Source: Corynebacterium ulcerans
GTDB taxonomy: Bacteria; Actinomycetota; Actinomycetes; Mycobacteriales; Mycobacteriaceae
Direction of reading: 5' to 3'
Assembly: GCF_900187135.1 (NCBI RefSeq)
Contig: NZ_LT906443.1
Location: 1,488,001-1,552,000, forward strand
DNA: 64,000 bases
A program made the position numbers and the translations under genes. This document shows positions 1-64,000 of this stretch, in pieces (position 1 is the first letter of the stretch; each line of letters opens with the position of its first letter). Under the pieces are notes generated by a model, which saw nothing but the letters and a program-made list of their open reading frames with translations, did not search any database and was not told the DNA's origin.

Positions 1-1
1 C

Positions 2-619
2 CTCGTTGCCGAGCTTGCTCCGCTCGTCCATTCCGCGTATGCCCGCATTGCTCCGGAATCACGGCCCGCTCGAATTAGCTACGAATCTACTGTTCCCGTG
101 CCAGCCGCTGGCGTTGATACCGAGGCGGCGTCGATAAGCATCCCTGACGTGGAAGTTCTGGAAGCAGCCATGCTTTCTCAGCTGGGGGTTCAGCGGAAAA
201 AGGAGATTGATCGGGGTCTATCTTTGGTCGGGCCGCATCGCGACGATCTCACCGTTTTGTTGGGGGATTATCCGGCTAAAGGATATGCGAGCCATGGGGA
301 AACCTGGTCGATGGCGCTAGCCCTGCGACTAGCGGAATTCCGCCTGCTCAGCTCAGATGGGACGGAACCCATTTTGATCCTTGACGATGTGTTCGCGGAA
401 CTTGATTCCAAACGCAGACAAAAACTCGTGGGGATCACGGCAGAAGCAGAACAAGTACTCATCACGGCGGCTGTCGGCGATGATCTACCAGATAACCTGG
501 CAGAATCGGTGGTACACCGGCACATGGTGACCATGACGGATACCCCAGAGGGCCGTATTTCTGAGCTGGATAAGGACAAAGACACGGAAGGAACGAGCGA
601 TGAGCACTCAGCCTGCTGA
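2..619 (+). CDS. recF: DNA replication/repair protein RecF (5'-truncated by window edge)
   Basis: This is the C-terminal half of RecF, the SMC-like ATPase that binds ssDNA gaps and loads RecA with RecOR. The reading frame is open from base 2, so the true start lies upstream of the window. Visible signatures are GPHRDDL (RecF family motif), a serine-rich region [14 protein letters not shown] equivalent to the ABC signature, and the Walker B/D-loop [11 protein letters not shown]. The C-terminal tail is acidic and variable. The gene overlaps the following DUF721 gene by 20 bp, so the two are probably translationally coupled. The usual actinobacterial order dnaA-dnaN-recF-DUF721-gyrB implies that the replication origin is a few kb to the left. 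Confidence 0.95.
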
Positions 620-1172
620 TACTGGATCAGAGGATCCCGTAGCAGAGGCATTTGCTGCTATTCGCGCTGAAGCGCAGCGACGTACTGGGCGGATTCCAGA
701 TCTGTCTGCCCAGAACCCGCGTCCGGGATTCAAGCTTAACGACGCCCCCGCCACCCCTCGCAGACCAAAAGCCCCGGGAAAACCGACTGGTCCGGACGGC
801 CGCAGACTACGGCGTTCTTATGACGTCGAGCCTGTCGGGTCTGTGCTGAGCAAAGAGATCCAACGCCGGGGATGGCGTCACGGGATTGCTGGTGGTTGGG
901 TGCATTCGCATTGGGATGAATTGGTAGGAGAAAAAATCGCTGCACATACCAAAGTGGAAATGCTTAAAGAGAAATCTCTCTTTATATCGTGTAATTCCAC
1001 TGCGTGGGCCACAAATCTACGCATGATGCAGCGCACGATTTTGCAGGCTATTGCGGAAAAAGTAGGCCCTGATGTAGTAGCAGAGCTCAAGATTTTTGGG
1101 CCTAAGACGCCCAGCTGGCGCCATGGCCCCTTGCACGTAAAAGGTCGCGGCCCGCGCGATACATACGGATAG
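600..1172 (+). CDS. DciA-like DUF721 protein, probable replicative helicase loader/partner
   Basis: This 190-residue protein has the DUF721/DciA domain in its C-terminal half (about residues 85-175), including the segment [20 protein letters not shown] followed by a beta-rich part and a [12 protein letters not shown] helix. The N-terminal 80 residues are basic, Pro-rich and probably disordered. DciA family proteins interact with DnaB helicase in bacteria that lack DnaC/DnaI. The function is family-based. The ATG lies inside the end of recF, giving a 20-bp overlap. The location between recF and gyrB is the conserved one for this family in Actinobacteria. Confidence 0.88.
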
Positions 1173-1281
1173 GGTAGGGAGGACTACCTCAAAATCGTCT
1201 AATTCACCCCTATTTTGCCGTTATAAGCGTGTGAATGCATTCCTTGTAGGGAGGTAGGCAGTGTAAGATGGAACGGTCTAA

Positions 1282-3357
<2,076 letters not shown>

Positions 3358-3370
3358 GCTCTTAACCTAA

Positions 3371-3414
3371 GACTCAGGCCGCCACCGAAAAGTTTCTCGG
3401 TGGCGGCCTGAGTC
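3371..3414 (+). terminator. Strong stem-loop after gyrB
   Basis: An 18-bp perfect stem (arms 3371-3388 and 3397-3414, beginning GACTCAGGCCGCCACC) encloses an 8-nt loop and is followed by TTTATA. It lies 13 nt after the gyrB stop and upstream of the convergent gene at 3441-3875, so it can serve both. Confidence 0.85.
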
Positions 3415-3440
3415 TTTATACAAGGCGTATCTGCCGGCTA

Positions 3441-3875
3441 CTACATGTGGTTTTGCATGATGCGGCCGAGGCCTTCGACGTTAGGCTCGATGAAGCCTGC
3501 AGCCTTGCCACGAAGCGAGCTGTAGGCCTTTTTGAGAGCCGGAACATCAATTTTTTCTGCGTTACGGTCTGCCATAACGAGCAATTCGCTGGAGACTTCT
3601 TCCTTGCGTTCTGCTAGGAAGACGCCGAAATCAGCGTTTCCTGATTCTTCAAACTGAGTCCAATAAGGATCGAGAACCTCGACGACCTCGGGGAGGAGCC
3701 GGTTGGCAGCTTTGGTGACGATGTCGCCGTTGACCGTTTTAGCGGCTCCGATGGCGCCTTTCAAAGCCATACCAGAGATACCTTTTTGCTCAGCAACGGT
3801 TGTTTCGATGAAAGCGGAGAGTTCTGCCCCCACGGTGGCGTGCTTGGTTTCGAGGAGGGACTTCAGACTCGACAT
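3441..3875 (-). CDS. Conserved actinobacterial hypothetical protein (DUF6918-like)
   Basis: A 144-residue, soluble, mostly helical protein with no signal peptide or membrane segment. It reads as a single Ala/Glu/Lys-rich helical domain beginning MSSLKSLLETKHATVG and ending in IEPNVEGLGRIMQNHM. I associate it with a small family of uncharacterised corynebacterial proteins (possibly DUF6918), but this is recollection, not a search result. The start is ATG with an AAAGG-like element upstream on the minus strand (near 3888-3893). A TATAAT-like -10 sits further upstream, near 3935. It converges on gyrB across the shared terminator. No function can be assigned. Confidence 0.7.
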   Translation of the reverse strand: MSSLKSLLETKHATVGAELSAFIETTVAEQKGISGMALKGAIGAAKTVNGDIVTKAANRLLPEVVEVLDPYWTQFEESGNADFGVFLAERKEEVSSELLVMADRNAEKIDVPALKKAYSSLRGKAAGFIEPNVEGLGRIMQNHM

Positions 3876-3942
3876 ATATGTATTTGACCTTTCGCAATGA
3901 TGGCATAGCCGGAAACATTTAGGTTATCGCTTGATTATATAT

Positions 3943-4002
3943 AAAGCGACCTCCATTGTTGGCTACACCAGGTGTTGATGTGTCCAACGACAGAGGTCGC
4001 TT
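3943..4002 (-). terminator. Long imperfect hairpin in the 3876-4219 gap
   Basis: The 344-bp gap between the 3441 gene and the Doc-like gene contains a 60-nt hairpin. The outer arms AAGCGACCTC (3943-3952) and GAGGTCGCTT (3993-4002) pair perfectly, and shorter internal complementarity (TTGG/CCAA, ACACC/GGTGT) extends the fold. Read on the minus strand it is followed by TTATATATAAT. It therefore fits a terminator for the toxin-like pair at 4220-4692 that also abuts the promoter of the 3441 gene. The rest of the gap shows nothing convincing. Confidence 0.5.
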
Positions 4003-4219
4003 GTGTTGTCATTCTTCCGCCACAGGAAAAGCATGTTTTTGAACGTCTAAAACGTTCACTGCTGTTTACTGTAATCACAACAGTCACAAATGTTACCTGA
4101 TTTGGCTCTCCCGCGGCAATAAGAATGACACAACAATGGTGTAGACCTTGGTGCCGGAAACTGTTTTTCTGTACTGATCTGAAGCATGTGCGTAGCGGAA
4201 TATCGCGTGAGCTTGAAGG

Positions 4220-4483
4220 TTAAGAGTTCAGATCTTTTAGTACTCGGGAAAGAAATATGCCAAAGGCGTCGTTCAGTCTGGTGAGCGGAGATACTCGAGG
4301 AACAAACGATCGAAGATATTCCGACTGCTGTGTGGGCGAAGAAAAGGGCGACGTACCTTCAAAAGAGGCTGTTGTTACTGCTGCTATTGCTGCTAGTGCG
4401 GCAAAGTCGTTGATTGTGGTGTTACAGGCGCTACAGAAGTCGTCGGCAAGCATAAGTACCTGCTCTGAGGAAAAGCCTCGCAT
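4220..4483 (-). CDS. Doc/Fic-like small protein lacking the Fic motif, putative toxin remnant
   Basis: An 87-residue protein whose N-terminal half (SSEQVLMLADDFCSACNTTI, then NDFAALAAIAA) resembles the start of Doc (death-on-curing) proteins. In Doc the next part carries HPFxDGNKR, the AMP/phosphotransferase motif. Here the corresponding stretch reads VSPLTRLNDAFGIF, so no catalytic motif is visible and enzymatic activity is doubtful. It sits directly downstream of a ribbon-helix-helix gene, sharing one base (TAATG), which is the layout of a type II toxin-antitoxin pair. An alternative is an unrelated small conserved protein. The family assignment is low to moderate confidence. Confidence 0.45.
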   Translation of the reverse strand: MRGFSSEQVLMLADDFCSACNTTINDFAALAAIAAVTTASFEGTSPFSSPTQQSEYLRSFVPRVSPLTRLNDAFGIFLSRVLKDLNS

Positions 4484-4692
4484 TATCGGTTTCCCCGTAT
4501 GCGGCGCTCGGTAGCAGTGAAAGTGGGGAGGTGAGTGCGGGCTAGCTCGCGCACCTCAGAATCCGCGACTGTACGAACTGCCGTGTTTACGATTGCGCGC
4601 ACGGCCGCCTCGTGTTTGCTGGATCCCTGAATTTCTGCAAGAAGTGTGAGCGCTCGATCCTGTTCAGGAGTTAGTCGTAGAGTCATTGCCAT
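4483..4692 (-). CDS. Ribbon-helix-helix (CopG/Arc-type) protein, putative antitoxin
   Basis: A 69-residue protein starting MAMTLRLTPEQDRALTLLAE, the canonical ribbon-helix-helix beta strand plus helix. It continues GSSKHEAAVRAIVNTAV as the second helix. Such proteins bind DNA as dimers and commonly act as autorepressing antitoxins. The stop codon overlaps the ATG of the downstream Doc-like gene by one base, so the two are probably translationally coupled. The pair lies between gyrB and gyrA, a place where many actinobacteria have few or no extra genes. Confidence 0.7.
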   Translation of the reverse strand: MAMTLRLTPEQDRALTLLAEIQGSSKHEAAVRAIVNTAVRTVADSEVRELARTHLPTFTATERRIRGNR

Positions 4693-4859
4693 GAGTAAAT
4701 GGTATCAATCTGGTAGCAAAAATATGGTGAGATGTGCCGTAATTGCGTCTCAGTGGGGCGCTGAGCGGTTTTAGCGGATAGACTCGAAGAGTTAAGTTCT
4801 CAGCGACATATTCGAACTGCTTGTGTAAGCCGTTCGGACAACCCTAGAAAAGGTGACAT

Positions 4860-7424
4860 ATGAGCGACGATCTCTTAGGTGGCGAGGGATTCGACCGGAT
4901 TCATCCGATTGACCTCAACGAGGAGATGGAGACCAGCTACATCGATTACGCGATGTCGGTCATCGTCGGACGTGCTTTGCCGGAGGTCCGTGACGGACTT
5001 AAGCCGGTGCACCGCCGCATCCTTTACGCGATGTATGACTCGGGCTACCGCCCAGAACGCGGGTACGTAAAATCTGCCCGCCCGGTCTCAGACACCATGG
5101 GTCAATTCCACCCGCACGGCGATTCGGCTATTTATGACACGCTGGTTCGCCTTGCCCAGGACTGGAACATGCGCTATCCGCTTGTCGACGGCCAAGGTAA
5201 CTTCGGCTCCCGAGGCAACGACGGTCCTGCCGCCATGCGTTACACGGAGTGTCGTCTCACTCCGTTGGCCATGGAGATGGTCCGAGATATTCGCGAAAAT
5301 ACCGTCGATTTCTCCCCGAACTACGACGGTAAGACCCAAGAGCCAGATGTTCTTCCGTCCCGTGTTCCTAACCTTTTGATGAACGGCTCAAACGGCATCG
5401 CCGTGGGCATGGCAACCAACATCCCTCCTCACAACCTCAACGAGCTTGCCGACGCCATCTTCTGGCTCCTGGAAAACCCGGATGCAGACGAGGCTGCTGC
5501 CCTTGAGGCGTGCATGTCCTATGTGAAGGGCCCGGATTTCCCCACAGCAGGTCAAATCGTTGGTTCCCAAGGCATCAACGACGCCTACACGACTGGCCGC
5601 GGTTCTATCCGTATGCGGGGCGTGACCTCCATCGAGGAAGAAGGAAGCCGACAGATCATTGTGATCACGGAACTTCCGTACCAGGTGAACCCGGACAACA
5701 TGATTTCTAACATCGCGGAGCAGGTGCGCGATGGAAAACTTGCCGGTATCTCCAAGATCGAGGATGAGTCCTCGGATCGCGTGGGTATGCGCATCGTGGT
5801 CACGCTGAAACGCGATGCCGTGCCGCGCGTTGTGCTCAACAACCTGTACAAGCATTCCCAGCTGCAGACTAACTTTGGTGCGAACATGCTCTCCATCGTC
5901 GATGGGGTACCGCGCACCTTACGTCTGGATCAGATGCTGCGCTACTACGTTACGCATCAGATTGAAGTCATCGTTCGTCGTACACAGCACCGCCTTGAGG
6001 AAGCCGAGAAGCGTGCTCATATCCTGCGTGGTTTGGTTAAAGCCCTGGATATGCTCGACGAGGTTATCGCTTTGATTCGCCGGTCTGCCACGGTGGACGT
6101 CGCTCGCAGCGGCTTGATTGATCTGCTCACCATCGACGAGATTCAAGCCGACGCTATTTTGGCTATGCAATTGCGTCGCCTGGCAGCTCTGGAACGTCAG
6201 AAGATCATTGATGAGCTGGCAGAAATCGAAATCGAAATTGCCGATTACAAGGACATCCTTGCTAACCCGGAACGCCAGCGCGCCATTGTTCGCGATGAGC
6301 TTAAAGAGATCGTGACCAAGTACGGCGATGAGCGTCGTACGCAAATCATTGCAGCCACCGGAGACGTCACAGAGGAAGACCTTATCGCGCGGGAAAACGT
6401 GGTCGTGACCATCACTTCTACCGGTTACGCTAAGCGCACCAAGGTTGATGCTTATAAGTCTCAGCGACGCGGTGGCAAGGGTGTGCGTGGTGCGGAACTC
6501 AAGCAAGACGACGTGGTCCGCCACTTCTTTGTCTGCTCCACCCACGACTGGATCTTGTTCTTTACTAACTTTGGCCGGGTCTACCGGCTCAAAGCCTACG
6601 AGCTGCCAGAGGCATCCCGTACGGCCCGCGGCCAGCATGTGGCTAACCTGCTGGAGTTCCAGCCTGAGGAGCGTATTGCTCAGGTCATCCAGCTGCAGTC
6701 TTATGAAGATGCGCCGTATCTGGTGCTCGCCACTGCCCAGGGACGCGTGAAGAAGTCGCGTTTGTCCGACTATGAGTCCAACCGCTCCGGCGGCCTGATC
6801 GCCATCAACCTGGCGGAAGACGACAAGCTCATTGGCGCTGCTCTATGCTCCAACGACGACGAGCTGCTTTTGGTGTCGGAGGAAGGCCAGTCGATTAGGT
6901 TCAGTGCTGACGACGATCAACTGCGTCCTATGGGACGTGCGACAGCCGGTGTGAAGGGCATGCGCTTCCGCGGCGACGATCAGCTGCTCGCTATGACCGT
7001 GGTGCGTTCGGACGCTTGCCTCCTCGTTGCAACGTCGGGTGGCTATGGAAAGCGCACCTCGTTGGAGGAATACTCCCAGCAGGGTCGTGGAGGTCTTGGC
7101 GTGGTTACCTTCAAGTACACACCAAAGCGCGGCAAGCTCATTGCAGCCGTGGTTGTTGATGAAGATGATCAGATCTTTGCCATCACATCCGCGGGCGGGG
7201 TTATCCGCACCGAGGTCAACCAGATTCGCCCAAGTTCGCGAGCAACCATGGGTGTACGCTTGGTCAATCTGGAAGATGGTGTGGAACTGCTTGCTATCGA
7301 CCGCAACGTTGAAGGCGAAGGCGAAGAAACCGCTGAAGCAGTTGCTACGGGAGCCATCGATGGTCCCGCCGATCGTGGCCGCCAGACCCAAGTGACCATT
7401 GAGCCTGAAGGAGAAGACCAGTAA
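4860..7424 (+). CDS. gyrA: DNA gyrase subunit A
   Basis: Breakage-reunion subunit of gyrase, 854 aa. The start ATG has AAAGG about 5 nt upstream. The catalytic tyrosine is Tyr128 in [10 protein letters not shown]. The quinolone-resistance region reads [12 protein letters not shown] with Ser89 and Asp93 (E. coli 83 and 87), the susceptible residues. The GyrA-box QRRGGKG that starts the DNA-wrapping beta-pinwheel is present around residue 540. Six pinwheel blades follow, with an acidic C-terminal tail. The stop overlaps the start of the following membrane protein (TAATG), so the two are coupled. Confidence 0.98.
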
Positions 7425-7768
7425 TGGCAACACGTCATGTTGTTATAACTCGCATTTCACCTGTATCGGCGTTTAAAACCGCCTTGTCCTTGTCCCTCAT
7501 TGGTCTGGCCGCATGGGTCATTTGCGTGGCTCTGTTATACCTTGGCATGCAGGTCGTAGGGGTCTGGGATAACGTCAACGAGGTTATTGGTGGCGTCGGT
7601 GGTAGCCAAATAGTTACGTTTGGTCTAGTTCTTAGCGTGGCGGCATTGATGGGTGCTATTACCTCCATCATCGTTACTATCCTGGCGCCTCTCGGTGCGA
7701 TCATCTACAACTCGATCGTGGATCTTTTTGGTGGTCTTGCCATCACATACCGTGAAGAAAACGATTAG
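7424..7768 (+). CDS. DUF3566 membrane protein
   Basis: A 114-residue protein with two hydrophobic segments (about residues 18-45 and 60-95) and a cytoplasmic C-terminus. It matches the DUF3566 family that follows gyrA in mycobacteria and corynebacteria (the Rv0007 position). The family has no established biochemical role. The ATG overlaps the gyrA stop by one base. This corynebacterial form lacks the long Pro/Ala-rich N-terminal extension seen in mycobacterial members. Confidence 0.85.
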   Translation: MATRHVVITRISPVSAFKTALSLSLIGLAAWVICVALLYLGMQVVGVWDNVNEVIGGVGGSQIVTFGLVLSVAALMGAITSIIVTILAPLGAIIYNSIVDLFGGLAITYREEND

Positions 7769-7791
7769 TTAGCTGCTGTGACGTGAAAGAG

Positions 7792-7838
7792 GCCTCTTGC
7801 TGGGATTCTGTGAGAACACAGGATTTTTAGCAAGAGGC
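7792..7838 (+). terminator. Stem-loop after the gyrA operon
   Basis: Arms GCCTCTTGCT (7792-7801) and AGCAAGAGGC (7829-7838) pair perfectly with a 27-nt loop. The downstream T-run is weak (TGATTTATT), so it may be only partly effective. Confidence 0.55.
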
Positions 7839-7941
7839 TGATTTATTGGCATCAGAGCGTGTAAAAACTCCTAAAAATAGGTTGTAAGCAGGCGATTTGC
7901 TAACTTTCATGGTTTCTAGGTAAAGTTCTATCTCGTTCCCA

Positions 7942-8015
7942 GGGCCTATAGCTCAGTCGGTTAGAGCGCATCGCTGATAACGATGAGGTCGCAAGTTCGA
8001 TTCTTGCTAGGCCCA
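7942..8015 (+). tRNA. tRNA-Ile (GAT)
   Basis: A 74-nt cloverleaf with acceptor stem GGGCCTA/TAGGCCC. The anticodon loop CTGATAA (anticodon GAT) sits between CATCG and CGATG. The T-arm contains GTTCGATTC. CCA is encoded at 8016-8018. Confidence 0.97.
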
Positions 8016-8026
8016 CCAGGAACAAC

Positions 8027-8099
8027 GGGGCATTAGCTCAATTGGTAGAGCACCTGCTTTGCAAGCAGGAGGTCAGGAGTTCGATTCTCCTATGCTCCA
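8027..8099 (+). tRNA. tRNA-Ala (TGC), copy 1
   Basis: A 73-nt cloverleaf with acceptor GGGGCAT/ATGCTCC, anticodon loop TTTGCAA (anticodon TGC) and T-loop GTTCGATTC. CCA is not encoded. It lies 11 nt after tRNA-Ile and is probably co-transcribed with it. An identical copy lies at 10052-10124. Confidence 0.97.
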
Positions 8100-8107
8100 C
8101 AAACAAA

Positions 8108-8138
8108 GGATCCAAGCTTAAGGCTTGGGTCCTTTTTT
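8108..8138 (+). terminator. Terminator of the tRNA-Ile/tRNA-Ala unit
   Basis: Arms GGATCCAAGC (8108-8117) and GCTTGGGTCC (8123-8132) pair with one G-T wobble and are followed by six Ts. Confidence 0.9.
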
Positions 8139-8200
8139 GTTGTAATGATCCTGGACACAACCTGTTAATGCATCTTTGTGTTGTTATTAGGATGGGCTAA

Positions 8201-8980
8201 ATGACTAGAGTTTCGGCCCCTCGGAAGCCTCGTCGCTCACCGGGATGGGTTCCTAATCAGCATGGGGCATGGTTTATGGTGACTGTCCCGGCCCTTATCG
8301 GAGTAGCCTTTGCCCCTGCGTGGATTGATATTCCGCTTTTGATGCTGTGGTGGTGCGGATACTTTGCGTTTTTTGCGGGAAGCGTATGGATGCGGGGGAG
8401 ATATAGAAAGCGCCACCTACCGCCACTTGCCGTTTATGGCGCCATTACTGCGCTTGCGGGCCTCGTAGTCTTGTTCTGCAATTGGCGGCTAGTGGTGTGG
8501 ATTCCCGCTTTTCTTCCCCTTGTAGGGATCGCCGTCTATGAAACATGGCGGCGCAGACCGCGTTCACTTCTTTCTGGGCTATCCACCGTATGTGCGGCCT
8601 GCCTTATATTGCCTGTTATCGCTTGGGCCGGTGACGGCCTCACCACTCGTGTGTGGGCTGCGTGTGGGGTTTTGCTGCTGTATTTTGCTGGCAGTATCCC
8701 GTACGTAAAAACGCTTATCCGGGAACGCGGCTCTCGCCCTTGGCTTATCGGCTCTGTGACGTTCCATCTAGTCTTCCTGATTGCTGCATGTGTGGCCGTT
8801 GGGTACCACCTGGTTCACGGTGCGGTGGCAGTGATCTCTGGGATTCTTCTGCTACGCGCATGGCTCATGCCCGTTACCGGTGCGCGCCGGGAACGCCCGT
8901 GGACACCGAAGCAGGTAGGGCTTCTCGACGCGCTCCTAGGGGTAGTGGTCGTTCTGGCCGCAGTACTTCCACCTCATTGA
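8201..8980 (+). CDS. YwiC-like family membrane protein
   Basis: A 259-residue polytopic protein with about eight hydrophobic segments. A basic N-terminus is followed by the family signature WVPNQHGAWFM. YwiC-like proteins are widespread in Gram-positives and have no proven function. The ATG is preceded by an AGGATGGG ribosome-binding element. It stands alone between two tRNA units. The final residues VVLAAVLPPH follow the last membrane helix. Confidence 0.85.
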   Translation: MTRVSAPRKPRRSPGWVPNQHGAWFMVTVPALIGVAFAPAWIDIPLLMLWWCGYFAFFAGSVWMRGRYRKRHLPPLAVYGAITALAGLVVLFCNWRLVVWIPAFLPLVGIAVYETWRRRPRSLLSGLSTVCAACLILPVIAWAGDGLTTRVWAACGVLLLYFAGSIPYVKTLIRERGSRPWLIGSVTFHLVFLIAACVAVGYHLVHGAVAVISGILLLRAWLMPVTGARRERPWTPKQVGLLDALLGVVVVLAAVLPPH

Positions 8981-9305
8981 TACGAAAAGACCTGACGTCT
9001 CAAAAGGATATTTTTGCTGCTAAAGGGTGATTTTTTCATATCTGTACCGCTGTGCGCTGGGGATTTTCTGATCGTGTGTGAGTACTCCGTATTTGGTGTG
9101 TGGCATAGAACTCACTTTTTGAAAACGGGTGGTGATAGGGGTGATTTTTTGTCGAATCGTGCCCGAAATGAGATCGCCTATTGATAGAAAAATGATTATC
9201 CGTAAGGTGGGGCTCGTCCCAAACACGGGACGACAGGATTGAGCACTCGATCATGCCAACAACAGGCATCATCCTGAACCTTCAATGTGGATTAAGGAGA
9301 ATTGT
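8981..9305 (+). other. Intergenic leader of the secreted Rib-like gene
   Basis: This 325-bp stretch has no gene I can support. It is AT-rich around 9000-9030 and 9140-9160 (several T-runs). A short hairpin, TCGTCCC/GGGACGA, lies at 9214-9233 in the probable 5' UTR. The ribosome-binding site AAGGAG is at 9294-9299. Confidence 0.5.
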
Positions 9306-9833
9306 TTGTCTTCTAACAAGAACGTTGCTCTCCGCAACCTAGCAGTAGCTGCTGGTGCCACCGCCCTGGGTCTTGGTGCGGTATTTGGAACTGCTGGAGC
9401 AGCCATGGCTGCCGATGAGCCAGCAGCACCACCGGCAGTTAACGCAGAAAAGCCGGCCCCCACCATCGAGCAGGACATTCCTGTTGATGTGGAGGAACCA
9501 GACGTTCTGGATCTTGACGACGCTTCCGATGTGGAAACACCAGACGCTGATGATCTAGACGACGTGCTGAAGTACGAGCCGACGACCGTGGCTGCAGGCC
9601 ACACCGCCTACGCGGACATCAAGGGAGATGTTGATGATGACACCATCTTTGGTTACTCGCAGAAAGACATTCCAGAAGGCTGGTTTGTCTCTGTAGATGA
9701 GAAAACCGGAAAAGTCAGTGTCAGCGCTAGCCCTGATGCGAAACCCGGTGACACATACACAGTAAAAGTCAAGATCATCGATCTTGACGGGAAGGTAACG
9801 TGGGCAGAAGCGCCCTTCACCGTGGGTGAGTAA
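9306..9833 (+). CDS. Secreted Rib/YPDG-like surface domain protein
   Basis: I place the start at TTG 9306, because AAGGAG at 9294-9299 lies 6 nt in front of it, while the in-frame ATG at 9285 has no ribosome-binding site. The product (175 aa) has a classical signal peptide: NKN, then a hydrophobic stretch ending AGAAMAADEP. An acidic Pro/Asp-rich linker follows. The C-terminal domain (about residues 85-175) begins YEPTTVAAGHTAYADI and includes IPEGWFVSVDEKTGKVSV and PGDTYTVKVKIIDLDG. This is the pattern of the Rib/alpha-like or YPDG repeat domain of Gram-positive surface proteins. A single domain is present and there is no LPXTG motif or membrane anchor, so it is probably released or held non-covalently. 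A terminator follows. Confidence 0.75.
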   Translation: MSSNKNVALRNLAVAAGATALGLGAVFGTAGAAMAADEPAAPPAVNAEKPAPTIEQDIPVDVEEPDVLDLDDASDVETPDADDLDDVLKYEPTTVAAGHTAYADIKGDVDDDTIFGYSQKDIPEGWFVSVDEKTGKVSVSASPDAKPGDTYTVKVKIIDLDGKVTWAEAPFTVGE

Positions 9834-9882
9834 CGATGCGTACGCGACGATGCTAACCGCATGACTGAACTTATGTAGTAAA

Positions 9883-9923
9883 AGCAGTGAGGTTTTCCTC
9901 GTGAGAGCCTCACTGCTCTTTTT
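9883..9923 (+). terminator. Terminator after the secreted protein gene
   Basis: Arms AGCAGTGAGG (9883-9892) and CCTCACTGCT (9908-9917) pair perfectly and are followed by CTTTTTCT. Confidence 0.85.
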
Positions 9924-10051
9924 CTGTTGGTAAGTGTTGCGTTTATAGCCAAGCTAGTAGAGAGGGCCTTAAGTCAAAAATAATCTTGTTTACGCTGTAT
10001 AAGGCCGTATTAGACGTAGCGGGGATCTAATTGCTACACTGATACCGCACC

Positions 10052-10124
10052 GGGGCATTAGCTCAATTGGTAGAGCACCTGCTTTGCAAGCAGGAGGTCA
10101 GGAGTTCGATTCTCCTATGCTCCA
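10052..10124 (+). tRNA. tRNA-Ala (TGC), copy 2
   Basis: Identical over all 73 nt to the copy at 8027-8099 (anticodon TGC, no encoded CCA). The flanking sequences differ, so only the tRNA itself is duplicated. Confidence 0.97.
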
Positions 10125-10131
10125 CGGTATG

Positions 10132-10167
10132 AAGAAGACCACCTCTAATTTTAGAGGTGGTCTTCTT
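10132..10167 (+). terminator. Terminator of tRNA-Ala copy 2
   Basis: A 17-bp perfect stem (10132-10148 with 10151-10167, AAGAAGACCACCTCTAA and its complement) with a 2-nt loop. Confidence 0.85.
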
Positions 10168-10429
10168 GCATGAATGGGGTGTTTTGGTGTGAGGTGGGCG
10201 TCGATACGCTTAAACGTAGAGGCTAAGGATCGTTGTTTCTATCTGACTGCTCGCAGTACCGTGCGCGCTTAAGAGGAACGATTACCTCACAAAGGCTGCA
10301 GATTTTGAGGCGAGGTCGCACATCTCACATGAACGGGCATAAGGGCATGCCCCCGATTGAGGGGTGATGCTTGTGCAGCTCAACGCCTCTGAATCGATAA
10401 ACTAGCTGGTCAGTACAGTAGTGCCGGGC

Positions 10430-10466
10430 TTGACCCCCGGTCACATAGTGCGACACTATGCATAGG
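10430..10466 (+). promoter_or_regulatory. Predicted promoter with palindromic operator before the sugar-type ABC operon
   Basis: TTGACC (10430-10435) and CACTAT (10454-10459) are spaced 18 nt apart, placing the transcription start close to the GTG at 10466, with no ribosome-binding site in between. A perfect inverted repeat CATAGTG-CGA-CACTATG (10444-10460) lies inside the promoter and overlaps the -10. It is a plausible repressor operator. The binding protein is not evident nearby. The rest of the 10168-10465 gap shows nothing I recognise. Confidence 0.5.
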
Positions 10467-11467
10467 TGAAAAATCTCCGGTTCCCCCTACGTGCGGCGGT
10501 CGTTACGCTCGCCGCGTCCGTCGTGCTCAGCGCTTGCTCTGCAACAGGCGGTGCCCCGCGTTCCTCGAATACTTCGGGCGGGCAGGCAGGTGGAGTAGAC
10601 ACGCCTCGTTATGTCGTCGCGATGGTGACGCATGGCGCCCCTGGCGACACCTTCTGGGATTTGGTGCGTAAGGGCGCAGAAGACGCAGCTAAAAAGAACA
10701 ACATGGAGCTGCGCTACTCATCGGATCCCGAAGCGCCGAATCAATCTAATCTGATTCAAAACGCTATCGACTCCAAAGTCGACGGAATCGCGGTGACTAT
10801 GCCCAACGCAGAGGCAATTGGACCAGCCGCAAAGAAAGCGGTGACTGCCAAGATCCCGACGGTGGCGCTCAACGCCGGAATGGATGCGTACCAAAAATAT
10901 GACATCTCTGCGTTCTTTGGTCAGGAAGAAAAAGTAGCCGGGACCTTAGCCGGCAAACGTCTTGCCCAAGATGGCGCCAAACATGCGCTCTGCGTTATTC
11001 ACGAGCAAGGCAACTCCTCACAGGAGGCTCGTTGTGCAGGCCTTAAAGAGGGGCTTGCCGGCGCTGACATGGAAGTCCTTTATGTCAACGGTAAGGATAT
11101 GACGAGCGTTCAATCCACTGTGCAAGCAAAACTCGCACAGGACAAGAGCATCGACTGGGTGATGGGGCTTGTGGCCCCTGTGGCGCTCACCAGCGTTGAT
11201 GCCGTAAAAAACTCTGGAAGCTCAGCCAAAATCTCAACCTTTGATACCAACGCGCAGCTCGTGACCGCCATCAAGGAAGGTACCGTGCAGTGGGCTGTGG
11301 ATCAGCAGCCGTATCTCCAGGGCTACATGGCCATTGATGCGTTGTGGCTTGCACAGCGCAACGGATCCACCGTCGGAGGGAATCGACCGGTCTACACCGG
11401 ACCGAGCTTTGTCGACGCCACCAACGTAGACAAGATCGCAGATTCCGCAAAGGCAGGCCTACGTTGA
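10466..11467 (+). CDS. ABC transporter substrate-binding lipoprotein, sugar (RbsB-like) family
   Basis: A 333-residue periplasmic-binding-protein-like lipoprotein. The signal peptide ends in the lipobox VLSAC, and the cysteine would be lipidated. The mature part matches the LacI/RbsB-type fold (Peripla_BP_4): YVVAMVTHGAPGDTFWDLVRKG, DAAKKNNMELRY, QNAIDSKVDGIAVTMPN and IAIDALWLAQRN-like C-terminal elements. It should deliver a sugar or related polyol to the permease encoded next. The substrate cannot be read from sequence. The start is GTG, apparently leaderless. The stop overlaps the TTG start of the permease (TTGA). Confidence 0.85.
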   Translation: MKNLRFPLRAAVVTLAASVVLSACSATGGAPRSSNTSGGQAGGVDTPRYVVAMVTHGAPGDTFWDLVRKGAEDAAKKNNMELRYSSDPEAPNQSNLIQNAIDSKVDGIAVTMPNAEAIGPAAKKAVTAKIPTVALNAGMDAYQKYDISAFFGQEEKVAGTLAGKRLAQDGAKHALCVIHEQGNSSQEARCAGLKEGLAGADMEVLYVNGKDMTSVQSTVQAKLAQDKSIDWVMGLVAPVALTSVDAVKNSGSSAKISTFDTNAQLVTAIKEGTVQWAVDQQPYLQGYMAIDALWLAQRNGSTVGGNRPVYTGPSFVDATNVDKIADSAKAGLR

Positions 11468-12546
11468 TCACTCCTCCTACCTCAGAATCCGCAACAGCAG
11501 GTACCGCAGACATTGGAACTGCCACACAAGGCGACGATAGACTGCGCCGGCGAACGGGTTTGTCCGCATTAATTCGGCGCCCAGAGTTTGCCAGCCTGCT
11601 AGGTGCGGTCGCCATATTCGTTCTGTTTTTGAGCGTGGCACCGTCGTTTCGCTCCATTGATGCGCTGACTACGGTCCTTTATGCGAGTTCTACTTTAGGA
11701 ATCGTCGCGGTGGCCGTGGGGCTGCTCATGATCGGTAATGAATTTGATTTGTCCTCGGGCGTGGCAGTTACTACAGCGGCGTTAGCTGCGACGATGCTGA
11801 ATTACAATCTGCATCTCAATAGCTGGGTCGGCGCATGTATGTCTTTGTTCATTGCATTAGCAATCGGCGCACTGAACGGGTATCTGGTGACTAAGACCGG
11901 AATTGACAGCTTCCTGATCACACTAGCGGCGTTCCTCATGCTGCAAGGACTTAACCTGGCCATCACTAAACTGGTGACCAGCCAAGTAGCGACCCCCAGC
12001 ATCGCCGACATGGAAGGTTTCCCTTCGGCTCAAAAGGTCTTTGCAGGGACCGTACACATCGGTAGTGTCTCTGTGCGCGCAACCGTTTTTTGGTGGATAT
12101 TCTTTGTAGCAGCGGGCTCATGGTTGCTATTTAAGACGCGATTTGGCAACTGGATTTTTGCAGTCGGTGGGGATGCCGATGCCGCCCGCGCTTCTGGTGT
12201 GCCCGTGGCACGCGTCAAAATCATCTTGTTCATGTTCGTTGGTTTTGCCGCCTGGTTTGTGGGCATGCATAACCTCTTCACCTTCGACTCCATTCAAGCT
12301 GGTCAAGGCGTGGGTAACGAGTTCTTGTACATCATCGCTGCGGTGATTGGTGGCTGCGCAATGACCGGCGGACGCGGCACGATCATAGGCACCGCTATTG
12401 GCGCCCTCATCTTTGGAATGACAAACCAGGGAATCGTCTATGCAGGATGGAACCCCGACTGGTTTAAGTTCTTCCTCGGAGCCATGTTGCTTTTTGCAGT
12501 GCTCACCAACACTTCCTTTGCCACGCTTACCAAGGGGAGGAAATAA
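11464..12546 (+). CDS. ABC transporter permease, ribose/sugar (RbsC-like) family
   Basis: A 360-residue BPD_transp_2-type permease with about nine to ten membrane segments. It includes VGLLMIGNEFDLSSGVAV, the conserved Asp-Leu-Ser region of RbsC proteins, and AVIGGCAMTGGRGTIIGTA near the C-terminus. The open frame extends further upstream, but I choose TTG at 11464, which overlaps the stop of the binding-protein gene as TTGA and has a purine-rich AAAGGCAGG upstream. An upstream start would run deep into the preceding gene. Confidence 0.83.
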   Translation: MITPPTSESATAGTADIGTATQGDDRLRRRTGLSALIRRPEFASLLGAVAIFVLFLSVAPSFRSIDALTTVLYASSTLGIVAVAVGLLMIGNEFDLSSGVAVTTAALAATMLNYNLHLNSWVGACMSLFIALAIGALNGYLVTKTGIDSFLITLAAFLMLQGLNLAITKLVTSQVATPSIADMEGFPSAQKVFAGTVHIGSVSVRATVFWWIFFVAAGSWLLFKTRFGNWIFAVGGDADAARASGVPVARVKIILFMFVGFAAWFVGMHNLFTFDSIQAGQGVGNEFLYIIAAVIGGCAMTGGRGTIIGTAIGALIFGMTNQGIVYAGWNPDWFKFFLGAMLLFAVLTNTSFATLTKGRK

Positions 12547-13320
12547 ATGGATACGTCCACAACTCCGATCATTGAACTACGCGACATCACAAAAAGCTAT
12601 GGCGCATTCGACGCCCTACGCGGCGTGAACCTAAGCGTCGCGCCGGGTGAGGTGACGTGCGTCCTAGGCGATAACGGCGCAGGAAAATCCACGCTCATCA
12701 AGATATTATCGGGCTTGCATAAGCAGACTTCGGGAGAGCTGCTTATCGACGACCAGCCAGTAACCTTTAACAGCCCCCGCGAGGCGTTAGACCATGGGAT
12801 TGCCACTGTTCACCAAAACTTAGCGGTGGTTGGACAGATGTCGGTGTGGCGGAATTTTTTCCTAGGACAAGAGCTCACAGGTTTTTTGGGGCGTCTCCGT
12901 GAAGAGGAAATGCATTCGATTGCTCAAGAACAGTTGAAGGCTATGGGGATCGATCTGCCCGACATAGATGTGGACGTGGAGTCCTTGTCGGGCGGACAGC
13001 GCCAAGTGGTAGCCATTGCCCGTGCTGTGTATTTCGGTGCTCGCGTCATCATCCTTGATGAGCCCACTGCGGCTCTCGGCGTGAAGCAATCTGGCATGGT
13101 GCTGCGCTTTGTAGCAGCCGCACGAGACAAGGGGATTGGTGTGGTTCTTATTACCCACAATCCTCACCATGCATACCTGGTGGGCGACCGCTTTACCATC
13201 CTCAACCTAGGCAATCAGATATTGAACGCGTCGAGGGATCAGGTAACTCTGGAGCAATTAACGCAGCAGATGGCTGGCGGTGGGGAACTAGAGGCGTTAA
13301 GCCACGAGCTATCCCGTTAG
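12547..13320 (+). CDS. ABC transporter ATP-binding protein, sugar type
   Basis: A 257-residue single-domain ATPase. It has Walker A GDNGAGKST, signature LSGGQRQVVAIARA, Walker B VIILDEPTAALG and the H-loop ITHNPHHA. Most RbsA-type ATPases are tandem duplicates of about 500 aa. This one is a half-size form that would work as a homodimer, as in FrcA-like carbohydrate importers. ATG follows the permease stop directly, and the GGGAGG ribosome-binding site lies within the permease end. It is the last gene of the three-gene importer operon. Confidence 0.87.
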   Translation: MDTSTTPIIELRDITKSYGAFDALRGVNLSVAPGEVTCVLGDNGAGKSTLIKILSGLHKQTSGELLIDDQPVTFNSPREALDHGIATVHQNLAVVGQMSVWRNFFLGQELTGFLGRLREEEMHSIAQEQLKAMGIDLPDIDVDVESLSGGQRQVVAIARAVYFGARVIILDEPTAALGVKQSGMVLRFVAAARDKGIGVVLITHNPHHAYLVGDRFTILNLGNQILNASRDQVTLEQLTQQMAGGGELEALSHELSR

Positions 13321-13362
13321 GGAGAAGATTGCGGGGTAAGGGAGGGCGTCGATACGCAAAAA

Positions 13363-13405
13363 AATACCGCCTCATCCGGGTCTAGCGGAGAGGCGGTATT
13401 GTTTT
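13363..13405. terminator. Bidirectional terminator between the ABC operon and cwsA
   Basis: Arms AATACCGCCTC (13363-13373) and GAGGCGGTATT (13390-13400) are flanked by A-runs on the left and GTTTTT on the right, suitable for both converging genes. Confidence 0.85.
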
Positions 13406-14109
13406 TACTTGTCTTCCTGAGAATCCGTATGCTGCTTGAGCTGGTTTTCTAGGGAACCGAGAAGTTCCTCGTCGCGTTCCGTGGCTCCTTCCTCCGGAGA
13501 AGCCACATGTTCTTCCTCGCCGTCAACAGGCGTGTGAGTGGAGTACACAAGGCGGGATTCTTGGGTGTTCACAGAGTCTGCGCCGAAATCCTCTACGCGT
13601 GGTGGCTCAGTAGAGACGACGTCACGCTTGCTTAGGAAGTAATAGACGACGGCACCCACGGCAGCAAGAAGCGTGGTGAAGAGCGAGAAATTGAACAGGC
13701 GCTTACCAAAGCTGGGCTGCTTCTTGGGGGTTGCGCTCTTCTTAGCGGATTGTGCAGCTTTCCGCGCAGCCTTCTGAGCCTTTTTAGACTGCTTGCTCAA
13801 AGACTTAGATGCTTTGGAGGCTTTCTTATTGACTGTTTTCACCGTGTCATCCTTGGCGGCTGCGGCGTCGGCGATCGCGGAATCAAGGCGCTTGCGGGCC
13901 TGCGCGGTGAGGCTGCTGACGCGCTCTTGCGACTGATCGTAGAGATCTGTGACGTTGGACTTTACCTCTTTGCGGACGTCATCATAAGAATCGGCAGCAT
14001 TGAGTAGCGCATCGTATGCCTCACGAGTCTTACGATCGCGGTAGCTTGCGTACTTGTCGTATGCCGCCTTGGTGACCAAAACGGCGCCGCGAATAGTGCT
14101 GCTGTTCAT
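13405..14109 (-). CDS. cwsA: CwsA-like cell wall/division membrane protein
   Basis: A 234-residue protein with a long N-terminal helical, Lys/Ala-rich part (about residues 1-135). It includes a strongly basic segment KKASKASKSLSKQSKKAQKA, followed by one membrane span (FSLFTTLLAAVGAVVYYFLS) and an acidic C-terminal tail. The position between the gyrA/tRNA cluster and ppiA is that of mycobacterial CwsA (Rv0008c), a membrane protein linked to Wag31 and CrgA and to polar growth. Sequence similarity to CwsA is modest, so the name rests mainly on synteny and topology. Confidence 0.65.
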   Translation of the reverse strand: MNSSTIRGAVLVTKAAYDKYASYRDRKTREAYDALLNAADSYDDVRKEVKSNVTDLYDQSQERVSSLTAQARKRLDSAIADAAAAKDDTVKTVNKKASKASKSLSKQSKKAQKAARKAAQSAKKSATPKKQPSFGKRLFNFSLFTTLLAAVGAVVYYFLSKRDVVSTEPPRVEDFGADSVNTQESRLVYSTHTPVDGEEEHVASPEEGATERDEELLGSLENQLKQHTDSQEDK

Positions 14110-14184
14110 AGGATGCTCCCATCAGAAACTGACAAAATGAGTTCGTTGTTACTTCCAGCGTAGCGAGGTTGACGCATTCGCGCT

Positions 14185-14198
14185 TATGATGGTGCGTA
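14185..14198 (+). promoter_or_regulatory. -10 element of a probable leaderless ppiA transcript
   Basis: TATGAT at 14185-14190 is followed by 7 nt and then the ATG at 14198. No ribosome-binding site is present. No convincing -35 is found at normal spacing (TTGACG at 14169 is only 10 nt away). Confidence 0.45.
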
Positions 14199-14722
14199 TG
14201 ACTTTGAAAACCGCTACCGCGATTTTGCACACCAACCGTGGTGATGTTGCAATCGAACTCTTTGGCAACCATGCTCCAAAGACTGTCGAAAACTTTGTCA
14301 CCTTGGCAGATGGCTCTGCAGACTACAAGACTGAGAACGCCTCCGGAACCGCTGAAGGACCGTTCTATGATGGTGCCGTTTTCCACCGCGTCATCGATGG
14401 CTTCATGATCCAAGGCGGTGACCCCACCGGCACCGGTCGTGGCGGCCCAGGCTACATGTTTGCAGATGAGTTCCACCCGGAGCTTCAGTTCGACCGTCCG
14501 TTCCTGCTCGCTATGGCCAATGCAGGCCCAGGCACCAACGGTTCCCAGTTCTTTATCACCGTGGTGCCCACCCCGCACCTCAACAACCACCACACCATTT
14601 TCGGTGAGGTCACTGACCCTGCATCGCAGAAGGTCGTTATGGACATTGCTCAGACTGCTACCGACCGCATGGATCGCCCTGTCGAGCCAGTTGTGATCGA
14701 GTCTGTAGAGATCACGGAGTAA
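14198..14722 (+). CDS. ppiA: Peptidyl-prolyl cis-trans isomerase, cyclophilin type
   Basis: A 174-residue cytoplasmic cyclophilin that catalyses proline isomerisation. The active-site signature is present as [20 protein letters not shown], with [10 protein letters not shown] and HTIFGEV further on. I use ATG 14198 ([16 protein letters not shown]), which matches the normal family start. The ATGs at 14186 and 14189 fall inside the predicted -10. Its place beside cwsA mirrors mycobacterial ppiA. A terminator follows. Confidence 0.93.
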
Positions 14723-14736
14723 AACGCTCCATATAG

Positions 14737-14779
14737 CCCCAAGTACCGCGGCCACCGTGCTTCGGATACTTGGGGTTTT
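14737..14779 (+). terminator. Terminator after ppiA
   Basis: Arms CCCCAAGTA (14737-14745) and TACTTGGGG (14767-14775) are followed by TTTTC. An in-frame TTG of the next ORF lies inside this stem, which argues for the later ATG start of the rhomboid gene. Confidence 0.8.
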
Positions 14780-14805
14780 CTTCTACTTTCAACGAAAATG
14801 GGGGA

Positions 14806-15546
14806 ATGTCCGCCCAACGAACAGTCCGTGCAGCGTATAACCAGGCTCCCGCCACAGTGATACTTAGCTTATCGACGCTCATCATTTTCCTCATCACCGC
14901 TGTCCAATCGCGGTCGATAACCGATAACCTCTACGACTCGTGGCTCGGCGATCACTGGATTCTCTACACTCCACAGATGCATGATCCACTAGGAATGTTG
15001 CGCGCAATCGGTTCAATGTTCCTGCATATTGGCCCTGCCCACCTTGCTATCAACCTCTTTTTACTTTTCTTTTTAGGCCGTGAGGTTGAGCAATTTACGG
15101 GGTCTGCTTTCTTTAGCGCCGCGTATTTTATTAGCGGATTAGGCGCATCGCTAACAATCATGATTCTGGATCCTCTTTCGCCGACTGCGGGAGCTTCCGG
15201 TGCTATCTACGGGTTGATGGCGATCATGGTGGCCATAGCGATAACGCGCAAAACTGATATTCGTGCACCTCTCATTCTCGTTGCCGTGAACGTGGGATAC
15301 TCATTGATCACCGACAACGTTTCCCTCTGGGGACACATCGGGGGCCTTATCGCTGGCGCGATAGTCGCACTTCCTCTTATGGCTGCACACCGCAGTCACT
15401 CTGCTTCCGGAGGATTTTTAGCCTATGCAGCGCCGAGAACCCATCGACATTCTCTACGGAGACAATTAATCACATGGCTTATAGTGGCCGCGATTGCTGC
15501 GTGTGAAGTCATCGGAATCTGGGTCGCTGGCACCAGATTGTTGTAG
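14806..15546 (+). CDS. Rhomboid-family intramembrane serine protease
   Basis: A 246-residue membrane protein of six or seven segments. The catalytic serine lies in GASGAIYGL and the catalytic histidine in GHIGGLIAG. The N-terminal hydrophobic segment is followed by the periplasmic loop and HIGPAHLAINLFLLFFLG, matching the HxxxN helix of rhomboids. The start is ATG 14806, because an upstream TTG lies in the ppiA terminator. The same rhomboid is found next to ppiA in mycobacteria (the Rv0110-like family). Substrates are unknown. Confidence 0.88.
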   Translation: MSAQRTVRAAYNQAPATVILSLSTLIIFLITAVQSRSITDNLYDSWLGDHWILYTPQMHDPLGMLRAIGSMFLHIGPAHLAINLFLLFFLGREVEQFTGSAFFSAAYFISGLGASLTIMILDPLSPTAGASGAIYGLMAIMVAIAITRKTDIRAPLILVAVNVGYSLITDNVSLWGHIGGLIAGAIVALPLMAAHRSHSASGGFLAYAAPRTHRHSLRRQLITWLIVAAIAACEVIGIWVAGTRLL

Positions 15547-16595
15547 CTCACAACTCAGGGGCAGTGCTGTGGAATCGTTGGTGCGGTTTCACAGCACTAT
15601 TTTTATGCCTTGAGTTTCCTTTCTGAGGACTGCGAGTGCCTGAATATGTCTGATTGTATTTGTATCTGTTTGCTTATCCATTGGACGTTGAGACTCTCAA
15701 GCTTGTTTAAATCACAATCATGGGATTTAACGCCATATCTATGGAGTTATCCACTGAAATTTCACAGATTTTTGGAATAATTCGTTGTTCTCACAAGGGT
15801 GTGAATTATCCACAAGAGTTATCCACACTGTGGATAATTACACGAGTGTTGTTCAACGCCTCTTTCTCTAATTTCTGAATTTTTGCAGGGAACAACCTGG
15901 GCTTTTGCGGAAGCCTTCGAACAAAGCCCCAGGTGGGGAAGAAGTGCACAACTTTATCCACAGGGTGTGAAGAAACTCTGGGGATAATCCCATAGGTGGG
16001 TTTTGCACATTTTTATACACAGCCTGTGGATAACTTTGTGCACAGTTGTACACATGGGAGTGGAAAGAGGGTTGGCACCTCTTTGTGATTGGTGCTTGAT
16101 GTGAATATGTGGTCCCGTTGCGGAGAATAAAAAATCGAATCGCCGATTGTGCCTGATTGGCCAGAGGATAATGTTTCCTTGTGAATAAAAAGGCTGGATG
16201 AAAGCCGGTACGGGCTTATAGCTCAAGATTGAGCGGGTTGTGCCGGTGGGACCGTGGGGGCCTAAAACGGTAGCGTGACGTCACATCCGCGGATGGGATT
16301 GGTCACTTATCGGGGAGTTGTTCGCAGTGGAAATATGCTGCGAAAAAACCTTATTAGTGCCATAACCTTATCTTTTGTGTCTAAAAGCTTTTTAGGAGAC
16401 GCAGGCCACACCTTAACAACCTTCCGTTTAAAGGTTTTTTAAATGTTTAATTTTGCGTATTTTAAGGAATGTGGAGCGGTTATCGCTTGATGTGTTGGCG
16501 TTTATGCAGGTGTAATCCCTGTTGGAAAATTGGGCATCAATCCGGGTTTGCCGATCCTGAGATTTATATAAATTTTATCCAGGAAGTGAAGAACT
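15547..16595. other. Gene-free kilobase between rhomboid and adhesin genes
   Basis: No coding region can be supported in this 1049-bp gap. The central part carries a DnaA-box cluster (annotated separately). The right part (about 16340-16480) is markedly AT-rich with runs such as AAAGGTTTTTTAAATGTTT, and probably includes the adhesin promoter. A ribosome-binding element (AGGAAG) precedes the adhesin ATG at 16596. Confidence 0.7.
15747..16033. promoter_or_regulatory. Cluster of DnaA boxes (TTATCCACA)
   Basis: Exact TTATCCACA boxes are at 15806-15814, 15819-15827 and 15954-15962 on the plus strand, and at 15829-15837 and 16025-16033 on the minus strand. One-mismatch forms are TTATCCACT (15747-15755), TTATCCCCA (minus, 15979-15987) and TTATACACA (16013-16021, the form of E. 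coli R2). That is five perfect and three near-perfect 9-mers in 287 bp. Two of them face each other with a 1-nt gap (15819-15837). The cluster lies about 15 kb from recF, so it is unlikely to be the primary oriC. It may titrate, or modulate nucleotide exchange on, DnaA. Confidence 0.75.
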
Positions 16596-18524
16596 ATGGA
16601 AAATATGTCTTTCCCTGCGCGTTCTCAACGAGCAGGGAAGCTTCTATGCGTTGTAGCATGTGCGATCGCACTCGTCTCATCACTGATGATGTTTGCCACC
16701 GGGCAGCCTCTAGCGCGCGCTGAAGCCGTGTGCAGTGGTGGGGATTGGTCTGACCTTACATGGAAAGACGAGCATTCAAACCCTAGCCTGAGGGATAACA
16801 CCTATCATGGGCCGGGTTCCCACGCTGAGGTGCAGTTTGAGTGGAAGGCAAAAGCTGACGCTAAGCAGGGCGACAAGATCACTTTTACGCTTCCTCCACA
16901 ACTACAAGGCGTGGACACTGGATCAATTTTGCTGCAGGACAGCAAGAACGAACTTGTAGCGCGGGGAAGTTGGGACAGCGGGCGTAAATCTTTTGTGATT
17001 ACGCTTGAACAGTTTGCCAATACCCACTTTAACGTGCAGGGGACAGCCTTTGTCTCGGCGAAATGGAACCGCGACGGGATTGATGGAGACCCTAAGAAAT
17101 TTGAGGGGGCGCTGAACTTTAACGGATGCGGTAGTGGATCTCTTAATGGAAAATACGAGGAAGGCTCGGAAGGTGATTCCCACGAGACCTCCAAGATCGG
17201 TGAATATCGGGGATATGATTCCGTGAATAAGGTGCATAAAGTCCAGTGGACAGTAGGGCTAAGTGGAAAAACGGGAAACGGGCAGCGAGTCTTGGTCACC
17301 GATAATGCTCCCGCTGGATGGAACTTTGCATGCGACGGAAAATACAACGACGGATATGCTCCGGTGTATGTATCAAGCTTTACTAAAGGGGATCCTTCGG
17401 GGGAAAGAAGGCATCAGATTTTCAATGCGCAAAATTCTGATACGGGAGGGATGCGATATGGATTCGGAGACAGCATCAAAAACGATGATGGTTTTTTAGC
17501 TGGGTATAGTTACAAACTCAACTGCACGCCGCAACAAGTGTCTGTTGAACTTCCCTACGGAATTTCCCCTGAGTCCAGCCCGCTCATCTCGTTGCTTACT
17601 ATCTCAACCGAGAAGCCCGCTTTGGGCTCTACCATCTACAACACTGCAGAAGTAAACGGTAAAAACATTAGCGGTAGCGTTACGTTCCCTAGCGCCGGCG
17701 GCCAGGGGAGAGGAAGCAAAGGTGGGTTTACAATTGAAAAAATTGTTTCCGGTGAGCACACCTCGAAGCAATTTTCTTTTGAGTGGTCGTGCACGTCGCA
17801 AAGCAAAGAAACAAAGAGCGGCACTATTAAGCTCGCAAACGGGGACGTGCATCATGAAAAACAGCTGGATAAAGGCGCATCGTGCGTGATTAAAGAGGAA
17901 GACGCTGATGCAGCGTCTGAGAAGAAGCATTCTTTGAAGTGGTCTGTAGACGGTGAGGATAAAGAAGGCGAGTCCGTAGCCATATCCATCAGGCAGCCTG
18001 AAGAACAGGCAGTTCAAGTAGTCGCAACAAATATCTATTATCAGGAAGAACCGGAGATCCCTCCTGTGCCTCCCACGACTACCTCGTCCTCTTCGCCGTC
18101 GACAACAGCGTCAACGGAAACGACCACGAAGACCACAACGACAACCACAACTGCAACGAAGACGACCGAGCCTTCTGCAACGACAACCACGTCGGCGCCG
18201 CCGTCAGCGCCAAGAACTACAGAACCCACGCGGACACCACGTAATCCTTTATTACCGATACCTATTCCCATCCCCATACCGCTTCCGCCGGCACCGCCAG
18301 TGACCACAACGGTGACGCCGCATGCTCCTGCGCCTGTGCCGCCGCCCGCCACGCCGTCGATAGCTTCCAGCAAACCTGTGGATGCTGCGCCTCAACCGCC
18401 CGCGAAGCGCCTTCTAGCTCGTACCGGCGCTTCCGTCGCAGGTCTTGTTATTCCTGCACTGTTCTTGATGATCGGTGGCATGGGATTGCTCATGATTATT
18501 CGCAGAAAACGAAACTCGGAATAA
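16596..18524 (+). CDS. Cell-wall-anchored adhesin-like surface protein (LARTG sorting signal, DUF5979-type domain)
   Basis: A 642-residue surface protein. The signal peptide is long (charged FPARSQRAGK, then hydrophobic, ending about ARAEA). The N-terminal 330 residues resemble MSCRAMM-type Ig-like adhesion domains with paired cysteines, for example VCSGGDWSDLTW at the start of the mature protein. Residues about 375-475 form a DUF5979-like domain beginning GFTIEKIVSGEHTSKQFSF. A Thr/Ser/Pro-rich stalk (about 490-590) includes the short alternating run PIPIPIPIPLPP. The C-terminus is a sortase signal with the non-canonical motif LARTG, then a hydrophobic segment and RRKRNSE. No sortase gene is adjacent. 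A terminator follows. Adhesion is inferred from architecture. Confidence 0.82.
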   Translation: MENMSFPARSQRAGKLLCVVACAIALVSSLMMFATGQPLARAEAVCSGGDWSDLTWKDEHSNPSLRDNTYHGPGSHAEVQFEWKAKADAKQGDKITFTLPPQLQGVDTGSILLQDSKNELVARGSWDSGRKSFVITLEQFANTHFNVQGTAFVSAKWNRDGIDGDPKKFEGALNFNGCGSGSLNGKYEEGSEGDSHETSKIGEYRGYDSVNKVHKVQWTVGLSGKTGNGQRVLVTDNAPAGWNFACDGKYNDGYAPVYVSSFTKGDPSGERRHQIFNAQNSDTGGMRYGFGDSIKNDDGFLAGYSYKLNCTPQQVSVELPYGISPESSPLISLLTISTEKPALGSTIYNTAEVNGKNISGSVTFPSAGGQGRGSKGGFTIEKIVSGEHTSKQFSFEWSCTSQSKETKSGTIKLANGDVHHEKQLDKGASCVIKEEDADAASEKKHSLKWSVDGEDKEGESVAISIRQPEEQAVQVVATNIYYQEEPEIPPVPPTTTSSSSPSTTASTETTTKTTTTTTTATKTTEPSATTTTSAPPSAPRTTEPTRTPRNPLLPIPIPIPIPLPPAPPVTTTVTPHAPAPVPPPATPSIASSKPVDAAPQPPAKRLLARTGASVAGLVIPALFLMIGGMGLLMIIRRKRNSE

Positions 18525-18549
18525 TCCACCGAAAATAAAGGAAATCTGG

Positions 18550-18580
18550 CCCCTTGTTCTTCTCTCAAGGGGTTAGCTTT
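18550..18580 (+). terminator. Terminator after the adhesin gene
   Basis: Arms CCCCTTG (18550-18556) and CAAGGGG (18566-18572) are followed by TTAGCTTTT. Confidence 0.7.
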
Positions 18581-18598
18581 TCGACGCACACTCGCCGG

Positions 18599-18985
18599 TT
18601 ACGTTGTAGCGAGTTTTTGTGCCCTTTGGAAGCTGACCCCCAGCAATGTGCCGATGTCCCTATAAGATAAGCCTTTTTTGGATAGTTCTGCGGCGGCTTG
18701 TCGCATGAGCTGGGAGGCTTCCTCTTGGGCTTGTTTTGCCGCTTGATTAGCCTGTACCGCTTGGTTGGCTATATCCGCTATGGATTCTCCTTCACGGAAT
18801 TCGATGTTCACGATGTCTTTGTAAGGGTCATCGGTAAGCTCTGGGAAAAGCTCCAATGCATCGCGGACCATATCTGGAATTTGATCCAGGCGCCGGGTTT
18901 GGGTGAGTAAGCCTGGATCTTCTTTAAGCTGGATTACCCACCAGCCCTCCCCTCGTTCCGTGAGGGCTGTAAAAGTGTTGGTCAT
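18599..18985 (-). CDS. Orphan HicB-like protein with C-terminal HTH
   Basis: A 128-residue protein whose N-terminal half (FTALTERGEGWWVIQLKEDP, then TRRLDQIPDMVRDALELF) resembles the HicB antitoxin fold, a partial RNase H-like domain. A helical Gln/Ala-rich linker follows (ANQAVQANQAAKQAQEEA). The C-terminus (KKGLSYRDIGTLLGVSFQRAQKLA) is a helix-turn-helix. No HicA-type toxin gene is visible on either side, so this is a solitary HicB. It may be a DNA-binding regulator. It lies between the adhesin and the CRISPR locus, in a stretch that looks accessory. Confidence 0.7.
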   Translation of the reverse strand: MTNTFTALTERGEGWWVIQLKEDPGLLTQTRRLDQIPDMVRDALELFPELTDDPYKDIVNIEFREGESIADIANQAVQANQAAKQAQEEASQLMRQAAAELSKKGLSYRDIGTLLGVSFQRAQKLATT

Positions 18986-19021
18986 TTTTATTTCTATCTA
19001 CTTGTAAAATGTAGTTGTTTT

Positions 19022-19519
19022 TTACTGCTTCTCTGGAAACTTTTTAGGCAGTTGCCAAATGCGCGCACCTCTTTTCGTGATTCGCACACTGGGCTTCATC
19101 TTGATGATGAGGTTCCCGTCTTCTGGAGACCTCGGTACGTACATAAACCCGCCTGTATTCGACAAACCTTTTACAGGTGGGTAGGACTCGTTGTAGTCGA
19201 TAACTTGATTGAATCGAACAAGTTTTCGATACATGCTAAGTAGTTTAACACAGCTCGAACCGCGCAAACCTTCTTGTCCCCGTTCCATATAACGGGCGTG
19301 AATCCTCAAACCTGAAAGTATTGTGTTATTAAAATGCTTGTCAGGGACATTTGCCCACGGTAAATCATCTTTAATGTACTCTTGTTCAGAGGCCTGATGC
19401 CCTCCCCTCTTAGCGAGAGTAAAGATGTATTGACGAGTAACCCCATATTCCCTAGCAATCTGGGATTGGGTCATACCTTTACCCATTAGATGCATAACTT
19501 CTTCAGGTGTAATAACCAT
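19022..19519 (-). CDS. HTH-domain protein of unknown function beside the CRISPR array
   Basis: A 165-residue protein with an N-terminal helix-turn-helix (EEVMHLMGKGMTQSQIAREYG, residues about 4-24, then VTRQYIFTLAKRGG), like a resolvase/MarR-type recognition unit. The rest (about 60-165) is basic and beta-rich with no family I recognise, ending KPSVRITKRGARIWQLPKKF. I choose ATG 19519, because GGAGA sits 7 nt in front of it. A longer open frame to 19549 would start inside the palindrome upstream. That palindrome suggests autoregulation. A link to the CRISPR locus is positional only. Confidence 0.6.
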   Translation of the reverse strand: MVITPEEVMHLMGKGMTQSQIAREYGVTRQYIFTLAKRGGHQASEQEYIKDDLPWANVPDKHFNNTILSGLRIHARYMERGQEGLRGSSCVKLLSMYRKLVRFNQVIDYNESYPPVKGLSNTGGFMYVPRSPEDGNLIIKMKPSVRITKRGARIWQLPKKFPEKQ

Positions 19520-19530
19520 TATTCGTCTCC

Positions 19531-19550
19531 ATTGTTGACATGTGAACAAT
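19531..19550 (-). promoter_or_regulatory. Near-perfect palindrome upstream of the HTH gene
   Basis: ATTGTTGACATGTGAACAAT pairs over all but two positions around its centre, and ends 11 nt before the ATG at 19519. It is a good candidate operator for the HTH protein it precedes. Confidence 0.5.
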
Positions 19551-19816
19551 AACTACCTTTTATTTATGTAGATGGTGATGGTGAATACAAATAAGGTGTT
19601 TGCGATAGACGTTACATATAAAAAATATATTTCTTAACTATGGTGAATTTCCTGCTCAATATCTATAAATTTGTCAGTGGCTAATATTTGTAAGGTCAGT
19701 TTTTTTGGGGGGTATTGATGACCATTCTGGTAACTCAGGAATGGTAAGCAGATTGTTAGAGATGGACTGTCTTTGTGCATGGTTTGAAAACTAAAAGTAA
19801 TTGAGATAATAAAATT
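19551..19816. other. AT-rich region flanking the CRISPR array (trailer side by repeat polarity)
   Basis: 266 bp with no supportable gene. It is AT-rich with T- and G-runs (TTTTTTTGGGGGGTATTG near 19700-19717). Its composition looks leader-like. However, the repeat polarity (the 8-nt crRNA handle is read on the minus strand) makes this the trailer end. Confidence 0.5.
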
Positions 19817-20760
19817 GGAACTACCTCCGCATACGCGGAGAAAAGATGGGGCCGGTTCCCTCCACCGTGACTGATTCGGAACTACCTCCGCATACGCGGA
19901 GAAAAGCGTGGAATCCCACAACCGCTGAAGGTGCAGGTGGAACTACCTCCGCATACGCGGAGAAAAGTGCTGAGTCAAAGCTTCAAACGTCACAACACCG
20001 GAACTACCTCCGCATACGCGGAGAAAAGCGTGTCTGGCGCACCGATGGTGACGATGAGGCGGAACTACCTCCGCATACGCGGAGAAAAGATCTAGAAACA
20101 CTGATTGACCAGCTAATTACCGGAACTACCTCCGCATACGCGGAGAAAAGTCGGGGCTGAAGGTCCCCACGCGGGGGCCGAGGGAACTACCTCCGCATAC
20201 GCGGAGAAAAGTGGTGGACGGGGGCTACTGGCCAGACGATGATGGAACTACCTCCGCATACGCGGAGAAAAGCTCATCGGTATATCCCCACTCGTATTCG
20301 TCGAGGAACTACCTCCGCATACGCGGAGAAAAGGATCATCACCAACATGACCGACAGCGGCGACTGGAACTACCTCCGCATACGCGGAGAAAAGAAGCTC
20401 ATAAACGGTACGATCAGCGTATTCACGGAACTACCTCCGCATACGCGGAGAAAAGCGGCCATAGCCTCGCGCCATTCCTCCACCGGTGGAACTACCTCCG
20501 CATACGCGGAGAAAAGACTTTGCGCAGGATCAGCTGGACGGCAGTGCCGGAACTACCTCCGCATACGCGGAGAAAAGAATATCTTTGTGATTCGCCGGCG
20601 ACAACGGCAGGAACTACCTCCGCATACGCGGAGAAAAGACGTGTGGGGCGAAAAGAATCATCAGCTGGTGGGAACTACCTCCGCATACGCGGAGAAAAGG
20701 AGCAATTCCGCGCGGGCCTTAGCCCCTGAGCGGAACTACCTCCGCATACGCGGAGAAAAG
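19817..20760 (-). CRISPR. Type I-E CRISPR array, 16 repeats and 15 spacers
   Basis: Sixteen apparently identical 29-nt repeats start every 61 bp from 19817 to 20732, separated by fifteen 32-nt spacers. On the plus strand each repeat begins GGAACTACCTCCGC and ends GCGGAGAAAAG. Read on the minus strand it has the I-E layout of 5 nt, a 16-nt hairpin segment (CTCCGC/GCGGAG with a GTAT loop) and the 8-nt handle GTAGTTCC. crRNAs are therefore expected from the minus strand, the same direction as cas2. Only 18 nt separate the first repeat from the cas2 stop. No repeat is degenerate at either end. Spacers look GC-balanced and phage-like, but their targets cannot be identified here. Confidence 0.98.
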
Positions 20761-20778
20761 ACTAAATAACCTGCGCGT

Positions 20779-21150
20779 TTACTCACTCTCCGGGCAAAAA
20801 TCCTCCAAAACTTCGTCTGGAATAATTGCATCGGCTTCATCCAAGGGGTCAGCAAAACGCACGTCTTCTATTAGACCACGAGCAGAGAGGAAAAGGCCAT
20901 CAAAATCAACGACGGGGCGCCGTTGTTTTCCTGTTGTGCGGATTCTGAACCCTTGCTCAGCATCATATTGTGGGTGAATCAGAGTAAGAGATCCTGCTAG
21001 GTCTACGGATTGGCATTTTTCCCAAAGGTTTTCCATGACGGTTCTGGATAGAACTCCTACATAAAGACCTGCGTCTACTTCGGAAAGGAAGCGACTGAGG
21101 TAGCCGTTGAGGTGGTTCGGAAGGTTATGCCCTTGGATGACCGCAAACAT
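20779..21150 (-). CDS. cas2: CRISPR-associated endoribonuclease Cas2, type I-E
   Basis: A 123-residue Cas2e. The N-terminus HNLPNHLNGYLSRFLSEVDAG, followed by LYVGVLSRTVMENLWEKC, matches the Cas2e ferredoxin-fold core. With Cas1 it forms the spacer-integration complex. The ATG follows the cas1 stop with no gap. The C-terminal tail is acidic (DPLDEADAIIPDEVLEDF). It is the last protein gene of the minus-strand cas6e-cas3-cas1-cas2 unit, and its stop lies 18 nt from the array. Confidence 0.93.
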   Translation of the reverse strand: MFAVIQGHNLPNHLNGYLSRFLSEVDAGLYVGVLSRTVMENLWEKCQSVDLAGSLTLIHPQYDAEQGFRIRTTGKQRRPVVDFDGLFLSARGLIEDVRFADPLDEADAIIPDEVLEDFCPESE

Positions 21151-22104
21151 TTATTTACCACCATATTGTGTGTGCCCTGGGACTTCGTGGTTTCTTCCGC
21201 CGATGAGGCGGTCGTCGGTACGCTCGGGGAGATGTGGAGTGAGGATCTCCATCATAATGTGGATCATGTTTTTGAGGCGGTCCTGATTCACGATTTCGCT
21301 TCGCACGAGTCTTCTAAACTCGGAACCATCGTCGTCGTTATTAGCGCATTTGAAAGCAGCGGGGATTGTGAGTGTTGGTTTATAGAGGTCGGCGAGGTCA
21401 AAGAGGAGGGATCGGATATCTCCGCGGTGAATGATCCCTAGAGCTGGGTTAATTCCTAGCGCTGCGCATGCCGAGGCGGCACATCCGTAAAGGATGGAAT
21501 TTCCCAGGTTAAGGTTGGTGTTCACAGGATCAGTGGCGTTAGTATCGCGCTTAAAATTTTTGATCTTATGTTGAGCACTGAGCCTTTTGTATAGGTTTCT
21601 GATGGTCCGGCCTTCAATGCCACGCATAACTGCGATGGAGTCTGCTTCTATTTCTTCTATGCCTAGTTGTCGTTTGTATAGGATTCGGGCAGCTGTCCGT
21701 TGTTTGGCTTCATTTGATGCAAGACGTGCTTGCGCGATGGCCCATCGTGCAGAGGACGTAAGTGGGGTGGACAAACTATATGCTTGAACACCACCGCCAC
21801 CAGTAAATAAGACGGAGACACCTGCTCGCGCACAGGAGGTAGCGGCAGGCTGACTTATGCTAGTTCCTGGACCCAACATGAGCACCGCAAGCCCTCCTAC
21901 AGGAAGTTGGATCCGAGCTTTGATCGGGAGATCTTTCAACTCGGCAGGGGCTTTTTCGTCGCCACGGCTTACAGCGATAACCCCTGTTCTGTCTTGTCTG
22001 ATTAGGCAGTATTCGAGATACAGAAAAGATACTCTGTCTTCGAGCCTGATTTGTTCAGAAGCTGGGATAGTGGAAAAGGCGAGGGCTTCATTGGAATAAC
22101 TCAC
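21151..22104 (-). CDS. cas1: CRISPR-associated endonuclease/integrase Cas1, type I-E
   Basis: A 317-residue Cas1e, the catalytic subunit of spacer integration. The N-terminal beta domain runs from LEDRVSFLYLEYCLIRQDRTG to GVSVLFTGGGGVQAYS. The helical domain contains GIEGRTIRNLYKRLSAQH with the conserved Glu, LNLGNSILYGCAASACAALGINPALGIIHRGD (conserved His) and LFDLADLYKP (acidic metal ligands). The start overlaps the cas3 stop (ATGA). All expected metal-binding positions look intact. Confidence 0.96.
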   Translation of the reverse strand: MSYSNEALAFSTIPASEQIRLEDRVSFLYLEYCLIRQDRTGVIAVSRGDEKAPAELKDLPIKARIQLPVGGLAVLMLGPGTSISQPAATSCARAGVSVLFTGGGGVQAYSLSTPLTSSARWAIAQARLASNEAKQRTAARILYKRQLGIEEIEADSIAVMRGIEGRTIRNLYKRLSAQHKIKNFKRDTNATDPVNTNLNLGNSILYGCAASACAALGINPALGIIHRGDIRSLLFDLADLYKPTLTIPAAFKCANNDDDGSEFRRLVRSEIVNQDRLKNMIHIMMEILTPHLPERTDDRLIGGRNHEVPGHTQYGGK

Positions 22105-24794
22105 TTTTGTGGGCCTTTCAAACCGCTCTGGAGGTCATATTCGTCAGGCTGGATATGTACGGCTGAATAGCCGGAGAGCAGGGTTTTTGCCTCTGATAGC
22201 GGGATCTCCCTGCTGGTGATCGGGAGAAATTTCTTTGATTGGGGTATCGAGATAGACGCACGGAGTGCCCTACGGAGAGACTCTCTATCTTCAGCTGGAA
22301 TTGCTATAAGCTTTTCGACGCTATCTGTCCACGCGCCAGGAATCGTCCCCGTAGGATCGCAAAGAATCGCCGAGATGCTCGAACAATCGATGAGTCGAGT
22401 AGCGCTTTCTTCCAGATCGTTTGCAGAAGTGATCTGAAGAAAATCCTCTACTACGCAATCAGAGGCTAAAACCTGTCGTGGTTTCCCATGCTTTGCAAAA
22501 TCAATACGTGACGTACCTGCTTGGCGCTGTTTGGTGACCCAAGAGGCAACCTCGTTGAGATAATCATCGGCGAGAGTTTCGCGTTCTTCAGCAGAGCCAC
22601 AATCTTCCGGTAATGACACTTTTTGGAAGAGTTCTTGCAACCCAGGCGTAGTCGCATCAATGAAATCCTGAATATCAGCAGGGAACTCAATCCGGTCTCT
22701 TTGTTTGAGCCATGATTCCACCCTGTACAACTGCGAGCGTAGATAGGGGAGAGTCTGTCCTGTACTAGGTGAATCCACTACTGCAATGGTGAGCTTTTTC
22801 CCCACCATCCCTGGGACACGTACCTCCCTTTGTGGATCGAGACGTCGCCACAATCTTCCTGCGCGTTGAATAAGAGAGGGAGCCGGGCATAGCTCGGTTC
22901 GGAGCAGATCGAGGTCAATATCAAGAGATGCCTCGATTGCTTGTGTACCAATAACAAGGGTGGCGGTTGCTGTTCCTTTTTTGCCGATTGCTTGTTCTAA
23001 CTTTGTTGCTGCTTCTTTGCGATGCCCCGCGGTCATACGAGAATGCAAGACAATCGGTGACTCATGGGCTAGAGCTTCTGCAATGGATTGCGCGCGACCA
23101 ACCGTATTGCAGATAATGCCAATCCGTGCTTGTGGAAAAAGTTTCCTCTGCTTGATAGCCCACTGCACGTGAGAATCCACAATCTCATTGTGTGCAATTT
23201 TGTCTATGTGGATTGGGATGGTGAAAGCCTCAATGGGGATGTTTTCCTGGCTGGTTTCTGTGTTCTTACTAGGTGTCGACCAGCCTTCTAGAGAAGGAAA
23301 GACTCCCTTAAAGTGTGGTTCTTTTCCGGTGTAAGAGAGATGGAATTTTTCTCTTTGCCATGCAGGCATTGTTGCGGTGAGGAGGGTGACCGGAGTATCG
23401 GTAGCAGACCACCATTCTAAAAGACCAGACATAAGTTCTGACTGATACTGATCCATCGTATGAACTTCATCGACCACCACATGGGCGTTGGCGAGGGCTA
23501 ATAAACGGAGGTGGTTAAACTTTGACGGAAGGGCGCCCATCAATGCTTGGTCGATGGTTCCAACGCAGACAGGGGCTAGGAGCCGAGGTGTGCCAGCGGA
23601 GCGCACAAACTCTGTGGGGTAGAGTCCGCCGTTATCTTTGTAATTAGCGTCGTCTGAAGAACCTTGTACTGGGACGATGGGATGGGCATAAAAATCTTCG
23701 GTGACGGCGAGTCCGTGAGCAAGCGAAGCGACGTTAGGCGTGCCGTCGAAAATTTTCCCAATACGCTCCATGATCGCGTTGGTTGTGGCTTGCGTGGGGA
23801 GGAAGAATAACAGCCTTTCTTTACGTTTAACATGGCGCAATAAGGCGGTTTCCGTTTTTCCTGCTCCCGTAGTCTCCATGACGTTGAAGAGACCATCACC
23901 GGCGTTGAGTGCTGCTTTCTGTGTAAAGCGTGGTTCATAATCGCCAAGAACTGCGCGTATTCCAGCTGCTTCTGATTCCCAAGGGTGATATGTTCCCACC
24001 GTGTTTTCTATGATCTCGCGACAGAATGCCTTTCTGTTAGCGATCCACTTTTCCGGTTGGTGGAAAAATAGCTCTTCCTTTTGTAGCGCTTGCAGACCAT
24101 CAGATGCCATCTCTGATTGCGATGCGATTCGGTCCGCCAAAACTACTAAGCCACTGATCAGAATCGCAGAAGCTGGGCTAATGTGCTTAATCTCGGGCTG
24201 TTTTTCCAGTCCGACAGCTTGGAGCAAGGAAGACACCAAGAGCTCATGCGTTGGGCTCCAGCCGTTGTCGTCGAAGATATCCTCTATATCTTCTAAGTCA
24301 TCCTCATCGCTGAGGAACCCCGGAGCTGAAAAATTGCCGTGGTGTCCGATAATGGCAAGCTGGGGCCATACATCTTTGACTTGTAAGAACTTAGTGATTT
24401 CCCAGCCCAGAATGGAAAGCGTTATGTTCTCATGCCGACGTTTTTCTTTAGTTTCTTCAAAAAGAGCAGAGGTACCGTTGCTGAGAGGAAAACCTGCTTT
24501 TTGAATAGCGTCGCGCAGCGTTATCCATTCCTCTTTTTTATTTCTTCTTTGGGCCTGAAAGTAGGGATTAGCTTTTCCTAGATCATGGATTCCTGCCACA
24601 AAACCAAGGATTTTTTCCGCATCGGGCCCGAGTTCTGTAGAAAGTCGGTCCCGTAGTCCTTTCCGCAGCCAATGATTGAAAAGGCACGTGGCTGCGGTAG
24701 CGGTATCCAGAAGGTGTGCGAGAAGCGGATAAGGCTCCGACACATTATCAAACTTAGCCCACAAGACATGGTGGTTGGCGACTGCGTTGGTCAT
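22101..24794 (-). CDS. cas3: CRISPR-associated helicase/nuclease Cas3, type I-E
   Basis: An 897-residue single-chain Cas3. The N-terminal HD nuclease has His in LLAHLLDTATAA, the HD pair in GFVAGIHDLGKANPYF, and further His residues (RHENITLSILG, IIGHHG). The SF2 helicase part has Walker A METTGAGKTETALL, the DEVH box VVVDEVHTMDQY, motif III LLTATMP and motif VI QRAGRLWRR. Cas3 is recruited by Cascade and degrades target DNA. It lies between cas6e and cas1 on the minus strand. This places it with the adaptation genes and apart from the main Cascade genes. Confidence 0.97.
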   Translation of the reverse strand: MTNAVANHHVLWAKFDNVSEPYPLLAHLLDTATAATCLFNHWLRKGLRDRLSTELGPDAEKILGFVAGIHDLGKANPYFQAQRRNKKEEWITLRDAIQKAGFPLSNGTSALFEETKEKRRHENITLSILGWEITKFLQVKDVWPQLAIIGHHGNFSAPGFLSDEDDLEDIEDIFDDNGWSPTHELLVSSLLQAVGLEKQPEIKHISPASAILISGLVVLADRIASQSEMASDGLQALQKEELFFHQPEKWIANRKAFCREIIENTVGTYHPWESEAAGIRAVLGDYEPRFTQKAALNAGDGLFNVMETTGAGKTETALLRHVKRKERLLFFLPTQATTNAIMERIGKIFDGTPNVASLAHGLAVTEDFYAHPIVPVQGSSDDANYKDNGGLYPTEFVRSAGTPRLLAPVCVGTIDQALMGALPSKFNHLRLLALANAHVVVDEVHTMDQYQSELMSGLLEWWSATDTPVTLLTATMPAWQREKFHLSYTGKEPHFKGVFPSLEGWSTPSKNTETSQENIPIEAFTIPIHIDKIAHNEIVDSHVQWAIKQRKLFPQARIGIICNTVGRAQSIAEALAHESPIVLHSRMTAGHRKEAATKLEQAIGKKGTATATLVIGTQAIEASLDIDLDLLRTELCPAPSLIQRAGRLWRRLDPQREVRVPGMVGKKLTIAVVDSPSTGQTLPYLRSQLYRVESWLKQRDRIEFPADIQDFIDATTPGLQELFQKVSLPEDCGSAEERETLADDYLNEVASWVTKQRQAGTSRIDFAKHGKPRQVLASDCVVEDFLQITSANDLEESATRLIDCSSISAILCDPTGTIPGAWTDSVEKLIAIPAEDRESLRRALRASISIPQSKKFLPITSREIPLSEAKTLLSGYSAVHIQPDEYDLQSGLKGPQK

Positions 24795-24814
24795 TGTTTG
24801 CTCTGATCGCTTTT

Positions 24815-25525
24815 CTATATCGGACGGAAAGTGAGCATCCCACAGCCATAAGACTTTGCACGACCTATGCCGTGAATGAGTATCTTTTGCAGTTCCGCCG
24901 GATCTTTTACATGGGCGAATCCATCAATCGTGTCCACCTGAACTGTTCTGTTACTAGTCTTCTCGCCGTTCCGGTTTGCCCCTAAGACCTGCCGGCCATG
25001 GCGAACGATGTCGATATTTTCTAAAGCGGGAGAGAGCTTTTCTTTCACCCACTGTCCGGCTGCCGTTTCAGTTGGGTCTGAGTCGAGTGCCTTTAATGAC
25101 AAACACGTGGTTTTTATTTTTCTCTTTGTGTTTTCTGTGGCGTCGATGGTTTTGCGCCGTACTGCGTTAATGGAGAGTCTGAACTCTATGGGAGTTCCGG
25201 CTTCTGGAGACACCAGGTCAACCTGGCGAATTTTAATATGGTTATCAAGATTGCGATTAGAAGGTTCAATTGACGACTGCACGAAAAAATATGGCTCTTG
25301 TCCTGGGAGAATCTCCAACCGGAAGAGGATATTGGAATCAGTTCGAGCGTTGTCCGATTGATGTTTCGGGAAAAGTGCCATGACCGCTCTGTGTCGGAAG
25401 ACTGGGTCGTCTACGTCCCAGCGAGGCTTGTTTTTTGAATCTTGTGCAGCGGAATCGCCCAAAACGAGTGATTTGTTGAGGGCGATATGTGCTGGGAAAT
25501 GCGTCCAATAAATAGTGTTTGGCAT
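24815..25525 (-). CDS. cas6e: CRISPR RNA endoribonuclease Cas6e (Cse3/CasE)
   Basis: A 236-residue Cas6e, which cleaves the repeat hairpin and stays bound to the crRNA 3' end. I choose the ATG at 25525 (MPNTIYWTHFPAHIALNKSL), because AAAGAGG lies 6-7 nt upstream. The frame is open further, but that would run into the mini-array. The C-terminal glycine-rich loop IGRAKSYGCGMLTF is the family signature. In most I-E loci cas6e follows cas5. Here it is on the opposite strand, heading a cas6e-cas3-cas1-cas2 unit divergent from cse1. Confidence 0.94.
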   Translation of the reverse strand: MPNTIYWTHFPAHIALNKSLVLGDSAAQDSKNKPRWDVDDPVFRHRAVMALFPKHQSDNARTDSNILFRLEILPGQEPYFFVQSSIEPSNRNLDNHIKIRQVDLVSPEAGTPIEFRLSINAVRRKTIDATENTKRKIKTTCLSLKALDSDPTETAAGQWVKEKLSPALENIDIVRHGRQVLGANRNGEKTSNRTVQVDTIDGFAHVKDPAELQKILIHGIGRAKSYGCGMLTFRPI

Positions 25526-25547
25526 GGTAGACCTCTTTCTGTATAGC
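25519..25547 (+). promoter_or_regulatory. Predicted sigma-A-like promoter for the CRISPR-resembling RNA
   Basis: TTGGCA (25519-25524) and TATAGC (25542-25547) are separated by exactly 17 nt. A start near 25554 would place the first degenerate repeat about 24 nt into the transcript. The -35 overlaps the cas6e start codon on the other strand. Confidence 0.5.
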
Positions 25548-25553
25548 ATCGAT

Positions 25554-25657
25554 GAGGGAAGAAGCGCCTTGGCCAATGATTCCTCGCGTTCTGCGGGGGT
25601 AGTTCCTGTTATATTTTCGGGTTTGGCTTTTCCTCGCGTTTTGCGGGGGTAGGGTGC
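25554..25657 (+). ncRNA. Candidate CreR-type CRISPR-resembling RNA (two degenerate repeats, 21-nt spacer)
   Basis: Two degenerate 29-nt repeats (25578-25606 and 25628-25656) flank a 21-nt spacer (25607-25627). The first keeps the 8-nt handle GTAGTTCC exactly, and a hairpin CCTCGC/GCGGGG in place of CTCCGC/GCGGAG. The second has the same hairpin (loop GTTTT) but its handle has decayed to GTAGGGTG, so only one guide RNA would be produced. The spacer begins TGTTATATTTTCGG. The cse1 promoter contains TGTTAAATTTTAGG at 25688-25701. Mismatches occur only at positions 6 and 12, the unread flipped-out positions of I-E crRNA. I infer a guide that recruits Cascade to repress its own operon. Confidence 0.75.
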
Positions 25658-25667
25658 TTCTTCTCTC

Positions 25668-25702
25668 TTGTTTCAACTTTATCAGACTGTTAAATTTTAG
25701 GT
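25668..25702 (+). promoter_or_regulatory. cse1-operon promoter overlapping the predicted CreR target site
   Basis: TTGTTT (25668-25673) and TAAATT (25691-25696) are spaced 17 nt. The partial protospacer 25688-25701 covers the whole -10. The three bases 5' of it are GAC; the PAM of this system is not known. A strong ribosome-binding site (GAAGGAAGGGG) precedes the cse1 ATG at 25741. Confidence 0.65.
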
Positions 25703-25740
25703 ATCAAGTTTTAAGAAATTAAAGTTGAAGGAAGGGGACC

Positions 25741-27354
25741 ATGAAAAGCAATGTTTTTAAAGACTTTCCATTCGTAAAAACTAATAAGGGACCCATGACT
25801 GTAGAAGAGTTTTTTCATTCCAGTCATGAAGAATCTCTCCATTTAGATCTTTCCATTCCTGGATATGAATATGGGGCGATTTGGCGATTACTTGCCTCAC
25901 TCACTGCGGTGATAGTGCAACGCGATCCTTCACTTCTAGAGGAGGTGGAAAGTGGCTCTGAACTGAGTCTTGATCCAGAATTTATATCTCAAATACTTGA
26001 TGATTTAGGATCAAAAATAAGTTTGACTGAGGGGAAAAATCTTTTTTTCCAACGCCCTCTTTTGGAGGGGGAAAACCCGAAGGATACCGCTCGGTATGTG
26101 GGACCGGGGAAAGATCCTGCTTGGAAATTATCGCCAACTGCCCCCAGTGAAAAATCCCAGATTTATTGGAACTTAGAGAAATTAAAGCCCGAATCCCTGG
26201 AAGCTGTAGACGCGATTGTTGCGTTGATGGTTTTCTCCATGTATTCGTTTACCGGAAACTCGAAATACGATGGCGCAAAGTGTCTCAACGGATCACCAGG
26301 TATCAGGTTCCTTGGCGGTGGAAACACGGCCACGGAATTCATCATTGAATCTAAAACGCCACTGCTATCTTTACTGAAGTCCATTCCACTGGAATGGTGC
26401 GAACCAGGCGGATTGCCTGCTTGGCTAGATCGAACAGGCGCTGAATCTCGAAAACCCAATGGGGAAATGCATCCTTTATGGCGTGCAACGTGGAGTTCTA
26501 ATACTGCAGCATGTTGTTGGGACGGAGAAACTCTAATCGGGGTGGGCATAGGCGGAATTCCTCCAGAATGGTATGCCCTTGAGATGGGAAGCAAGCCCGA
26601 GGCTAGGAAAGAATGGTGGGATCAAAGAAATACCGAGGATCCTTTCTACTTCTATCAACCTGATAAGGGCGGAGCTTTAAAAGCAAAGCGCCTTGATTTA
26701 AGCCGTGACCTCACAGAACTAGCTGTGGAGTGGGTTGCAGAAGACTTGTCCACCGCATTAGATGAGAGAGTGCGCGGTCGCGCATTAAGAGTCGATTTTA
26801 AAAAAGAAGACTCATTATTGTTTATCAGGCACCAGATAGGTGGCAATGCTTCCTCTGCGATGATCCGTGAGTCGGTGGTTTCTCAAGCTCGAAAGCAGCA
26901 GTGGGTCTTTGACCCCACCGGAGCTCTGCAGAAACAAGTGCGGGGCAAAGCAGACTTTATGCTCTCACTGAGAAATATCGTGTTGAGTCCGTTTAGACGA
27001 GAGAACAAGAGCGACCGCGATAGAGGGCGAAGAGTATTAGATAATCTGGCCAGCGAGCGGCCAAAGATGAACGAGACTTTTTGGCGGGAAATCGCACCGA
27101 TATACGAGGAATTCATCCTCTATTTCACAGAACAAGTGTCTGGAGATGAGACAAGGAAAGAAGTTCGCGCTCAAGCGAAAAAGACTCTCAAGGAATTGGA
27201 AAAAGACGCCGTTAGGACTGCTCAAAAAGCATTCGATATGGTCCTTGAACCCTATCTGCTACAGAATCCCAGCCAGGCCTATGAAGTGCGTCGACGCATC
27301 CATTCTTATTTGGCAAGCACGATTGCAGAGGCAAATGAAGGTGATCAGAAGTGA
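25741..27354 (+). CDS. cse1: Cascade large subunit Cse1 (CasA/Cas8e)
   Basis: A 537-residue Cas8e, the large subunit that recognises the PAM and recruits Cas3. The N-terminal domain runs from residue 1 to about 380 with family-like segments (SIPGYEYGAIWRLLASLTAV, LLEGENPKDTARYVGPGKDP, CLNGSPGIRFLGGGNTATEF). A four-helix bundle forms the C-terminus (about 390-537). It starts ATG after a strong ribosome-binding site. Its stop overlaps the GTG of cse2 (GTGA). First gene of the plus-strand Cascade operon. Its promoter is the predicted target of the mini-array RNA. Confidence 0.95.
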   Translation: MKSNVFKDFPFVKTNKGPMTVEEFFHSSHEESLHLDLSIPGYEYGAIWRLLASLTAVIVQRDPSLLEEVESGSELSLDPEFISQILDDLGSKISLTEGKNLFFQRPLLEGENPKDTARYVGPGKDPAWKLSPTAPSEKSQIYWNLEKLKPESLEAVDAIVALMVFSMYSFTGNSKYDGAKCLNGSPGIRFLGGGNTATEFIIESKTPLLSLLKSIPLEWCEPGGLPAWLDRTGAESRKPNGEMHPLWRATWSSNTAACCWDGETLIGVGIGGIPPEWYALEMGSKPEARKEWWDQRNTEDPFYFYQPDKGGALKAKRLDLSRDLTELAVEWVAEDLSTALDERVRGRALRVDFKKEDSLLFIRHQIGGNASSAMIRESVVSQARKQQWVFDPTGALQKQVRGKADFMLSLRNIVLSPFRRENKSDRDRGRRVLDNLASERPKMNETFWREIAPIYEEFILYFTEQVSGDETRKEVRAQAKKTLKELEKDAVRTAQKAFDMVLEPYLLQNPSQAYEVRRRIHSYLASTIAEANEGDQK

Positions 27355-27944
27355 CAACTAATAGACCTAAGCAACCATGGACGCCTTTGGTGGCCGAGTT
27401 TGCACAGAGAAAGAAGGATAAGGAGTTTCGAGCCAAGCGATCGGCACTTCGTGCCGGATCTGGAATCTATACGGAGTTCCGTGCTTACTCGTATGTTCTG
27501 CCGTTTCTAGGGGAAAAAGCCTCAGAAGCGCAAAGGACCGCTTTGCTGCGTTGCATGGCAGCGTTGGCTGAGTATCCGGATATTGTTTCCAGCGGTGAAA
27601 AAGCTACAGCTTCATCGGTAAGTCAATGGGTGAACCGTGTTGCCTTTGACGGTAAACAAGGGCAGTCAGAACCCGACTCTATGGTGGCGTCTCGAATCAA
27701 ATACCTGCATACGCAGGATCTGGAAGAAGCAATTTCTTCTTTGCGTCGCATTATGGCATTTGCCGATAGAAAAAACATGGCTATCAAGTTGAATCCCTAC
27801 CAATTTGTCGAGCTTTTCTGGTACTGGGGAAATGGGTTTACAGACGCGTCGACAAAGCATCGGCTCAGCGTCTTGCGCGATTTTTACAGCACCAAGCAAA
27901 AAGAAAACACTGATCCACAAAGCTCTTCCGAAGGAGAAAAGTAA
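27351..27944 (+). CDS. cse2: Cascade small subunit Cse2 (CasB/Cas11e)
   Basis: A 197-residue, all-helical, basic protein. It begins TTNRPKQPWTPLVAEFAQRK and includes RSALRAGSGIYTEFRAYSYV and LLRCMAALAEYP, characteristic of CasB. Two copies form the belly of Cascade and stabilise the R-loop. GTG start overlaps the cse1 stop; the stop overlaps the cas7e start (TAATG). Length is typical of the family. Confidence 0.94.
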   Translation: MTTNRPKQPWTPLVAEFAQRKKDKEFRAKRSALRAGSGIYTEFRAYSYVLPFLGEKASEAQRTALLRCMAALAEYPDIVSSGEKATASSVSQWVNRVAFDGKQGQSEPDSMVASRIKYLHTQDLEEAISSLRRIMAFADRKNMAIKLNPYQFVELFWYWGNGFTDASTKHRLSVLRDFYSTKQKENTDPQSSSEGEK

Positions 27945-29011
27945 TGTCTCGTCATCTCACTATTCATGTTGTTGCTTCTGTTCCTTACTCCAACCTCAAC
28001 CGTGACGATTCTGGTACACCGAAGAATGTTCGTCGAGGCGGAGTGACATGTGCACTATTAAGCTCCCAGTCCATTAAAAAGGGAATTCGCACTAAGTACG
28101 AGGATGCGTCTTTGGACACCTCGGTGCGTTCAGGTCGTATCGCGGACGATGTGCTTGAAAGGGCGAAAGTACTTGCTCCGGAGGCAGACACTAAAGCGCT
28201 AGAAAAAGCAGTGAAGAAGATCATTGGTACCTTGACAAAGGTTGCCGAGGCTAATGAATCTGAAGGTGAATCGGATCGTTCGATTTGGCTCAGCGCTGAG
28301 GAACTAGAAGCCGCCGCTGTGAGCGTGGTTGAACAAGCAGAGAAGAAAGACTTTATCGAGGACGGCCGGACAGGTTCGCTGGCTATCGCTGCCTTTGGCC
28401 GCATGTTCGCGGCTGCTCCGCAGAAGGGGACCGAGGCTGCTCTGAGCGTTTCACCTGCGGTAACTACCCACGGCGTGACGATTGCTACGGATTATTTCTC
28501 TACGGTCGATGATATTCGTGAACGAAACCGCGATACGGGAGCAACCTATCTTGGCGTGTCACAGTACACCACCGGTGTTTTCTATCGGACAGTGACAATT
28601 GATAAAGAACAATTGCGCGAAAGCTGGACTGGTTTGGATCGCGAAGACGCAAAAGAAAACCTTGCTGCGTTAGTAAACGCGATCATTTACGGACTTCCGC
28701 GCGGAAAACAACACTCAACGGCGCCTTTTGTCCAACCTGCTCTGATCTTGGCGGAAGAACAATCCTATCGCTGTGCTTATGATTTTGAGTCACCGGTACA
28801 AGCGGATACTCGTGAAGGCGGCTACCTCAAGCCGACCTTGGAAGAGCTGAAACGCCAGTATGACTCTGCCAGGGCTTTCGACGCAGATAACTTTGGGGAA
28901 ACCCAGGTAGTTTCCGGAACCTACCCTGAGGTATCTGAATTCTTTGCTGGTGCTAAGTATGCTGACAAGAATGGTTTTATCGACGAAGTTGTTGCCTGGA
29001 TTCAGCGTTAA
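27944..29011 (+). CDS. cas7e: Cascade backbone subunit Cas7e (Cse4/CasC)
   Basis: A 355-residue RAMP protein, six copies of which form the crRNA-bound backbone. The N-terminus carries the family signature HVVASVPYSNLNRDDSGTPK, then VRRGGVTCALLSSQSIKKGI. The thumb and glycine-rich parts (FGRMFAAAPQ, VTTHGVTIATDYFSTVDD) and C-terminal PFVQPALILAEEQSYRCAYDF are recognisable. ATG overlaps the cse2 stop. All of it appears intact. Confidence 0.96.
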   Translation: MSRHLTIHVVASVPYSNLNRDDSGTPKNVRRGGVTCALLSSQSIKKGIRTKYEDASLDTSVRSGRIADDVLERAKVLAPEADTKALEKAVKKIIGTLTKVAEANESEGESDRSIWLSAEELEAAAVSVVEQAEKKDFIEDGRTGSLAIAAFGRMFAAAPQKGTEAALSVSPAVTTHGVTIATDYFSTVDDIRERNRDTGATYLGVSQYTTGVFYRTVTIDKEQLRESWTGLDREDAKENLAALVNAIIYGLPRGKQHSTAPFVQPALILAEEQSYRCAYDFESPVQADTREGGYLKPTLEELKRQYDSARAFDADNFGETQVVSGTYPEVSEFFAGAKYADKNGFIDEVVAWIQR

Positions 29012-29022
29012 CTGGTGATCGT

Positions 29023-29715
29023 ATGACAACTACCTCGGTATATCTACGATTAGCTGGACCGTTGCAGTCATGGGCAGGGCCCGCTGTAACGGGAAACTTT
29101 GTACGAACGGGGCCGATCCCCACGCATTCTGCATTAGTTGGTCTCATCGCGGGTGCTTGTGGCTATCGACGTGACGAGTGGCCCGATTGGCTTAATCGTC
29201 TTAACTTTCGGGTTCGTGTGGATCATCCTGGAAAGTTCGTGGATGATTTTCAAACGGTGTCAGCCCATGAAGAGGAGATGCTGTTCCGTGAGCGTCTGAT
29301 CTTGGCGACGGGAAAACGACCCAGCGCTAAGACAACTCGTTTAACTCCTGATGGGCGCGGAATGACAAGTATTATCCAGCGGACCTACCTGGCAGAAGCT
29401 GAATTTATCGTTGAAGTCGCATCGGATACGCATGGTGAGCTACTGCGTGATGCGTTACGCGCGCCGAAGTTCAGCACCTATTTAGGACGTAAGGCTTTCG
29501 CGCCGGCGTTCCCGTTCTATTTAGGAGCTACTACGGACGTCGATGTGCTTCATCGCATCCCTGCGTGCGATCTTTCTGGCGCTAAACGCGATACTGCGCG
29601 TGTTCAGATCCATCACTGCAGCGCTGAGCTGCACACCTCGGCGGAGCATATTAACGTACCTGCGGTGCAAGAGCGCTCGGATTGGTTAGAAAAGACCAAA
29701 GTGCTGTTTGCATAA
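29023..29715 (+). CDS. cas5e: Cascade subunit Cas5e (CasD)
   Basis: A 230-residue RAMP protein that binds the 5' handle of the crRNA. It starts with SVYLRLAGPLQSWAGPAVTG and RTGPIPTHSALVGLIAGACG, the Cas5 N-terminal signature. FSTYLGRKAFAPAFPFYLGA is also diagnostic. It starts 11 nt after cas7e and ends the plus-strand operon. Cas6e, usually the next gene, is instead on the other strand at 24815-25525. Confidence 0.95.
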   Translation: MTTTSVYLRLAGPLQSWAGPAVTGNFVRTGPIPTHSALVGLIAGACGYRRDEWPDWLNRLNFRVRVDHPGKFVDDFQTVSAHEEEMLFRERLILATGKRPSAKTTRLTPDGRGMTSIIQRTYLAEAEFIVEVASDTHGELLRDALRAPKFSTYLGRKAFAPAFPFYLGATTDVDVLHRIPACDLSGAKRDTARVQIHHCSAELHTSAEHINVPAVQERSDWLEKTKVLFA

Positions 29716-29723
29716 GGTTCCTA

Positions 29724-29762
29724 AGACGTGGTCTCTCACACTTCTGTGAAGAGGCCACGTCT
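29724..29762 (+). terminator. Hairpin closing the Cascade operon
   Basis: Arms starting AGACGTGG (29724) and ending CCACGTCT (29762) form a long near-perfect stem with a 4-nt loop. There is no clear T-run, and the next gene (transposase-derived) is convergent. Confidence 0.6.
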
Positions 29763-29791
29763 CTGTATGTGCTGACAGGGCGAAATATCGA

Positions 29792-30826
29792 TCATTCCCA
29801 GTGGTCGTGTTTGATAATGCGCTCGGGTATAAAAGGAGACTCAGTTTTACTATTCAGATACCACTCCACCATGCGTCGGGCATGTTCGTGGTTGATGCCG
29901 CGATGGGTGTGGAAGAGTTTTTTAATGTCCGCGCTGAGGTCGTCTCCCAGAAGCGAAGTTTGGCAGGGCAAAGCTGTATCACTGAGAGGAATAGCGGGTG
30001 CTGTGAACTGAAAGAAGAGCTCTTCTTTTTTGATCAAAGTCCTATACATTAAGCGGATCGACCGCAATTCTTTATATGTCCACTGCCAGCCACAACTGTT
30101 TTCATTGTGATTAGTGTTGGGAGAATCGGTGCGATGTTTCAGCAGTTCTTTCCAGGTAGTTTCCCACGTGTTATAGCGATCAAGCCACAGTTGTGCCTGC
30201 TCGGAGGTGTAAACGTAACTAAGGGAATCAGTCAGGTTTTTGATCTCTATCGCAGGCTGTGTATGAGATGTGTGTGAAATCTTCTGATTAACGCTTTCTT
30301 TGATACTGGATAAGCACCGGCGCATTGGTATCCCCGGCCATAGAGATTGAATCGCCTGAGCCGTGGATTCATCTCCACTGATAACCGCAGCACTTGGTCG
30401 CGGAAAATAGGTATATACCTGCACACAAGTGGTTTTATCGTCTTTGCTTACCCACTGCCATCCCAGTACATGAGTGCTGTTATAGGCCACGACGAGACAC
30501 CATGACTGAAAAAACGTGCCTTCATTCATCACTAAAATGCACGCTTTGTCTTCCATATACGGCTGTGGAACGGGAACTTGCCAGCACCACGACATTAAAC
30601 GGCGTTGGGTTCGTGAAACATCGCTTTTATCACGTGGTTTGCCCCCTAAGATCCACGATATAAACGCTTTCATCTGTCTTTGATGCAGCGTTCCGGACCG
30701 CGTTGCTGTCGACGACGCTCCGCATCCTGTACATCGGTACCGGGTTTTCCCTGCGGATGTCTTGCCGTTCTTTTTGACATCACTGCCGCATATATCGCAG
30801 TGATGTCCATATGGATGTGAGGCCAT
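29792..30826 (-). CDS. IS1249/IS256-like transposase-derived protein with apparently lost DDE triad
   Basis: An uninterrupted 344-aa frame resembling IS1249-type transposases. It has the N-terminal zinc ribbon CDICGSDVKKNGKTSAGKTR followed by YRCTGCG. The middle contains GWQWVSKDDK and the C-terminus ends HRGINHEHARRMVEWYL. Against the IS1249 pattern as I recall it, the first Asp (ADGT) reads NEGT and the second (CDGG) reads SGDES. The catalytic Glu region (ALEGGVNAQIR) reads LLGDDLSADIK. Thus no obvious DDE triad remains, although the frame is open. It may be decayed or domesticated. I could not delimit inverted repeats. It sits just downstream of cas5e. Confidence 0.7.
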   Translation of the reverse strand: MASHPYGHHCDICGSDVKKNGKTSAGKTRYRCTGCGASSTATRSGTLHQRQMKAFISWILGGKPRDKSDVSRTQRRLMSWCWQVPVPQPYMEDKACILVMNEGTFFQSWCLVVAYNSTHVLGWQWVSKDDKTTCVQVYTYFPRPSAAVISGDESTAQAIQSLWPGIPMRRCLSSIKESVNQKISHTSHTQPAIEIKNLTDSLSYVYTSEQAQLWLDRYNTWETTWKELLKHRTDSPNTNHNENSCGWQWTYKELRSIRLMYRTLIKKEELFFQFTAPAIPLSDTALPCQTSLLGDDLSADIKKLFHTHRGINHEHARRMVEWYLNSKTESPFIPERIIKHDHWE

Positions 30827-31240
30827 AATTTATAATTAGCAGCTTTAAATCTGCTACACATAGCCTAAAAACGGCAATATTGGACACACTTTTTGGCCTT
30901 TAAGGCTACATCTTTGGTCAGTTTGACCCATTTTTACGCGTTTCTTGTCTGCGCATAGTGCCTGATTGATAGCACTAACCTTTTGTCGCGCGTCCTGACT
31001 TCTGTTAGTAGAAGTCCATTCTCTCCCACTTTCTGTCAATTTACTAAAAATTATATGAGCCATAGTTACAGGCAATAACCATTGATTTTATTTTGGCTTA
31101 AGTTTCACAATGGGGGTATGGAGCAAGTTGTTCATACTGGTCAGAGAATATTTTTGAACATCTCTCCGTGAAAAATCTATCCGCAAACGATGGTGCGATG
31201 TCCTCTTGGTTGTCACGCACCGAATGTAGAGGGATGAACG
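30827..31240. other. Gap between the transposase-derived gene and pld
   Basis: 414 bp without a supportable gene. The left half is likely residual insertion-sequence flank. The right half should hold the pld promoter. A ribosome-binding site AGAGGGA precedes the pld ATG. No clear DtxR box was seen here. Confidence 0.5.
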
Positions 31241-32164
31241 ATGAAGAAAAAAGTTGTTTTATTCTTATCTATAATTATGGGAATCTTACTTCCTGTAGGA
31301 AATGCGGTAGCAACGCCTGTTTCACATGACGCAGCTTCCACAGGAAACCGACCCGTTTATGCGATTGCTCACCGGGTCCTCACTACCCAAGGCGTAGACG
31401 ATGCAGTCGCAATTGGCGCGAATGCACTCGAAATTGACTTCACGGCATGGCGTGGGGGCTGGTGGGCGGACCATGATGGTATCCCCACCAGCGCGGGAGC
31501 TACCGCAGAGGCAATTTTTAAACATATCGCCGAAAAGCGGAAGCAGGGAGCAAATATCACTTTTACCTGGCTCGATATTAAGAATCCTGACTACTGCACA
31601 GACCCTGATAGCGTGTGTTCCATTAACGCGCTGCGCGACTTAGCACGCAAATACCTGGAACCGGCAGGTGTTCGAGTGCTGTATGGGTTCTATAAGACGG
31701 TTGGTGGACCAGGGTGGAAGACAATCACTTCTGACCTGCGCGATAAAGAGGCGGTAGCGCTCAGTGGTCCGACGCGCGACGTGCTGAATGATTTTGCAAA
31801 AGCGGGAGATAAGATCCTGACCAAACAAAAAATCGCCGACTATGGGTATTACGACATCAACCAAGGGTTTGGTAATTGCTACGGCGACGGAAACAAGACA
31901 TGTGATCAACTGCGTAAATCCAGTGAAGCTCGCGACCAAGGACAACTCGGTAAAACTTTTGGGTGGACAATCACTACAGGTCAGGATGATCGCGTCAATG
32001 ACCTCCTAGGGAAAGCCCACGTAGACGGAATGATCTTTGGTTTTAAAGTGACCCACTTCTATCGCCACGCAGACACTGAAAACTCTTTCAAGGCCATCAA
32101 GACGTGGGTAGATAAACACTCCGATACCCATCACTTGGCCACTGCCGCAGATAATCCGTGGTGA
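31241..32164 (+). CDS. pld: Phospholipase D / sphingomyelinase D exotoxin
   Basis: A 307-residue secreted exotoxin with a signal peptide ending GNAVA. It belongs to the GDPD-like sphingomyelinase D family shared with spider toxins. The catalytic histidines are in IAHRVLTTQ and WWADHDGIP. The Mg-binding acidic residues are in ALEIDFTAW and WLDIKNPDY. The enzyme acts on sphingomyelin and lysophospholipids of host membranes and is the main virulence factor of C. pseudotuberculosis and C. ulcerans. Several residues differ from the C. pseudotuberculosis sequence I recall. The neighbouring fag genes are encoded on the opposite strand. It lies at the edge of an accessory segment that includes CRISPR and transposase remnants. 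Confidence 0.97.
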
Positions 32165-32223
32165 GTTTAGACACCACCAAGTCGGCATCGCATTCTAGGG
32201 TCTCCCGTAGCGTGAGGGAGGCC

Positions 32224-33060
32224 CTAGTCCTGCATCATTGCGACGTTTGGCGCTGGCAATTCGGTTGGGATGACGATGAGTTGGTCGTCGATAAGCGTGG
32301 TACGAACGGTGATGTTAAAGACCTCGGATATGAGCTCTGCGCTGATCACGTCTTTGGGGGATCCTGTGGCTACGACGCTTCCATTTTTCATAACAATCAG
32401 ATGGTCGGCGTAGCGGACGGCTTGCTGGAGATCGTGGAGTACCGCGACGACAGTGCGATTGAGCTGGGTTGTCAGGGAACGCGCTAGCTCAAGGAGCTGG
32501 TACTGGTGGGCGATGTCTAGGAAGGTGGTGGGTTCGTCGAGAAGCACGGTGGGGGTGTTCTGGGCGAGAACCATGGCAAGCCACACGCGCTGGCGCTGAC
32601 CGCCAGATAAATCAGTGACGCGCTTGTGCGTGAGTTCTTTCACGCTGGCGGCACTGAGCGCGGCATCGACGGCCCGAGTGTCTTCCTTGGTCCACTGATG
32701 CAACCAATTGTGGTGGGGGAATCGCCCGCGGCGGACGAGCTCTTCTACGGTGATGTCGGCGGGGGTGATGGTGCTCTGGGGGAGAAGCGCGAGTTGCTTG
32801 GCTATCTCCTTGGTGTGCAGGTGGGTGAGGTCGTGCCCGTGGAGATACATAGAGCCGGTATCCGGGGCGAGAATGCGGGCGCAGCTTTTAAGCAATGTTG
32901 ATTTTCCGCATCCGTTAGGGCCGATGATTGCCGTGAACTTTCCGGCGGGGATATCGACGCTCAGGTCGGTGCTCACCACGTGCTTATCCCAGCTGAGGGT
33001 GACATTTTCTGTGCGAAGCGCGGAGCTAGCGGCTGTGGAGGAGCTGTTGGGTGTATGCAT
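32224..33060 (-). CDS. fagC: Iron-siderophore ABC transporter ATP-binding protein FagC
   Basis: A 278-residue FecE-type ATPase with Walker A GPNGCGKSTLL, signature LSGGQRQRVWLAMVLAQ, Walker B VLLDEPTTFLD and H-loop VLHDLQQ. It powers ferric-siderophore uptake with FagA, FagB and FagD. The ATG has AAGGA upstream and follows fagB by 8 nt. This is the last gene of the fagA-fagB-fagC minus-strand operon, converging on pld, as in C. pseudotuberculosis, where the locus is iron-regulated and needed for virulence. Confidence 0.93.
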   Translation of the reverse strand: MHTPNSSSTAASSALRTENVTLSWDKHVVSTDLSVDIPAGKFTAIIGPNGCGKSTLLKSCARILAPDTGSMYLHGHDLTHLHTKEIAKQLALLPQSTITPADITVEELVRRGRFPHHNWLHQWTKEDTRAVDAALSAASVKELTHKRVTDLSGGQRQRVWLAMVLAQNTPTVLLDEPTTFLDIAHQYQLLELARSLTTQLNRTVVAVLHDLQQAVRYADHLIVMKNGSVVATGSPKDVISAELISEVFNITVRTTLIDDQLIVIPTELPAPNVAMMQD

Positions 33061-33068
33061 GGGAATCC

Positions 33069-34058
33069 TTAGGCGCGTCGAGAAGCTGAGGCGATGAGCG
33101 TGAGTAGATAAATGCCGCCGATAACCACGGTGACTAGTCCCACGGGAAGTTGAACGGGGGAGAATGCCCGCTGGGCGATGATGTCTGCAACAAGGAGCAA
33201 CGTCGCTCCGGTGAGTGCAGAGACTAATAAAGGAGTGCGGGGGCTGGCAGTAATGCGTTGTGCGATATGTGGAGCGGCCAGCGCGATAAAAGAAATAGGC
33301 CCGGCGATGGCGGTTGTGATCGCGACGAGGAGGACTCCGACGACCAACAACACGAGCTTGCTGCGGTTGACCGGCAGCCCCAGTGCCGTGGCGGTATCGT
33401 CGCCGAGATTGAGGATGTCAATGCGCGATCCTAGGAGTAGGGCAAGCGCCACGATAACGGCCAGCGCTATGACAGCAGGGGTGGCTGCGGACCAACGGAT
33501 TCCGTTGAGAGTTCCGGAGCCCCAACTGGCGGCGGACATTGCGGTGTTGAGGTCGCCACGGGTGATAAGCCAGCGGTTGAACGCCGAGAGCATTGCAGAA
33601 ATGCCAAGGCCGACCAGGATGATGCGGAGGCCGTCGATACGCACGCGGACGGAGAACGCCATGACCGCGAGGGCCGTGGCTAAGCCGCCGACGAGAGCGC
33701 CGAAAGCGACGGAAGCGAAACCGGTCATGCCCGCCATCATGGTGAGAATGACCCCGGTATAGGCGCCGGTATTAAAGCCAATAATGTCGGGAGAACCCAG
33801 CGGGTTTCGGGTTAAAGCCTGGAAGAGTGATCCTGCGATGCCTAAAGCGGCGCCGACAAGGAGGGCTGTGACGATTCGCGGGGCTCGCCAAGAAAAGACG
33901 ATGGTATGAGCAAGGCCAGATTCATTGCCTTGGAAAACAGACCAGACTTTGGCGGTGGTGATGCCCGCGCCAGGCAGAGAAACAGCCACTGCTGCAGAGA
34001 GAACCAGCAGCAACGCCAGAATGAGCACGGTATAGAGGGAACGGCGGTGGATCATCAC
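33069..34058 (-). CDS. fagB: Iron-siderophore ABC transporter permease FagB
   Basis: A 329-residue FecCD-family permease with about nine to ten membrane helices. Family motifs are GAALGIAGSLFQALTRNPLG, SPDIIGFNTGAYTG and PISFIALAAPHIAQRI. It pairs with FagA to form the membrane channel. The start overlaps the fagA stop (ATGA). Several long plus-strand open frames opposite it are shadows. Confidence 0.93.
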   Translation of the reverse strand: MMIHRRSLYTVLILALLLVLSAAVAVSLPGAGITTAKVWSVFQGNESGLAHTIVFSWRAPRIVTALLVGAALGIAGSLFQALTRNPLGSPDIIGFNTGAYTGVILTMMAGMTGFASVAFGALVGGLATALAVMAFSVRVRIDGLRIILVGLGISAMLSAFNRWLITRGDLNTAMSAASWGSGTLNGIRWSAATPAVIALAVIVALALLLGSRIDILNLGDDTATALGLPVNRSKLVLLVVGVLLVAITTAIAGPISFIALAAPHIAQRITASPRTPLLVSALTGATLLLVADIIAQRAFSPVQLPVGLVTVVIGGIYLLTLIASASRRA

Positions 34059-35122
34059 ATTTCCCCCTTCCTGCTTTGGGCATATGCAATGAGGAACGGT
34101 GCACCAATAAAGGACACAACCACTCCCGCGGGAAACTCACCGGGAACGATCAGGCGACCAACAATATCCGCTACAACAAGAACAAGCGGCCCGAGAAGAA
34201 GGGACGTGGTGAGCACCCGGGGGAGGTCTGGTCCCACGATCCATCGCGCAACGTGGGGAACCATAAGTCCAAGGAAGATAATGACTCCGGCTGCGGCAGT
34301 AGCGCTGGCCGCGAGGATGACTACAGCGATAAAGGAAATAAAACGGATGCGCGCGGTGGATGCGCCGATGGATGTAGCCATGGCGTCGCCCAAAGCCAGC
34401 GCATTAAGCCCATGAGCGCACGTGATCGTGAGAACAACGCCGCACGCAAGACCAGCGCCAGCGATGCCTAGAGGCGTAAGCGTGCCGACGTCCACGCTTC
34501 CCACCATCCAGCTCTTTAACCGGTCAAAGGCCTGGGGGTTAACCAGAGAGAGTCCCTCGCCGATTCCGGAAAGAATCGCACTCAGGGCCACACCGGCTAG
34601 AACCAACCGGACCGGGTCTGCCGTTGCTGAGCGATGAGTGCCCACCGAGTACACCACCGCCGCGGCGGCACACGCTCCCGCGAGAGCTAGCGCTAAGAAC
34701 ACCCACGAGGAAGACGCGCCAAACAGAGCGATGCCTACCACGATGGCAAAAGCAGCACCCGAGTTAATGCCCAATGCTCCGGTGTCTGCCAGTGGATTGC
34801 GTGTGAGTGCTTGCGAGAGCGTTCCAGCCAGGCCAAGAGACATGCCGGCGACAATAGCAAGGAGGGTGCGGGGGATTCTCCTATCCCACACAATCGTGGA
34901 AGACACATTAGTGGGATCCGGGTGGAGGATGGCGTTGATGATCTCGGGGAGAGGGATAAGCCTCGCGCCGACCATGACGCTTACGACGCTTACCGCTACG
35001 AGTAATACTGCAAGTAGCACTACTACGGCGATTAACGGTCGGCGCGTTCGTTGTGTGTTGCGTGGATGCTTCACAAAGAAACTGCGGTGCGGGTTAGAAC
35101 TGGATGTGGCGGTCGAAACCAT
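34055..35122 (-). CDS. fagA: Iron-siderophore ABC transporter permease FagA
   Basis: A 355-residue FecCD-family permease. A basic N-terminal tail (about residues 1-28) is followed by the first helix. Motifs include GMSLGLAGTLSQALTRNPLA, DTGALGINSGAAFAIVVG and GVIIFLGLMVPHVARWIVG. The ATG at 35122 is preceded on its strand by TAACAT and 6 nt with no ribosome-binding site, so the transcript is probably leaderless. It is divergent from fagD across a 46-bp gap holding a DtxR-type box. Confidence 0.92.
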   Translation of the reverse strand: MVSTATSSSNPHRSFFVKHPRNTQRTRRPLIAVVVLLAVLLVAVSVVSVMVGARLIPLPEIINAILHPDPTNVSSTIVWDRRIPRTLLAIVAGMSLGLAGTLSQALTRNPLADTGALGINSGAAFAIVVGIALFGASSSWVFLALALAGACAAAAVVYSVGTHRSATADPVRLVLAGVALSAILSGIGEGLSLVNPQAFDRLKSWMVGSVDVGTLTPLGIAGAGLACGVVLTITCAHGLNALALGDAMATSIGASTARIRFISFIAVVILAASATAAAGVIIFLGLMVPHVARWIVGPDLPRVLTTSLLLGPLVLVVADIVGRLIVPGEFPAGVVVSFIGAPFLIAYAQSRKGEM

Positions 35123-35144
35123 TGTTCTATGTTAACTACAACAA

Positions 35145-35163
35145 TTAGTTTAGGCTAAACTGC
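35145..35163. promoter_or_regulatory. DtxR-type iron box between fagA and fagD
   Basis: The 19-mer TTAGTTTAGGCTAAACTGC follows the DtxR consensus TTAGGTTAGCCTAACCTAA at most positions, with a core TTTAGGCTAAA palindrome. It covers the fagD -10 (TAAACT, 35156-35161) and lies over the fagA promoter on the other strand. Iron-loaded DtxR should repress both. The fagD -10 is 7 nt from its GTG, indicating a leaderless message. Confidence 0.85.
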
Positions 35164-35168
35164 TCATT

Positions 35169-36221
35169 GTGAAAGATACTCAATCTCTGAACCTATGGAG
35201 CCGTCGCATCGCTGTGATGCTGGCTCTTCTTGTCTCTATTTCCTTCGTTTTTGCACTGGCAGCCTGCTCGTCTGAGGAAAAACAATCCAAGGACAGTGGG
35301 CAAGGCAGCTCTGATGTGGCCACTGGTGGCGCACATTTTTCCACGGCTGACGCGGAAACGGCAAAGCTTGGTAGCGACGCAGCCCCAGGTGAGTTCCCCC
35401 GCACCGTTAAGCACGCGTTGGGCGAGACCGAGATCAAGGAACAACCCAAACGCGTGGTCGTTCTAGACACTGGTGAGCTAGATAGCGTTCTTTCCTTGGG
35501 AATCACTCCTGTGGGAATGGTGACCACGAAGGGCGCAAACCCCGTCCCAAGCTATCTTGCGGACAAAGTAAAAGACGTGAAGAGCGTGGGAACGATCAAT
35601 GAGATCAACGTAGAAGAGATCGCTGCTTTGCAGCCTGATCTGATCGTGGGCAGCAAGCTGCGCGCAGAGAAAATCTACTCCCAGCTTTCCGAGGTTGCAC
35701 CGACAGTCTTCTCTATCCGTCCTGGCTTCCCATGGAAAGAAAACTTCCTCCTCGTCGGCGAAGCTCTAGGCAAAGAAAAAGAAGCAGAAGCAAAGCTGAA
35801 CGAGTACGCCACAAAGGTTGAGGGCATCAAGAACTCCGTGCCAGCGGATACTACGGTCTCCCTTGTTCGTTTCATGCCTAAGCGCATCCGCCTCTACGCC
35901 AACAAGTCTCTTATCGGCGTGATTCTCAAAGACGCAGGACTTGCCCGTCCAGAGAACCAGAACGTTGACGAGCTAGCTACTGAAATTTCCCCTGAGACCA
36001 TTGACCAGGCAGAAGGCAGCGTGATCTTCTACAGCAGCTACGGCAAGACTGATGCGACTGGTCAAGACGCCATCGTTAACGGTGCTGCGTGGAAGAACCT
36101 CAGCGCAGTAAAGAACGGCCAGGCACACGAGGTCAACGATGACGTATGGTTCCTAGGCCTTGGGCCCACTGGTGCTATGCAGATCGTGGAAGATCTCAAA
36201 GAGCTGCTTCCCAAGAAGTAG
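35169..36221 (+). CDS. fagD: Iron-siderophore substrate-binding lipoprotein FagD
   Basis: A 350-residue FecB/FepB-type binding lipoprotein. The signal peptide ends in the lipobox ALAAC, followed by a Ser/Lys-rich linker. The binding domain begins about residue 70 (VKHALGETEIKEQPKRVVVL). It includes VLSLGITPVGMVTTKG, VEEIAALQPDLIVGS and DDVWFLGLGPTGAMQIVEDL. The start is GTG and appears leaderless. It is encoded on the strand opposite fagA-C but shares their DtxR-controlled promoter region. A good terminator follows. Confidence 0.93.
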   Translation: MKDTQSLNLWSRRIAVMLALLVSISFVFALAACSSEEKQSKDSGQGSSDVATGGAHFSTADAETAKLGSDAAPGEFPRTVKHALGETEIKEQPKRVVVLDTGELDSVLSLGITPVGMVTTKGANPVPSYLADKVKDVKSVGTINEINVEEIAALQPDLIVGSKLRAEKIYSQLSEVAPTVFSIRPGFPWKENFLLVGEALGKEKEAEAKLNEYATKVEGIKNSVPADTTVSLVRFMPKRIRLYANKSLIGVILKDAGLARPENQNVDELATEISPETIDQAEGSVIFYSSYGKTDATGQDAIVNGAAWKNLSAVKNGQAHEVNDDVWFLGLGPTGAMQIVEDLKELLPKK

Positions 36222-36250
36222 AATTTCTGGGTACTAATACCTGATCAATG

Positions 36251-36286
36251 AGAGCCACAGAGAAAAACTCTGTGGCTCTTCTCTTT
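36251..36286 (+). terminator. Terminator after fagD
   Basis: Arms AGAGCCACAGAG (36251-36262) and CTCTGTGGCTCT (36268-36279) with an A5 loop are followed by TCTCTTTTTC. Confidence 0.92.
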
Positions 36287-36399
36287 TTCACCCATTATTG
36301 TGCCGCCGATTCAACGAGGTGTGAAAGAGGGCCGTGAAAAAGAGAAAAGGCATATCGCGTAATCGGTCACGCGATATGCCTAAAGACTAAGCGGGGAGA

Positions 36400-36669
36400 C
36401 TAGCGCCAGCCCATAGTCATGAGCAGTCCCACGATAAACAGGCCAAAGCCGATGCCGTAGTTCCATGCGCCAAGAGACATCATGAAGGCAATGTCTTCAC
36501 CTGCGAGGTAGTTGACAATAAGCCACAGCAGACCGGCCAAGATAAGGCCGAACATGATGGTTTTGTACCACACGGGGGTTCCAGTGGAGTTGATCTTCAC
36601 CGGGGTGCGGTTGGCAGTAGAGCTCGACGCAAAAGGAGCGGAGCTCTGGGTGATCTTTGACTTTGGCAT
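36400..36669 (-). CDS. crgA: Cell division protein CrgA
   Basis: An 89-residue protein with two membrane helices ([19 protein letters not shown] and [20 protein letters not shown]) after a Ser/Pro-rich, basic N-terminus [10 protein letters not shown]. It matches CrgA, a divisome/elongasome scaffold in Actinobacteria. I use ATG 36669, with AAAGGTG upstream. A longer open frame (to 36717) has no ribosome-binding site. Its location just downstream of pknB is conserved. Confidence 0.93.
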
Positions 36670-36781
36670 AATGCACCTTTGTATGTCTGTATATCGTTGG
36701 TGTGGCCCACAGGCCACGTAATGGAACTAATCTATCAGCTTTGGGTGGACTTACCAGTCCTGCGCGTAGGTATCAGAGATA

Positions 36782-38776
36782 CTAGCGCGGGTTGGTAAGA
36801 GCCGAGAGGCTGAATTCATAGAGATGAATTTCTATCGGGGCGTCTTTGCGTAGCGGTGTGCCGGTAGTCGGCACCTGGGACGCGATCAAATTCTGATCAG
36901 ACAAAGACACCGTAGGCACTCGTTCACCTTGCGTGAGTTTAGATGCAGTTCCTGTCCATCCTGCAGCGTTGAGTGCTCTCACAGCATCAGCGACGGTGAG
37001 CCGGGTGATGTTGGGGACATTAAACATCTGGCCGTTGGACACCTTGACTGTGACCGTTGATCCTTTAGGTATCTCAGTGCCTTCGTCTGAGACACCAACA
37101 ACGGTACCGGCTGGCTCGGGAGCGTCGACCGTGCGTACATCAGGGACAAATCCCAAGGATGTGAGGTTGCCTTCTGCCTGATCCCACTTCATACCCGTCA
37201 CTACTGGGACGCGGACGTTTTGCACTCCGGTAGACACAGTGATGACCACTTTTGAGCCTCGGGAAACCTGTGAGCCCGCACTTGGTGTCTGCTCTATGAT
37301 TTCCCCGTTGGGAACACTATCTGAGCTTTCCTCGCGTACCGTCGAATCCAGCTGAAGGCCGGCTTCTTCAAGAATCTTCGCGGCATCCGCGGTGTTCTTG
37401 CGTGCAAGATCAGGGACTTCCGTGACTTCCTTACCAGAAGAGACGACTACCGTGACAGTGGTGTTCTTTTGTACTGAGGATCCGCTGGTGGGGTTTGTCC
37501 TAATGACTTTTCCTCGCGGAACATCTGGGTTCGCCTCTTCGATCACATTGACCTGTAGGCCAAGCTGTTCTAGCTGGTTCACAGCATCTTGTTGAGAAGA
37601 CTTTTCCAGCTTAGGAATGTTCACAAGAGATCTATTCTTACTGCTATTGCTCACAAAATCATAGGCAAAAGCGCCACCTACACCAAGAACTAGCACCGCA
37701 AGAACCGCGAGAACGGCCTTCATCGCCTTGCTCATGCCGGAACGCTCTTCTCCCGCAGCATGAGCCGGGCCAGCAAAAGCAGAGTGCTCGTATCCGTCGA
37801 CCTCTGCGTGAGGCGCTGCTGATGCGGGACCCGGCTGATCAAGCTGGGTAATCGGGACGATGGTGGTGGGATTAGGCTCCTGGCTGATCAGACTCGCTGG
37901 AGAAACATAGTGGCGGGCAGCTTCTGTTACTGCATGGCGAGCTAAGCGCTCGAGATCCGCACCCATGTCCATAGCCGTTTGATAACGATCACCGGGGTGT
38001 TTTGCCATCGCAGTAAGAACGACAGCATCCACGTTGACTGCAGCAGTGGGGGTGAGATCAGAAACAAACTCGCTGGGTTTTGCCGGATCCTCTTGGACGT
38101 GCTGATATGCGACGGCGAAAGGCGTTTCCCCTTCAAAAGGAGGACGTCCCGTAAGCGTCTCATAAAGCACGCAGCCCAGTGCGTAGACATCGGAGCGAGC
38201 GTCGGCAAGCTTGCCACGGGCTTGTTCTGGGGACAGATACTGGGCGGTGCCGATCACTGCGGAGGTCTGGGTCATGGCGCTGGTGGCGTCGTCAAGCGCA
38301 CGGGCGATGCCGAAGTCCATGATTTTTACAGTGCCGGTATTGGTGATCATCACGTTCGCGGGCTTAATGTCGCGGTGGATAATCCCAGCGTCATGGCTAA
38401 ATTGCAGCGCCTGGCATACCGGAAGCAAGGTTTGTGCGGCTTCCGTCGGAGAAAGCGGCCCGTCTTCCCTCACGATGTCGCGGAGGGTCCGGCCGTGCAC
38501 GCGTTCCATCACAATATAAGGCGTGCTGATGCCAGCGCGTTCGGTCTCACCAGTGTCATACACCGCAACGATCGCGGGGTGATTCAACTTGCCGGAGTTT
38601 TGGGCTTCTCGACGGAACCGCTCGCGGAAGTTTACATCGCGCGCAAGGTCCGCGCGCAGCATCTTTATCGCGACTTCGCGGCCAAGGAGGGTATCGGTGG
38701 CAGAGTACACCTCTGACATTCCACCCGTGCCGATGACCTCACCAAGCTCATAGCGGCCAGCAATCACATCGTTCAT
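36782..38776 (-). CDS. pknB: Serine/threonine protein kinase PknB with PASTA repeats
   Basis: A 664-residue receptor kinase. Kinase domain (about 8-275): G-loop IGTGGMSEVYSA, Lys in VAIKMLRADL, catalytic loop IIHRDIKPANVMI, DFGIA and activation-loop Thr residues (SAMTQTSAV). A juxtamembrane region precedes one membrane helix (AVLAVLAVLVLGVGGAFAYDF). Four PASTA domains follow and should bind peptidoglycan fragments. It regulates cell growth and division. The start overlaps the pknA stop (ATGA). Last gene of the fhaA-pknB cluster. Confidence 0.97.
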   Translation of the reverse strand: MNDVIAGRYELGEVIGTGGMSEVYSATDTLLGREVAIKMLRADLARDVNFRERFRREAQNSGKLNHPAIVAVYDTGETERAGISTPYIVMERVHGRTLRDIVREDGPLSPTEAAQTLLPVCQALQFSHDAGIIHRDIKPANVMITNTGTVKIMDFGIARALDDATSAMTQTSAVIGTAQYLSPEQARGKLADARSDVYALGCVLYETLTGRPPFEGETPFAVAYQHVQEDPAKPSEFVSDLTPTAAVNVDAVVLTAMAKHPGDRYQTAMDMGADLERLARHAVTEAARHYVSPASLISQEPNPTTIVPITQLDQPGPASAAPHAEVDGYEHSAFAGPAHAAGEERSGMSKAMKAVLAVLAVLVLGVGGAFAYDFVSNSSKNRSLVNIPKLEKSSQQDAVNQLEQLGLQVNVIEEANPDVPRGKVIRTNPTSGSSVQKNTTVTVVVSSGKEVTEVPDLARKNTADAAKILEEAGLQLDSTVREESSDSVPNGEIIEQTPSAGSQVSRGSKVVITVSTGVQNVRVPVVTGMKWDQAEGNLTSLGFVPDVRTVDAPEPAGTVVGVSDEGTEIPKGSTVTVKVSNGQMFNVPNITRLTVADAVRALNAAGWTGTASKLTQGERVPTVSLSDQNLIASQVPTTGTPLRKDAPIEIHLYEFSLSALTNPR

Positions 38777-40293
38777 GGGGCACCTCCTTGTTCTGGGGCA
38801 TTAAGACTGTTCAGTAGATCGGTGATGGGGTCGGAACCGTTTCCGCGCGTTGGAGTGGGAGCCGGATTGCGATGAGTAGAAGGGATCTGGGATCCCTCGT
38901 TGAGGTCTACAGTCGGCGCCGTCCGAGGGTTATCCGTAGACGGAAGCGGAACAACAGACTCCGAGGCATCAGGAAACTCCGATGGCTCGCTGGTCGGCGT
39001 AGGAGTCTCCTGCGGGCGCTGGATTGGCCGCGGTTCTTCCCGAATCGTAGGCGTTTCCGTTACCGTTGCGGTAATCGTCTCAGGGTTAACCGAACTACTG
39101 GGTTGGTCGCTTCCACCCATCACATCACCAAAAAGACCCTGGCTAGTAGCCCATATGCCAGCGCCAAACAATGCTGCGAGGAGAACCCCCACAGCAAGGC
39201 CAGTGCCTACCCCGCTGGAACTCTTTTTATTTTCTTCCGGTGGGATCGTGGCAGGAGCCGCATTATAACCAGTGCGCGGTCCCGCTACCTGGCCGGCGGC
39301 AACAGTCTGTGGAACCTCCCCGGTCGCTGGGATGACAGTGGTGGGCTGTGCCGTTTGACCTAACGCGTGCGTTGACGCGGTAGGCGTGGGCTCGGGTGCT
39401 ATCTGCTGAAGCTGTGCTGACTGTGGTTGTGGCGGCCGTTGCCCCATGCGGGTTGCAGATACTGCCAGTGCAAGCTCATTGCCATCGGCATATCGGTGCG
39501 CTGGGTCTTTACGCAAAGCGATACCGATGAGTTCGCGCGCCGGGGCTGAAACCGTAGTAGGCAGAGCCGGCGGTGCCTGATTGATGTGGGCGATAGCCAC
39601 TGAGACAGAAGAATCACCAGTGAAAGGACGCGCGCCAGCGAGCATCTCATACCCGACAACACCCAGGGAATATACATCAGAGGCTTCGGTGACGTCTTTG
39701 CCTTGGGCCTGTTCCGGCGAGACGTACTGCGCAGTTCCCACCACCATGCCCGTGCGGGTCAGTGGGACAGCCGCCGCGGCCTTAGCTATACCAAAATCGG
39801 TGATTTTTACTTGGCCATTCTGAGTAATCAGGAGGTTTCCGGGCTTAATATCCCGGTGAACCATGCCCATCCTATGGATGATGGACAAGCCATGAGCTGC
39901 TTGTTCAAGGACGTCGAGGGCAAGGTGCTCGTCGAGGCTGCCTTTGCGCGCCAGCATGTCTGCGAGGGATTCACCACGCACATACTCCATGACGATGAAG
40001 CACAGCGTCCGGCCAGAGGGGTCGGTGAGTTCGCGGTAATCAAAAGTTTGTACAACGTTTTCTGAGAGGATGTTCTCGCTGGCTAGCGCCTCATTACGAA
40101 AGCGGGAGAGAAACTCGTTGTTGTCAGAAAACTCGGGGCGCAGAACTTTGACAGCCACCTCGCGCTGGTTACGGGTGTCGTCGGCAAGCCATACCGTAGA
40201 CATGCCGCCGGTACCCACGACCCACTGGAGACGATAATCGTCGCCGATGAGGGCCTGGAGCGCGGGATCTGGAGAATTGTAATCTGTGCTCAT
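38773..40293 (-). CDS. pknA: Serine/threonine protein kinase PknA
   Basis: A 506-residue membrane kinase. I choose ATG 40293 (MSTDYNSPD), because AGGAC lies a few nt upstream. The longer frame would overlap pbpA by 17 bp. Kinase motifs: VVGTGGMSTVWLA, VAVKVLRPEF, MVHRDIKPGNLLI, ITDFGIAKA and TRTGMVVGTAQYVSPEQ. A Pro/Gln/Thr-rich juxtamembrane region and one membrane helix (GVGTGLAVGVLLAALFGAGI) precede a Pro/Thr-rich extracellular tail without PASTA domains. It acts with PknB on division and cell-wall proteins. Confidence 0.95.
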   Translation of the reverse strand: MSTDYNSPDPALQALIGDDYRLQWVVGTGGMSTVWLADDTRNQREVAVKVLRPEFSDNNEFLSRFRNEALASENILSENVVQTFDYRELTDPSGRTLCFIVMEYVRGESLADMLARKGSLDEHLALDVLEQAAHGLSIIHRMGMVHRDIKPGNLLITQNGQVKITDFGIAKAAAAVPLTRTGMVVGTAQYVSPEQAQGKDVTEASDVYSLGVVGYEMLAGARPFTGDSSVSVAIAHINQAPPALPTTVSAPARELIGIALRKDPAHRYADGNELALAVSATRMGQRPPQPQSAQLQQIAPEPTPTASTHALGQTAQPTTVIPATGEVPQTVAAGQVAGPRTGYNAAPATIPPEENKKSSSGVGTGLAVGVLLAALFGAGIWATSQGLFGDVMGGSDQPSSSVNPETITATVTETPTIREEPRPIQRPQETPTPTSEPSEFPDASESVVPLPSTDNPRTAPTVDLNEGSQIPSTHRNPAPTPTRGNGSDPITDLLNSLNAPEQGGAP

Positions 40294-40300
40294 GTCCGTC

Positions 40301-41761
40301 CTATCTCTGCGCACCATGTGCTGCTTGAGCCGCTGCGATCACTGCCCGGCCAATCGGGGCAGCCACTGAGCCACCAGTTGCTGCTTGACCAGCCGAACCA
40401 CCATTTTTTACCACCACGGCCACGGCAACATCGGCGTTAACAGAGGGGCCAAAAGCGATATACCAGGCGTGTGGGTTGGAGTTTCGGGAATCCTCACCGT
40501 GTTCGGCAGTACCCGTCTTGGAGGCGATGTCCGCTCCTGTGTATCCCGCTGTATGACGCTCTGAAAGCCTCATGAGTTCGGTGAGCGTTGTGCTTACTTG
40601 AGGCGTTATCGCTTGATTGAGCTCGCGGGGTTTGGTCTCAGAAATCGTCTTCAAATCGTGGCCGACGATCTTGGATACCAGGTGTGGCTCCATCCGCTTG
40701 CCCCCATTGGCCACTGTCGCAGCAACGACTGCATTTTGCAGAACAGACATCGCTACGTCTTTTTGTCCGATCGCGGACTGTCCACGAGCTGCGGCGGAGG
40801 AAATATCTCCAATCGTTCCGCGTGCCATACCGATGCCGAGGTCGTAGGAATCCCCGACGCCAAAAGCGTTGGCTGCTTCCTGCAGCTTCTCAGCTCCTGT
40901 ATCGATGCCCATCTGAACAAAGGCCGTGTTACAGGACAGCTGGAAGGCCGTAGCCAGGGTGACTTCATTGGAACCGGCGCACGTTTGACCAGCGTAGTTC
41001 TCCAATGTTGCCGTGGTTCCCGGAAGCGTGATTTGAGACTGGCCAGTGAGCTTGGAGTCTGGGCCATATCCGGCGTTGAGACCCGCAGCGGCCGTGATCA
41101 CTTTGAATGTGGAGCCAGGTGGCAGGATCTCCTGGGTCGCATGGTTGAGAAGCGGGTTTCCCGGATCGGCATTGAGCGCTGCCCATGTAGATTCTGCAGT
41201 CGCGGGATCGACGATTGCCTCAGAGTTGAAACTTGGGGTAGACGCCATGGCTAGGACCTCGCCAGTAGAGGGGCGCAGCGCTACTACGGCGCCCTCATAG
41301 CCAGCGTTAGCCAACTGGCTGTATGCCACCTCTTGCACACTAGGAATCAGCGTGAGCTCTACGTTAGCGCCTTTATGCTCTTTGCCTAGGATATCGTCCC
41401 ACCAACGCGAGAATCCCAGAGAATCATCCGTTCCGTTGAGGATCCCGTTGTAGCTCGACTCCAAGCCCGCAGCTCCATAGATATCGGATAGATATCCCTG
41501 CACAGGGCCGTAAGCGATGGGATTGGTGACGTAACGGCGCTGGTAGTAGCCATTTTCATCTTTATAGGACTCAGCTAGTACTTGACCTCCGGCGGAAATT
41601 TGGCCGCGGGCCTGCGACTTTGCCTCGATGAAGGCACGCCGGTTGTAAGGACTCTGCGCATACTTTTCTTGGCTAAAGCCTTGGATCCTGGTCAGATTCA
41701 CCAGGAGAACCAGAATGAGAAGAAGAGCGAAGACGCTGGTAAAATGGATTGATCGGTTCAT
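40301..41761 (-). CDS. pbpA: Penicillin-binding protein (class B transpeptidase) PbpA
   Basis: A 486-residue peptidoglycan transpeptidase with one N-terminal membrane anchor (FTSVFALLLILVLLVNLTRI). Active-site motifs: SxxK in PPGSTFKVITAA, SxN in QLSCNTAFVQMG and KTG in ASKTGTAEHG. It would cross-link septal or polar peptidoglycan with the SEDS protein encoded upstream. It overlaps rodA by 4 bp (ATGA). The N-terminal part before the transpeptidase is the usual dimerisation domain. Confidence 0.96.
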   Translation of the reverse strand: MNRSIHFTSVFALLLILVLLVNLTRIQGFSQEKYAQSPYNRRAFIEAKSQARGQISAGGQVLAESYKDENGYYQRRYVTNPIAYGPVQGYLSDIYGAAGLESSYNGILNGTDDSLGFSRWWDDILGKEHKGANVELTLIPSVQEVAYSQLANAGYEGAVVALRPSTGEVLAMASTPSFNSEAIVDPATAESTWAALNADPGNPLLNHATQEILPPGSTFKVITAAAGLNAGYGPDSKLTGQSQITLPGTTATLENYAGQTCAGSNEVTLATAFQLSCNTAFVQMGIDTGAEKLQEAANAFGVGDSYDLGIGMARGTIGDISSAAARGQSAIGQKDVAMSVLQNAVVAATVANGGKRMEPHLVSKIVGHDLKTISETKPRELNQAITPQVSTTLTELMRLSERHTAGYTGADIASKTGTAEHGEDSRNSNPHAWYIAFGPSVNADVAVAVVVKNGGSAGQAATGGSVAAPIGRAVIAAAQAAHGAQR

Positions 41762-43131
41762 CGTTGAGCCTCCTCGCTAACAACTGACCTACGTCCAGCG
41801 GAAGACCCATCCTGAGTAGCAGCTCCCACAGCACCAGACTGTGCGGAGTGCGCCGAATGAGAGATCCGCAGGATCAGCCCAAGGAGGATGTAGTTAGCCA
41901 TGAGGCTGGAACCGCCTTGGGACATAAACGGTGTGGTCAAACCGGTCATCGGCATCAGAGCTGTGATACCGGCGGTCACCACGAATACCTGAATAGCGAT
42001 GGTGAGGGAGAGTCCAGAGGCAACGAGTTTTCCGTAAGAATCGCGGGCACGCAATGCCGTGCGGAAACCACGGGTAACAAAGATTGCAAAGAGAACCAGA
42101 ATGGCTGCCAGCCCTACGAGCCCGATCTCCTCGCCAATAGCGGCAAGGATGAAGTCAGACTCTGCGACTGGGATGAGATTTGGATGGCCTTGTCCAAGAC
42201 CTGAACCGGCGACCCCGCCGGAGGAAAGCCCGAACAAAGACTGCGAGAGCTGATATCCCGTGCCATTGAAGTTGGCCAGGGGGTCCCTAAAGTTGGTGAC
42301 GCGGGATTGGATCTTGGAAGAGATCTGGTACAGCGCGGTTCCACCGATACCCACGAGCATGGCGCCGATCAGGAGCCATGAGACGCGGTTGGTGGCCAGG
42401 TAGAGCATGCCTAATACTGTGCTGAACAGCAGGAGTGCTGGGCCAAAGTCATTTTCTCCGGCCATCACCAGGATGGCAAAGAACCATACTGCCAAGATAG
42501 GTCCGAGGTCGCGTAGTCGAGGGAACTCGAGACCAAAGAGCCGGTAGCCTGCCACATTGAACAGTGCTCGTTTGTTCACTAATAGTTGTGCGAAGAAGAG
42601 CAGCAGCAGAATCTTGGAAAACTCGCCAGGCTGGACGGAGAAAGGCCCGATAGAGATCCAGATATTCGCGTCGGCGTTCATCTTGGTGGGCCATACGAGC
42701 GGCAGTGCAAGAAGCACAAGTCCAAGAAGCCCCAGGATGTAGGAATAACGGGAGAGTATTCGATGATCGCGAATCACGACGAGCACCACGATCATCAAAA
42801 TGATGGCCACGAGTGTCCATATAACCTGCCGGCTAGCCAATGATTTTCCGCTGGCTAGGTCCAGCCTATAAACGGTGACGAGCCCGAGTCCATTAAGCAC
42901 ACTGGCCACGGGGAGCATGAGCTGGTCTGCATGGGGAGCCGTGAAACAAATGGCGAGGTGCGCAATGGTGAAGACCCCGATGAATCCACCGATCACCCAC
43001 AACGTTTCCGTGGTTACTTTGAGGCCTTGCGCCATGTTCAGATTGATCAGGGTGACCCCGATCAGGACGGTGGCTAGGACAAGCAGCCCGAACTCGATGC
43101 GTCGTGAGGCAAGACGTTGAGCAAAAGACAT
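41758..43131 (-). CDS. rodA: SEDS glycosyltransferase RodA/FtsW family
   Basis: A 457-residue polytopic SEDS protein with about 12 membrane segments. Signatures include SIGPFSVQPGEFSKILLLLF, LATNRVSWLLIGAM, the GHPNLIPVAESDFILAAIGE region (with the catalytic-type Asp) and QGGSSLMANYILLGLILRIS. It polymerises lipid II, paired with PbpA. A Gln/Ser-rich C-terminal tail follows. It lies directly after pstP with no gap. Confidence 0.95.
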   Translation of the reverse strand: MSFAQRLASRRIEFGLLVLATVLIGVTLINLNMAQGLKVTTETLWVIGGFIGVFTIAHLAICFTAPHADQLMLPVASVLNGLGLVTVYRLDLASGKSLASRQVIWTLVAIILMIVVLVVIRDHRILSRYSYILGLLGLVLLALPLVWPTKMNADANIWISIGPFSVQPGEFSKILLLLFFAQLLVNKRALFNVAGYRLFGLEFPRLRDLGPILAVWFFAILVMAGENDFGPALLLFSTVLGMLYLATNRVSWLLIGAMLVGIGGTALYQISSKIQSRVTNFRDPLANFNGTGYQLSQSLFGLSSGGVAGSGLGQGHPNLIPVAESDFILAAIGEEIGLVGLAAILVLFAIFVTRGFRTALRARDSYGKLVASGLSLTIAIQVFVVTAGITALMPMTGLTTPFMSQGGSSLMANYILLGLILRISHSAHSAQSGAVGAATQDGSSAGRRSVVSEEAQR

Positions 43132-44643
43132 CTACTTCACCTCTCTACAGGTCACTCCGGGAGTGGAGAGATCGCCCGGCTCTGGCATTGTGCTTGGCAC
43201 TGCCCCCTGTTGCTCCTGGGGAGCAGCAGGATTGGCCTCCGCGTTCGGAGGCGTGCCATCAGGGACCTGGTCTTCGGGTTTTTTCTCCTCCGGTTTAACT
43301 ACTGCCTCGCGGGTGATGCACACAGGCAACAGCTGTTTTGCTAGCTGTTGCACTTGTTGTTGCACATCGTTGTAGTTACCCTCCGGCAGGCTAGCGACGG
43401 AACTGCGCGCGGACTCGGTGAGATCTTTGAGCCGGAAGCGCTGGCAGGCGTCATGAGAATCTGCGGGGATGAGGGTGAGATCGCCGCTGGAATTGAGACA
43501 GGCGTATTGGTAGGTGGAATGTAATGGTTTGCCAAAGAGATCAAGATTGACGCCTCGTTCAATCACGATGGCGTTTTCTAGACCCTCTTCATTAGCCGTG
43601 GTCACGTAATAGTTGTTATCTATCGTGGTCTTTGCCCACCAGCCACCGGCTATAACTGCGCCAATCACAAGAAGTGCGATGATAGCGGCCCAAAATTTAC
43701 CGCGCCCGCTTTTCTTTTCGCCATTGGTGGGCGCCTCGTTAGGGGCTGCGGCATCGGTCTGATGCGCGGTAGGCGCGTGTGCATCGCGCGCCGGGATGGT
43801 TTGAGGTTGGCGTGCCGCGATTGCCATGGCAGCCCGCCCCGCGGACGTATCCGGTCGGGGGTCTTCTGGCTGTTCTCCATTCAAAGCCCCTGCCGTCATA
43901 GGAACCACGGGAAGGTCTTGGTCGTCGCTGGGACCTTCCACAATGTCTGCAACCACCACGGTGACGTTATCCGGGCCGCCGGAACGCAGCGCTAGGTCCA
44001 CGAGCTTGCGTGCGACTTCAGCGGGTGTTCCCTGGGTAATGGCGGTTTCTATGGTCGAGTGAGTGACCGGATCGGAGAGGCCGTCGGAGCACAGCAAGAG
44101 GCGGTCGCCGGCGCGCGCCTCCAGCATGGTGAGCGTGGGTTCGACGGGACGGCCCGTGTAGGCCTTGAGGATCATGGAACGCTGTGGGTGCGTGGAGACG
44201 TCCTCGGGGGAGAGTTCGCCTTTGTCCACGAGAGACTGCACATACGTGTCATCCACAGTGATCTGCTCAAGCTTGCCGTCGCGATAGCGGTAGCCGCGCG
44301 AGTCGCCGACGTGGCACATTGCCAGGTCGGTCCCGTTGAACATGATCGCGGTGAGCGTGGTGCCCATGCCGTTGGTGGCCGGTTCATCCCGCACACCTTG
44401 TGCGATCGCCCGGTTAGCGTCGTCGGCGCCCGATGCAAGCAGCGCGAGCATATCGTTGTCGTCGGGGCTGGCGTCGAGTGGCATGAGGTGCTTGATCATC
44501 AGCTGCGATGCCACCTCGCCGGCTGCGTGGCCGCCCATGCCGTCGGCAAGCGCAATGAGGTGAGGACCCGCATACGCCGAGTCCTCGTTGTTACCTCGTA
44601 CGAGGCCTCGGTCGGAGGCCACCGCATAATTAAGTCTGAGCAT
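43132..44643 (-). CDS. pstP: PP2C-family Ser/Thr protein phosphatase PstP
   Basis: A 503-residue membrane phosphatase that reverses PknA/PknB phosphorylation. The PP2C domain (about 1-235) has metal-binding motifs SDRGLVRGNNEDSAY, ALADGMGGHAAGEVAS, CHVGDSRGYRY, LLLCSDGLSDPV and GGPDNVTVVVADI. A Pro/Ala-rich linker leads to one membrane helix (FWAAIIALLVIGAVIAGGWW). The extracellular C-terminal domain has several cysteines and a Pro-rich end. The start overlaps the fhaB stop (TAATG). Confidence 0.95.
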   Translation of the reverse strand: MLRLNYAVASDRGLVRGNNEDSAYAGPHLIALADGMGGHAAGEVASQLMIKHLMPLDASPDDNDMLALLASGADDANRAIAQGVRDEPATNGMGTTLTAIMFNGTDLAMCHVGDSRGYRYRDGKLEQITVDDTYVQSLVDKGELSPEDVSTHPQRSMILKAYTGRPVEPTLTMLEARAGDRLLLCSDGLSDPVTHSTIETAITQGTPAEVARKLVDLALRSGGPDNVTVVVADIVEGPSDDQDLPVVPMTAGALNGEQPEDPRPDTSAGRAAMAIAARQPQTIPARDAHAPTAHQTDAAAPNEAPTNGEKKSGRGKFWAAIIALLVIGAVIAGGWWAKTTIDNNYYVTTANEEGLENAIVIERGVNLDLFGKPLHSTYQYACLNSSGDLTLIPADSHDACQRFRLKDLTESARSSVASLPEGNYNDVQQQVQQLAKQLLPVCITREAVVKPEEKKPEDQVPDGTPPNAEANPAAPQEQQGAVPSTMPEPGDLSTPGVTCREVK

Positions 44644-45122
44644 TAAGCAACCAACCTCACCGTTGTACGCCCGATTTTAATGTCACTACCAGTGCTAATC
44701 TTCTCCGGTTGGTCAATGCGATAACCGCCCACAAATGTGCCGTTGCGGGAATCCAAGTCCTCCGCAAACCACTCGTTGCCGCGCTTGATCAAACGGGCAT
44801 GGCGTGCCGACGCATAATCGTCGCCCACAACAAACGTGCACTCCTTGGCCCGGCCCAACGTAATTTCATCCAGCGAACCCAAATCCAGGCGCGAGCCCAT
44901 CAGCGGTCCCTCAACGATCACGATCTGTCGCGGCGTGCCACCTCGCTTTGTAGGCTTGCCGACGCTCACCGCGCCAGGAATAGCGGGCGCAGCTACGGGG
45001 GCACCACTCGACTGCGAGGCCACCTTGGCGTCTTTACGTTGGATCCACAGCGCAAGCAGGATCAGCAGCCATAAGAGCACCAGTAGAGCGATGCGCAAGC
45101 TGAAAACAATAACGGATTCCAC
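44643..45122 (-). CDS. fhaB: FHA-domain membrane protein FhaB (FipA-like)
   Basis: A 159-residue protein with an N-terminal membrane helix (VFSLRIALLVLLWLLILLALWI), a short linker and a C-terminal FHA domain (about 65-159: LGRAKECTFVVGDDYASARH, then SRNGTFVGGYRI). FHA domains bind phosphothreonine, here probably on PknA/PknB substrates. It separates fhaA from pstP, as in the mycobacterial cluster. Confidence 0.94.
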   Translation of the reverse strand: MESVIVFSLRIALLVLLWLLILLALWIQRKDAKVASQSSGAPVAAPAIPGAVSVGKPTKRGGTPRQIVIVEGPLMGSRLDLGSLDEITLGRAKECTFVVGDDYASARHARLIKRGNEWFAEDLDSRNGTFVGGYRIDQPEKISTGSDIKIGRTTVRLVA

Positions 45123-45198
45123 GAGGAGCTCCTTATAAACCTAGCTTTTGTCCTGTGAGCAATGCGCCGGCCGCCGGAAACGACCGGAGTGGGGGAGG

Positions 45199-46146
45199 TT
45201 AATAGTACGTGGGATGAACAATACGGACTTCAATGTGGGAATGTCCTACGGTGATCACGTCGCCGTCTTCCAACAACCAATTGTCAATGGGAGTGTCGTT
45301 GACAGTCGTGCCGTTTGTGGACTGTAGATCCGTAAGGATGGCATCGTGCCCATTCCACGTAATCTCTGCGTGCTGTCGGGAGACACCGGTATCAGGAAGA
45401 CGGAAATCAGCGTCGTTGCTACGGCCAATAATGTTGGACCCCTCATGGACTAAGTAGGTCCGAGAGGAACCATCCTGCAACAACAAGCTCACCGTTGGAG
45501 TAGCCGGTGCTGCCGGAGGAACTGGAACCTCCGTATGGATAGCCTCGGGGGCCTGCGCCGTAAGGTACTCGGTGCGGGGCTCCTGGGGGAACTGCGGCGA
45601 CTGATAGTGCTGCACGACGTCCTCGCTTTCATCGTCCGGGTAAGAATAGGAATCCCACTGCGATTCCTCGGAGTCCGTATTATCTGCTTCCTCTATATCG
45701 TCTGCATCAACGGAATCGGGCGCGGCATAAGAATCAACTCCTTGGAAGCCGCTATAACCCGTGGGAGTTGGATCAACACTTGAAAAGGCACGTAATTGGC
45801 CTGTCCGTAAACCTGACTCAACGGCAATGGTTACCACAACAGGGCCCACGCACGTCCAGCCTTTATTACGGGTGTAACGGCTCATCTGATCTGCGAAATC
45901 ATCAGCCAGCGAAGGATAACGCTGCGAAAGATTAGCCAGATCCTTGGGGCTTACACCAATGTGAAAAACATTGGGCGCCTCGACGTCACCCTCATACGTA
46001 CGGACTAGATTGTCCTCGGCCTCCTGCTTGAGCAGCTCCTCGATCTCCGCAGGAACCACCTTGCCGCCAAAGACGAAGGCGAAGCCATTGTCCAAGCCAC
46101 GCTGCATAGCGCTATCCAGCCTGGCCACCTTGTCCATCAAAGACAT
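45199..46146 (-). CDS. fhaA: FHA-domain protein FhaA with DUF3662 N-terminus
   Basis: A 315-residue protein. The N-terminal DUF3662 domain (about 1-125) includes DNGFAFVFGGKVVPAEIEEL and FHIGVSPKDLANLSQRYP. A long acidic, Asp/Glu/Tyr-rich linker (about 140-215) is followed by the FHA domain (about 225-310: GRSNDADFRLPDTGVSRQHA, LQSTNGTTVND). It recruits phosphorylated partners such as the pseudokinase MviN/MurJ in mycobacteria. It is the first gene of the growth operon; a 76-bp gap separates it from fhaB. Confidence 0.95.
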   Translation of the reverse strand: MSLMDKVARLDSAMQRGLDNGFAFVFGGKVVPAEIEELLKQEAEDNLVRTYEGDVEAPNVFHIGVSPKDLANLSQRYPSLADDFADQMSRYTRNKGWTCVGPVVVTIAVESGLRTGQLRAFSSVDPTPTGYSGFQGVDSYAAPDSVDADDIEEADNTDSEESQWDSYSYPDDESEDVVQHYQSPQFPQEPRTEYLTAQAPEAIHTEVPVPPAAPATPTVSLLLQDGSSRTYLVHEGSNIIGRSNDADFRLPDTGVSRQHAEITWNGHDAILTDLQSTNGTTVNDTPIDNWLLEDGDVITVGHSHIEVRIVHPTYY

Positions 46147-46501
46147 TGAGTCATCGCCTCCTTAAAAATGCATAGTCCTTACGTACTTACTCGCTACCCG
46201 TGATTTCACCATCCACATTGCCTTAGCTCCAGGACTAGAGCCTGGGGTGCAGTTGCCGTACTGACGACAGAAGAGATGACTTCTGAGCGTAGCCTTGGCA
46301 TTTGCATGTGAAAAGCTGAGATCACGTGCCCACGGGCACACGATGCAACCAAGTATAGGGGGCAAAGGGGTGCTTACCCTAGCCGTGTGCCAAGGAAATG
46401 CCCATGTGTGACACACAAAATGCGCTAAAGACGTGCTTGTTTGCTACTGACGGGTAATTTTGTGATATGTTTGACCGGTCGCAATTATTGCTTCACCACC
46501 T
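46147..46501 (-). promoter_or_regulatory. Intergenic region carrying the fhaA operon promoter
   Basis: 355 bp between the divergent fhaA and tRNA-Leu. An AAGGAGGCGATGAC ribosome-binding site directly precedes the fhaA ATG on the minus strand. I see no other recognisable element and no supportable ORF. Confidence 0.5.
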
Positions 46502-46585
46502 GCCCAGGTGGCGGAATTGGCAGACGCGCTGGCTTCAGGTGCCAGTGTTCGCAAGGACGTGGGGGTTCAAGTCCCCCCCTGGGCA
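46502..46585 (+). tRNA. tRNA-Leu (CAG)
   Basis: An 84-nt class II tRNA with acceptor GCCCAGG/CCTGGGC, anticodon loop TTCAGGT (anticodon CAG) and a long variable arm. T-arm GGGGGTTCAAGTCCCCC. CCA is not encoded. The region immediately downstream is duplicated at 51226-51302. Confidence 0.96.
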
Positions 46586-46661
46586 CAAAGAGCGGTTTTT
46601 AACCGCTGAGACCGGAGGTCACACACTCTTGTGGGGTGTGGGGGCTCCGGTTTTTGGTTTT
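46584..46661 (+). repeat. Direct repeat, copy 1: tRNA-Leu terminator region
   Basis: This 78-bp segment starts at the last bases of tRNA-Leu and contains two hairpins. They are AGCGGTT/AACCGCT and the terminator ACCGGAG (46611-46617) / CTCCGGT (46645-46651) followed by TTTT. A copy with about 90% identity by eye lies at 51226-51302, on the far side of the IetAS-like island. Confidence 0.85.
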
Positions 46662-46755
46662 CACCATCAAGAAGCAACTTCTAAATGACTCTTTTTAACT
46701 TGAGTTATGGCAGAATTGATCTAGTTGTCTTTGAGGAGTAAAGGGAGGTGCCTCA

Positions 46756-47709
46756 GTGTCTGGAAAACAGATAGCAGCAATGGTGAGAAGCCATGCGCAA
46801 AATGATGGTACCCGTCTTTACAACCTAGCTCTCCAAGCTGCTGCGCGAGAAGCAAAACAGGGGCATACTCGCATTGCACAAGAGATTAAAGACGCTGTTG
46901 AAATCGCTAAGCAGAGCAATGTTCAAAATGTAGTCAGGCTGCCGAATGCGTTAGATGATTTTTATGACATCGTTGACACTCGACAGCCTGACAATAAACT
47001 AAGTCAGATGGTTCTTTCTTCGGCAATTCGCGACGGATTGGCTCGCGTGTTATCCGAGCAGAGGCAACGCGATTTACTTGAAGCACATGGATTGAAACCT
47101 GCACACAAGCTCTTGTTCGTAGGTCCTCCAGGTACCGGAAAAACCCTTACTGCAGCGACTATTGCTGGTGAACTTCGAATTCCCCTTTTTAACGTCAGAA
47201 TCGATGGGTTGTTGGGCAAGCATCTAGGTGACACTTCAAACAATCTTCGTACTGTGTTTGATGCGATGGCAGTAGTTCGGGGAGTGTATTTTTTTGATGA
47301 ATTTGATGCTTTGGCTGCTGACAGGGCAGGAAATGATATCGGAGAGGCCCGACGAATTCTTAATAGTCTGTTGACTATGGTTGAGGAAGCTCCCTCGTCA
47401 GCGATCGTCGTTGCGGCAACCAATCATGAGCAGTTACTAGACCAGGCGGTGTCTCGTCGTTTTGATTCAGTGATCCACTACGAAATTCCTGATCGAGAGC
47501 AGGTTATTGAGGTAATCTACAATCGATTATTTGGAAGAATCAACAAAGAGGACCTGTACGCCTTACTTTCGGAGCTTGAGGGGAAAAGCCAGGCCGAAAT
47601 AGTGCGCATTGCGGAACATGCAGCTAAGACTGCAGTCCTCGCCGGAAAACAGGCAGTCACAGAAAGTGACATGAGGGATGCTATTCAAGCCTTACACGGA
47701 AGGACCTAG
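46756..47709 (+). CDS. IetA-like AAA+ ATPase of a predicted IetAS defence pair
   Basis: A 317-residue AAA+ ATPase. Walker A GPPGTGKTLTAATIA, Walker B GVYFFDEFDALAADR, sensor I VVAATNHEQLLDQAV and arginine-finger region SRRFDSVIHYEIP. The N-terminal 100 residues are helical. GTG start with AAGGGAGG 6 nt upstream. It is followed after 5 nt by a subtilase gene. An AAA ATPase plus S8 protease pair is the composition of IetAS, described first as a plasmid toxin-antitoxin/stability pair and later among predicted anti-phage systems. The function here is inferred from that composition. Confidence 0.8.
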   Translation: MSGKQIAAMVRSHAQNDGTRLYNLALQAAAREAKQGHTRIAQEIKDAVEIAKQSNVQNVVRLPNALDDFYDIVDTRQPDNKLSQMVLSSAIRDGLARVLSEQRQRDLLEAHGLKPAHKLLFVGPPGTGKTLTAATIAGELRIPLFNVRIDGLLGKHLGDTSNNLRTVFDAMAVVRGVYFFDEFDALAADRAGNDIGEARRILNSLLTMVEEAPSSAIVVAATNHEQLLDQAVSRRFDSVIHYEIPDREQVIEVIYNRLFGRINKEDLYALLSELEGKSQAEIVRIAEHAAKTAVLAGKQAVTESDMRDAIQALHGRT

Positions 47710-47714
47710 CTGTA

Positions 47715-49775
47715 GTGTCGAAGATTCCGAGGCTTCCTCACTTTGACGTACAGGGAATTAGTAAAATCCACCCTAAACATGTCAATTCTGCGAGGACAAA
47801 GACTCGGCCTGAAGGCGAGCGGACAAGGCCTGATGTTCTTAAAGCTCAGCTTATGGCGTTATCTACAGAGTTTGAACAACGTAGGTTGAGCTACTCACCA
47901 ATAGATAATGAGTCGGTTGCTGGTGCAGGTAGAATAGTTGTTTTGGTAAACAAGTCTGCTTCTCAATGTCCGCTACCGGTAGAAAAATTCCGAACGGTAA
48001 ATCGGAGAAAATCGTCTGGGGAAGTAAGCATATTACGAGAGGTTGTTTCGCAAACCCTTGACCGTGAGACAGACACTGAACAGATTGTGCTTTGGATTGC
48101 TGAATCTGGATTTGATGAATTCACAAAACATTTTGGCCAGTATATCGAGTCGTGGGAACAACACCTTTCTTTAACTGACGCCTTGGACCAGAAGGTTAAG
48201 CTTCAGGCGCATTACAGTTCAGTAGATACTATACGGGCAGCTAATCTCGAAGATCTCTGGACTGGAGGGGATCTACCAAGACTGAAATCTCGTGTGTGGC
48301 TTGAAATGTGGTTTTTGGTTGCAGCTCCAGAGGATTTGCCGAAAGTAGAGACTCAAATGCGGAATTTGTGCCAACGCTTTAGCATTGAACTCCGGGACCG
48401 GATGATTCATTTTAGACATCGTTTGGTCGCATGGGTGCACACGTCGATTGAAGATTTGCAGCCCTTACTTCACTTCGGACTTCCCTTTGCTGAAATCCGG
48501 AGAGCACGTTTCTTTGAATCAAGCGCCGATTTAAATCCTGCTGAGCAAGGAGAGTACATTAACGACGCTCGAGAACGACTAATTGAAGCTGCCCCTGAAG
48601 CGCCCGTAGTAACGCTTTTGGATTCGGGCGTAAATCGCGGTCATGAATTATTGCGTGATTCGTTGGACAATGATTCGATCTATACGATTTATGAATCTGG
48701 TACAAAAGAAGATATTTATGAAAATGAAGGTCACGGAACTTTAATAGCTGGATTAGTACTTTTTGGAGACAAGTTTGAAGAATTTCTAGAATCCACGCGG
48801 ACGATTGCATTGAGCCACAGATTAGAGTCAGTTCGAATGCTTCCAACTGAGTGCGAGGCAAGAGACTCAATGCGGGACTATGGAACCGCGCAGACCGATG
48901 CAGTAGCTTTGCCGGAGATTGATTTTCCGAACCGTCAACGGGTATTTTGCCTTACTCTGACCGATCTGGATGAAGAAAAAACACTTGGACAACCCAGTCT
49001 GTGGTCGACGACGTTAGATGCGCTAGCTTTTGGGTCTGATGTGTCGACTGGTGAAGATGATTCGGTCAGTCTTCTGACTAGTCCTGAGGAAGCGACTCCC
49101 CGTCTATTCATAGTTGCAGCGGGTAATGTCCGAGGGCAACAACTGAGTTCGCGTACCAACTATGATGAATCAATATTCACTATTCAAGATCCGGGTCAAA
49201 CCTGGAACGGACTTACAGTTGGTGCGTTTACGGACTTAGATTCGCAACCACTGGATCCAGATTTCGAGGATTGGCAAGTAATTGCTGATGCTGGTGAAAT
49301 TTCTCCCTTTAGTCGAACTTCTGTTCAATTTGAAGGGCAGTGGCCTATAAAACCAGATATCTGCATGGAGGGAGGAAATGTTCTTGTAAGCCCAAGTGGT
49401 ACCGATTTTCATGACAAGTACTCTGGCTTAAGTCTTTGTTCCACTTCAAAGACAGGAAGAATAGGACTTGCTAACGCAACTAGTGCCGCTACCGGTCAAG
49501 CATCACGACTGGCAGCGATGATCGCAGCCCAATATCCGCAATATTGGCCGGAGACAATCCGTGGTTTGCTTGTTCATCGTGCAGAGTGGACTGGTGCAAT
49601 GAACGCTGAACTGCGCCAAGGTAGTTTGTCTAAGGAACAAAAGGTTCGCCTTCTGCGTAAATTTGGCTGGGGTTGCCCTACTGAAGAACGAGTGCTCTAC
49701 GACGATTTGTCTAATCCGTTGATGATAATTCAGGGTGCGATGTTTCCTTACGACGGAGACAGCAAAAAAGCATGA
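47715..49775 (+). CDS. IetS-like subtilisin (S8) family serine protease, C-terminus split off
   Basis: A 686-residue S8 protease. The catalytic triad is Asp at about 300 (VVTLLDSGVN), His at about 339 (NEGHGTLIAGL) and Ser at about 590 (NATSAATGQASRLAAM). The N-terminal 280 residues are the variable part of this family. No signal peptide is present, so it is intracellular. GTG start, 5 nt after the ATPase gene. The frame ends soon after an A6 tract (49766-49771) with the stop overlapping the next ATG (ATGA). The next 168 codons look like the missing C-terminal domain, so the original gene was probably one longer ORF. Confidence 0.82.
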   Translation: MSKIPRLPHFDVQGISKIHPKHVNSARTKTRPEGERTRPDVLKAQLMALSTEFEQRRLSYSPIDNESVAGAGRIVVLVNKSASQCPLPVEKFRTVNRRKSSGEVSILREVVSQTLDRETDTEQIVLWIAESGFDEFTKHFGQYIESWEQHLSLTDALDQKVKLQAHYSSVDTIRAANLEDLWTGGDLPRLKSRVWLEMWFLVAAPEDLPKVETQMRNLCQRFSIELRDRMIHFRHRLVAWVHTSIEDLQPLLHFGLPFAEIRRARFFESSADLNPAEQGEYINDARERLIEAAPEAPVVTLLDSGVNRGHELLRDSLDNDSIYTIYESGTKEDIYENEGHGTLIAGLVLFGDKFEEFLESTRTIALSHRLESVRMLPTECEARDSMRDYGTAQTDAVALPEIDFPNRQRVFCLTLTDLDEEKTLGQPSLWSTTLDALAFGSDVSTGEDDSVSLLTSPEEATPRLFIVAAGNVRGQQLSSRTNYDESIFTIQDPGQTWNGLTVGAFTDLDSQPLDPDFEDWQVIADAGEISPFSRTSVQFEGQWPIKPDICMEGGNVLVSPSGTDFHDKYSGLSLCSTSKTGRIGLANATSAATGQASRLAAMIAAQYPQYWPETIRGLLVHRAEWTGAMNAELRQGSLSKEQKVRLLRKFGWGCPTEERVLYDDLSNPLMIIQGAMFPYDGDSKKA

Positions 49776-50278
49776 AACATCTCGTCAATCACGAACTGCC
49801 ATGGCCGAGTGAAGTCCTTGAACAATTAGGGGAGACTGAGGTTCGTCTTCGTGTAACACTCTCATACTTCATTGAGCCGAATGGTGCCCATTTTTCGAAA
49901 AAAGACAGGTTTATGTATGCTTCGCACGCACTACGGTTTGACCTTCAAAACTCTACGGAGAGTCAAGAGGAGTTTCTTCAGCGTTGCGCAACTTCGGCGA
50001 AAGTAAACGGTGGTAACTGGTTAATTGGCCCACAGAAGCGAGTCCGCGGATCCCTCATACAAGATGAGTGGGTGGGCACTGGAGCGGAGCTAGCAGCCTG
50101 CAACAATATCGTTGTCTCGCCTGCCGCTGGATGGTGGAAATACAGCAAGGATCCTATATATGTGCATCCTCAAGTGCGATATTCACTGTTAGTCTCACTT
50201 AGCGTTGATGCAGAAGTTGACTTATATACGCCGATCAAGGCTCAGCTATCTACACCCATTACAGTCGAAGCTAATTGA
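49772..50278 (+). CDS. C-terminal domain of the IetS-like protease as a separate ORF
   Basis: A 168-residue protein in the -1 frame relative to the protease. It contains LPWPSEVLEQLGETEVRLRV, TLSYFIEPNGAHF and YASHALRFDLQNSTES. To my recollection these segments occur fused at the C-terminus of long S8 proteases of this type. Adding one base in the A6 tract just upstream, or a -1 ribosomal shift there, would join the two frames. ATGA overlap allows translational coupling, so a two-chain product is also possible. A GGAGA element lies about 12 nt before the ATG. Confidence 0.7.
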   Translation: MKHLVNHELPWPSEVLEQLGETEVRLRVTLSYFIEPNGAHFSKKDRFMYASHALRFDLQNSTESQEEFLQRCATSAKVNGGNWLIGPQKRVRGSLIQDEWVGTGAELAACNNIVVSPAAGWWKYSKDPIYVHPQVRYSLLVSLSVDAEVDLYTPIKAQLSTPITVEAN

Positions 50279-50393
50279 GGATTTCTGTAAGCGGTTAGTC
50301 TACGTTTATTTAAGATATTTTCGTCAGCAAGAGCCTAAATTCGACTTAAGTGGCTCATGATTTCTAACTGCAGGGGTCTTTAAAGTGTGCTTT

Positions 50394-51056
50394 CTATCTA
50401 GGAGCGTTGAATAAGTTCATCGAACGAACTGACCTTGGCAATATCGGACTCGTAAGCGATGAGATAGGCCCATGATTGACCGTCGAAGCGATCATGCACA
50501 CTGCCTTTTCAGCCGCTTCCTGTTTTAACTGGACGGTCTCGTCGGTGCGTTCGCGTTCGCTCTTGCCCTCGATTATCCAGTAGGTACCCTCGAGGACTAC
50601 GAAGTCCGGGACATATGGGTTGCGTGGCGTGTAGGCAACGCTGGCCTCATCACTGCCATAAATTAAATTCGTTTCCACCACACGACCTTGGAGAGTCGGG
50701 GTTGAAGAGTTCAGCTAGGTGGTACTCGGCCGAGAAAGCAACTGTGAACAGAGACTTTCTCCAATCACCGTAGTATTCGTCACGCTGGAATCCAGTGGAT
50801 TGTGTAGTCGAATTAGCATCTGTCTCTAAACGGTCGAGGACCTGTTTGTTTGGCTGCAGGGCGTACTCATCTCGGATGGGCAAGGTGGCTGGGTGACATA
50901 AGTCCGCCTCACGATTGTGGACTCAACTCGAGCCTTCTCAGCACGCACCAACCCCAAGATCTCCTCTGCAGCAGATGCCTTGGACTTCTCCACCCATTTG
51001 CTCAATCCCGGCGTACTTCATGAATTTCGGCACATGCTTGCGGTCAACTGCCTTTG
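50394..51056 (-). pseudogene. Frameshifted remnant of a large helicase/restriction-like protein
   Basis: Coding-like peptides continue on the minus strand in shifting frames. From upstream to downstream they are SKAVDRKHVPKFMKYAGIEQ, then KASAAEEILGLVRAEKARVE, then RDEYALQPNKQVLDRLETDA with SLFTVAFSAEYHLAELFN (50650-50883). The last is TPRNPYVPDFVVLEGTYWII followed by EGKSERERTDETVQLKQEAA (50394-50681). The last part looks like the C-terminal nuclease-like (PDF...EGK) region found in type III restriction and related DEAD-helicase proteins. At least two or three frameshifts separate the pieces and the N-terminal bulk is missing. The flanking stretches 50279-50393 and 51057-51225 hold nothing I recognise. 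Confidence 0.55.
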
Positions 51057-51225
51057 ATATTGGTTTACAATCGGCATTGCTTTGGATTGGGTTGCTACAA
51101 GGCAATCAGGTGAGGTTTGAGATTTTTCTACTTGGGGTTTGGGTGTGTGAAAATTCGGGCCTTTTATTTTAGCCTTTGGGTGCGCTCTTGTAGTCCTGCT
51201 AGTTGGCCTGGTTTCGTGGACGCCT

Positions 51226-51302
51226 CACAAAGAGCAGTTTTGAACCACTGAGACCGGAGGTCACACACTCTTGTGGGGTGTGTGGGCTCCGTTTTGGTTT
51301 TC
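51226..51302 (+). repeat. Direct repeat, copy 2 of the tRNA-Leu terminator region
   Basis: Matches 46584-46661 with a handful of substitutions and short length differences (for example AGCAGTTTTGAACCACT versus AGCGGTTTTTAACCGCT, with the hairpin conserved by paired changes). No tRNA sequence precedes it. Confidence 0.85.
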
Positions 51303-51336
51303 CGGGGAAAGCCTAGTGTCACGGAGTCCCTATCTG

Positions 51337-51418
51337 ATTGTCGTTTTTGAGAACGCTAGCCTGCACATGTCTGATAAAACTGCAGGTTGTAATTTTTAGT
51401 GTTCTCAAAAATGACAAT
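51337..51418. repeat. Dispersed inverted-repeat element, copy A
   Basis: Arms of 22 nt (51337-51358 and 51397-51418) begin ATTGTCGTTTTTGAGAACG and pair with two mismatches around a 38-nt centre. The same arms recur at 54197-54274 around a different centre. Confidence 0.75.
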
Positions 51419-51550
51419 GCTAAGACGCATTGGTTGATTTGTAGCGCTGTCACATAGATTATGCGTGCGAGTTTTCAGGGTGCATAACAGCAGTGAGATC
51501 GCGTAGAAAACTCCCCACAAGACAACCGCGAATCGCTATCCCGCTCTGAC

Positions 51551-52264
51551 TCACACGCTTAGCGCAATGATCGTCACCAGGGCATTGTTGGCTGCGTGGA
51601 TGATAAACGGTGCCCACATCGTAGAAAACCACAGTCTGGCGAGCACCAGCGAGATCCCTAAGAAGACTACGTACACCATGATCGCTGGTGAGATGTGGAT
51701 CAGAGTGAATGCCAGCACTACGAGAAGGGACGCAAGCTGTATCGGAATTTTAGTGGTTAGCCAGTCGAGGAGGATGCGTCGGAAGATTACTTCTTCAAAG
51801 AAGGGGACAATGAGGATGGTTCCTGCGAGTAAGACGATGGCGGCAATGGGGCCAAGGTGGAACCCCGTTGCGGTGCCGCCAGCTTCTTTGGGTGATAGTC
51901 CTAGTGACGTTCCGATGATCGCTGCGTTGATGCCGCCGATCATGACGGTCAAAGGGAACCACCACGTAAGATGCCAGAGCGATCTGGTCGGAGGTATAAA
52001 TCCGAGTTCTCGTCGTCCCCAGTTGCATCGTCGAATGAAGCCTAGGTAGAAGATCGCAATCCCTAGCAACAATGCCCCGAGCATGCCGCCGACAACAATA
52101 AAGTCGGCTACCGGCGCCTGGATGCGCTTAGCCGCAAAACCGGCGGAAAATCCTCCGGCTGCAGCACCTGCCACGATGCCGATTAGCAGGGCTATTGCCC
52201 ATAACGCATGCACTGCGTGAGGAGCTGGCGAGATTCCTGCGTATCGGGTTTGGGCTTGGCTCAT
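51551..52264 (-). CDS. CPBP-family intramembrane metalloprotease
   Basis: A 237-residue polytopic protein with about eight hydrophobic segments. CPBP (Abi/CAAX protease) motifs are present: FFEEVIFRR (motif 1), FTLIHI (motif 2 His) and FIIHAANNAL (motif 3). I choose ATG 52264, preceded by GAAGGGAAA, over the ATG at 52285. Members process prenylated or bacteriocin-related substrates. The actual substrate here is unknown. It stands at the right edge of the island. Confidence 0.88.
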   Translation of the reverse strand: MSQAQTRYAGISPAPHAVHALWAIALLIGIVAGAAAGGFSAGFAAKRIQAPVADFIVVGGMLGALLLGIAIFYLGFIRRCNWGRRELGFIPPTRSLWHLTWWFPLTVMIGGINAAIIGTSLGLSPKEAGGTATGFHLGPIAAIVLLAGTILIVPFFEEVIFRRILLDWLTTKIPIQLASLLVVLAFTLIHISPAIMVYVVFLGISLVLARLWFSTMWAPFIIHAANNALVTIIALSV

Positions 52265-52291
52265 GTGAGTTTCCCTTCCATTCATAAGGTT

Positions 52292-53134
52292 TTACGCTGT
52301 TACGGGCAGGTCGCCGGGGCGTCCCCATTCGCTCCATGAGCCGTCGTATACTGCGAGTTCCTCGTATCCGGCGAGCGTGGCGGCGAGGGTGATGACGCAA
52401 GCGGTGACGCCTGATCCGCAGGACGTGATGATTCTTTGTTTGTTGCCCAAGGCTTCGGAGAAGACCTCGCGAAGCTGCTGTGGGGGAAGCATCAGGTTGT
52501 TGTTTTGGACAGTCGTAAAAGGGATGTTGATGGCGCCGGGCATGTGTCCGGGGCGGAGCCCTTTGCGCGGTTCGGGTGCAAGCCCGAGGAATCGTTCGTG
52601 GGAGCGTGCGTCGATGACGGCGGTGGGGGCGTCGTCAAGCAAGGAAAGCACGTGTTGTGCCGTGACAAAGTAGTCCGGTTGAAAGCGCGTGGTCACTGTT
52701 CCGGGTTCGGCCGGGGCACTGGGGTGCGCCTCTGTGGGGAATCCGTGTGCTTGCCAGGTGGGGAGTCCGTGTGCTTGCCAGGTGGGGAGTCCGCCGTCGA
52801 GTACTGCGACATTGGGCAGCCCCATGGACTTCAGCATCCACCAGCCGCGGGGTGCGGAATAGATGCCTTGGTTGTCGTAGATGATGACGATGGAATCATC
52901 GTTGACCCCCAGCGCCCGCAGCTGCCGTTCGCACTCCGCTTCTGAAATCATGGTGTGCGGCACACCGCTGGTGAGGTCGGAAAATGCGCCGTCGATGTCC
53001 ATAATCTTTGCCCCGGGTATGTACTCGGAGTGGGAGACGGGAGTAGGGGCGAGGCTGATGCTGGCATCGAGGATCACTACATCTGTGCGTCCTAGATGCT
53101 GGTTGAGCCATTCTGCGGTGACAAGGGGGTACAT
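52292..53134 (-). CDS. sseA: Thiosulfate/3-mercaptopyruvate sulfurtransferase (two-domain rhodanese)
   Basis: A 280-residue tandem rhodanese protein. The catalytic cysteine lies in TSCGSGVTACV in the C-terminal domain. The N-terminal inactive domain includes IVIIYDNQGIYSAPRGWWML and VAVLDGGLPTWQAHG. I choose ATG 53134 (MYPLVTAEWLNQHLG), because AGGAG lies 6 nt upstream, rather than the ATG at 53170. An exact 24-bp tandem duplication repeats the octapeptide GLPTWQAH at the domain junction. The symbol is by family resemblance. Confidence 0.87.
   Translation of the reverse strand: MYPLVTAEWLNQHLGRTDVVILDASISLAPTPVSHSEYIPGAKIMDIDGAFSDLTSGVPHTMISEAECERQLRALGVNDDSIVIIYDNQGIYSAPRGWWMLKSMGLPNVAVLDGGLPTWQAHGLPTWQAHGFPTEAHPSAPAEPGTVTTRFQPDYFVTAQHVLSLLDDAPTAVIDARSHERFLGLAPEPRKGLRPGHMPGAINIPFTTVQNNNLMLPPQQLREVFSEALGNKQRIITSCGSGVTACVITLAATLAGYEELAVYDGSWSEWGRPGDLPVTA
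52743..52790 (-). repeat. 24-bp in-frame tandem duplication inside the sulfurtransferase gene
   Basis: Two identical 24-bp units (52743-52766 and 52767-52790) encode GLPTWQAH twice. A partial third unit (GFPTEAH) follows in the protein. The duplication keeps the frame. Confidence 0.95.
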
Positions 53135-53227
53135 GTGTTCTCCTGCCGAGGGGGTGCCGTTCGCTTGCATGACACTGACTAAGATACGCCCCGCTCGGCT
53201 TGACCACGCTTGTCGACGCCGCCCGCC

Positions 53228-53758
53228 TCAAGCAAACGACTGCGGTGTGGGGAGCCTGAATCGGTGCCAGCAGAAACCCAGAAGCGGCATCACGGTGTAC
53301 ACCACAGGGACGAGCGTTGCCGCCATTATCAGGGGATTAGCCCAGGAGGGTAGCTGCACGTGCGTGATGAGGAAAACGGCGGCAATAAAGACTGCCAGGG
53401 TTAGTGCGCTGTAGCGGGAGAAAATCTTTATTTGACGGGTGAGTTCCTCGTGCTTGGATTCGAGGCTGGTGTGGGCCGGGGTGGTGCCAGGTGGCGCCTT
53501 GAAAATATGAATGTCACTTGCGCTGAGGACGTGCGTCCAGCCGGCCGCGGTGAAAATATCGTAGAAATCTTTGTGGGGATTGCGCTCGTAGACGAGGTCA
53601 AAAGTGGCCTGCTCGGGTTCTCCGTCGGTGAAGGTCCATCCGTGTCCAGCAAGCCCAACTCCGGCGAGGTGCTTTCCTTTCGCCGCCATGCGGGTGAACA
53701 TTTCTAGATCTTTGTTGGGGGAGAAGGCGAGTCCGCTTCCTAGTCGGGTGGTGTTCAT
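53228..53758 (-). CDS. DUF2812 membrane protein
   Basis: A 176-residue protein with an N-terminal soluble domain (about 1-110). It includes GHGWTFTDGEPEQATFDLVY and DFYDIFTAAGWTHVLSASDI, typical of DUF2812. Two membrane helices follow (YSALTLAVFIAAVFLITHV and PLIMAATLVPVVYTVMPLLG). Its start overlaps the PadR gene stop (ATGA). DUF2812 proteins are almost always paired with PadR regulators. Their role is unknown. Confidence 0.87.
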   Translation of the reverse strand: MNTTRLGSGLAFSPNKDLEMFTRMAAKGKHLAGVGLAGHGWTFTDGEPEQATFDLVYERNPHKDFYDIFTAAGWTHVLSASDIHIFKAPPGTTPAHTSLESKHEELTRQIKIFSRYSALTLAVFIAAVFLITHVQLPSWANPLIMAATLVPVVYTVMPLLGFCWHRFRLPTPQSFA

Positions 53759-54078
53759 GATGTCTCCAAAATTGAGTCGGCCATAGCGATGAGTTGGCGG
53801 CGACGTTCGAGATTGGCGGTGAGAACTTCGTGTCCGTGGGGGGTGATGTGGTAGATGCGGCGGTTCTCTTCGGTGTCTACTTCGGTGATAAGGCTGGCTG
53901 CGGTGAGTTTTTTCAGCGTGGTGTACAGGGAAGCGGGGCCGATGTCGATGTGGCCGTGGCTTGCGTCGTGAAGAAACTGCATTACCGCGTAACCATGGCG
54001 GGGCTTTGTGAGGGCTAAGAGGATGTGAACGGCGGCGTCGCTGAGGTTGCCGCTATCAAACCCGGAGCTGCGGGCCAC
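53755..54078 (-). CDS. PadR-family transcriptional regulator
   Basis: A 107-residue winged-helix protein. DNA-binding domain LSDAAVHILLALTKPRHGYA, then GPASLYTTLKKLTAASLITE and RRIYHITPHGHEVL are PadR signatures. I prefer the GTG at 54078, because AAAGGAG is 5 nt upstream. The ATG at 54093 contains that site and has none of its own. It likely represses its own DUF2812 operon through the AT-rich palindromes immediately upstream. Confidence 0.87.
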   Translation of the reverse strand: MARSSGFDSGNLSDAAVHILLALTKPRHGYAVMQFLHDASHGHIDIGPASLYTTLKKLTAASLITEVDTEENRRIYHITPHGHEVLTANLERRRQLIAMADSILETS

Positions 54079-54104
54079 GATGTCTCCTTTCATTGCATCG
54101 AATA

Positions 54105-54137
54105 TATCGTTAAATAATATATATCATTAAATGATAG
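54105..54137 (-). promoter_or_regulatory. AT-rich palindromes upstream of padR
   Basis: The region contains ATCATT-A-AATGAT (54124-54136) and an adjacent ATATCGTTAAATAATATAT stretch. They lie 27-60 nt before the GTG and overlap the likely promoter. They are candidate PadR operators. Confidence 0.45.
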
Positions 54138-54196
54138 TGCTGTCTATGGAAAAGCTCCCCGAGGAGTTCGAGGGAGCTGACGTGCCCCCGGAAAAT

Positions 54197-54274
54197 TGTC
54201 GTTTTTGAGAACGGTAGAAAACGTGTCCTGGGGGTTTAGGGATCCGATAGGCGCTAGCGTTCTCAAAAACGACA
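54197..54274. repeat. Dispersed inverted-repeat element, copy B
   Basis: Arms TGTCGTTTTTGAGAACG (54197-54213) and CGTTCTCAAAAACGACA (54258-54274) pair perfectly. Both outer arms match copy A at 51337-51418, but the centre differs. It lies between the padR promoter and the end of the binding-protein gene at 54302. Confidence 0.75.
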
Positions 54275-54301
54275 CAGTAGGGGGTTATTGTGCGTGATGG
54301 C

Positions 54302-55300
54302 CTATTTAAACGCGCCGGGGTAGAGCTGGCTGGCGATGTGCTTCACAGCTTTAACGTTTCCTTGTGTTCCGGGGAACATATCGGACGTGGACACTGAGAT
54401 GATGCGGTTGTCGCGGACTGCAGGCATGTCCGGGAACGTCTTGGTCAGGTAGTCGCGCGTAGATTTTTCATGGTCTGCGTCATAAGCCGCAAAGACGATG
54501 GCCTCGGGGTTCTCGGCCGCAAGTGCCTCGGGGGTTAACGTTGAGGCAAAGAAATCGGAAAAGTTCTTCTGGTCTGGAGTGAAGACGTTGTCTGCTCCGG
54601 CGCGCTTGAGGATGTCATATTCAATGCCAGCGCCGATGGCTTGGAGAGTGTCGCCTTCCATGTAGATCTGCGCGACGCGTAGTTTCTTTTGGTCTTTCAG
54701 CGCTTTTTCTACGCCTTCGAGCTCGGCTTTGTCTTTATCAATCATCTTCTGAGCCTCTTCTTGCACCCCAAAAATGGTTCCCAGGTTGGTGAGGTCAGTG
54801 AAGAGGTCAGAAACCTCGCCTGTCATGCGTCGGTCCTCGCAGCCGCCAGTGGCAACATAGGCGGCGGCGCCAGCTTCTTTGAGCTGCTCTATGCTGGCAA
54901 ACCCCTGTTTAGCGGAGAACTCATAGGTGGTGGGTGAGTAAACAAAGTCCGGTTTAACCGCAAGGAGTTCTTCGCGACTTGGGGGCATTACGCCGCCGAT
55001 GGTGGGGATGTTTTTTGCCTTATCCACGACATCATCGGGCAAGGCCTGCGCTTTCGCCTGAGCTTGTCCAACGATCTTTTCCGTCAGTCCTAGGCGGATC
55101 AGCAGCTCTGTCTGCGCTGGATGCATACCCACGAGGGCCTCGGGTGCTTTATCAAAGCTCAGTTCCCGACCGCAGTTGGATATGGTCACGGCTTTGGCTG
55201 CTGAGCTGGTGGACGTTTCTGGCGCTGTTACGGAAGAACCACAAGCCGTGAGCAGCAGCGCTGTGGAGGTTACAACGATGAGGGAGCGAGAGATACGCAT
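54302..55300 (-). CDS. ABC substrate-binding lipoprotein, siderophore/cobalamin/metal type
   Basis: A 332-residue FecB/BtuF-type lipoprotein with lipobox LLTAC. The binding domain starts TISNCGRELSFDKAPEALVG and contains MHPAQTELLIRLGL, REELLAVKPDFVYSPTTYEF, EGDTLQAIGAGIEYDILKRA and DMFPGTQGNVKAVKHIASQL. Two Cys residues (NCGR and GGCEDRR) could form a disulfide. It works with the permease and ATPase upstream. The substrate could be a ferric siderophore, cobalamin or another metal complex. Confidence 0.85.
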   Translation of the reverse strand: MRISRSLIVVTSTALLLTACGSSVTAPETSTSSAAKAVTISNCGRELSFDKAPEALVGMHPAQTELLIRLGLTEKIVGQAQAKAQALPDDVVDKAKNIPTIGGVMPPSREELLAVKPDFVYSPTTYEFSAKQGFASIEQLKEAGAAAYVATGGCEDRRMTGEVSDLFTDLTNLGTIFGVQEEAQKMIDKDKAELEGVEKALKDQKKLRVAQIYMEGDTLQAIGAGIEYDILKRAGADNVFTPDQKNFSDFFASTLTPEALAAENPEAIVFAAYDADHEKSTRDYLTKTFPDMPAVRDNRIISVSTSDMFPGTQGNVKAVKHIASQLYPGAFK

Positions 55301-55309
55301 TAAATATCC

Positions 55310-56080
55310 TTAAAGGCTGGAGGAAAGGGGAGTAAACGCGAGAACGGGATCTACTGGCCCTGGGAGTAGGTGGGCGTTGATGGCAAAGGTCTCGCGGATG
55401 AGTTCTGGTGTGAGAACGTGTGAAGGGGTGCCCATGGCCACCACTGATCCCTGTTTGAGGAGGAGTATCCGGTCGCAATACTGCATTGCAAGATTCAGGT
55501 CGTGCAGTGCTGCAATGACTGTGCCACCACGAGAAGCCACGGTGGACATGAGCTCATGTTGGTGGCTGATGTCGAGGTGGTTGCTGGGTTCGTCGAGAAG
55601 CAAAGCCGGGGTGCGCTGGGCAAGCGCGCGGGCGAGGAGCACCCGTTGTCGCTGGCCGCCGGACAGCGTGGAGACCATGCGGTCCGCGAGCTTTACGACG
55701 TCGGTGGCGTGCATCGCCTCCTCCACGATGTGGACGTCCTCGCCGGTATCTCGGCCCAGAATCGAATGATGCGGGGCGCGCCCCAACATCACTGTCTCTT
55801 CAACGGTTAAATCGAAATCGGTGGGAGAATCCTGCAACATGACCGCCACGCGCCGGGCAACCTCGCGATGGGAAAGCGTGCGAACATCCTCACCTCCTAG
55901 TCGTACGGTTCCTGATGCGGGGTTAAGGCTGCGGTATACGGTGCGAAGAAGCGTGGACTTGCCTGAACCGTTTGGCCCCACCAGCCCGAGGATCTGGCCA
56001 GATTCCGCGGAAGCGCTGACTTGATCAACGACAGTTCGGCCGGATAATTCCACGCTCACGCAATCAAATTGGATGTTCAT
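55310..56080 (-). CDS. ABC ATP-binding protein, siderophore/cobalamin type
   Basis: A 256-residue FecE/BtuD-type ATPase. Walker A GPNGSGKSTLLRT, signature LSGGQRQRVLLARALAQ, Walker B LLLDEPSNHLD and H-loop ALHDLNLAM. I use ATG 56080, which overlaps the permease stop (ATGA). A much longer open frame upstream is a shadow of the permease gene. It is followed 9 nt later by the binding-protein gene. Confidence 0.9.
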   Translation of the reverse strand: MNIQFDCVSVELSGRTVVDQVSASAESGQILGLVGPNGSGKSTLLRTVYRSLNPASGTVRLGGEDVRTLSHREVARRVAVMLQDSPTDFDLTVEETVMLGRAPHHSILGRDTGEDVHIVEEAMHATDVVKLADRMVSTLSGGQRQRVLLARALAQRTPALLLDEPSNHLDISHQHELMSTVASRGGTVIAALHDLNLAMQYCDRILLLKQGSVVAMGTPSHVLTPELIRETFAINAHLLPGPVDPVLAFTPLSSSL

Positions 56081-57201
56081 CGGCCATACCCCGCCTTCTC
56101 TGCGCCGCCTTGTCGCATAAGCCACAGGAAGAAGGGCGCACCCACAAAAGCGGTGAGGATGCCCAGCGGAACCTCTGTGGGGTGCGCGATTGTGCGAGCT
56201 AGTAGATCTGCTGCCATAAGAAATGCCATGCCGCCCAGTACTGTTACGGGAATCATTCGGCGGTGATCCGCGCCCACCGCGATGCGCGCGATATGAGGAA
56301 CAACAAGGCCAACAAATCCGATGCCGCCGGCAACGGCCACCACTGTCCCCGTGAGGACCGATGCTATGACCAAAAGAAGTGCGCGAAGTTTCGTCGCATT
56401 CACGCCTAAGGACATGGCAGATTCGTCGCCGGTCATAAGTACATTGAGATGCCTTGCCAACACGTAGGTCACTACGAGTGAAACAAGAAGCGCGACCAAC
56501 GGTGCCACCACGCTGCTTAACGACGCCGCCGACACCGATCCCAACAGGAAGAACATCACGCTCACCACATTCTGCGCGCTGGTGGAAATGGTGAGATAGC
56601 TTGTTATGGCACTCAATAGTGTGCCTAAAGCGACGCCTGCCAGAATCATGCGCGTGGGGGAAAGTGAGCCATCTTTCCTCGCCAGGAGCGAGACTGCGAT
56701 GCATGCGCATAGCGCACCTAGGAAGGCGGCGATGTGTAAGGGGAGGCCGCCAAGAGCTGCTGAACCAAAAACGATCACCAGCACGGCCCCCACGCTTGCG
56801 CCGGAGGAGACACCGAGGATATAGGGCTCTGCAAGGGGATTACGCACGGTAACCTGCATCAATGCTCCCGCTAGAGCTAGGCCGGCACCCGCAACCCCTG
56901 CCAGCAAGGTGCGAGGCAAACGGAATTGCCATACCGCCTGATCTTGCAGGGTGCTAAGGCTGCCATCGCTCATCCACGGCATGTTGGGAACGAGGTGTCC
57001 TGTCACTATTTGTGCGGCCTCTAAAAAGCTGACCTTAACGGTCCCGGTTGCTCCGGAAAGGATGAGGAGAATGAGGATTGCACACGTCAGGGCAGCGCAG
57101 AGGGCTCGTGTTTTAGCTGCTTGACGTTGGCGGGTGGTTCGTTGATCGCTGGTACCCGCCGGTCTGTTGTTGAGGTGCTTAATCGTGTTTTGGTGGGGCA
57201 C
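56077..57201 (-). CDS. ABC permease, FecCD family
   Basis: A 374-residue permease with a basic N-terminal tail of about 35 residues and about ten membrane helices. FecCD motifs: AGAGLALAGALMQVTVRNPL, AEPYILGVSSGASVGAVLVI and GGIGFVGLVVPHIARIAVG. The GTG start has no ribosome-binding site. TAATAT lies 7 nt upstream on its strand, so a leaderless mRNA is likely. First gene of a three-gene importer operon. Confidence 0.9.
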   Translation of the reverse strand: MPHQNTIKHLNNRPAGTSDQRTTRQRQAAKTRALCAALTCAILILLILSGATGTVKVSFLEAAQIVTGHLVPNMPWMSDGSLSTLQDQAVWQFRLPRTLLAGVAGAGLALAGALMQVTVRNPLAEPYILGVSSGASVGAVLVIVFGSAALGGLPLHIAAFLGALCACIAVSLLARKDGSLSPTRMILAGVALGTLLSAITSYLTISTSAQNVVSVMFFLLGSVSAASLSSVVAPLVALLVSLVVTYVLARHLNVLMTGDESAMSLGVNATKLRALLLVIASVLTGTVVAVAGGIGFVGLVVPHIARIAVGADHRRMIPVTVLGGMAFLMAADLLARTIAHPTEVPLGILTAFVGAPFFLWLMRQGGAEKAGYGR

Positions 57202-57207
57202 CTGGAC

Positions 57208-57236
57208 AATATTAAACAGAAATGAATGTCATTTCT
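57208..57236 (-). promoter_or_regulatory. Promoter with AGAAATGA-ATG-TCATTTCT operator before the FecCD operon
   Basis: A perfect inverted repeat (57218-57236) lies between the -10 (TAATAT, about 57209-57214 on the minus strand) and the probable -35. AATGA/TCATT half-sites recall Fur/Zur-family operators, not DtxR. This is by resemblance only. Confidence 0.5.
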
Positions 57237-57284
57237 AATACTTTTTGGTGTGCCGTACTGATGATCGTGCTGGTGATTGTGGGG

Positions 57285-58667
57285 TTAGCCTCCCAGAATG
57301 ACAAGTCGGGCGACGGTGAAATAGATGACAAGTCCTGTGCCGTCGACGATTGTGGAAATCATGGGACCGGATACCACTGCGGGGTCTGCGCCAAGCTTTT
57401 TAAGTATGAGCGGAAGGATGGATGCGATCAGCGATGACCACAAGCAAATGCACACCAGGGCAATGGCAACTGTGAAGATGACCGGTTGGATTACGCCTAG
57501 GCTCCAAGCGCGAAGCGCCCCTAATGCGCCCATGGCTAGTCCCAGCAGCAGGCCTGTTCCCAATTCTTTAGTCAGCACTCGGCCGATGTCGTGGAGTTGC
57601 ACATTCTCGGTGCTCATTGCTCGAATGAGAGTGGTGGTGATTTGGGTACCGATGTTCCCGCCGGTGCCAATCAGTAAGGGAATGAAAAACGCCAGAGCGA
57701 CCACTGCTTCTAACTCATCTTGGAAATAGCGCAGGACGGTTCCCGTATACATCTCGGCCAAGAACAATAGCGCCAGCCAGACTATCCGGACCCGCCAAAG
57801 CTCTTTTACTGAAGCCTGCCGGTAGGAGACGTCGAGAGGCGAAGCACCGCCCTGGAGAGCGTTGTCCTCCCGCAATTCCGACTCGCGAATGCGCGTGATG
57901 GAGTGTCGGGTGATCACCCCAAGGACATGGTCGGCATCTAGAACGGGGACTGAACCAGTGGGAGAGCGCCGGGCCACTTTTACCGCCTGTTCCTGGTCGC
58001 TGAGCGGACCGACTGACCAGGTCCTTAGTGTGGCAGCATCGATCATGACGTCCTCAACAGGCGTCTCGTCCGGAGATGTGATGAGCGTTGCCGGGGCAAG
58101 CCATCCCACCACGTGCATGTCGGAATCCACGATAAAGATGCCTTCATCTAACGCTGCAGGGGCTTGTCGACACGCCTCCGCAGCTGCCCCCACATCTGAG
58201 TGCACGGGAACGTGGATTGCTTCCGGGCGCATCCAGGCACCCGCACATTCCGTGGGCCAGGCAAGTACTTGCGAGAGCACCGCCGAGGTGGACACTGGCA
58301 AGGCTGATAGGAGGTCGTCGACAAGCTCGTCGGAACTAATGCCTAGCTGCCGTAGCGTTTGTGCGGCGACATCGGTATCGAGCGTAACGACGAGCTCCGC
58401 ACACTCCCGTGGTGGTAAAGCTTGCAGGATGCGGGCGGCTGCCTCGGGGCCAAGGGTCGTGAGTAAAACTCTGGCATTCTCTGGGGTTAGGGCTGTGGCC
58501 AGCAGGTATAGGTCATCTGTGGAAAGTTCTGCGATAAGCGTGGTTACCGTGCTGTGCGGCATGGCCGCAAACCACTGGGCGGCAGCTTCCGGTGTGTGGG
58601 AACGCAGAATGTCCACCATTGAGGAATCTGCTGGTGGTGTAGTTGGTGAAAGATTGACCTGATGCAT
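57285..58667 (-). CDS. mgtE: Magnesium transporter MgtE
   Basis: A 460-residue Mg2+ channel/transporter. The cytosolic N domain (about 10-130) has superhelical repeats (ILQALPPRECAELVVTLDTD). The CBS pair (about 135-260) includes GIFIVDSDMHVVGWLAPATL and VPVLDADHVLGVITR. The five-helix pore domain contains LIGTGGNIGTQITTTLIRAM and DPAVVSGPMISTIVDGTGLV, the MgtE pore signatures. ATG is preceded by GGGAG. A structured leader with a 29-codon ORF lies upstream. Confidence 0.95.
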   Translation of the reverse strand: MHQVNLSPTTPPADSSMVDILRSHTPEAAAQWFAAMPHSTVTTLIAELSTDDLYLLATALTPENARVLLTTLGPEAAARILQALPPRECAELVVTLDTDVAAQTLRQLGISSDELVDDLLSALPVSTSAVLSQVLAWPTECAGAWMRPEAIHVPVHSDVGAAAEACRQAPAALDEGIFIVDSDMHVVGWLAPATLITSPDETPVEDVMIDAATLRTWSVGPLSDQEQAVKVARRSPTGSVPVLDADHVLGVITRHSITRIRESELREDNALQGGASPLDVSYRQASVKELWRVRIVWLALLFLAEMYTGTVLRYFQDELEAVVALAFFIPLLIGTGGNIGTQITTTLIRAMSTENVQLHDIGRVLTKELGTGLLLGLAMGALGALRAWSLGVIQPVIFTVAIALVCICLWSSLIASILPLILKKLGADPAVVSGPMISTIVDGTGLVIYFTVARLVILGG

Positions 58668-58721
58668 CGTGATCTCCCTTGTGTGGGTAGAGCAGATTCA
58701 TCGATGGCGTAAAGCGCGGGT

Positions 58722-58811
58722 TTATTCCTGCGTGCAAGGCGAATCGATGGACGTATGGGATTGTCCAGGTGTCGTCTGTTGCGCAGGAAGAGGACTCGCA
58801 CTGGTGTCCAT
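58722..58811 (-). CDS. Putative 29-residue leader peptide upstream of mgtE
   Basis: ATG at 58811 has a very strong ribosome-binding site (GAGGAGGTGA, 5-6 nt spacing) and encodes 29 residues starting MDTSASPLPAQQTTPGQ before TAA. It ends 54 nt before mgtE. The leader contains the inverted repeat ATCGATGGAC/GTCCATCGAT across the ORF. The early Asp and Pro-x-Pro recall MgtL-type leader peptides that sense low Mg2+, but no homology is claimed. An 18-nt near-palindrome lies upstream at 58848-58865. Confidence 0.45.
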   Translation of the reverse strand: MDTSASPLPAQQTTPGQSHTSIDSPCTQE

Positions 58812-59074
58812 CGATGTCACCTCCTCGGGTAGCTGATGACTTAAATTAAGATCTTTAAAGACCTTTTAATAAAAATAAATATTTCTCAGCCTGTCAATGT
58901 TCGATGCATTACATTCAGCAGGTTGTTGTGGGGGTCTACCAAGGCAATGCCTTGCTGTCTTGGTGCACCGTGTGGTTGGTCCTCGCGCCAGGAAAGGCAC
59001 GAGGACTGAGGCCATGATTAGCCTGAACTGCAACTATGTCCCGCACTGACATGCCCCTGCACCGCGTATATTTT

Positions 59075-60673
59075 TTACGCCAATTCCACCACTGCTCCCG
59101 AGGAAGGCCCTAAGTGCACGGTATTCCCCTCCACTCGGGCGTCGCCGGAACTCACGATGATGGTCGCCGGAGATTCCAGAGTGATGCTATCTGCGGTGTC
59201 GCCAGCGTTAAGTGCCACTGCGCAGCGGTTTCCGCCTGAGGATTCTCTGCGATATGCGAGGATTCGGGAGTTATCGTGTGCCCACAGGAAAGAGAAGTCG
59301 CTGTCTGCGTGCAGCTCGGGGTGTTCCGATCGCAGCCCGATGAGCTTTTGCACGAAGGGGCGTAACGCCGCGGGGTCCAACATTTGCGAGGCTGCATCCG
59401 GGGCATCAGGAGCTGTGTCTTGTGGAAGATACAGCTCTTCTGTTGGTGCGCTGGAGAAACCGCAGTTTTTCTTTGTCGCATCCCACTGCATTGGTGTGCG
59501 GGTACCAGTACGTTGGTATCCGCCCTCTTTGGTCGGAATATCGAGGTAGCGCATGCCAATTTCATCGCCGTAGTAGATGAAGGGGACGCCGGGCATGGTC
59601 AGCAGAAATATGAAGAAAAGGCGACGCTCGGCATCGGTGAGTCGAGGCGCAAGACGGGGGGTGTCATGATTACAAGAGATCAGGCTGAAGTATCCAAGAT
59701 CGCGGATCTGCTCATATTGTGGCCAGTATTGGTCGATGAACTCCTGCGGCGAGGTTCCGGATGACTGCTTGAAAAAGCTGAGGTCTTCGCTGCGCCCTAG
59801 CGGATCGTCTGTGTTGCGAGCCAAGACGTTATAGCCGTTGTTGCGCCAATCTAGGTAGAAGTCCATGTCAAAGCCGGCCTTAAGTGCTTGAATAGGTTTA
59901 CCCCATTCTGAAACAAATGCCGCCTCTGGGTAGTCATTGCGGAATCTCGCAAAGATTTTCTGCCACACCTTGATGGTCTCTTGTTTATCTTCACCATCAA
60001 ATTTGACCAAGGAATCGGCCATGTCTACTCGGAAACCGTCCGCGCCTTTGTCCAACCAGTAGCGCATGATGTTGGCCATCTCTTCTTGGTTAGCTACCGG
60101 ACCAGGGGCATCAACGCTTTGCTGCCAGGGGCGTGTTTTCTTGTTAAAGCCATAGTTGAGTGCCGGCTGGCTCTTGAAAAAGTTGAGGATATAGGTGCCA
60201 TTGCGAGGCGCCTCGCCTCCGATGAAGGGGAGGCCGTCGCCGTTATCAAAGGCGTGAGATGTCCAGATGTAGCGATCCGAATACTGGTTGGGCTCCGCTT
60301 TGCAGGAATACTGGAACCAGTCGTTCTGCTCACTGGTGTGCCCGGGGACAAGGTCGAGTAGAACCTTAATCCCTCTGGTGTGGGCTTCAGTGAACAGCTT
60401 TTCTAGGTCAGCATTGGTGCCGTAGCGAGGTGCGACTGTGTAGTAATCGCGGACGTCGTATCCTGCGTCTTTAAAGGGGGAATCGAAGCAAGGGTTGATC
60501 CATAACGCGTTTGCGCCAAGGTCAGCTATGTAATCAAGCTTATCGACGATCCCCTGCACGTCGCCGATTCCATCACCGTTAGAGTCGTAGAAAGTTTGCG
60601 GATAGATCTCATAAAAGATCGCCGTTTCAAGCCATGCGGGAGGAGCTGGGAGTCCGTTTCGAGGGTTAAACAT
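59075..60673 (-). CDS. GH13 alpha-amylase family glycosidase
   Basis: A 532-residue cytoplasmic GH13 enzyme with no signal peptide. The conserved regions are LLDLVPGHTS (region I), GFRVDMADS (nucleophile Asp, about residue 217), FVSEWGKP (acid/base Glu) and SCNHDTPRL (transition-state Asp). The start AIFYEIYPQTFYDSNGDGIG resembles alpha-glucosidase/oligo-1,6-glucosidase and trehalose-synthase-like members. Exact specificity is not clear. It stands alone, with no transporter or regulator of maltose type adjacent. The 263-bp gap between it and the mgtE leader holds only weak coding-like traces. Confidence 0.87.
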   Translation of the reverse strand: MFNPRNGLPAPPAWLETAIFYEIYPQTFYDSNGDGIGDVQGIVDKLDYIADLGANALWINPCFDSPFKDAGYDVRDYYTVAPRYGTNADLEKLFTEAHTRGIKVLLDLVPGHTSEQNDWFQYSCKAEPNQYSDRYIWTSHAFDNGDGLPFIGGEAPRNGTYILNFFKSQPALNYGFNKKTRPWQQSVDAPGPVANQEEMANIMRYWLDKGADGFRVDMADSLVKFDGEDKQETIKVWQKIFARFRNDYPEAAFVSEWGKPIQALKAGFDMDFYLDWRNNGYNVLARNTDDPLGRSEDLSFFKQSSGTSPQEFIDQYWPQYEQIRDLGYFSLISCNHDTPRLAPRLTDAERRLFFIFLLTMPGVPFIYYGDEIGMRYLDIPTKEGGYQRTGTRTPMQWDATKKNCGFSSAPTEELYLPQDTAPDAPDAASQMLDPAALRPFVQKLIGLRSEHPELHADSDFSFLWAHDNSRILAYRRESSGGNRCAVALNAGDTADSITLESPATIIVSSGDARVEGNTVHLGPSSGAVVELA

Positions 60674-60720
60674 GCTTCTCCATTCTACCGACGGTTGTGC
60701 TTATAGAAATGGGCAATGGG

Positions 60721-62193
60721 CTAAATATGGTGCTTTTTGCTTGCGCTGTGAAAGGCCCACCAGGAGCAGCCGCAGAGCAGCACGCTCAGTATAAAAGCCG
60801 TGGTAAAGCGCATGGGATCCGCTGAAGCAAGTAATGGCCAGCCGGCTATTCCGATCACCCAGAGTTTGGTGTGCGCAAGAACATCTCCGCCGATTGTGAT
60901 GGAAAAAACGCACACGATGAGGCTAAGTACTATAGGGGCTGCATTCCCAAACCTCATTACAGCTGCACAGCAACCTGTGGCCAGTGCGCTGCCGATTAAG
61001 AGCAACAGCACAATACTGGGGAAAGGAGCCCTCGTGATAGCGGCCACCACGAGCGTAATCACAGACACGATGGCGGTATGCGTAAGAGCGAAGCCGGTAT
61101 GAGCACGGGGATTGTCCAGTGCGTGTTGGGAATAGACAGGGCGCGTGGCGTACCAGCTCAGTACAGATAGAAATCCGGTGCCCAGTGGCACAAGGAAATA
61201 AGAATAGAGCTGCAGAGCTGTGATCTCTGAGTAGATGAAGGCTGTCAGGGTAATAAGCATCACCGTGAGAATGGATAAGGGGTAGACGCCAGTCCGGTGC
61301 AAGGAGCGAGCAAAAGCGCCGATTGCTCTGAGGTAGCCGACTGGTTTCCGGTCTGTTCCTTGAGCTATATGTGCAAGGTCGAATGCAGTGTGGTCTTCAT
61401 CGGTTGTAGTGCGGGTTCGGTCCTGATATTGCCGGTGCTGCGTGAAAAGGCAACGGTGTTTTTCCGCTGTTGGAGAAGCAGGGGAAACCGAGTATGTAAG
61501 AACACCGGCTAACACGGCCAAAAGTAGACAGAGCATAAGGCCGAGGGTGGGGGACTCTGTACGCAGGGGAGAGTCTGGTTCCAAGGGAACAGCGTTGATG
61601 TGGATATTCATGGGGCGCAGCATGATGCGCAGCGCCCACGCTGGTGGGGAAAAGTACCAGAATTCCTTTTCCGTAGAAATAACCCCTACGATCTGCCATA
61701 GCACTGCTATTAGCAAGGTGGGGATAAGCCCTATGACTCTACCGAGAGCACTAAAAAGCCCGAGGGGTCCGAGAGATCCGATCCACGCAAAGAGGATGGC
61801 GAGGAATGCTGCGATCGGCGGTGACCCAACCGGAATCATGGGGACAAAAAGCAAGAGCTGTAAAGCTAACGAGGAGATGCATACGAGGAGGAAGCGAGCC
61901 AGGCGTAACCGTTGCATCGAGACTGCATGGGTAGGAATTCTGCCTTCCTGAGCAAGTACCTCTCGTCGCTCTGGCAGGGTGGCAATAAGAGCCAGAATGG
62001 GCGCCGAAATACCGGTGATATAGAGCGATTGCCAAGCGAACGGTGTGCTTTGAAACCCTTGTCCGCTGGCTAACTGCGAAAGGGTGATATTCATCAGTGC
62101 AAGGAAGAGACCGACAAAAGGAAGATAAACCAAAGATGTTCGTCGGGCCTTGATCGCTTCCGCTTTTATATATGCGTTCCACGGTAGCTGCAT
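60721..62193 (-). CDS. ABC-2 type permease, two six-helix halves
   Basis: A 490-residue membrane protein with about twelve helices in two halves (1-235 and 285-490), separated by a hydrophilic linker. It begins NAYIKAEAIKARRTSLVYLP, a common start in lantibiotic-immunity/ABC-2 permeases. Its start overlaps the stop of the ATPase gene (TGATG). Probable exporter, perhaps antimicrobial-peptide immunity. The substrate is not visible. Confidence 0.75.
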   Translation of the reverse strand: MQLPWNAYIKAEAIKARRTSLVYLPFVGLFLALMNITLSQLASGQGFQSTPFAWQSLYITGISAPILALIATLPERREVLAQEGRIPTHAVSMQRLRLARFLLVCISSLALQLLLFVPMIPVGSPPIAAFLAILFAWIGSLGPLGLFSALGRVIGLIPTLLIAVLWQIVGVISTEKEFWYFSPPAWALRIMLRPMNIHINAVPLEPDSPLRTESPTLGLMLCLLLAVLAGVLTYSVSPASPTAEKHRCLFTQHRQYQDRTRTTTDEDHTAFDLAHIAQGTDRKPVGYLRAIGAFARSLHRTGVYPLSILTVMLITLTAFIYSEITALQLYSYFLVPLGTGFLSVLSWYATRPVYSQHALDNPRAHTGFALTHTAIVSVITLVVAAITRAPFPSIVLLLLIGSALATGCCAAVMRFGNAAPIVLSLIVCVFSITIGGDVLAHTKLWVIGIAGWPLLASADPMRFTTAFILSVLLCGCSWWAFHSASKKHHI

Positions 62194-62900
62194 CAGTGTT
62201 CTCCCTTTTCCCCGGTGAGCTGGAAGAATGCTTTCTCAAGATCGCCGTGGTTAGCAAGCGTTGCCGCAGGTCCAGAGAAGAGGGTTGTTCCATGTTTGAT
62301 CACTGTGATGTCGTGTGCCAGGCGCGCGATCTCCCCGAGTTGGTGAGAGCTGACTATGACGGTGTTTCCCTCAGCAGCCCATCGTTGTAAAAAGGTACGC
62401 AGATCTGCGATGCCTTGTGGGTCGAGGCCGTTCTGGGGCTCGTCGAGAAGCAAAATGCGGGGGTTGCCAAGTAGCGCAATAGCCAGCGCCAGACGGGCCT
62501 TCATTCCGGTAGAGAAGGTGCGGGTTTTCTTCCTTCCAGTATCCGATAATCCGACTATGGAGAGCACTCGATCTATTTCTGAAGAGGGTAGGCCAAGCAA
62601 AGAGCTGTGAACCTGAAGATTTTCACGGGCAGTGAGATGGCTATAAAGTGCTGGCCCGTTGATACTGGCTCCGATGCTGGCCAGGTGTTCCTTACGCAAA
62701 GGCTCCCCGAAGATGCGGACGCTACCAGTGCTTATTGGGATAAGACCTAAAAGTGCTTTAAATGTGGTGGATTTTCCGGCACCATTGGGGCCCAGGACGG
62801 CGTGAACACGTCCAGGGCTGGCGCTAAAACTTACTGATGAGAGGATGCGAGTACCACGTATATCTACTGCAACGTCTGAGAGCTCCACCGAAGATTCCAT
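62193..62900 (-). CDS. ABC transporter ATP-binding protein (BcrA/LanF-like)
   Basis: A 235-residue ATPase with Walker A GPNGAGKSTTFKALLG, signature FSTGMKARLALAIALLGNP, Walker B ILLLDEPQNGLDP and H-loop SSHQLGEI. The FSTGM signature and length fit lantibiotic-immunity or drug-export ATPases. It pairs with the permease it overlaps. The divergence of the system from known ones prevents naming a substrate. Confidence 0.85.
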   Translation of the reverse strand: MESSVELSDVAVDIRGTRILSSVSFSASPGRVHAVLGPNGAGKSTTFKALLGLIPISTGSVRIFGEPLRKEHLASIGASINGPALYSHLTARENLQVHSSLLGLPSSEIDRVLSIVGLSDTGRKKTRTFSTGMKARLALAIALLGNPRILLLDEPQNGLDPQGIADLRTFLQRWAAEGNTVIVSSHQLGEIARLAHDITVIKHGTTLFSGPAATLANHGDLEKAFFQLTGEKGEH

Positions 62901-63007
62901 ACTGTTTATCGTCGGTTATCAACGAGCGTAAAGCGCCCTCCTGTGGAACCAAATGCGTCTCCTACTGCAGTAGGAGACGTGTACGCATGGCGTGGTTCGG
63001 CGAGCTG

Positions 63008-63388
63008 CTATTCCTGGACTGTTTGAGCAGCGGCATTAGCCTTTATCGAAGCAACTATGAGCAGGAGCAGCTGGACAATGAAAAACGTGATGGGAAGTGC
63101 ATATACAGCATTGTGCGAGATGGTGCCGTCACGGGTAACAAGGTACAGCGCTACGAGCGAAACCACGGCTCCCAGGATGCCGACATACGCGCTGTATCGG
63201 ACATACGGCATGGCTGCTTTATGGCCGGTAATCCATGCGGCATCGGAGGATAGCGTGGCGTATGTTCTGATTCCGATGAGATTGTTGCGAACAAGAGATC
63301 CGGACGCGGTTGCTTTGTTGAGCCCATAATTCAGCCCAGCAATAAGTAAGAGACTTACCACGAGAATAAAATATGAAACCACGGACAT
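63008..63388 (-). CDS. SdpI-family membrane protein
   Basis: A 126-residue protein with three helices. The family pattern is visible as NNLIGIRTYATLSSDAAWIT followed by GHKAAMPY. SdpI in Bacillus is an immunity protein and signal transducer for the SDP toxin. Most relatives are uncharacterised. I use ATG 63388 after AGGAG (short spacing). The frame is open upstream but would overlap the response-regulator gene. Confidence 0.8.
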   Translation of the reverse strand: MSVVSYFILVVSLLLIAGLNYGLNKATASGSLVRNNLIGIRTYATLSSDAAWITGHKAAMPYVRYSAYVGILGAVVSLVALYLVTRDGTISHNAVYALPITFFIVQLLLLIVASIKANAAAQTVQE

Positions 63389-63446
63389 CTCTCCTAAACA
63401 ATGAAGGGGGGACAAGCGTGCTCGCAGGGTTTTACTGGGAGTCTTT

Positions 63447-64000
63447 TTACATTCTACCTGCAAGTACAACCAAGCCCACCCGATCGCGGCAGTGCAGCTT
63501 GGCAAGGAGCGAAGAAACGTGACTTTTAATTGTTGTCTCTGAGACCACAAGAGCACTGGCTATCTCTGAGTTGTTCATCCCCTGCGCTACCAGCTGAAAG
63601 ACTTCACGTTCTCTGAGAGTGAGAAGGCTCAGTCCTTGCTTTTGTTCGGCTGGGATGGCCGGCGAAAGACCGTTGAGCTGGGATCGCCACATGTCGAGCA
63701 CATGGCCTGTGACGCCGGCGCTGAGAATGGATTCTCCACGCGCGACGGTGCGGATTGCCCTGATCAGTTCGTCGGGTTCGGCATCCTTTAAAAGGAACCC
63801 ATGGGCGCCGGCAAATAAAGCTCGGTCTACGTAATCTCCAACGTTAAAGGTTGTCAGCATGATGACGCGCGCCTCAGGGGCAACCTGGCGGATCTGTGTA
63901 AGAGCCTCGATTCCGTCCATGACCGGCATGCGAATATCCATGATGACGATGTCTATGGTGGGGTCTGAATGTAGCGTCGTCACAGCTTGAGCCCCATCGC
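63447..64000 (-). CDS. LuxR/NarL-type response regulator (5' end beyond window)
   Basis: The visible 184 codons start within the receiver domain: DIVIMDIRMPVMDGIEAL holds the phosphoacceptor Asp, and VIMLTTFNVGDYVDRALFAG and GFLLKDAEPDELIRAI are typical. A LuxR HTH follows (LTLREREVFQLVAQGMNNSE, VVSETTIKSHVSSLLAKLH). The frame continues past base 64000, so the N-terminus is missing. It may control the adjacent SdpI and ABC genes. A partner sensor kinase would lie outside the window. Confidence 0.93.
   Translation of the reverse strand, partial: DGAQAVTTLHSDPTIDIVIMDIRMPVMDGIEALTQIRQVAPEARVIMLTTFNVGDYVDRALFAGAHGFLLKDAEPDELIRAIRTVARGESILSAGVTGHVLDMWRSQLNGLSPAIPAEQKQGLSLLTLREREVFQLVAQGMNNSEIASALVVSETTIKSHVSSLLAKLHCRDRVGLVVLAGRM

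Follow-up and report, generated by a model that had tools for sequence, protein, structure and literature searches.

Between the divergently oriented cas6e and cse1 genes of Corynebacterium ulcerans lies a gap of 215 bp which contains two degenerate CRISPR repeats, a short spacer between them and a site upstream of cse1 that resembles this spacer. Why would a CRISPR-Cas locus keep such a mini-array next to the start of its own Cascade genes, apart from its main array? The comparisons described here provide strong evolutionary evidence that the unit encodes a crRNA-like guide, which would lead Cascade to the cse1 promoter. All coordinates refer to the window, the 64,000-nt stretch of contig NZ_LT906443.1 (positions 1,488,001 to 1,552,000) that was analysed.

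A divergent type I-E locus

The window carries a type I-E system: the minus strand encodes cas2, cas1, cas3 and cas6e, and the plus strand cse1, cse2, cas7 and cas5. The gene set was recognised through NCBIfam families, cse2 scoring below the cut-off and cse1 being identified through its relatives only:

19817..20760, minus strand: main CRISPR array, 16 repeats and 15 spacers of 32 nt
20779..22104, minus strand: cas2e and cas1e (TIGR01873, TIGR03638)
22101..24794, minus strand: cas3 (TIGR01587, TIGR01596)
24815..25525, minus strand: cas6e (NCBIfam TIGR01907, E 7e-17)
25741..27354, plus strand: cse1 (cas8e), divergent family, no NCBIfam match, recognised through relatives
27351..29715, plus strand: cse2, cas7 and cas5e (TIGR02548, below cut-off; TIGR01869; TIGR01868)

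The gap extends from the cas6e start at 25525 to cse1 at 25741. No match to Rfam was found in the window between 19500 and 26500. Directly after cas5 there is a transposase-like frame (29792-30826, named by eye). The frame at 31241-32164 resembles a phospholipase D known from the C. ulcerans / C. pseudotuberculosis group, and is followed by frames resembling ABC transporters.

The Cse1 protein of the window has no NCBIfam family, and the Pfam Cse1 model gave no match to it in its own genome. Since neither model recognises it, we regard this Cse1 as a divergent lineage. Proteins of its type occur in 12 of 242 Corynebacterium genomes, the window's own counted, and at 8 of these 12 loci cse1 is overlapped by a match to the Pfam model. 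The nearest relative found is that of C. silvaticum (95% identity); the aligned relatives, G149 and G014 lying outside that alignment, are 36-55% identical to the window's Cse1. The cas genes neighbouring the relatives were named by position, frame length and likeness rather than by family search. When the Cse1 of one relative (G083) was compared with an even sample of 401 genomes of the family, two matched, both from Corynebacterium and one of them the window's own. Searches with Cse1 in samples of the class and the phylum gave 3/394 and 3/396 matches, weak except for the window's own, and a search of viral contigs and plasmids gave none.

A divergent cas arrangement termed type I-E' has been described in C. 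striatum, and the window locus resembles it in the divergent layout of the operons and in a Cas set far from the usual I-E one (PMC9944170). The two probably belong to the same lineage, an assignment that reflects agreement in layout only. The abstract and section 11 of the account of type I-E' mention no regulatory mini-array (PMC9944170).

Anatomy of the mini-array

The following elements were delineated in and around the unit:

25578..25606, plus strand: degenerate repeat 1, 20/29 identical to the array repeat (minus-strand reading), with the handle GTAGTTCC at 25599-25606
25607..25627, plus strand: mini-array spacer (guide), ~20-21 nt, compared with 32 nt for array spacers
25628..25656, plus strand: degenerate repeat 2, 17/29 identical to the array repeat, stem kept, handle degenerate (GTAGGGTG from 25649)
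25599..25648, plus strand: predicted processed crRNA-like RNA of ~50 nt, from the Cas6e cut site and the repeat layout
25554..25667, plus strand: outer inverted repeat (25554-25571 with 25650-25667), possible terminator; 0/300 shuffles reach its score

Repeats and spacer lie where a preliminary description of this DNA had placed them. The handle and hairpin that it had claimed for repeat 1 are likewise present, the hairpin as a possible 6-bp stem in a shifted register, judged by eye.

A mini-array occupies the cas6e/cse1 gap in nine of the 12 loci with this Cse1, each with a spacer of its own, two of which are nearly alike. In all nine, repeat 1 carries the handle (GTANTTCN, or GTGTTTCG in G189) and repeat 2 has a stem but a degenerate handle. 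Measured from where the handle ends to where the repeat-2 stem ends, the unit spans 40-42 nt at every one of these loci, compared with 53 in normal arrays, and from this shorter distance the RNA is predicted to be about 50 nt long, with about 20 nt of spacer. Cas6e cuts before the 8-nt handle; given this cut, the predicted product falls short of the RNA of about 60 nt proposed at first. Repeat-spacer-repeat order, degenerate repeats, a position outside the array but within the cas locus, a handle retained by the first repeat and a Cas6 stem by the second are together the layout of the regulators of the CreR type.

The outer stem that encloses the mini-array is clear in three of the nine loci (0, 1 and 4 of 300 shuffles score as high), borderline in a fourth (9/300) and not significant in the remaining five, and we have therefore dropped it as a universal feature of the unit. 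At two loci (G083 and G240; L030 and L025), a part of the spacer could pair with the bases that directly follow repeat 2, a complementarity equalled in 1 and 0 of 300 shuffles; in G083 the two stretches are GGCTATTTG and CAAATAGCC. Such pairing could make a terminator around repeat 2 there, although it is not general.

An exact pattern for short two-repeat units, which misses more degenerate units, the window's included, had matches in 5 of the 242 genomes: the known units of G070, G133 and G240, a copy of an array spacer in G109 and a separate short array in G132. The G109 match (L150, C1 2346475-2346527) is a 20-nt array spacer whose first 21 nt recur in another spacer, of 32 nt, in the same array, and is probably a truncated copy. 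The G132 array (L022, C1, ~1860066-1860241, minus strand) has 4 repeats and 3 spacers of ~23 nt with a period of ~53 nt, and is followed by a strong hairpin with a T run; frames nearby look phage- or plasmid-like by eye. A search of 17.6 kb, in which up to one non-flip mismatch was allowed over the first 14 nt, gave no target for its spacers.

Guide and target upstream of cse1

The spacer was defined as the sequence following the handle, and at all nine loci it was compared with the part of the gap that lies downstream of it. In the window this points to the following sites:

25688..25701, plus strand: target (protospacer) upstream of cse1, mismatched to the spacer only at positions 6 and 12, unique in the genome
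25685..25687, plus strand: PAM-like GAC, a candidate; AC at -2,-1 in 9/9 loci
25680..25685, plus strand: -10-like TATCAG just upstream of the target, tentative; TA[AT] rule, 9/9 loci
25519..25547, plus strand: possible mini-array promoter, TTGGCA (25519-25524) and TATAGC (25542-25547) with 17-nt spacing, read from sequence only and unproven

The first 14 nt of the window spacer agree with the target at 12 of 14 positions, with the two mismatches that the preliminary description had noted, and the target starts 53 nt before the cse1 start codon. The same holds across the relatives: all nine spacers match the upstream region of their own cse1 at positions 1-14, with 0/108 mismatches outside positions 6 and 12. 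Counted over the nine loci, mismatches at positions 1-14 number 0, 0, 0, 0, 0, 6, 0, 0, 0, 0, 0, 6, 0 and 0, and at positions 15-21 they number 2, 5, 5, 5, 7, 9 and 9; the match stops after 14-17 nt. Positions 6 and 12 agree in three of nine loci each, near the 1-in-4 expected without constraint, and the chance that all 12 mismatches would fall on these two positions under random placement is ~1e-12. In the Cascade of E. coli, position 6 is flipped out (PMC5904413).

The pairing is specific to each locus. When spacers were swapped between loci, the best fits had 2-6 non-flip mismatches, the values of 2 coming solely from the pair G133/G189. First-order shuffles of the downstream gap equalled the observed 17-nt match in 0 to 30 of 20,000 trials per locus, the window being the weakest of the nine with 30. 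The flip-masked 14-mer preceded by AC occurs exactly once in the 2.45-Mb genome of the window, and the next best site is the mini-array itself, with one PAM mismatch. From spacer start to target start there are 72-81 nt in all nine loci.

The three bases before the target are GAC in four loci, TAC in three and AAC in two, which makes AC a putative PAM of this partly complementary site, as expected for a CreR-type regulator. At the corresponding place before the spacer, the mini-arrays have CC, CA or CG instead of AC, and for this reason the mini-array should not target itself. The PAM was also sought through the targets of ordinary spacers: three natural arrays gave no match to phages, and exact-pattern scans of viral contigs with five single array spacers gave no target, these being part of the 174 array spacers extracted.

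As for promoters, the TTGGCA/TATAGC pair that the preliminary description had placed before the mini-array is present, but scanning 25480-25780 for a sigma-70 consensus yielded 0 promoter-like sites on either strand. The same scan lists two plus-strand terminator-like sites, one of them at the end of repeat 2 (25636-25657), with a shuffled mean of 0.4. The preliminary description had the target cover the -10 of cse1, but a -10-like TA[AT] starts 8-10 nt upstream of the target in all nine loci, so that the target may not cover it. At other positions of the gap this motif occurs in 5-17% per locus, and, having been found after looking, it is a lead only. Should it be the -10, the -10/start region of cse1 may be covered by PAM and target.

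We consider it very probable that the gap encodes a guide of the CreR kind, and that Cascade carrying this guide represses its own operon while ordinary crRNAs compete for Cascade. It may be argued that the guided complex activates or merely fine-tunes cse1, or that it acts mainly on the divergent promoter of cas6e, whose transcript may well start in the same gap; the consensus scan, which saw no promoter on either strand, leaves some room for this. The TA[AT] motif at the nine targets, however, would put bound Cascade on the start region of cse1, and in type I-B Cascade guided by a short spacer represses (PMC10989794). Activation, fine-tuning or a main effect on cas6e therefore appears improbable to us.

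Co-variation and loss among relatives

The preliminary description had read the spacer as a guide leading Cascade to the cse1 promoter. This reading gains support from the relatives, in which spacer and promoter site vary together wherever the element is found. The clearest example is the pair G133 and G189, whose cse1 genes share 95.7% identity in the first 1500 nt that were compared. Two substitutions, at positions 7 and 10, separate their spacers, and each recurs with the same letters in the targets; at position 12 the target alone differs. This pattern is what pairing with a flipped base predicts. Being close relatives, the two are not fully independent in the locus counts.

We also scanned the 400 nt upstream of cse1 for matching pairs using neither handle nor PAM. 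This unanchored scan recovered a handle-led pair with AC before the target in 9 of the 12 divergent loci and, in the window and G070, the repeats of the mini-array themselves. Among the conventional I-E loci of the genus, a handle-led pair was found in 0/87 and any pair in two, one conventional genome (G204) having been left out where its contig ends. One of these two pairs (L084) has neither handle nor AC; the other (L113) is a GC-rich 40-bp tandem repeat in four registers, none handle-led and one with AC before the second copy. Two genomes, G083 and G118, carry both a conventional and a divergent type I-E cse1, and have the mini-array pair at the divergent one only. Just upstream of cse1 in several of 30 conventional I-E loci (L032, L036, L040, L058, L060 and L061) there is a hairpin-like stretch with a GGGCACC core, possibly another cse1 regulator.

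One clear exception exists among the related loci. In G109, long frames take the places of cas1, cas3, cas6e and cse1-cas5 and the arrays are large, but the gap has no recognisable mini-array, only a trace of a repeat seen by eye. A search of G109 for further exact copies of the promoter site that corresponds to the window's target gave none, so that an exact guide to this site is lacking there. In C. silvaticum (G149; L021/L016), a 2.09-kb deletion has removed the N-terminal half of cas3 and nearly all of cas6e. Within the stretch examined, a single repeat stands in place of the array; the gap has one repeat where the window has a further repeat-spacer unit of 50 bp, and the target site differs at position 2, in the seed. 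The loss of both cas6e and the spacer unit is consistent with a guide that needs Cas6e and Cascade, in a single natural case. In G150, a frame of a Cas6 family and one for Cas3 HD follow the cse1-cas5 frames on their downstream side and are not placed opposite cse1. There is an in-frame stop within cse1 of G014, and the cas3 frame of G132 looks split; some of the nine systems may be decaying.

Degenerate repeats, a collapsed copy in C. silvaticum and no recognisable copy in G109 could also suggest that the mini-array is the remnant of an ordinary, dying CRISPR array, with a match to the promoter that arose by chance or from a self-acquired spacer. Decay of this kind would hardly leave the unit at the same place in nine loci with spacers shortened to nearly equal length, nor nine spacers each of which, over its first 14 nt, departs from the promoter region of its own locus at no positions other than 6 and 12, nor the concerted changes of spacer and target in G133 and G189. 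We hold the remnant explanation to be very unlikely.

Equally slight are the chances of an addiction module like CreTA, in which the guide would repress a toxic RNA or peptide encoded in the gap. The layout of repeat and guide does resemble that of CreA, but the matched site lies upstream of cse1 in all nine loci and not at a toxin, and no separate gene is seen in the gap by sequence, where tiny toxic RNAs could escape inspection.

Finally, a direct repeat in a promoter gap is a common operator layout, yet we give almost no credence to the notion of a protein regulator that recognises the two similar stretches, with the CRISPR-like repeats marking only its evolutionary place of origin: the sequence varies between loci but the two copies keep matching each other, a crRNA handle always stands before one of them and AC before the other, and the mismatches follow the six-base phase of Cascade, the other five phases fitting only 1/9 loci each (the fully matched locus) and other periods at most 3/9, except period 3, which includes positions 6 and 12.

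How the guide may act

For the favoured reading, autorepression by Cascade, the following course of events may be proposed. The mini-array RNA would be transcribed rightward and cut by Cas6e at both degenerate stems, and Cascade would load the resulting guide with its spacer of ~20 nt. The loaded complex would recognise AC and, in the start region of the cse1 promoter, form base pairs at 12 of the first 14 positions, leaving positions 6 and 12 flipped out. Bound there, it would block transcription of cse1-cse2-cas7-cas5, and since the pairing is short, Cas3 would not be recruited. A negative feedback may result: with few array crRNAs, or with a surplus of Cascade, a larger share of Cascade would carry the regulatory guide and the operon would be turned down, whereas abundant array crRNAs would compete this guide away from Cascade. 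Sensing of crRNA abundance has been proposed for CreR (PMC12737573, PMC12948488).

Cleavage at the cse1 site is unlikely because the match ends after 14-17 nt. In E. coli, interference needs extensive pairing and binding needs only short seed matches (PMC5904413). When type I-E spacers are shortened by 6 or 12, degradation by Cas3 is slowed but persists (PMC7296934). For the I-B system of Haloarcula, repression with neither interference nor priming is described when spacers are no longer than 24 nt (PMC10989794). A 20-nt spacer, however, lowered expression there only to ~65% of the control, and longer spacers did far better (PMC10989794); by analogy, this counts against repression by the guide of ~20 nt considered here.

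Compared with a normal crRNA, each of the nine guides lacks 11-13 nt, roughly two units of six bases. With this in mind, one may speculate on a second, dedicated regulatory Cascade with two Cas7 fewer, which would bind the cse1 start site without locking the R-loop and without calling Cas3. We put this forward tentatively, as a possibility that might well turn out otherwise. If it holds, guide length and mismatch would separate regulation from immunity, and paired substitutions would keep guide and promoter matched.

Relation to known regulators and significance

CreR RNAs, that is cas-regulating RNAs or modulatory mini-CRISPRs (Liu et al. 2023, Cell Host Microbe, as covered in PMC13131331, PMC12948488 and PMC12737573), are crRNA-like guides with a partial match to a cas promoter, and by its sequence the unit described here resembles them. 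The preliminary description had ascribed such RNAs to type I systems other than this one; a review names types I-B, I-E and V-A (PMC13131331). Regulators of the CreR kind are thus already known, and the window adds a further type I-E case, with comparative support that is unusually strong. Shmakov et al. 2023 (NAR 51:8150) reportedly described regulatory mini-arrays in which two repeat-like sequences flank a spacer partly complementary to cas8 promoters, and the window's unit shares the two repeat-like sequences and the spacer partly complementary to a cas promoter. Among the matches listed in literature searches, which did not extend to the text of Liu et al. and Shmakov et al., we found no report of this mini-array in Corynebacterium.

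In CreA, the guide of CreTA in Haloarcula (type I-B), the first repeat retains the Cas5-binding handle and the second has lost it (PMC9458426), and guides of this type repress transcription through a short seed match (PMC9458426, PMC10989794). The window's unit is similar in having a handle in repeat 1 only and a stem in repeat 2 (PMC9458426); it differs in that it belongs to a bacterial type I-E system and in that its target is the Cascade operon, not a toxin. Another comparison is offered by the repeat units called Racr. These are not known to have a promoter-matching spacer. Like these solitary repeat units of phages, the mini-array is predicted to give a crRNA-like product processed by Cas6, whereas it consists of two repeats and a spacer inside a cas locus on a 2.45-Mb contig, and Racr are solitary viral repeats (PMC10651486).

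A 2025 review states that there are no experimental data on the function of novel corynebacterial configurations (PMC12231136). For this divergent I-E lineage, all comparative support coming from one genus, our analysis makes two predictions, AC as the PAM and a shortened regulatory crRNA. The nine natural pairs of guide and target show which bases matter, and their freedom at positions 6 and 12 is the pairing rule of Cascade read from evolution. Together they provide clear evidence, by comparison between loci, of a type I-E system that is guided to the promoter region of its own genes.
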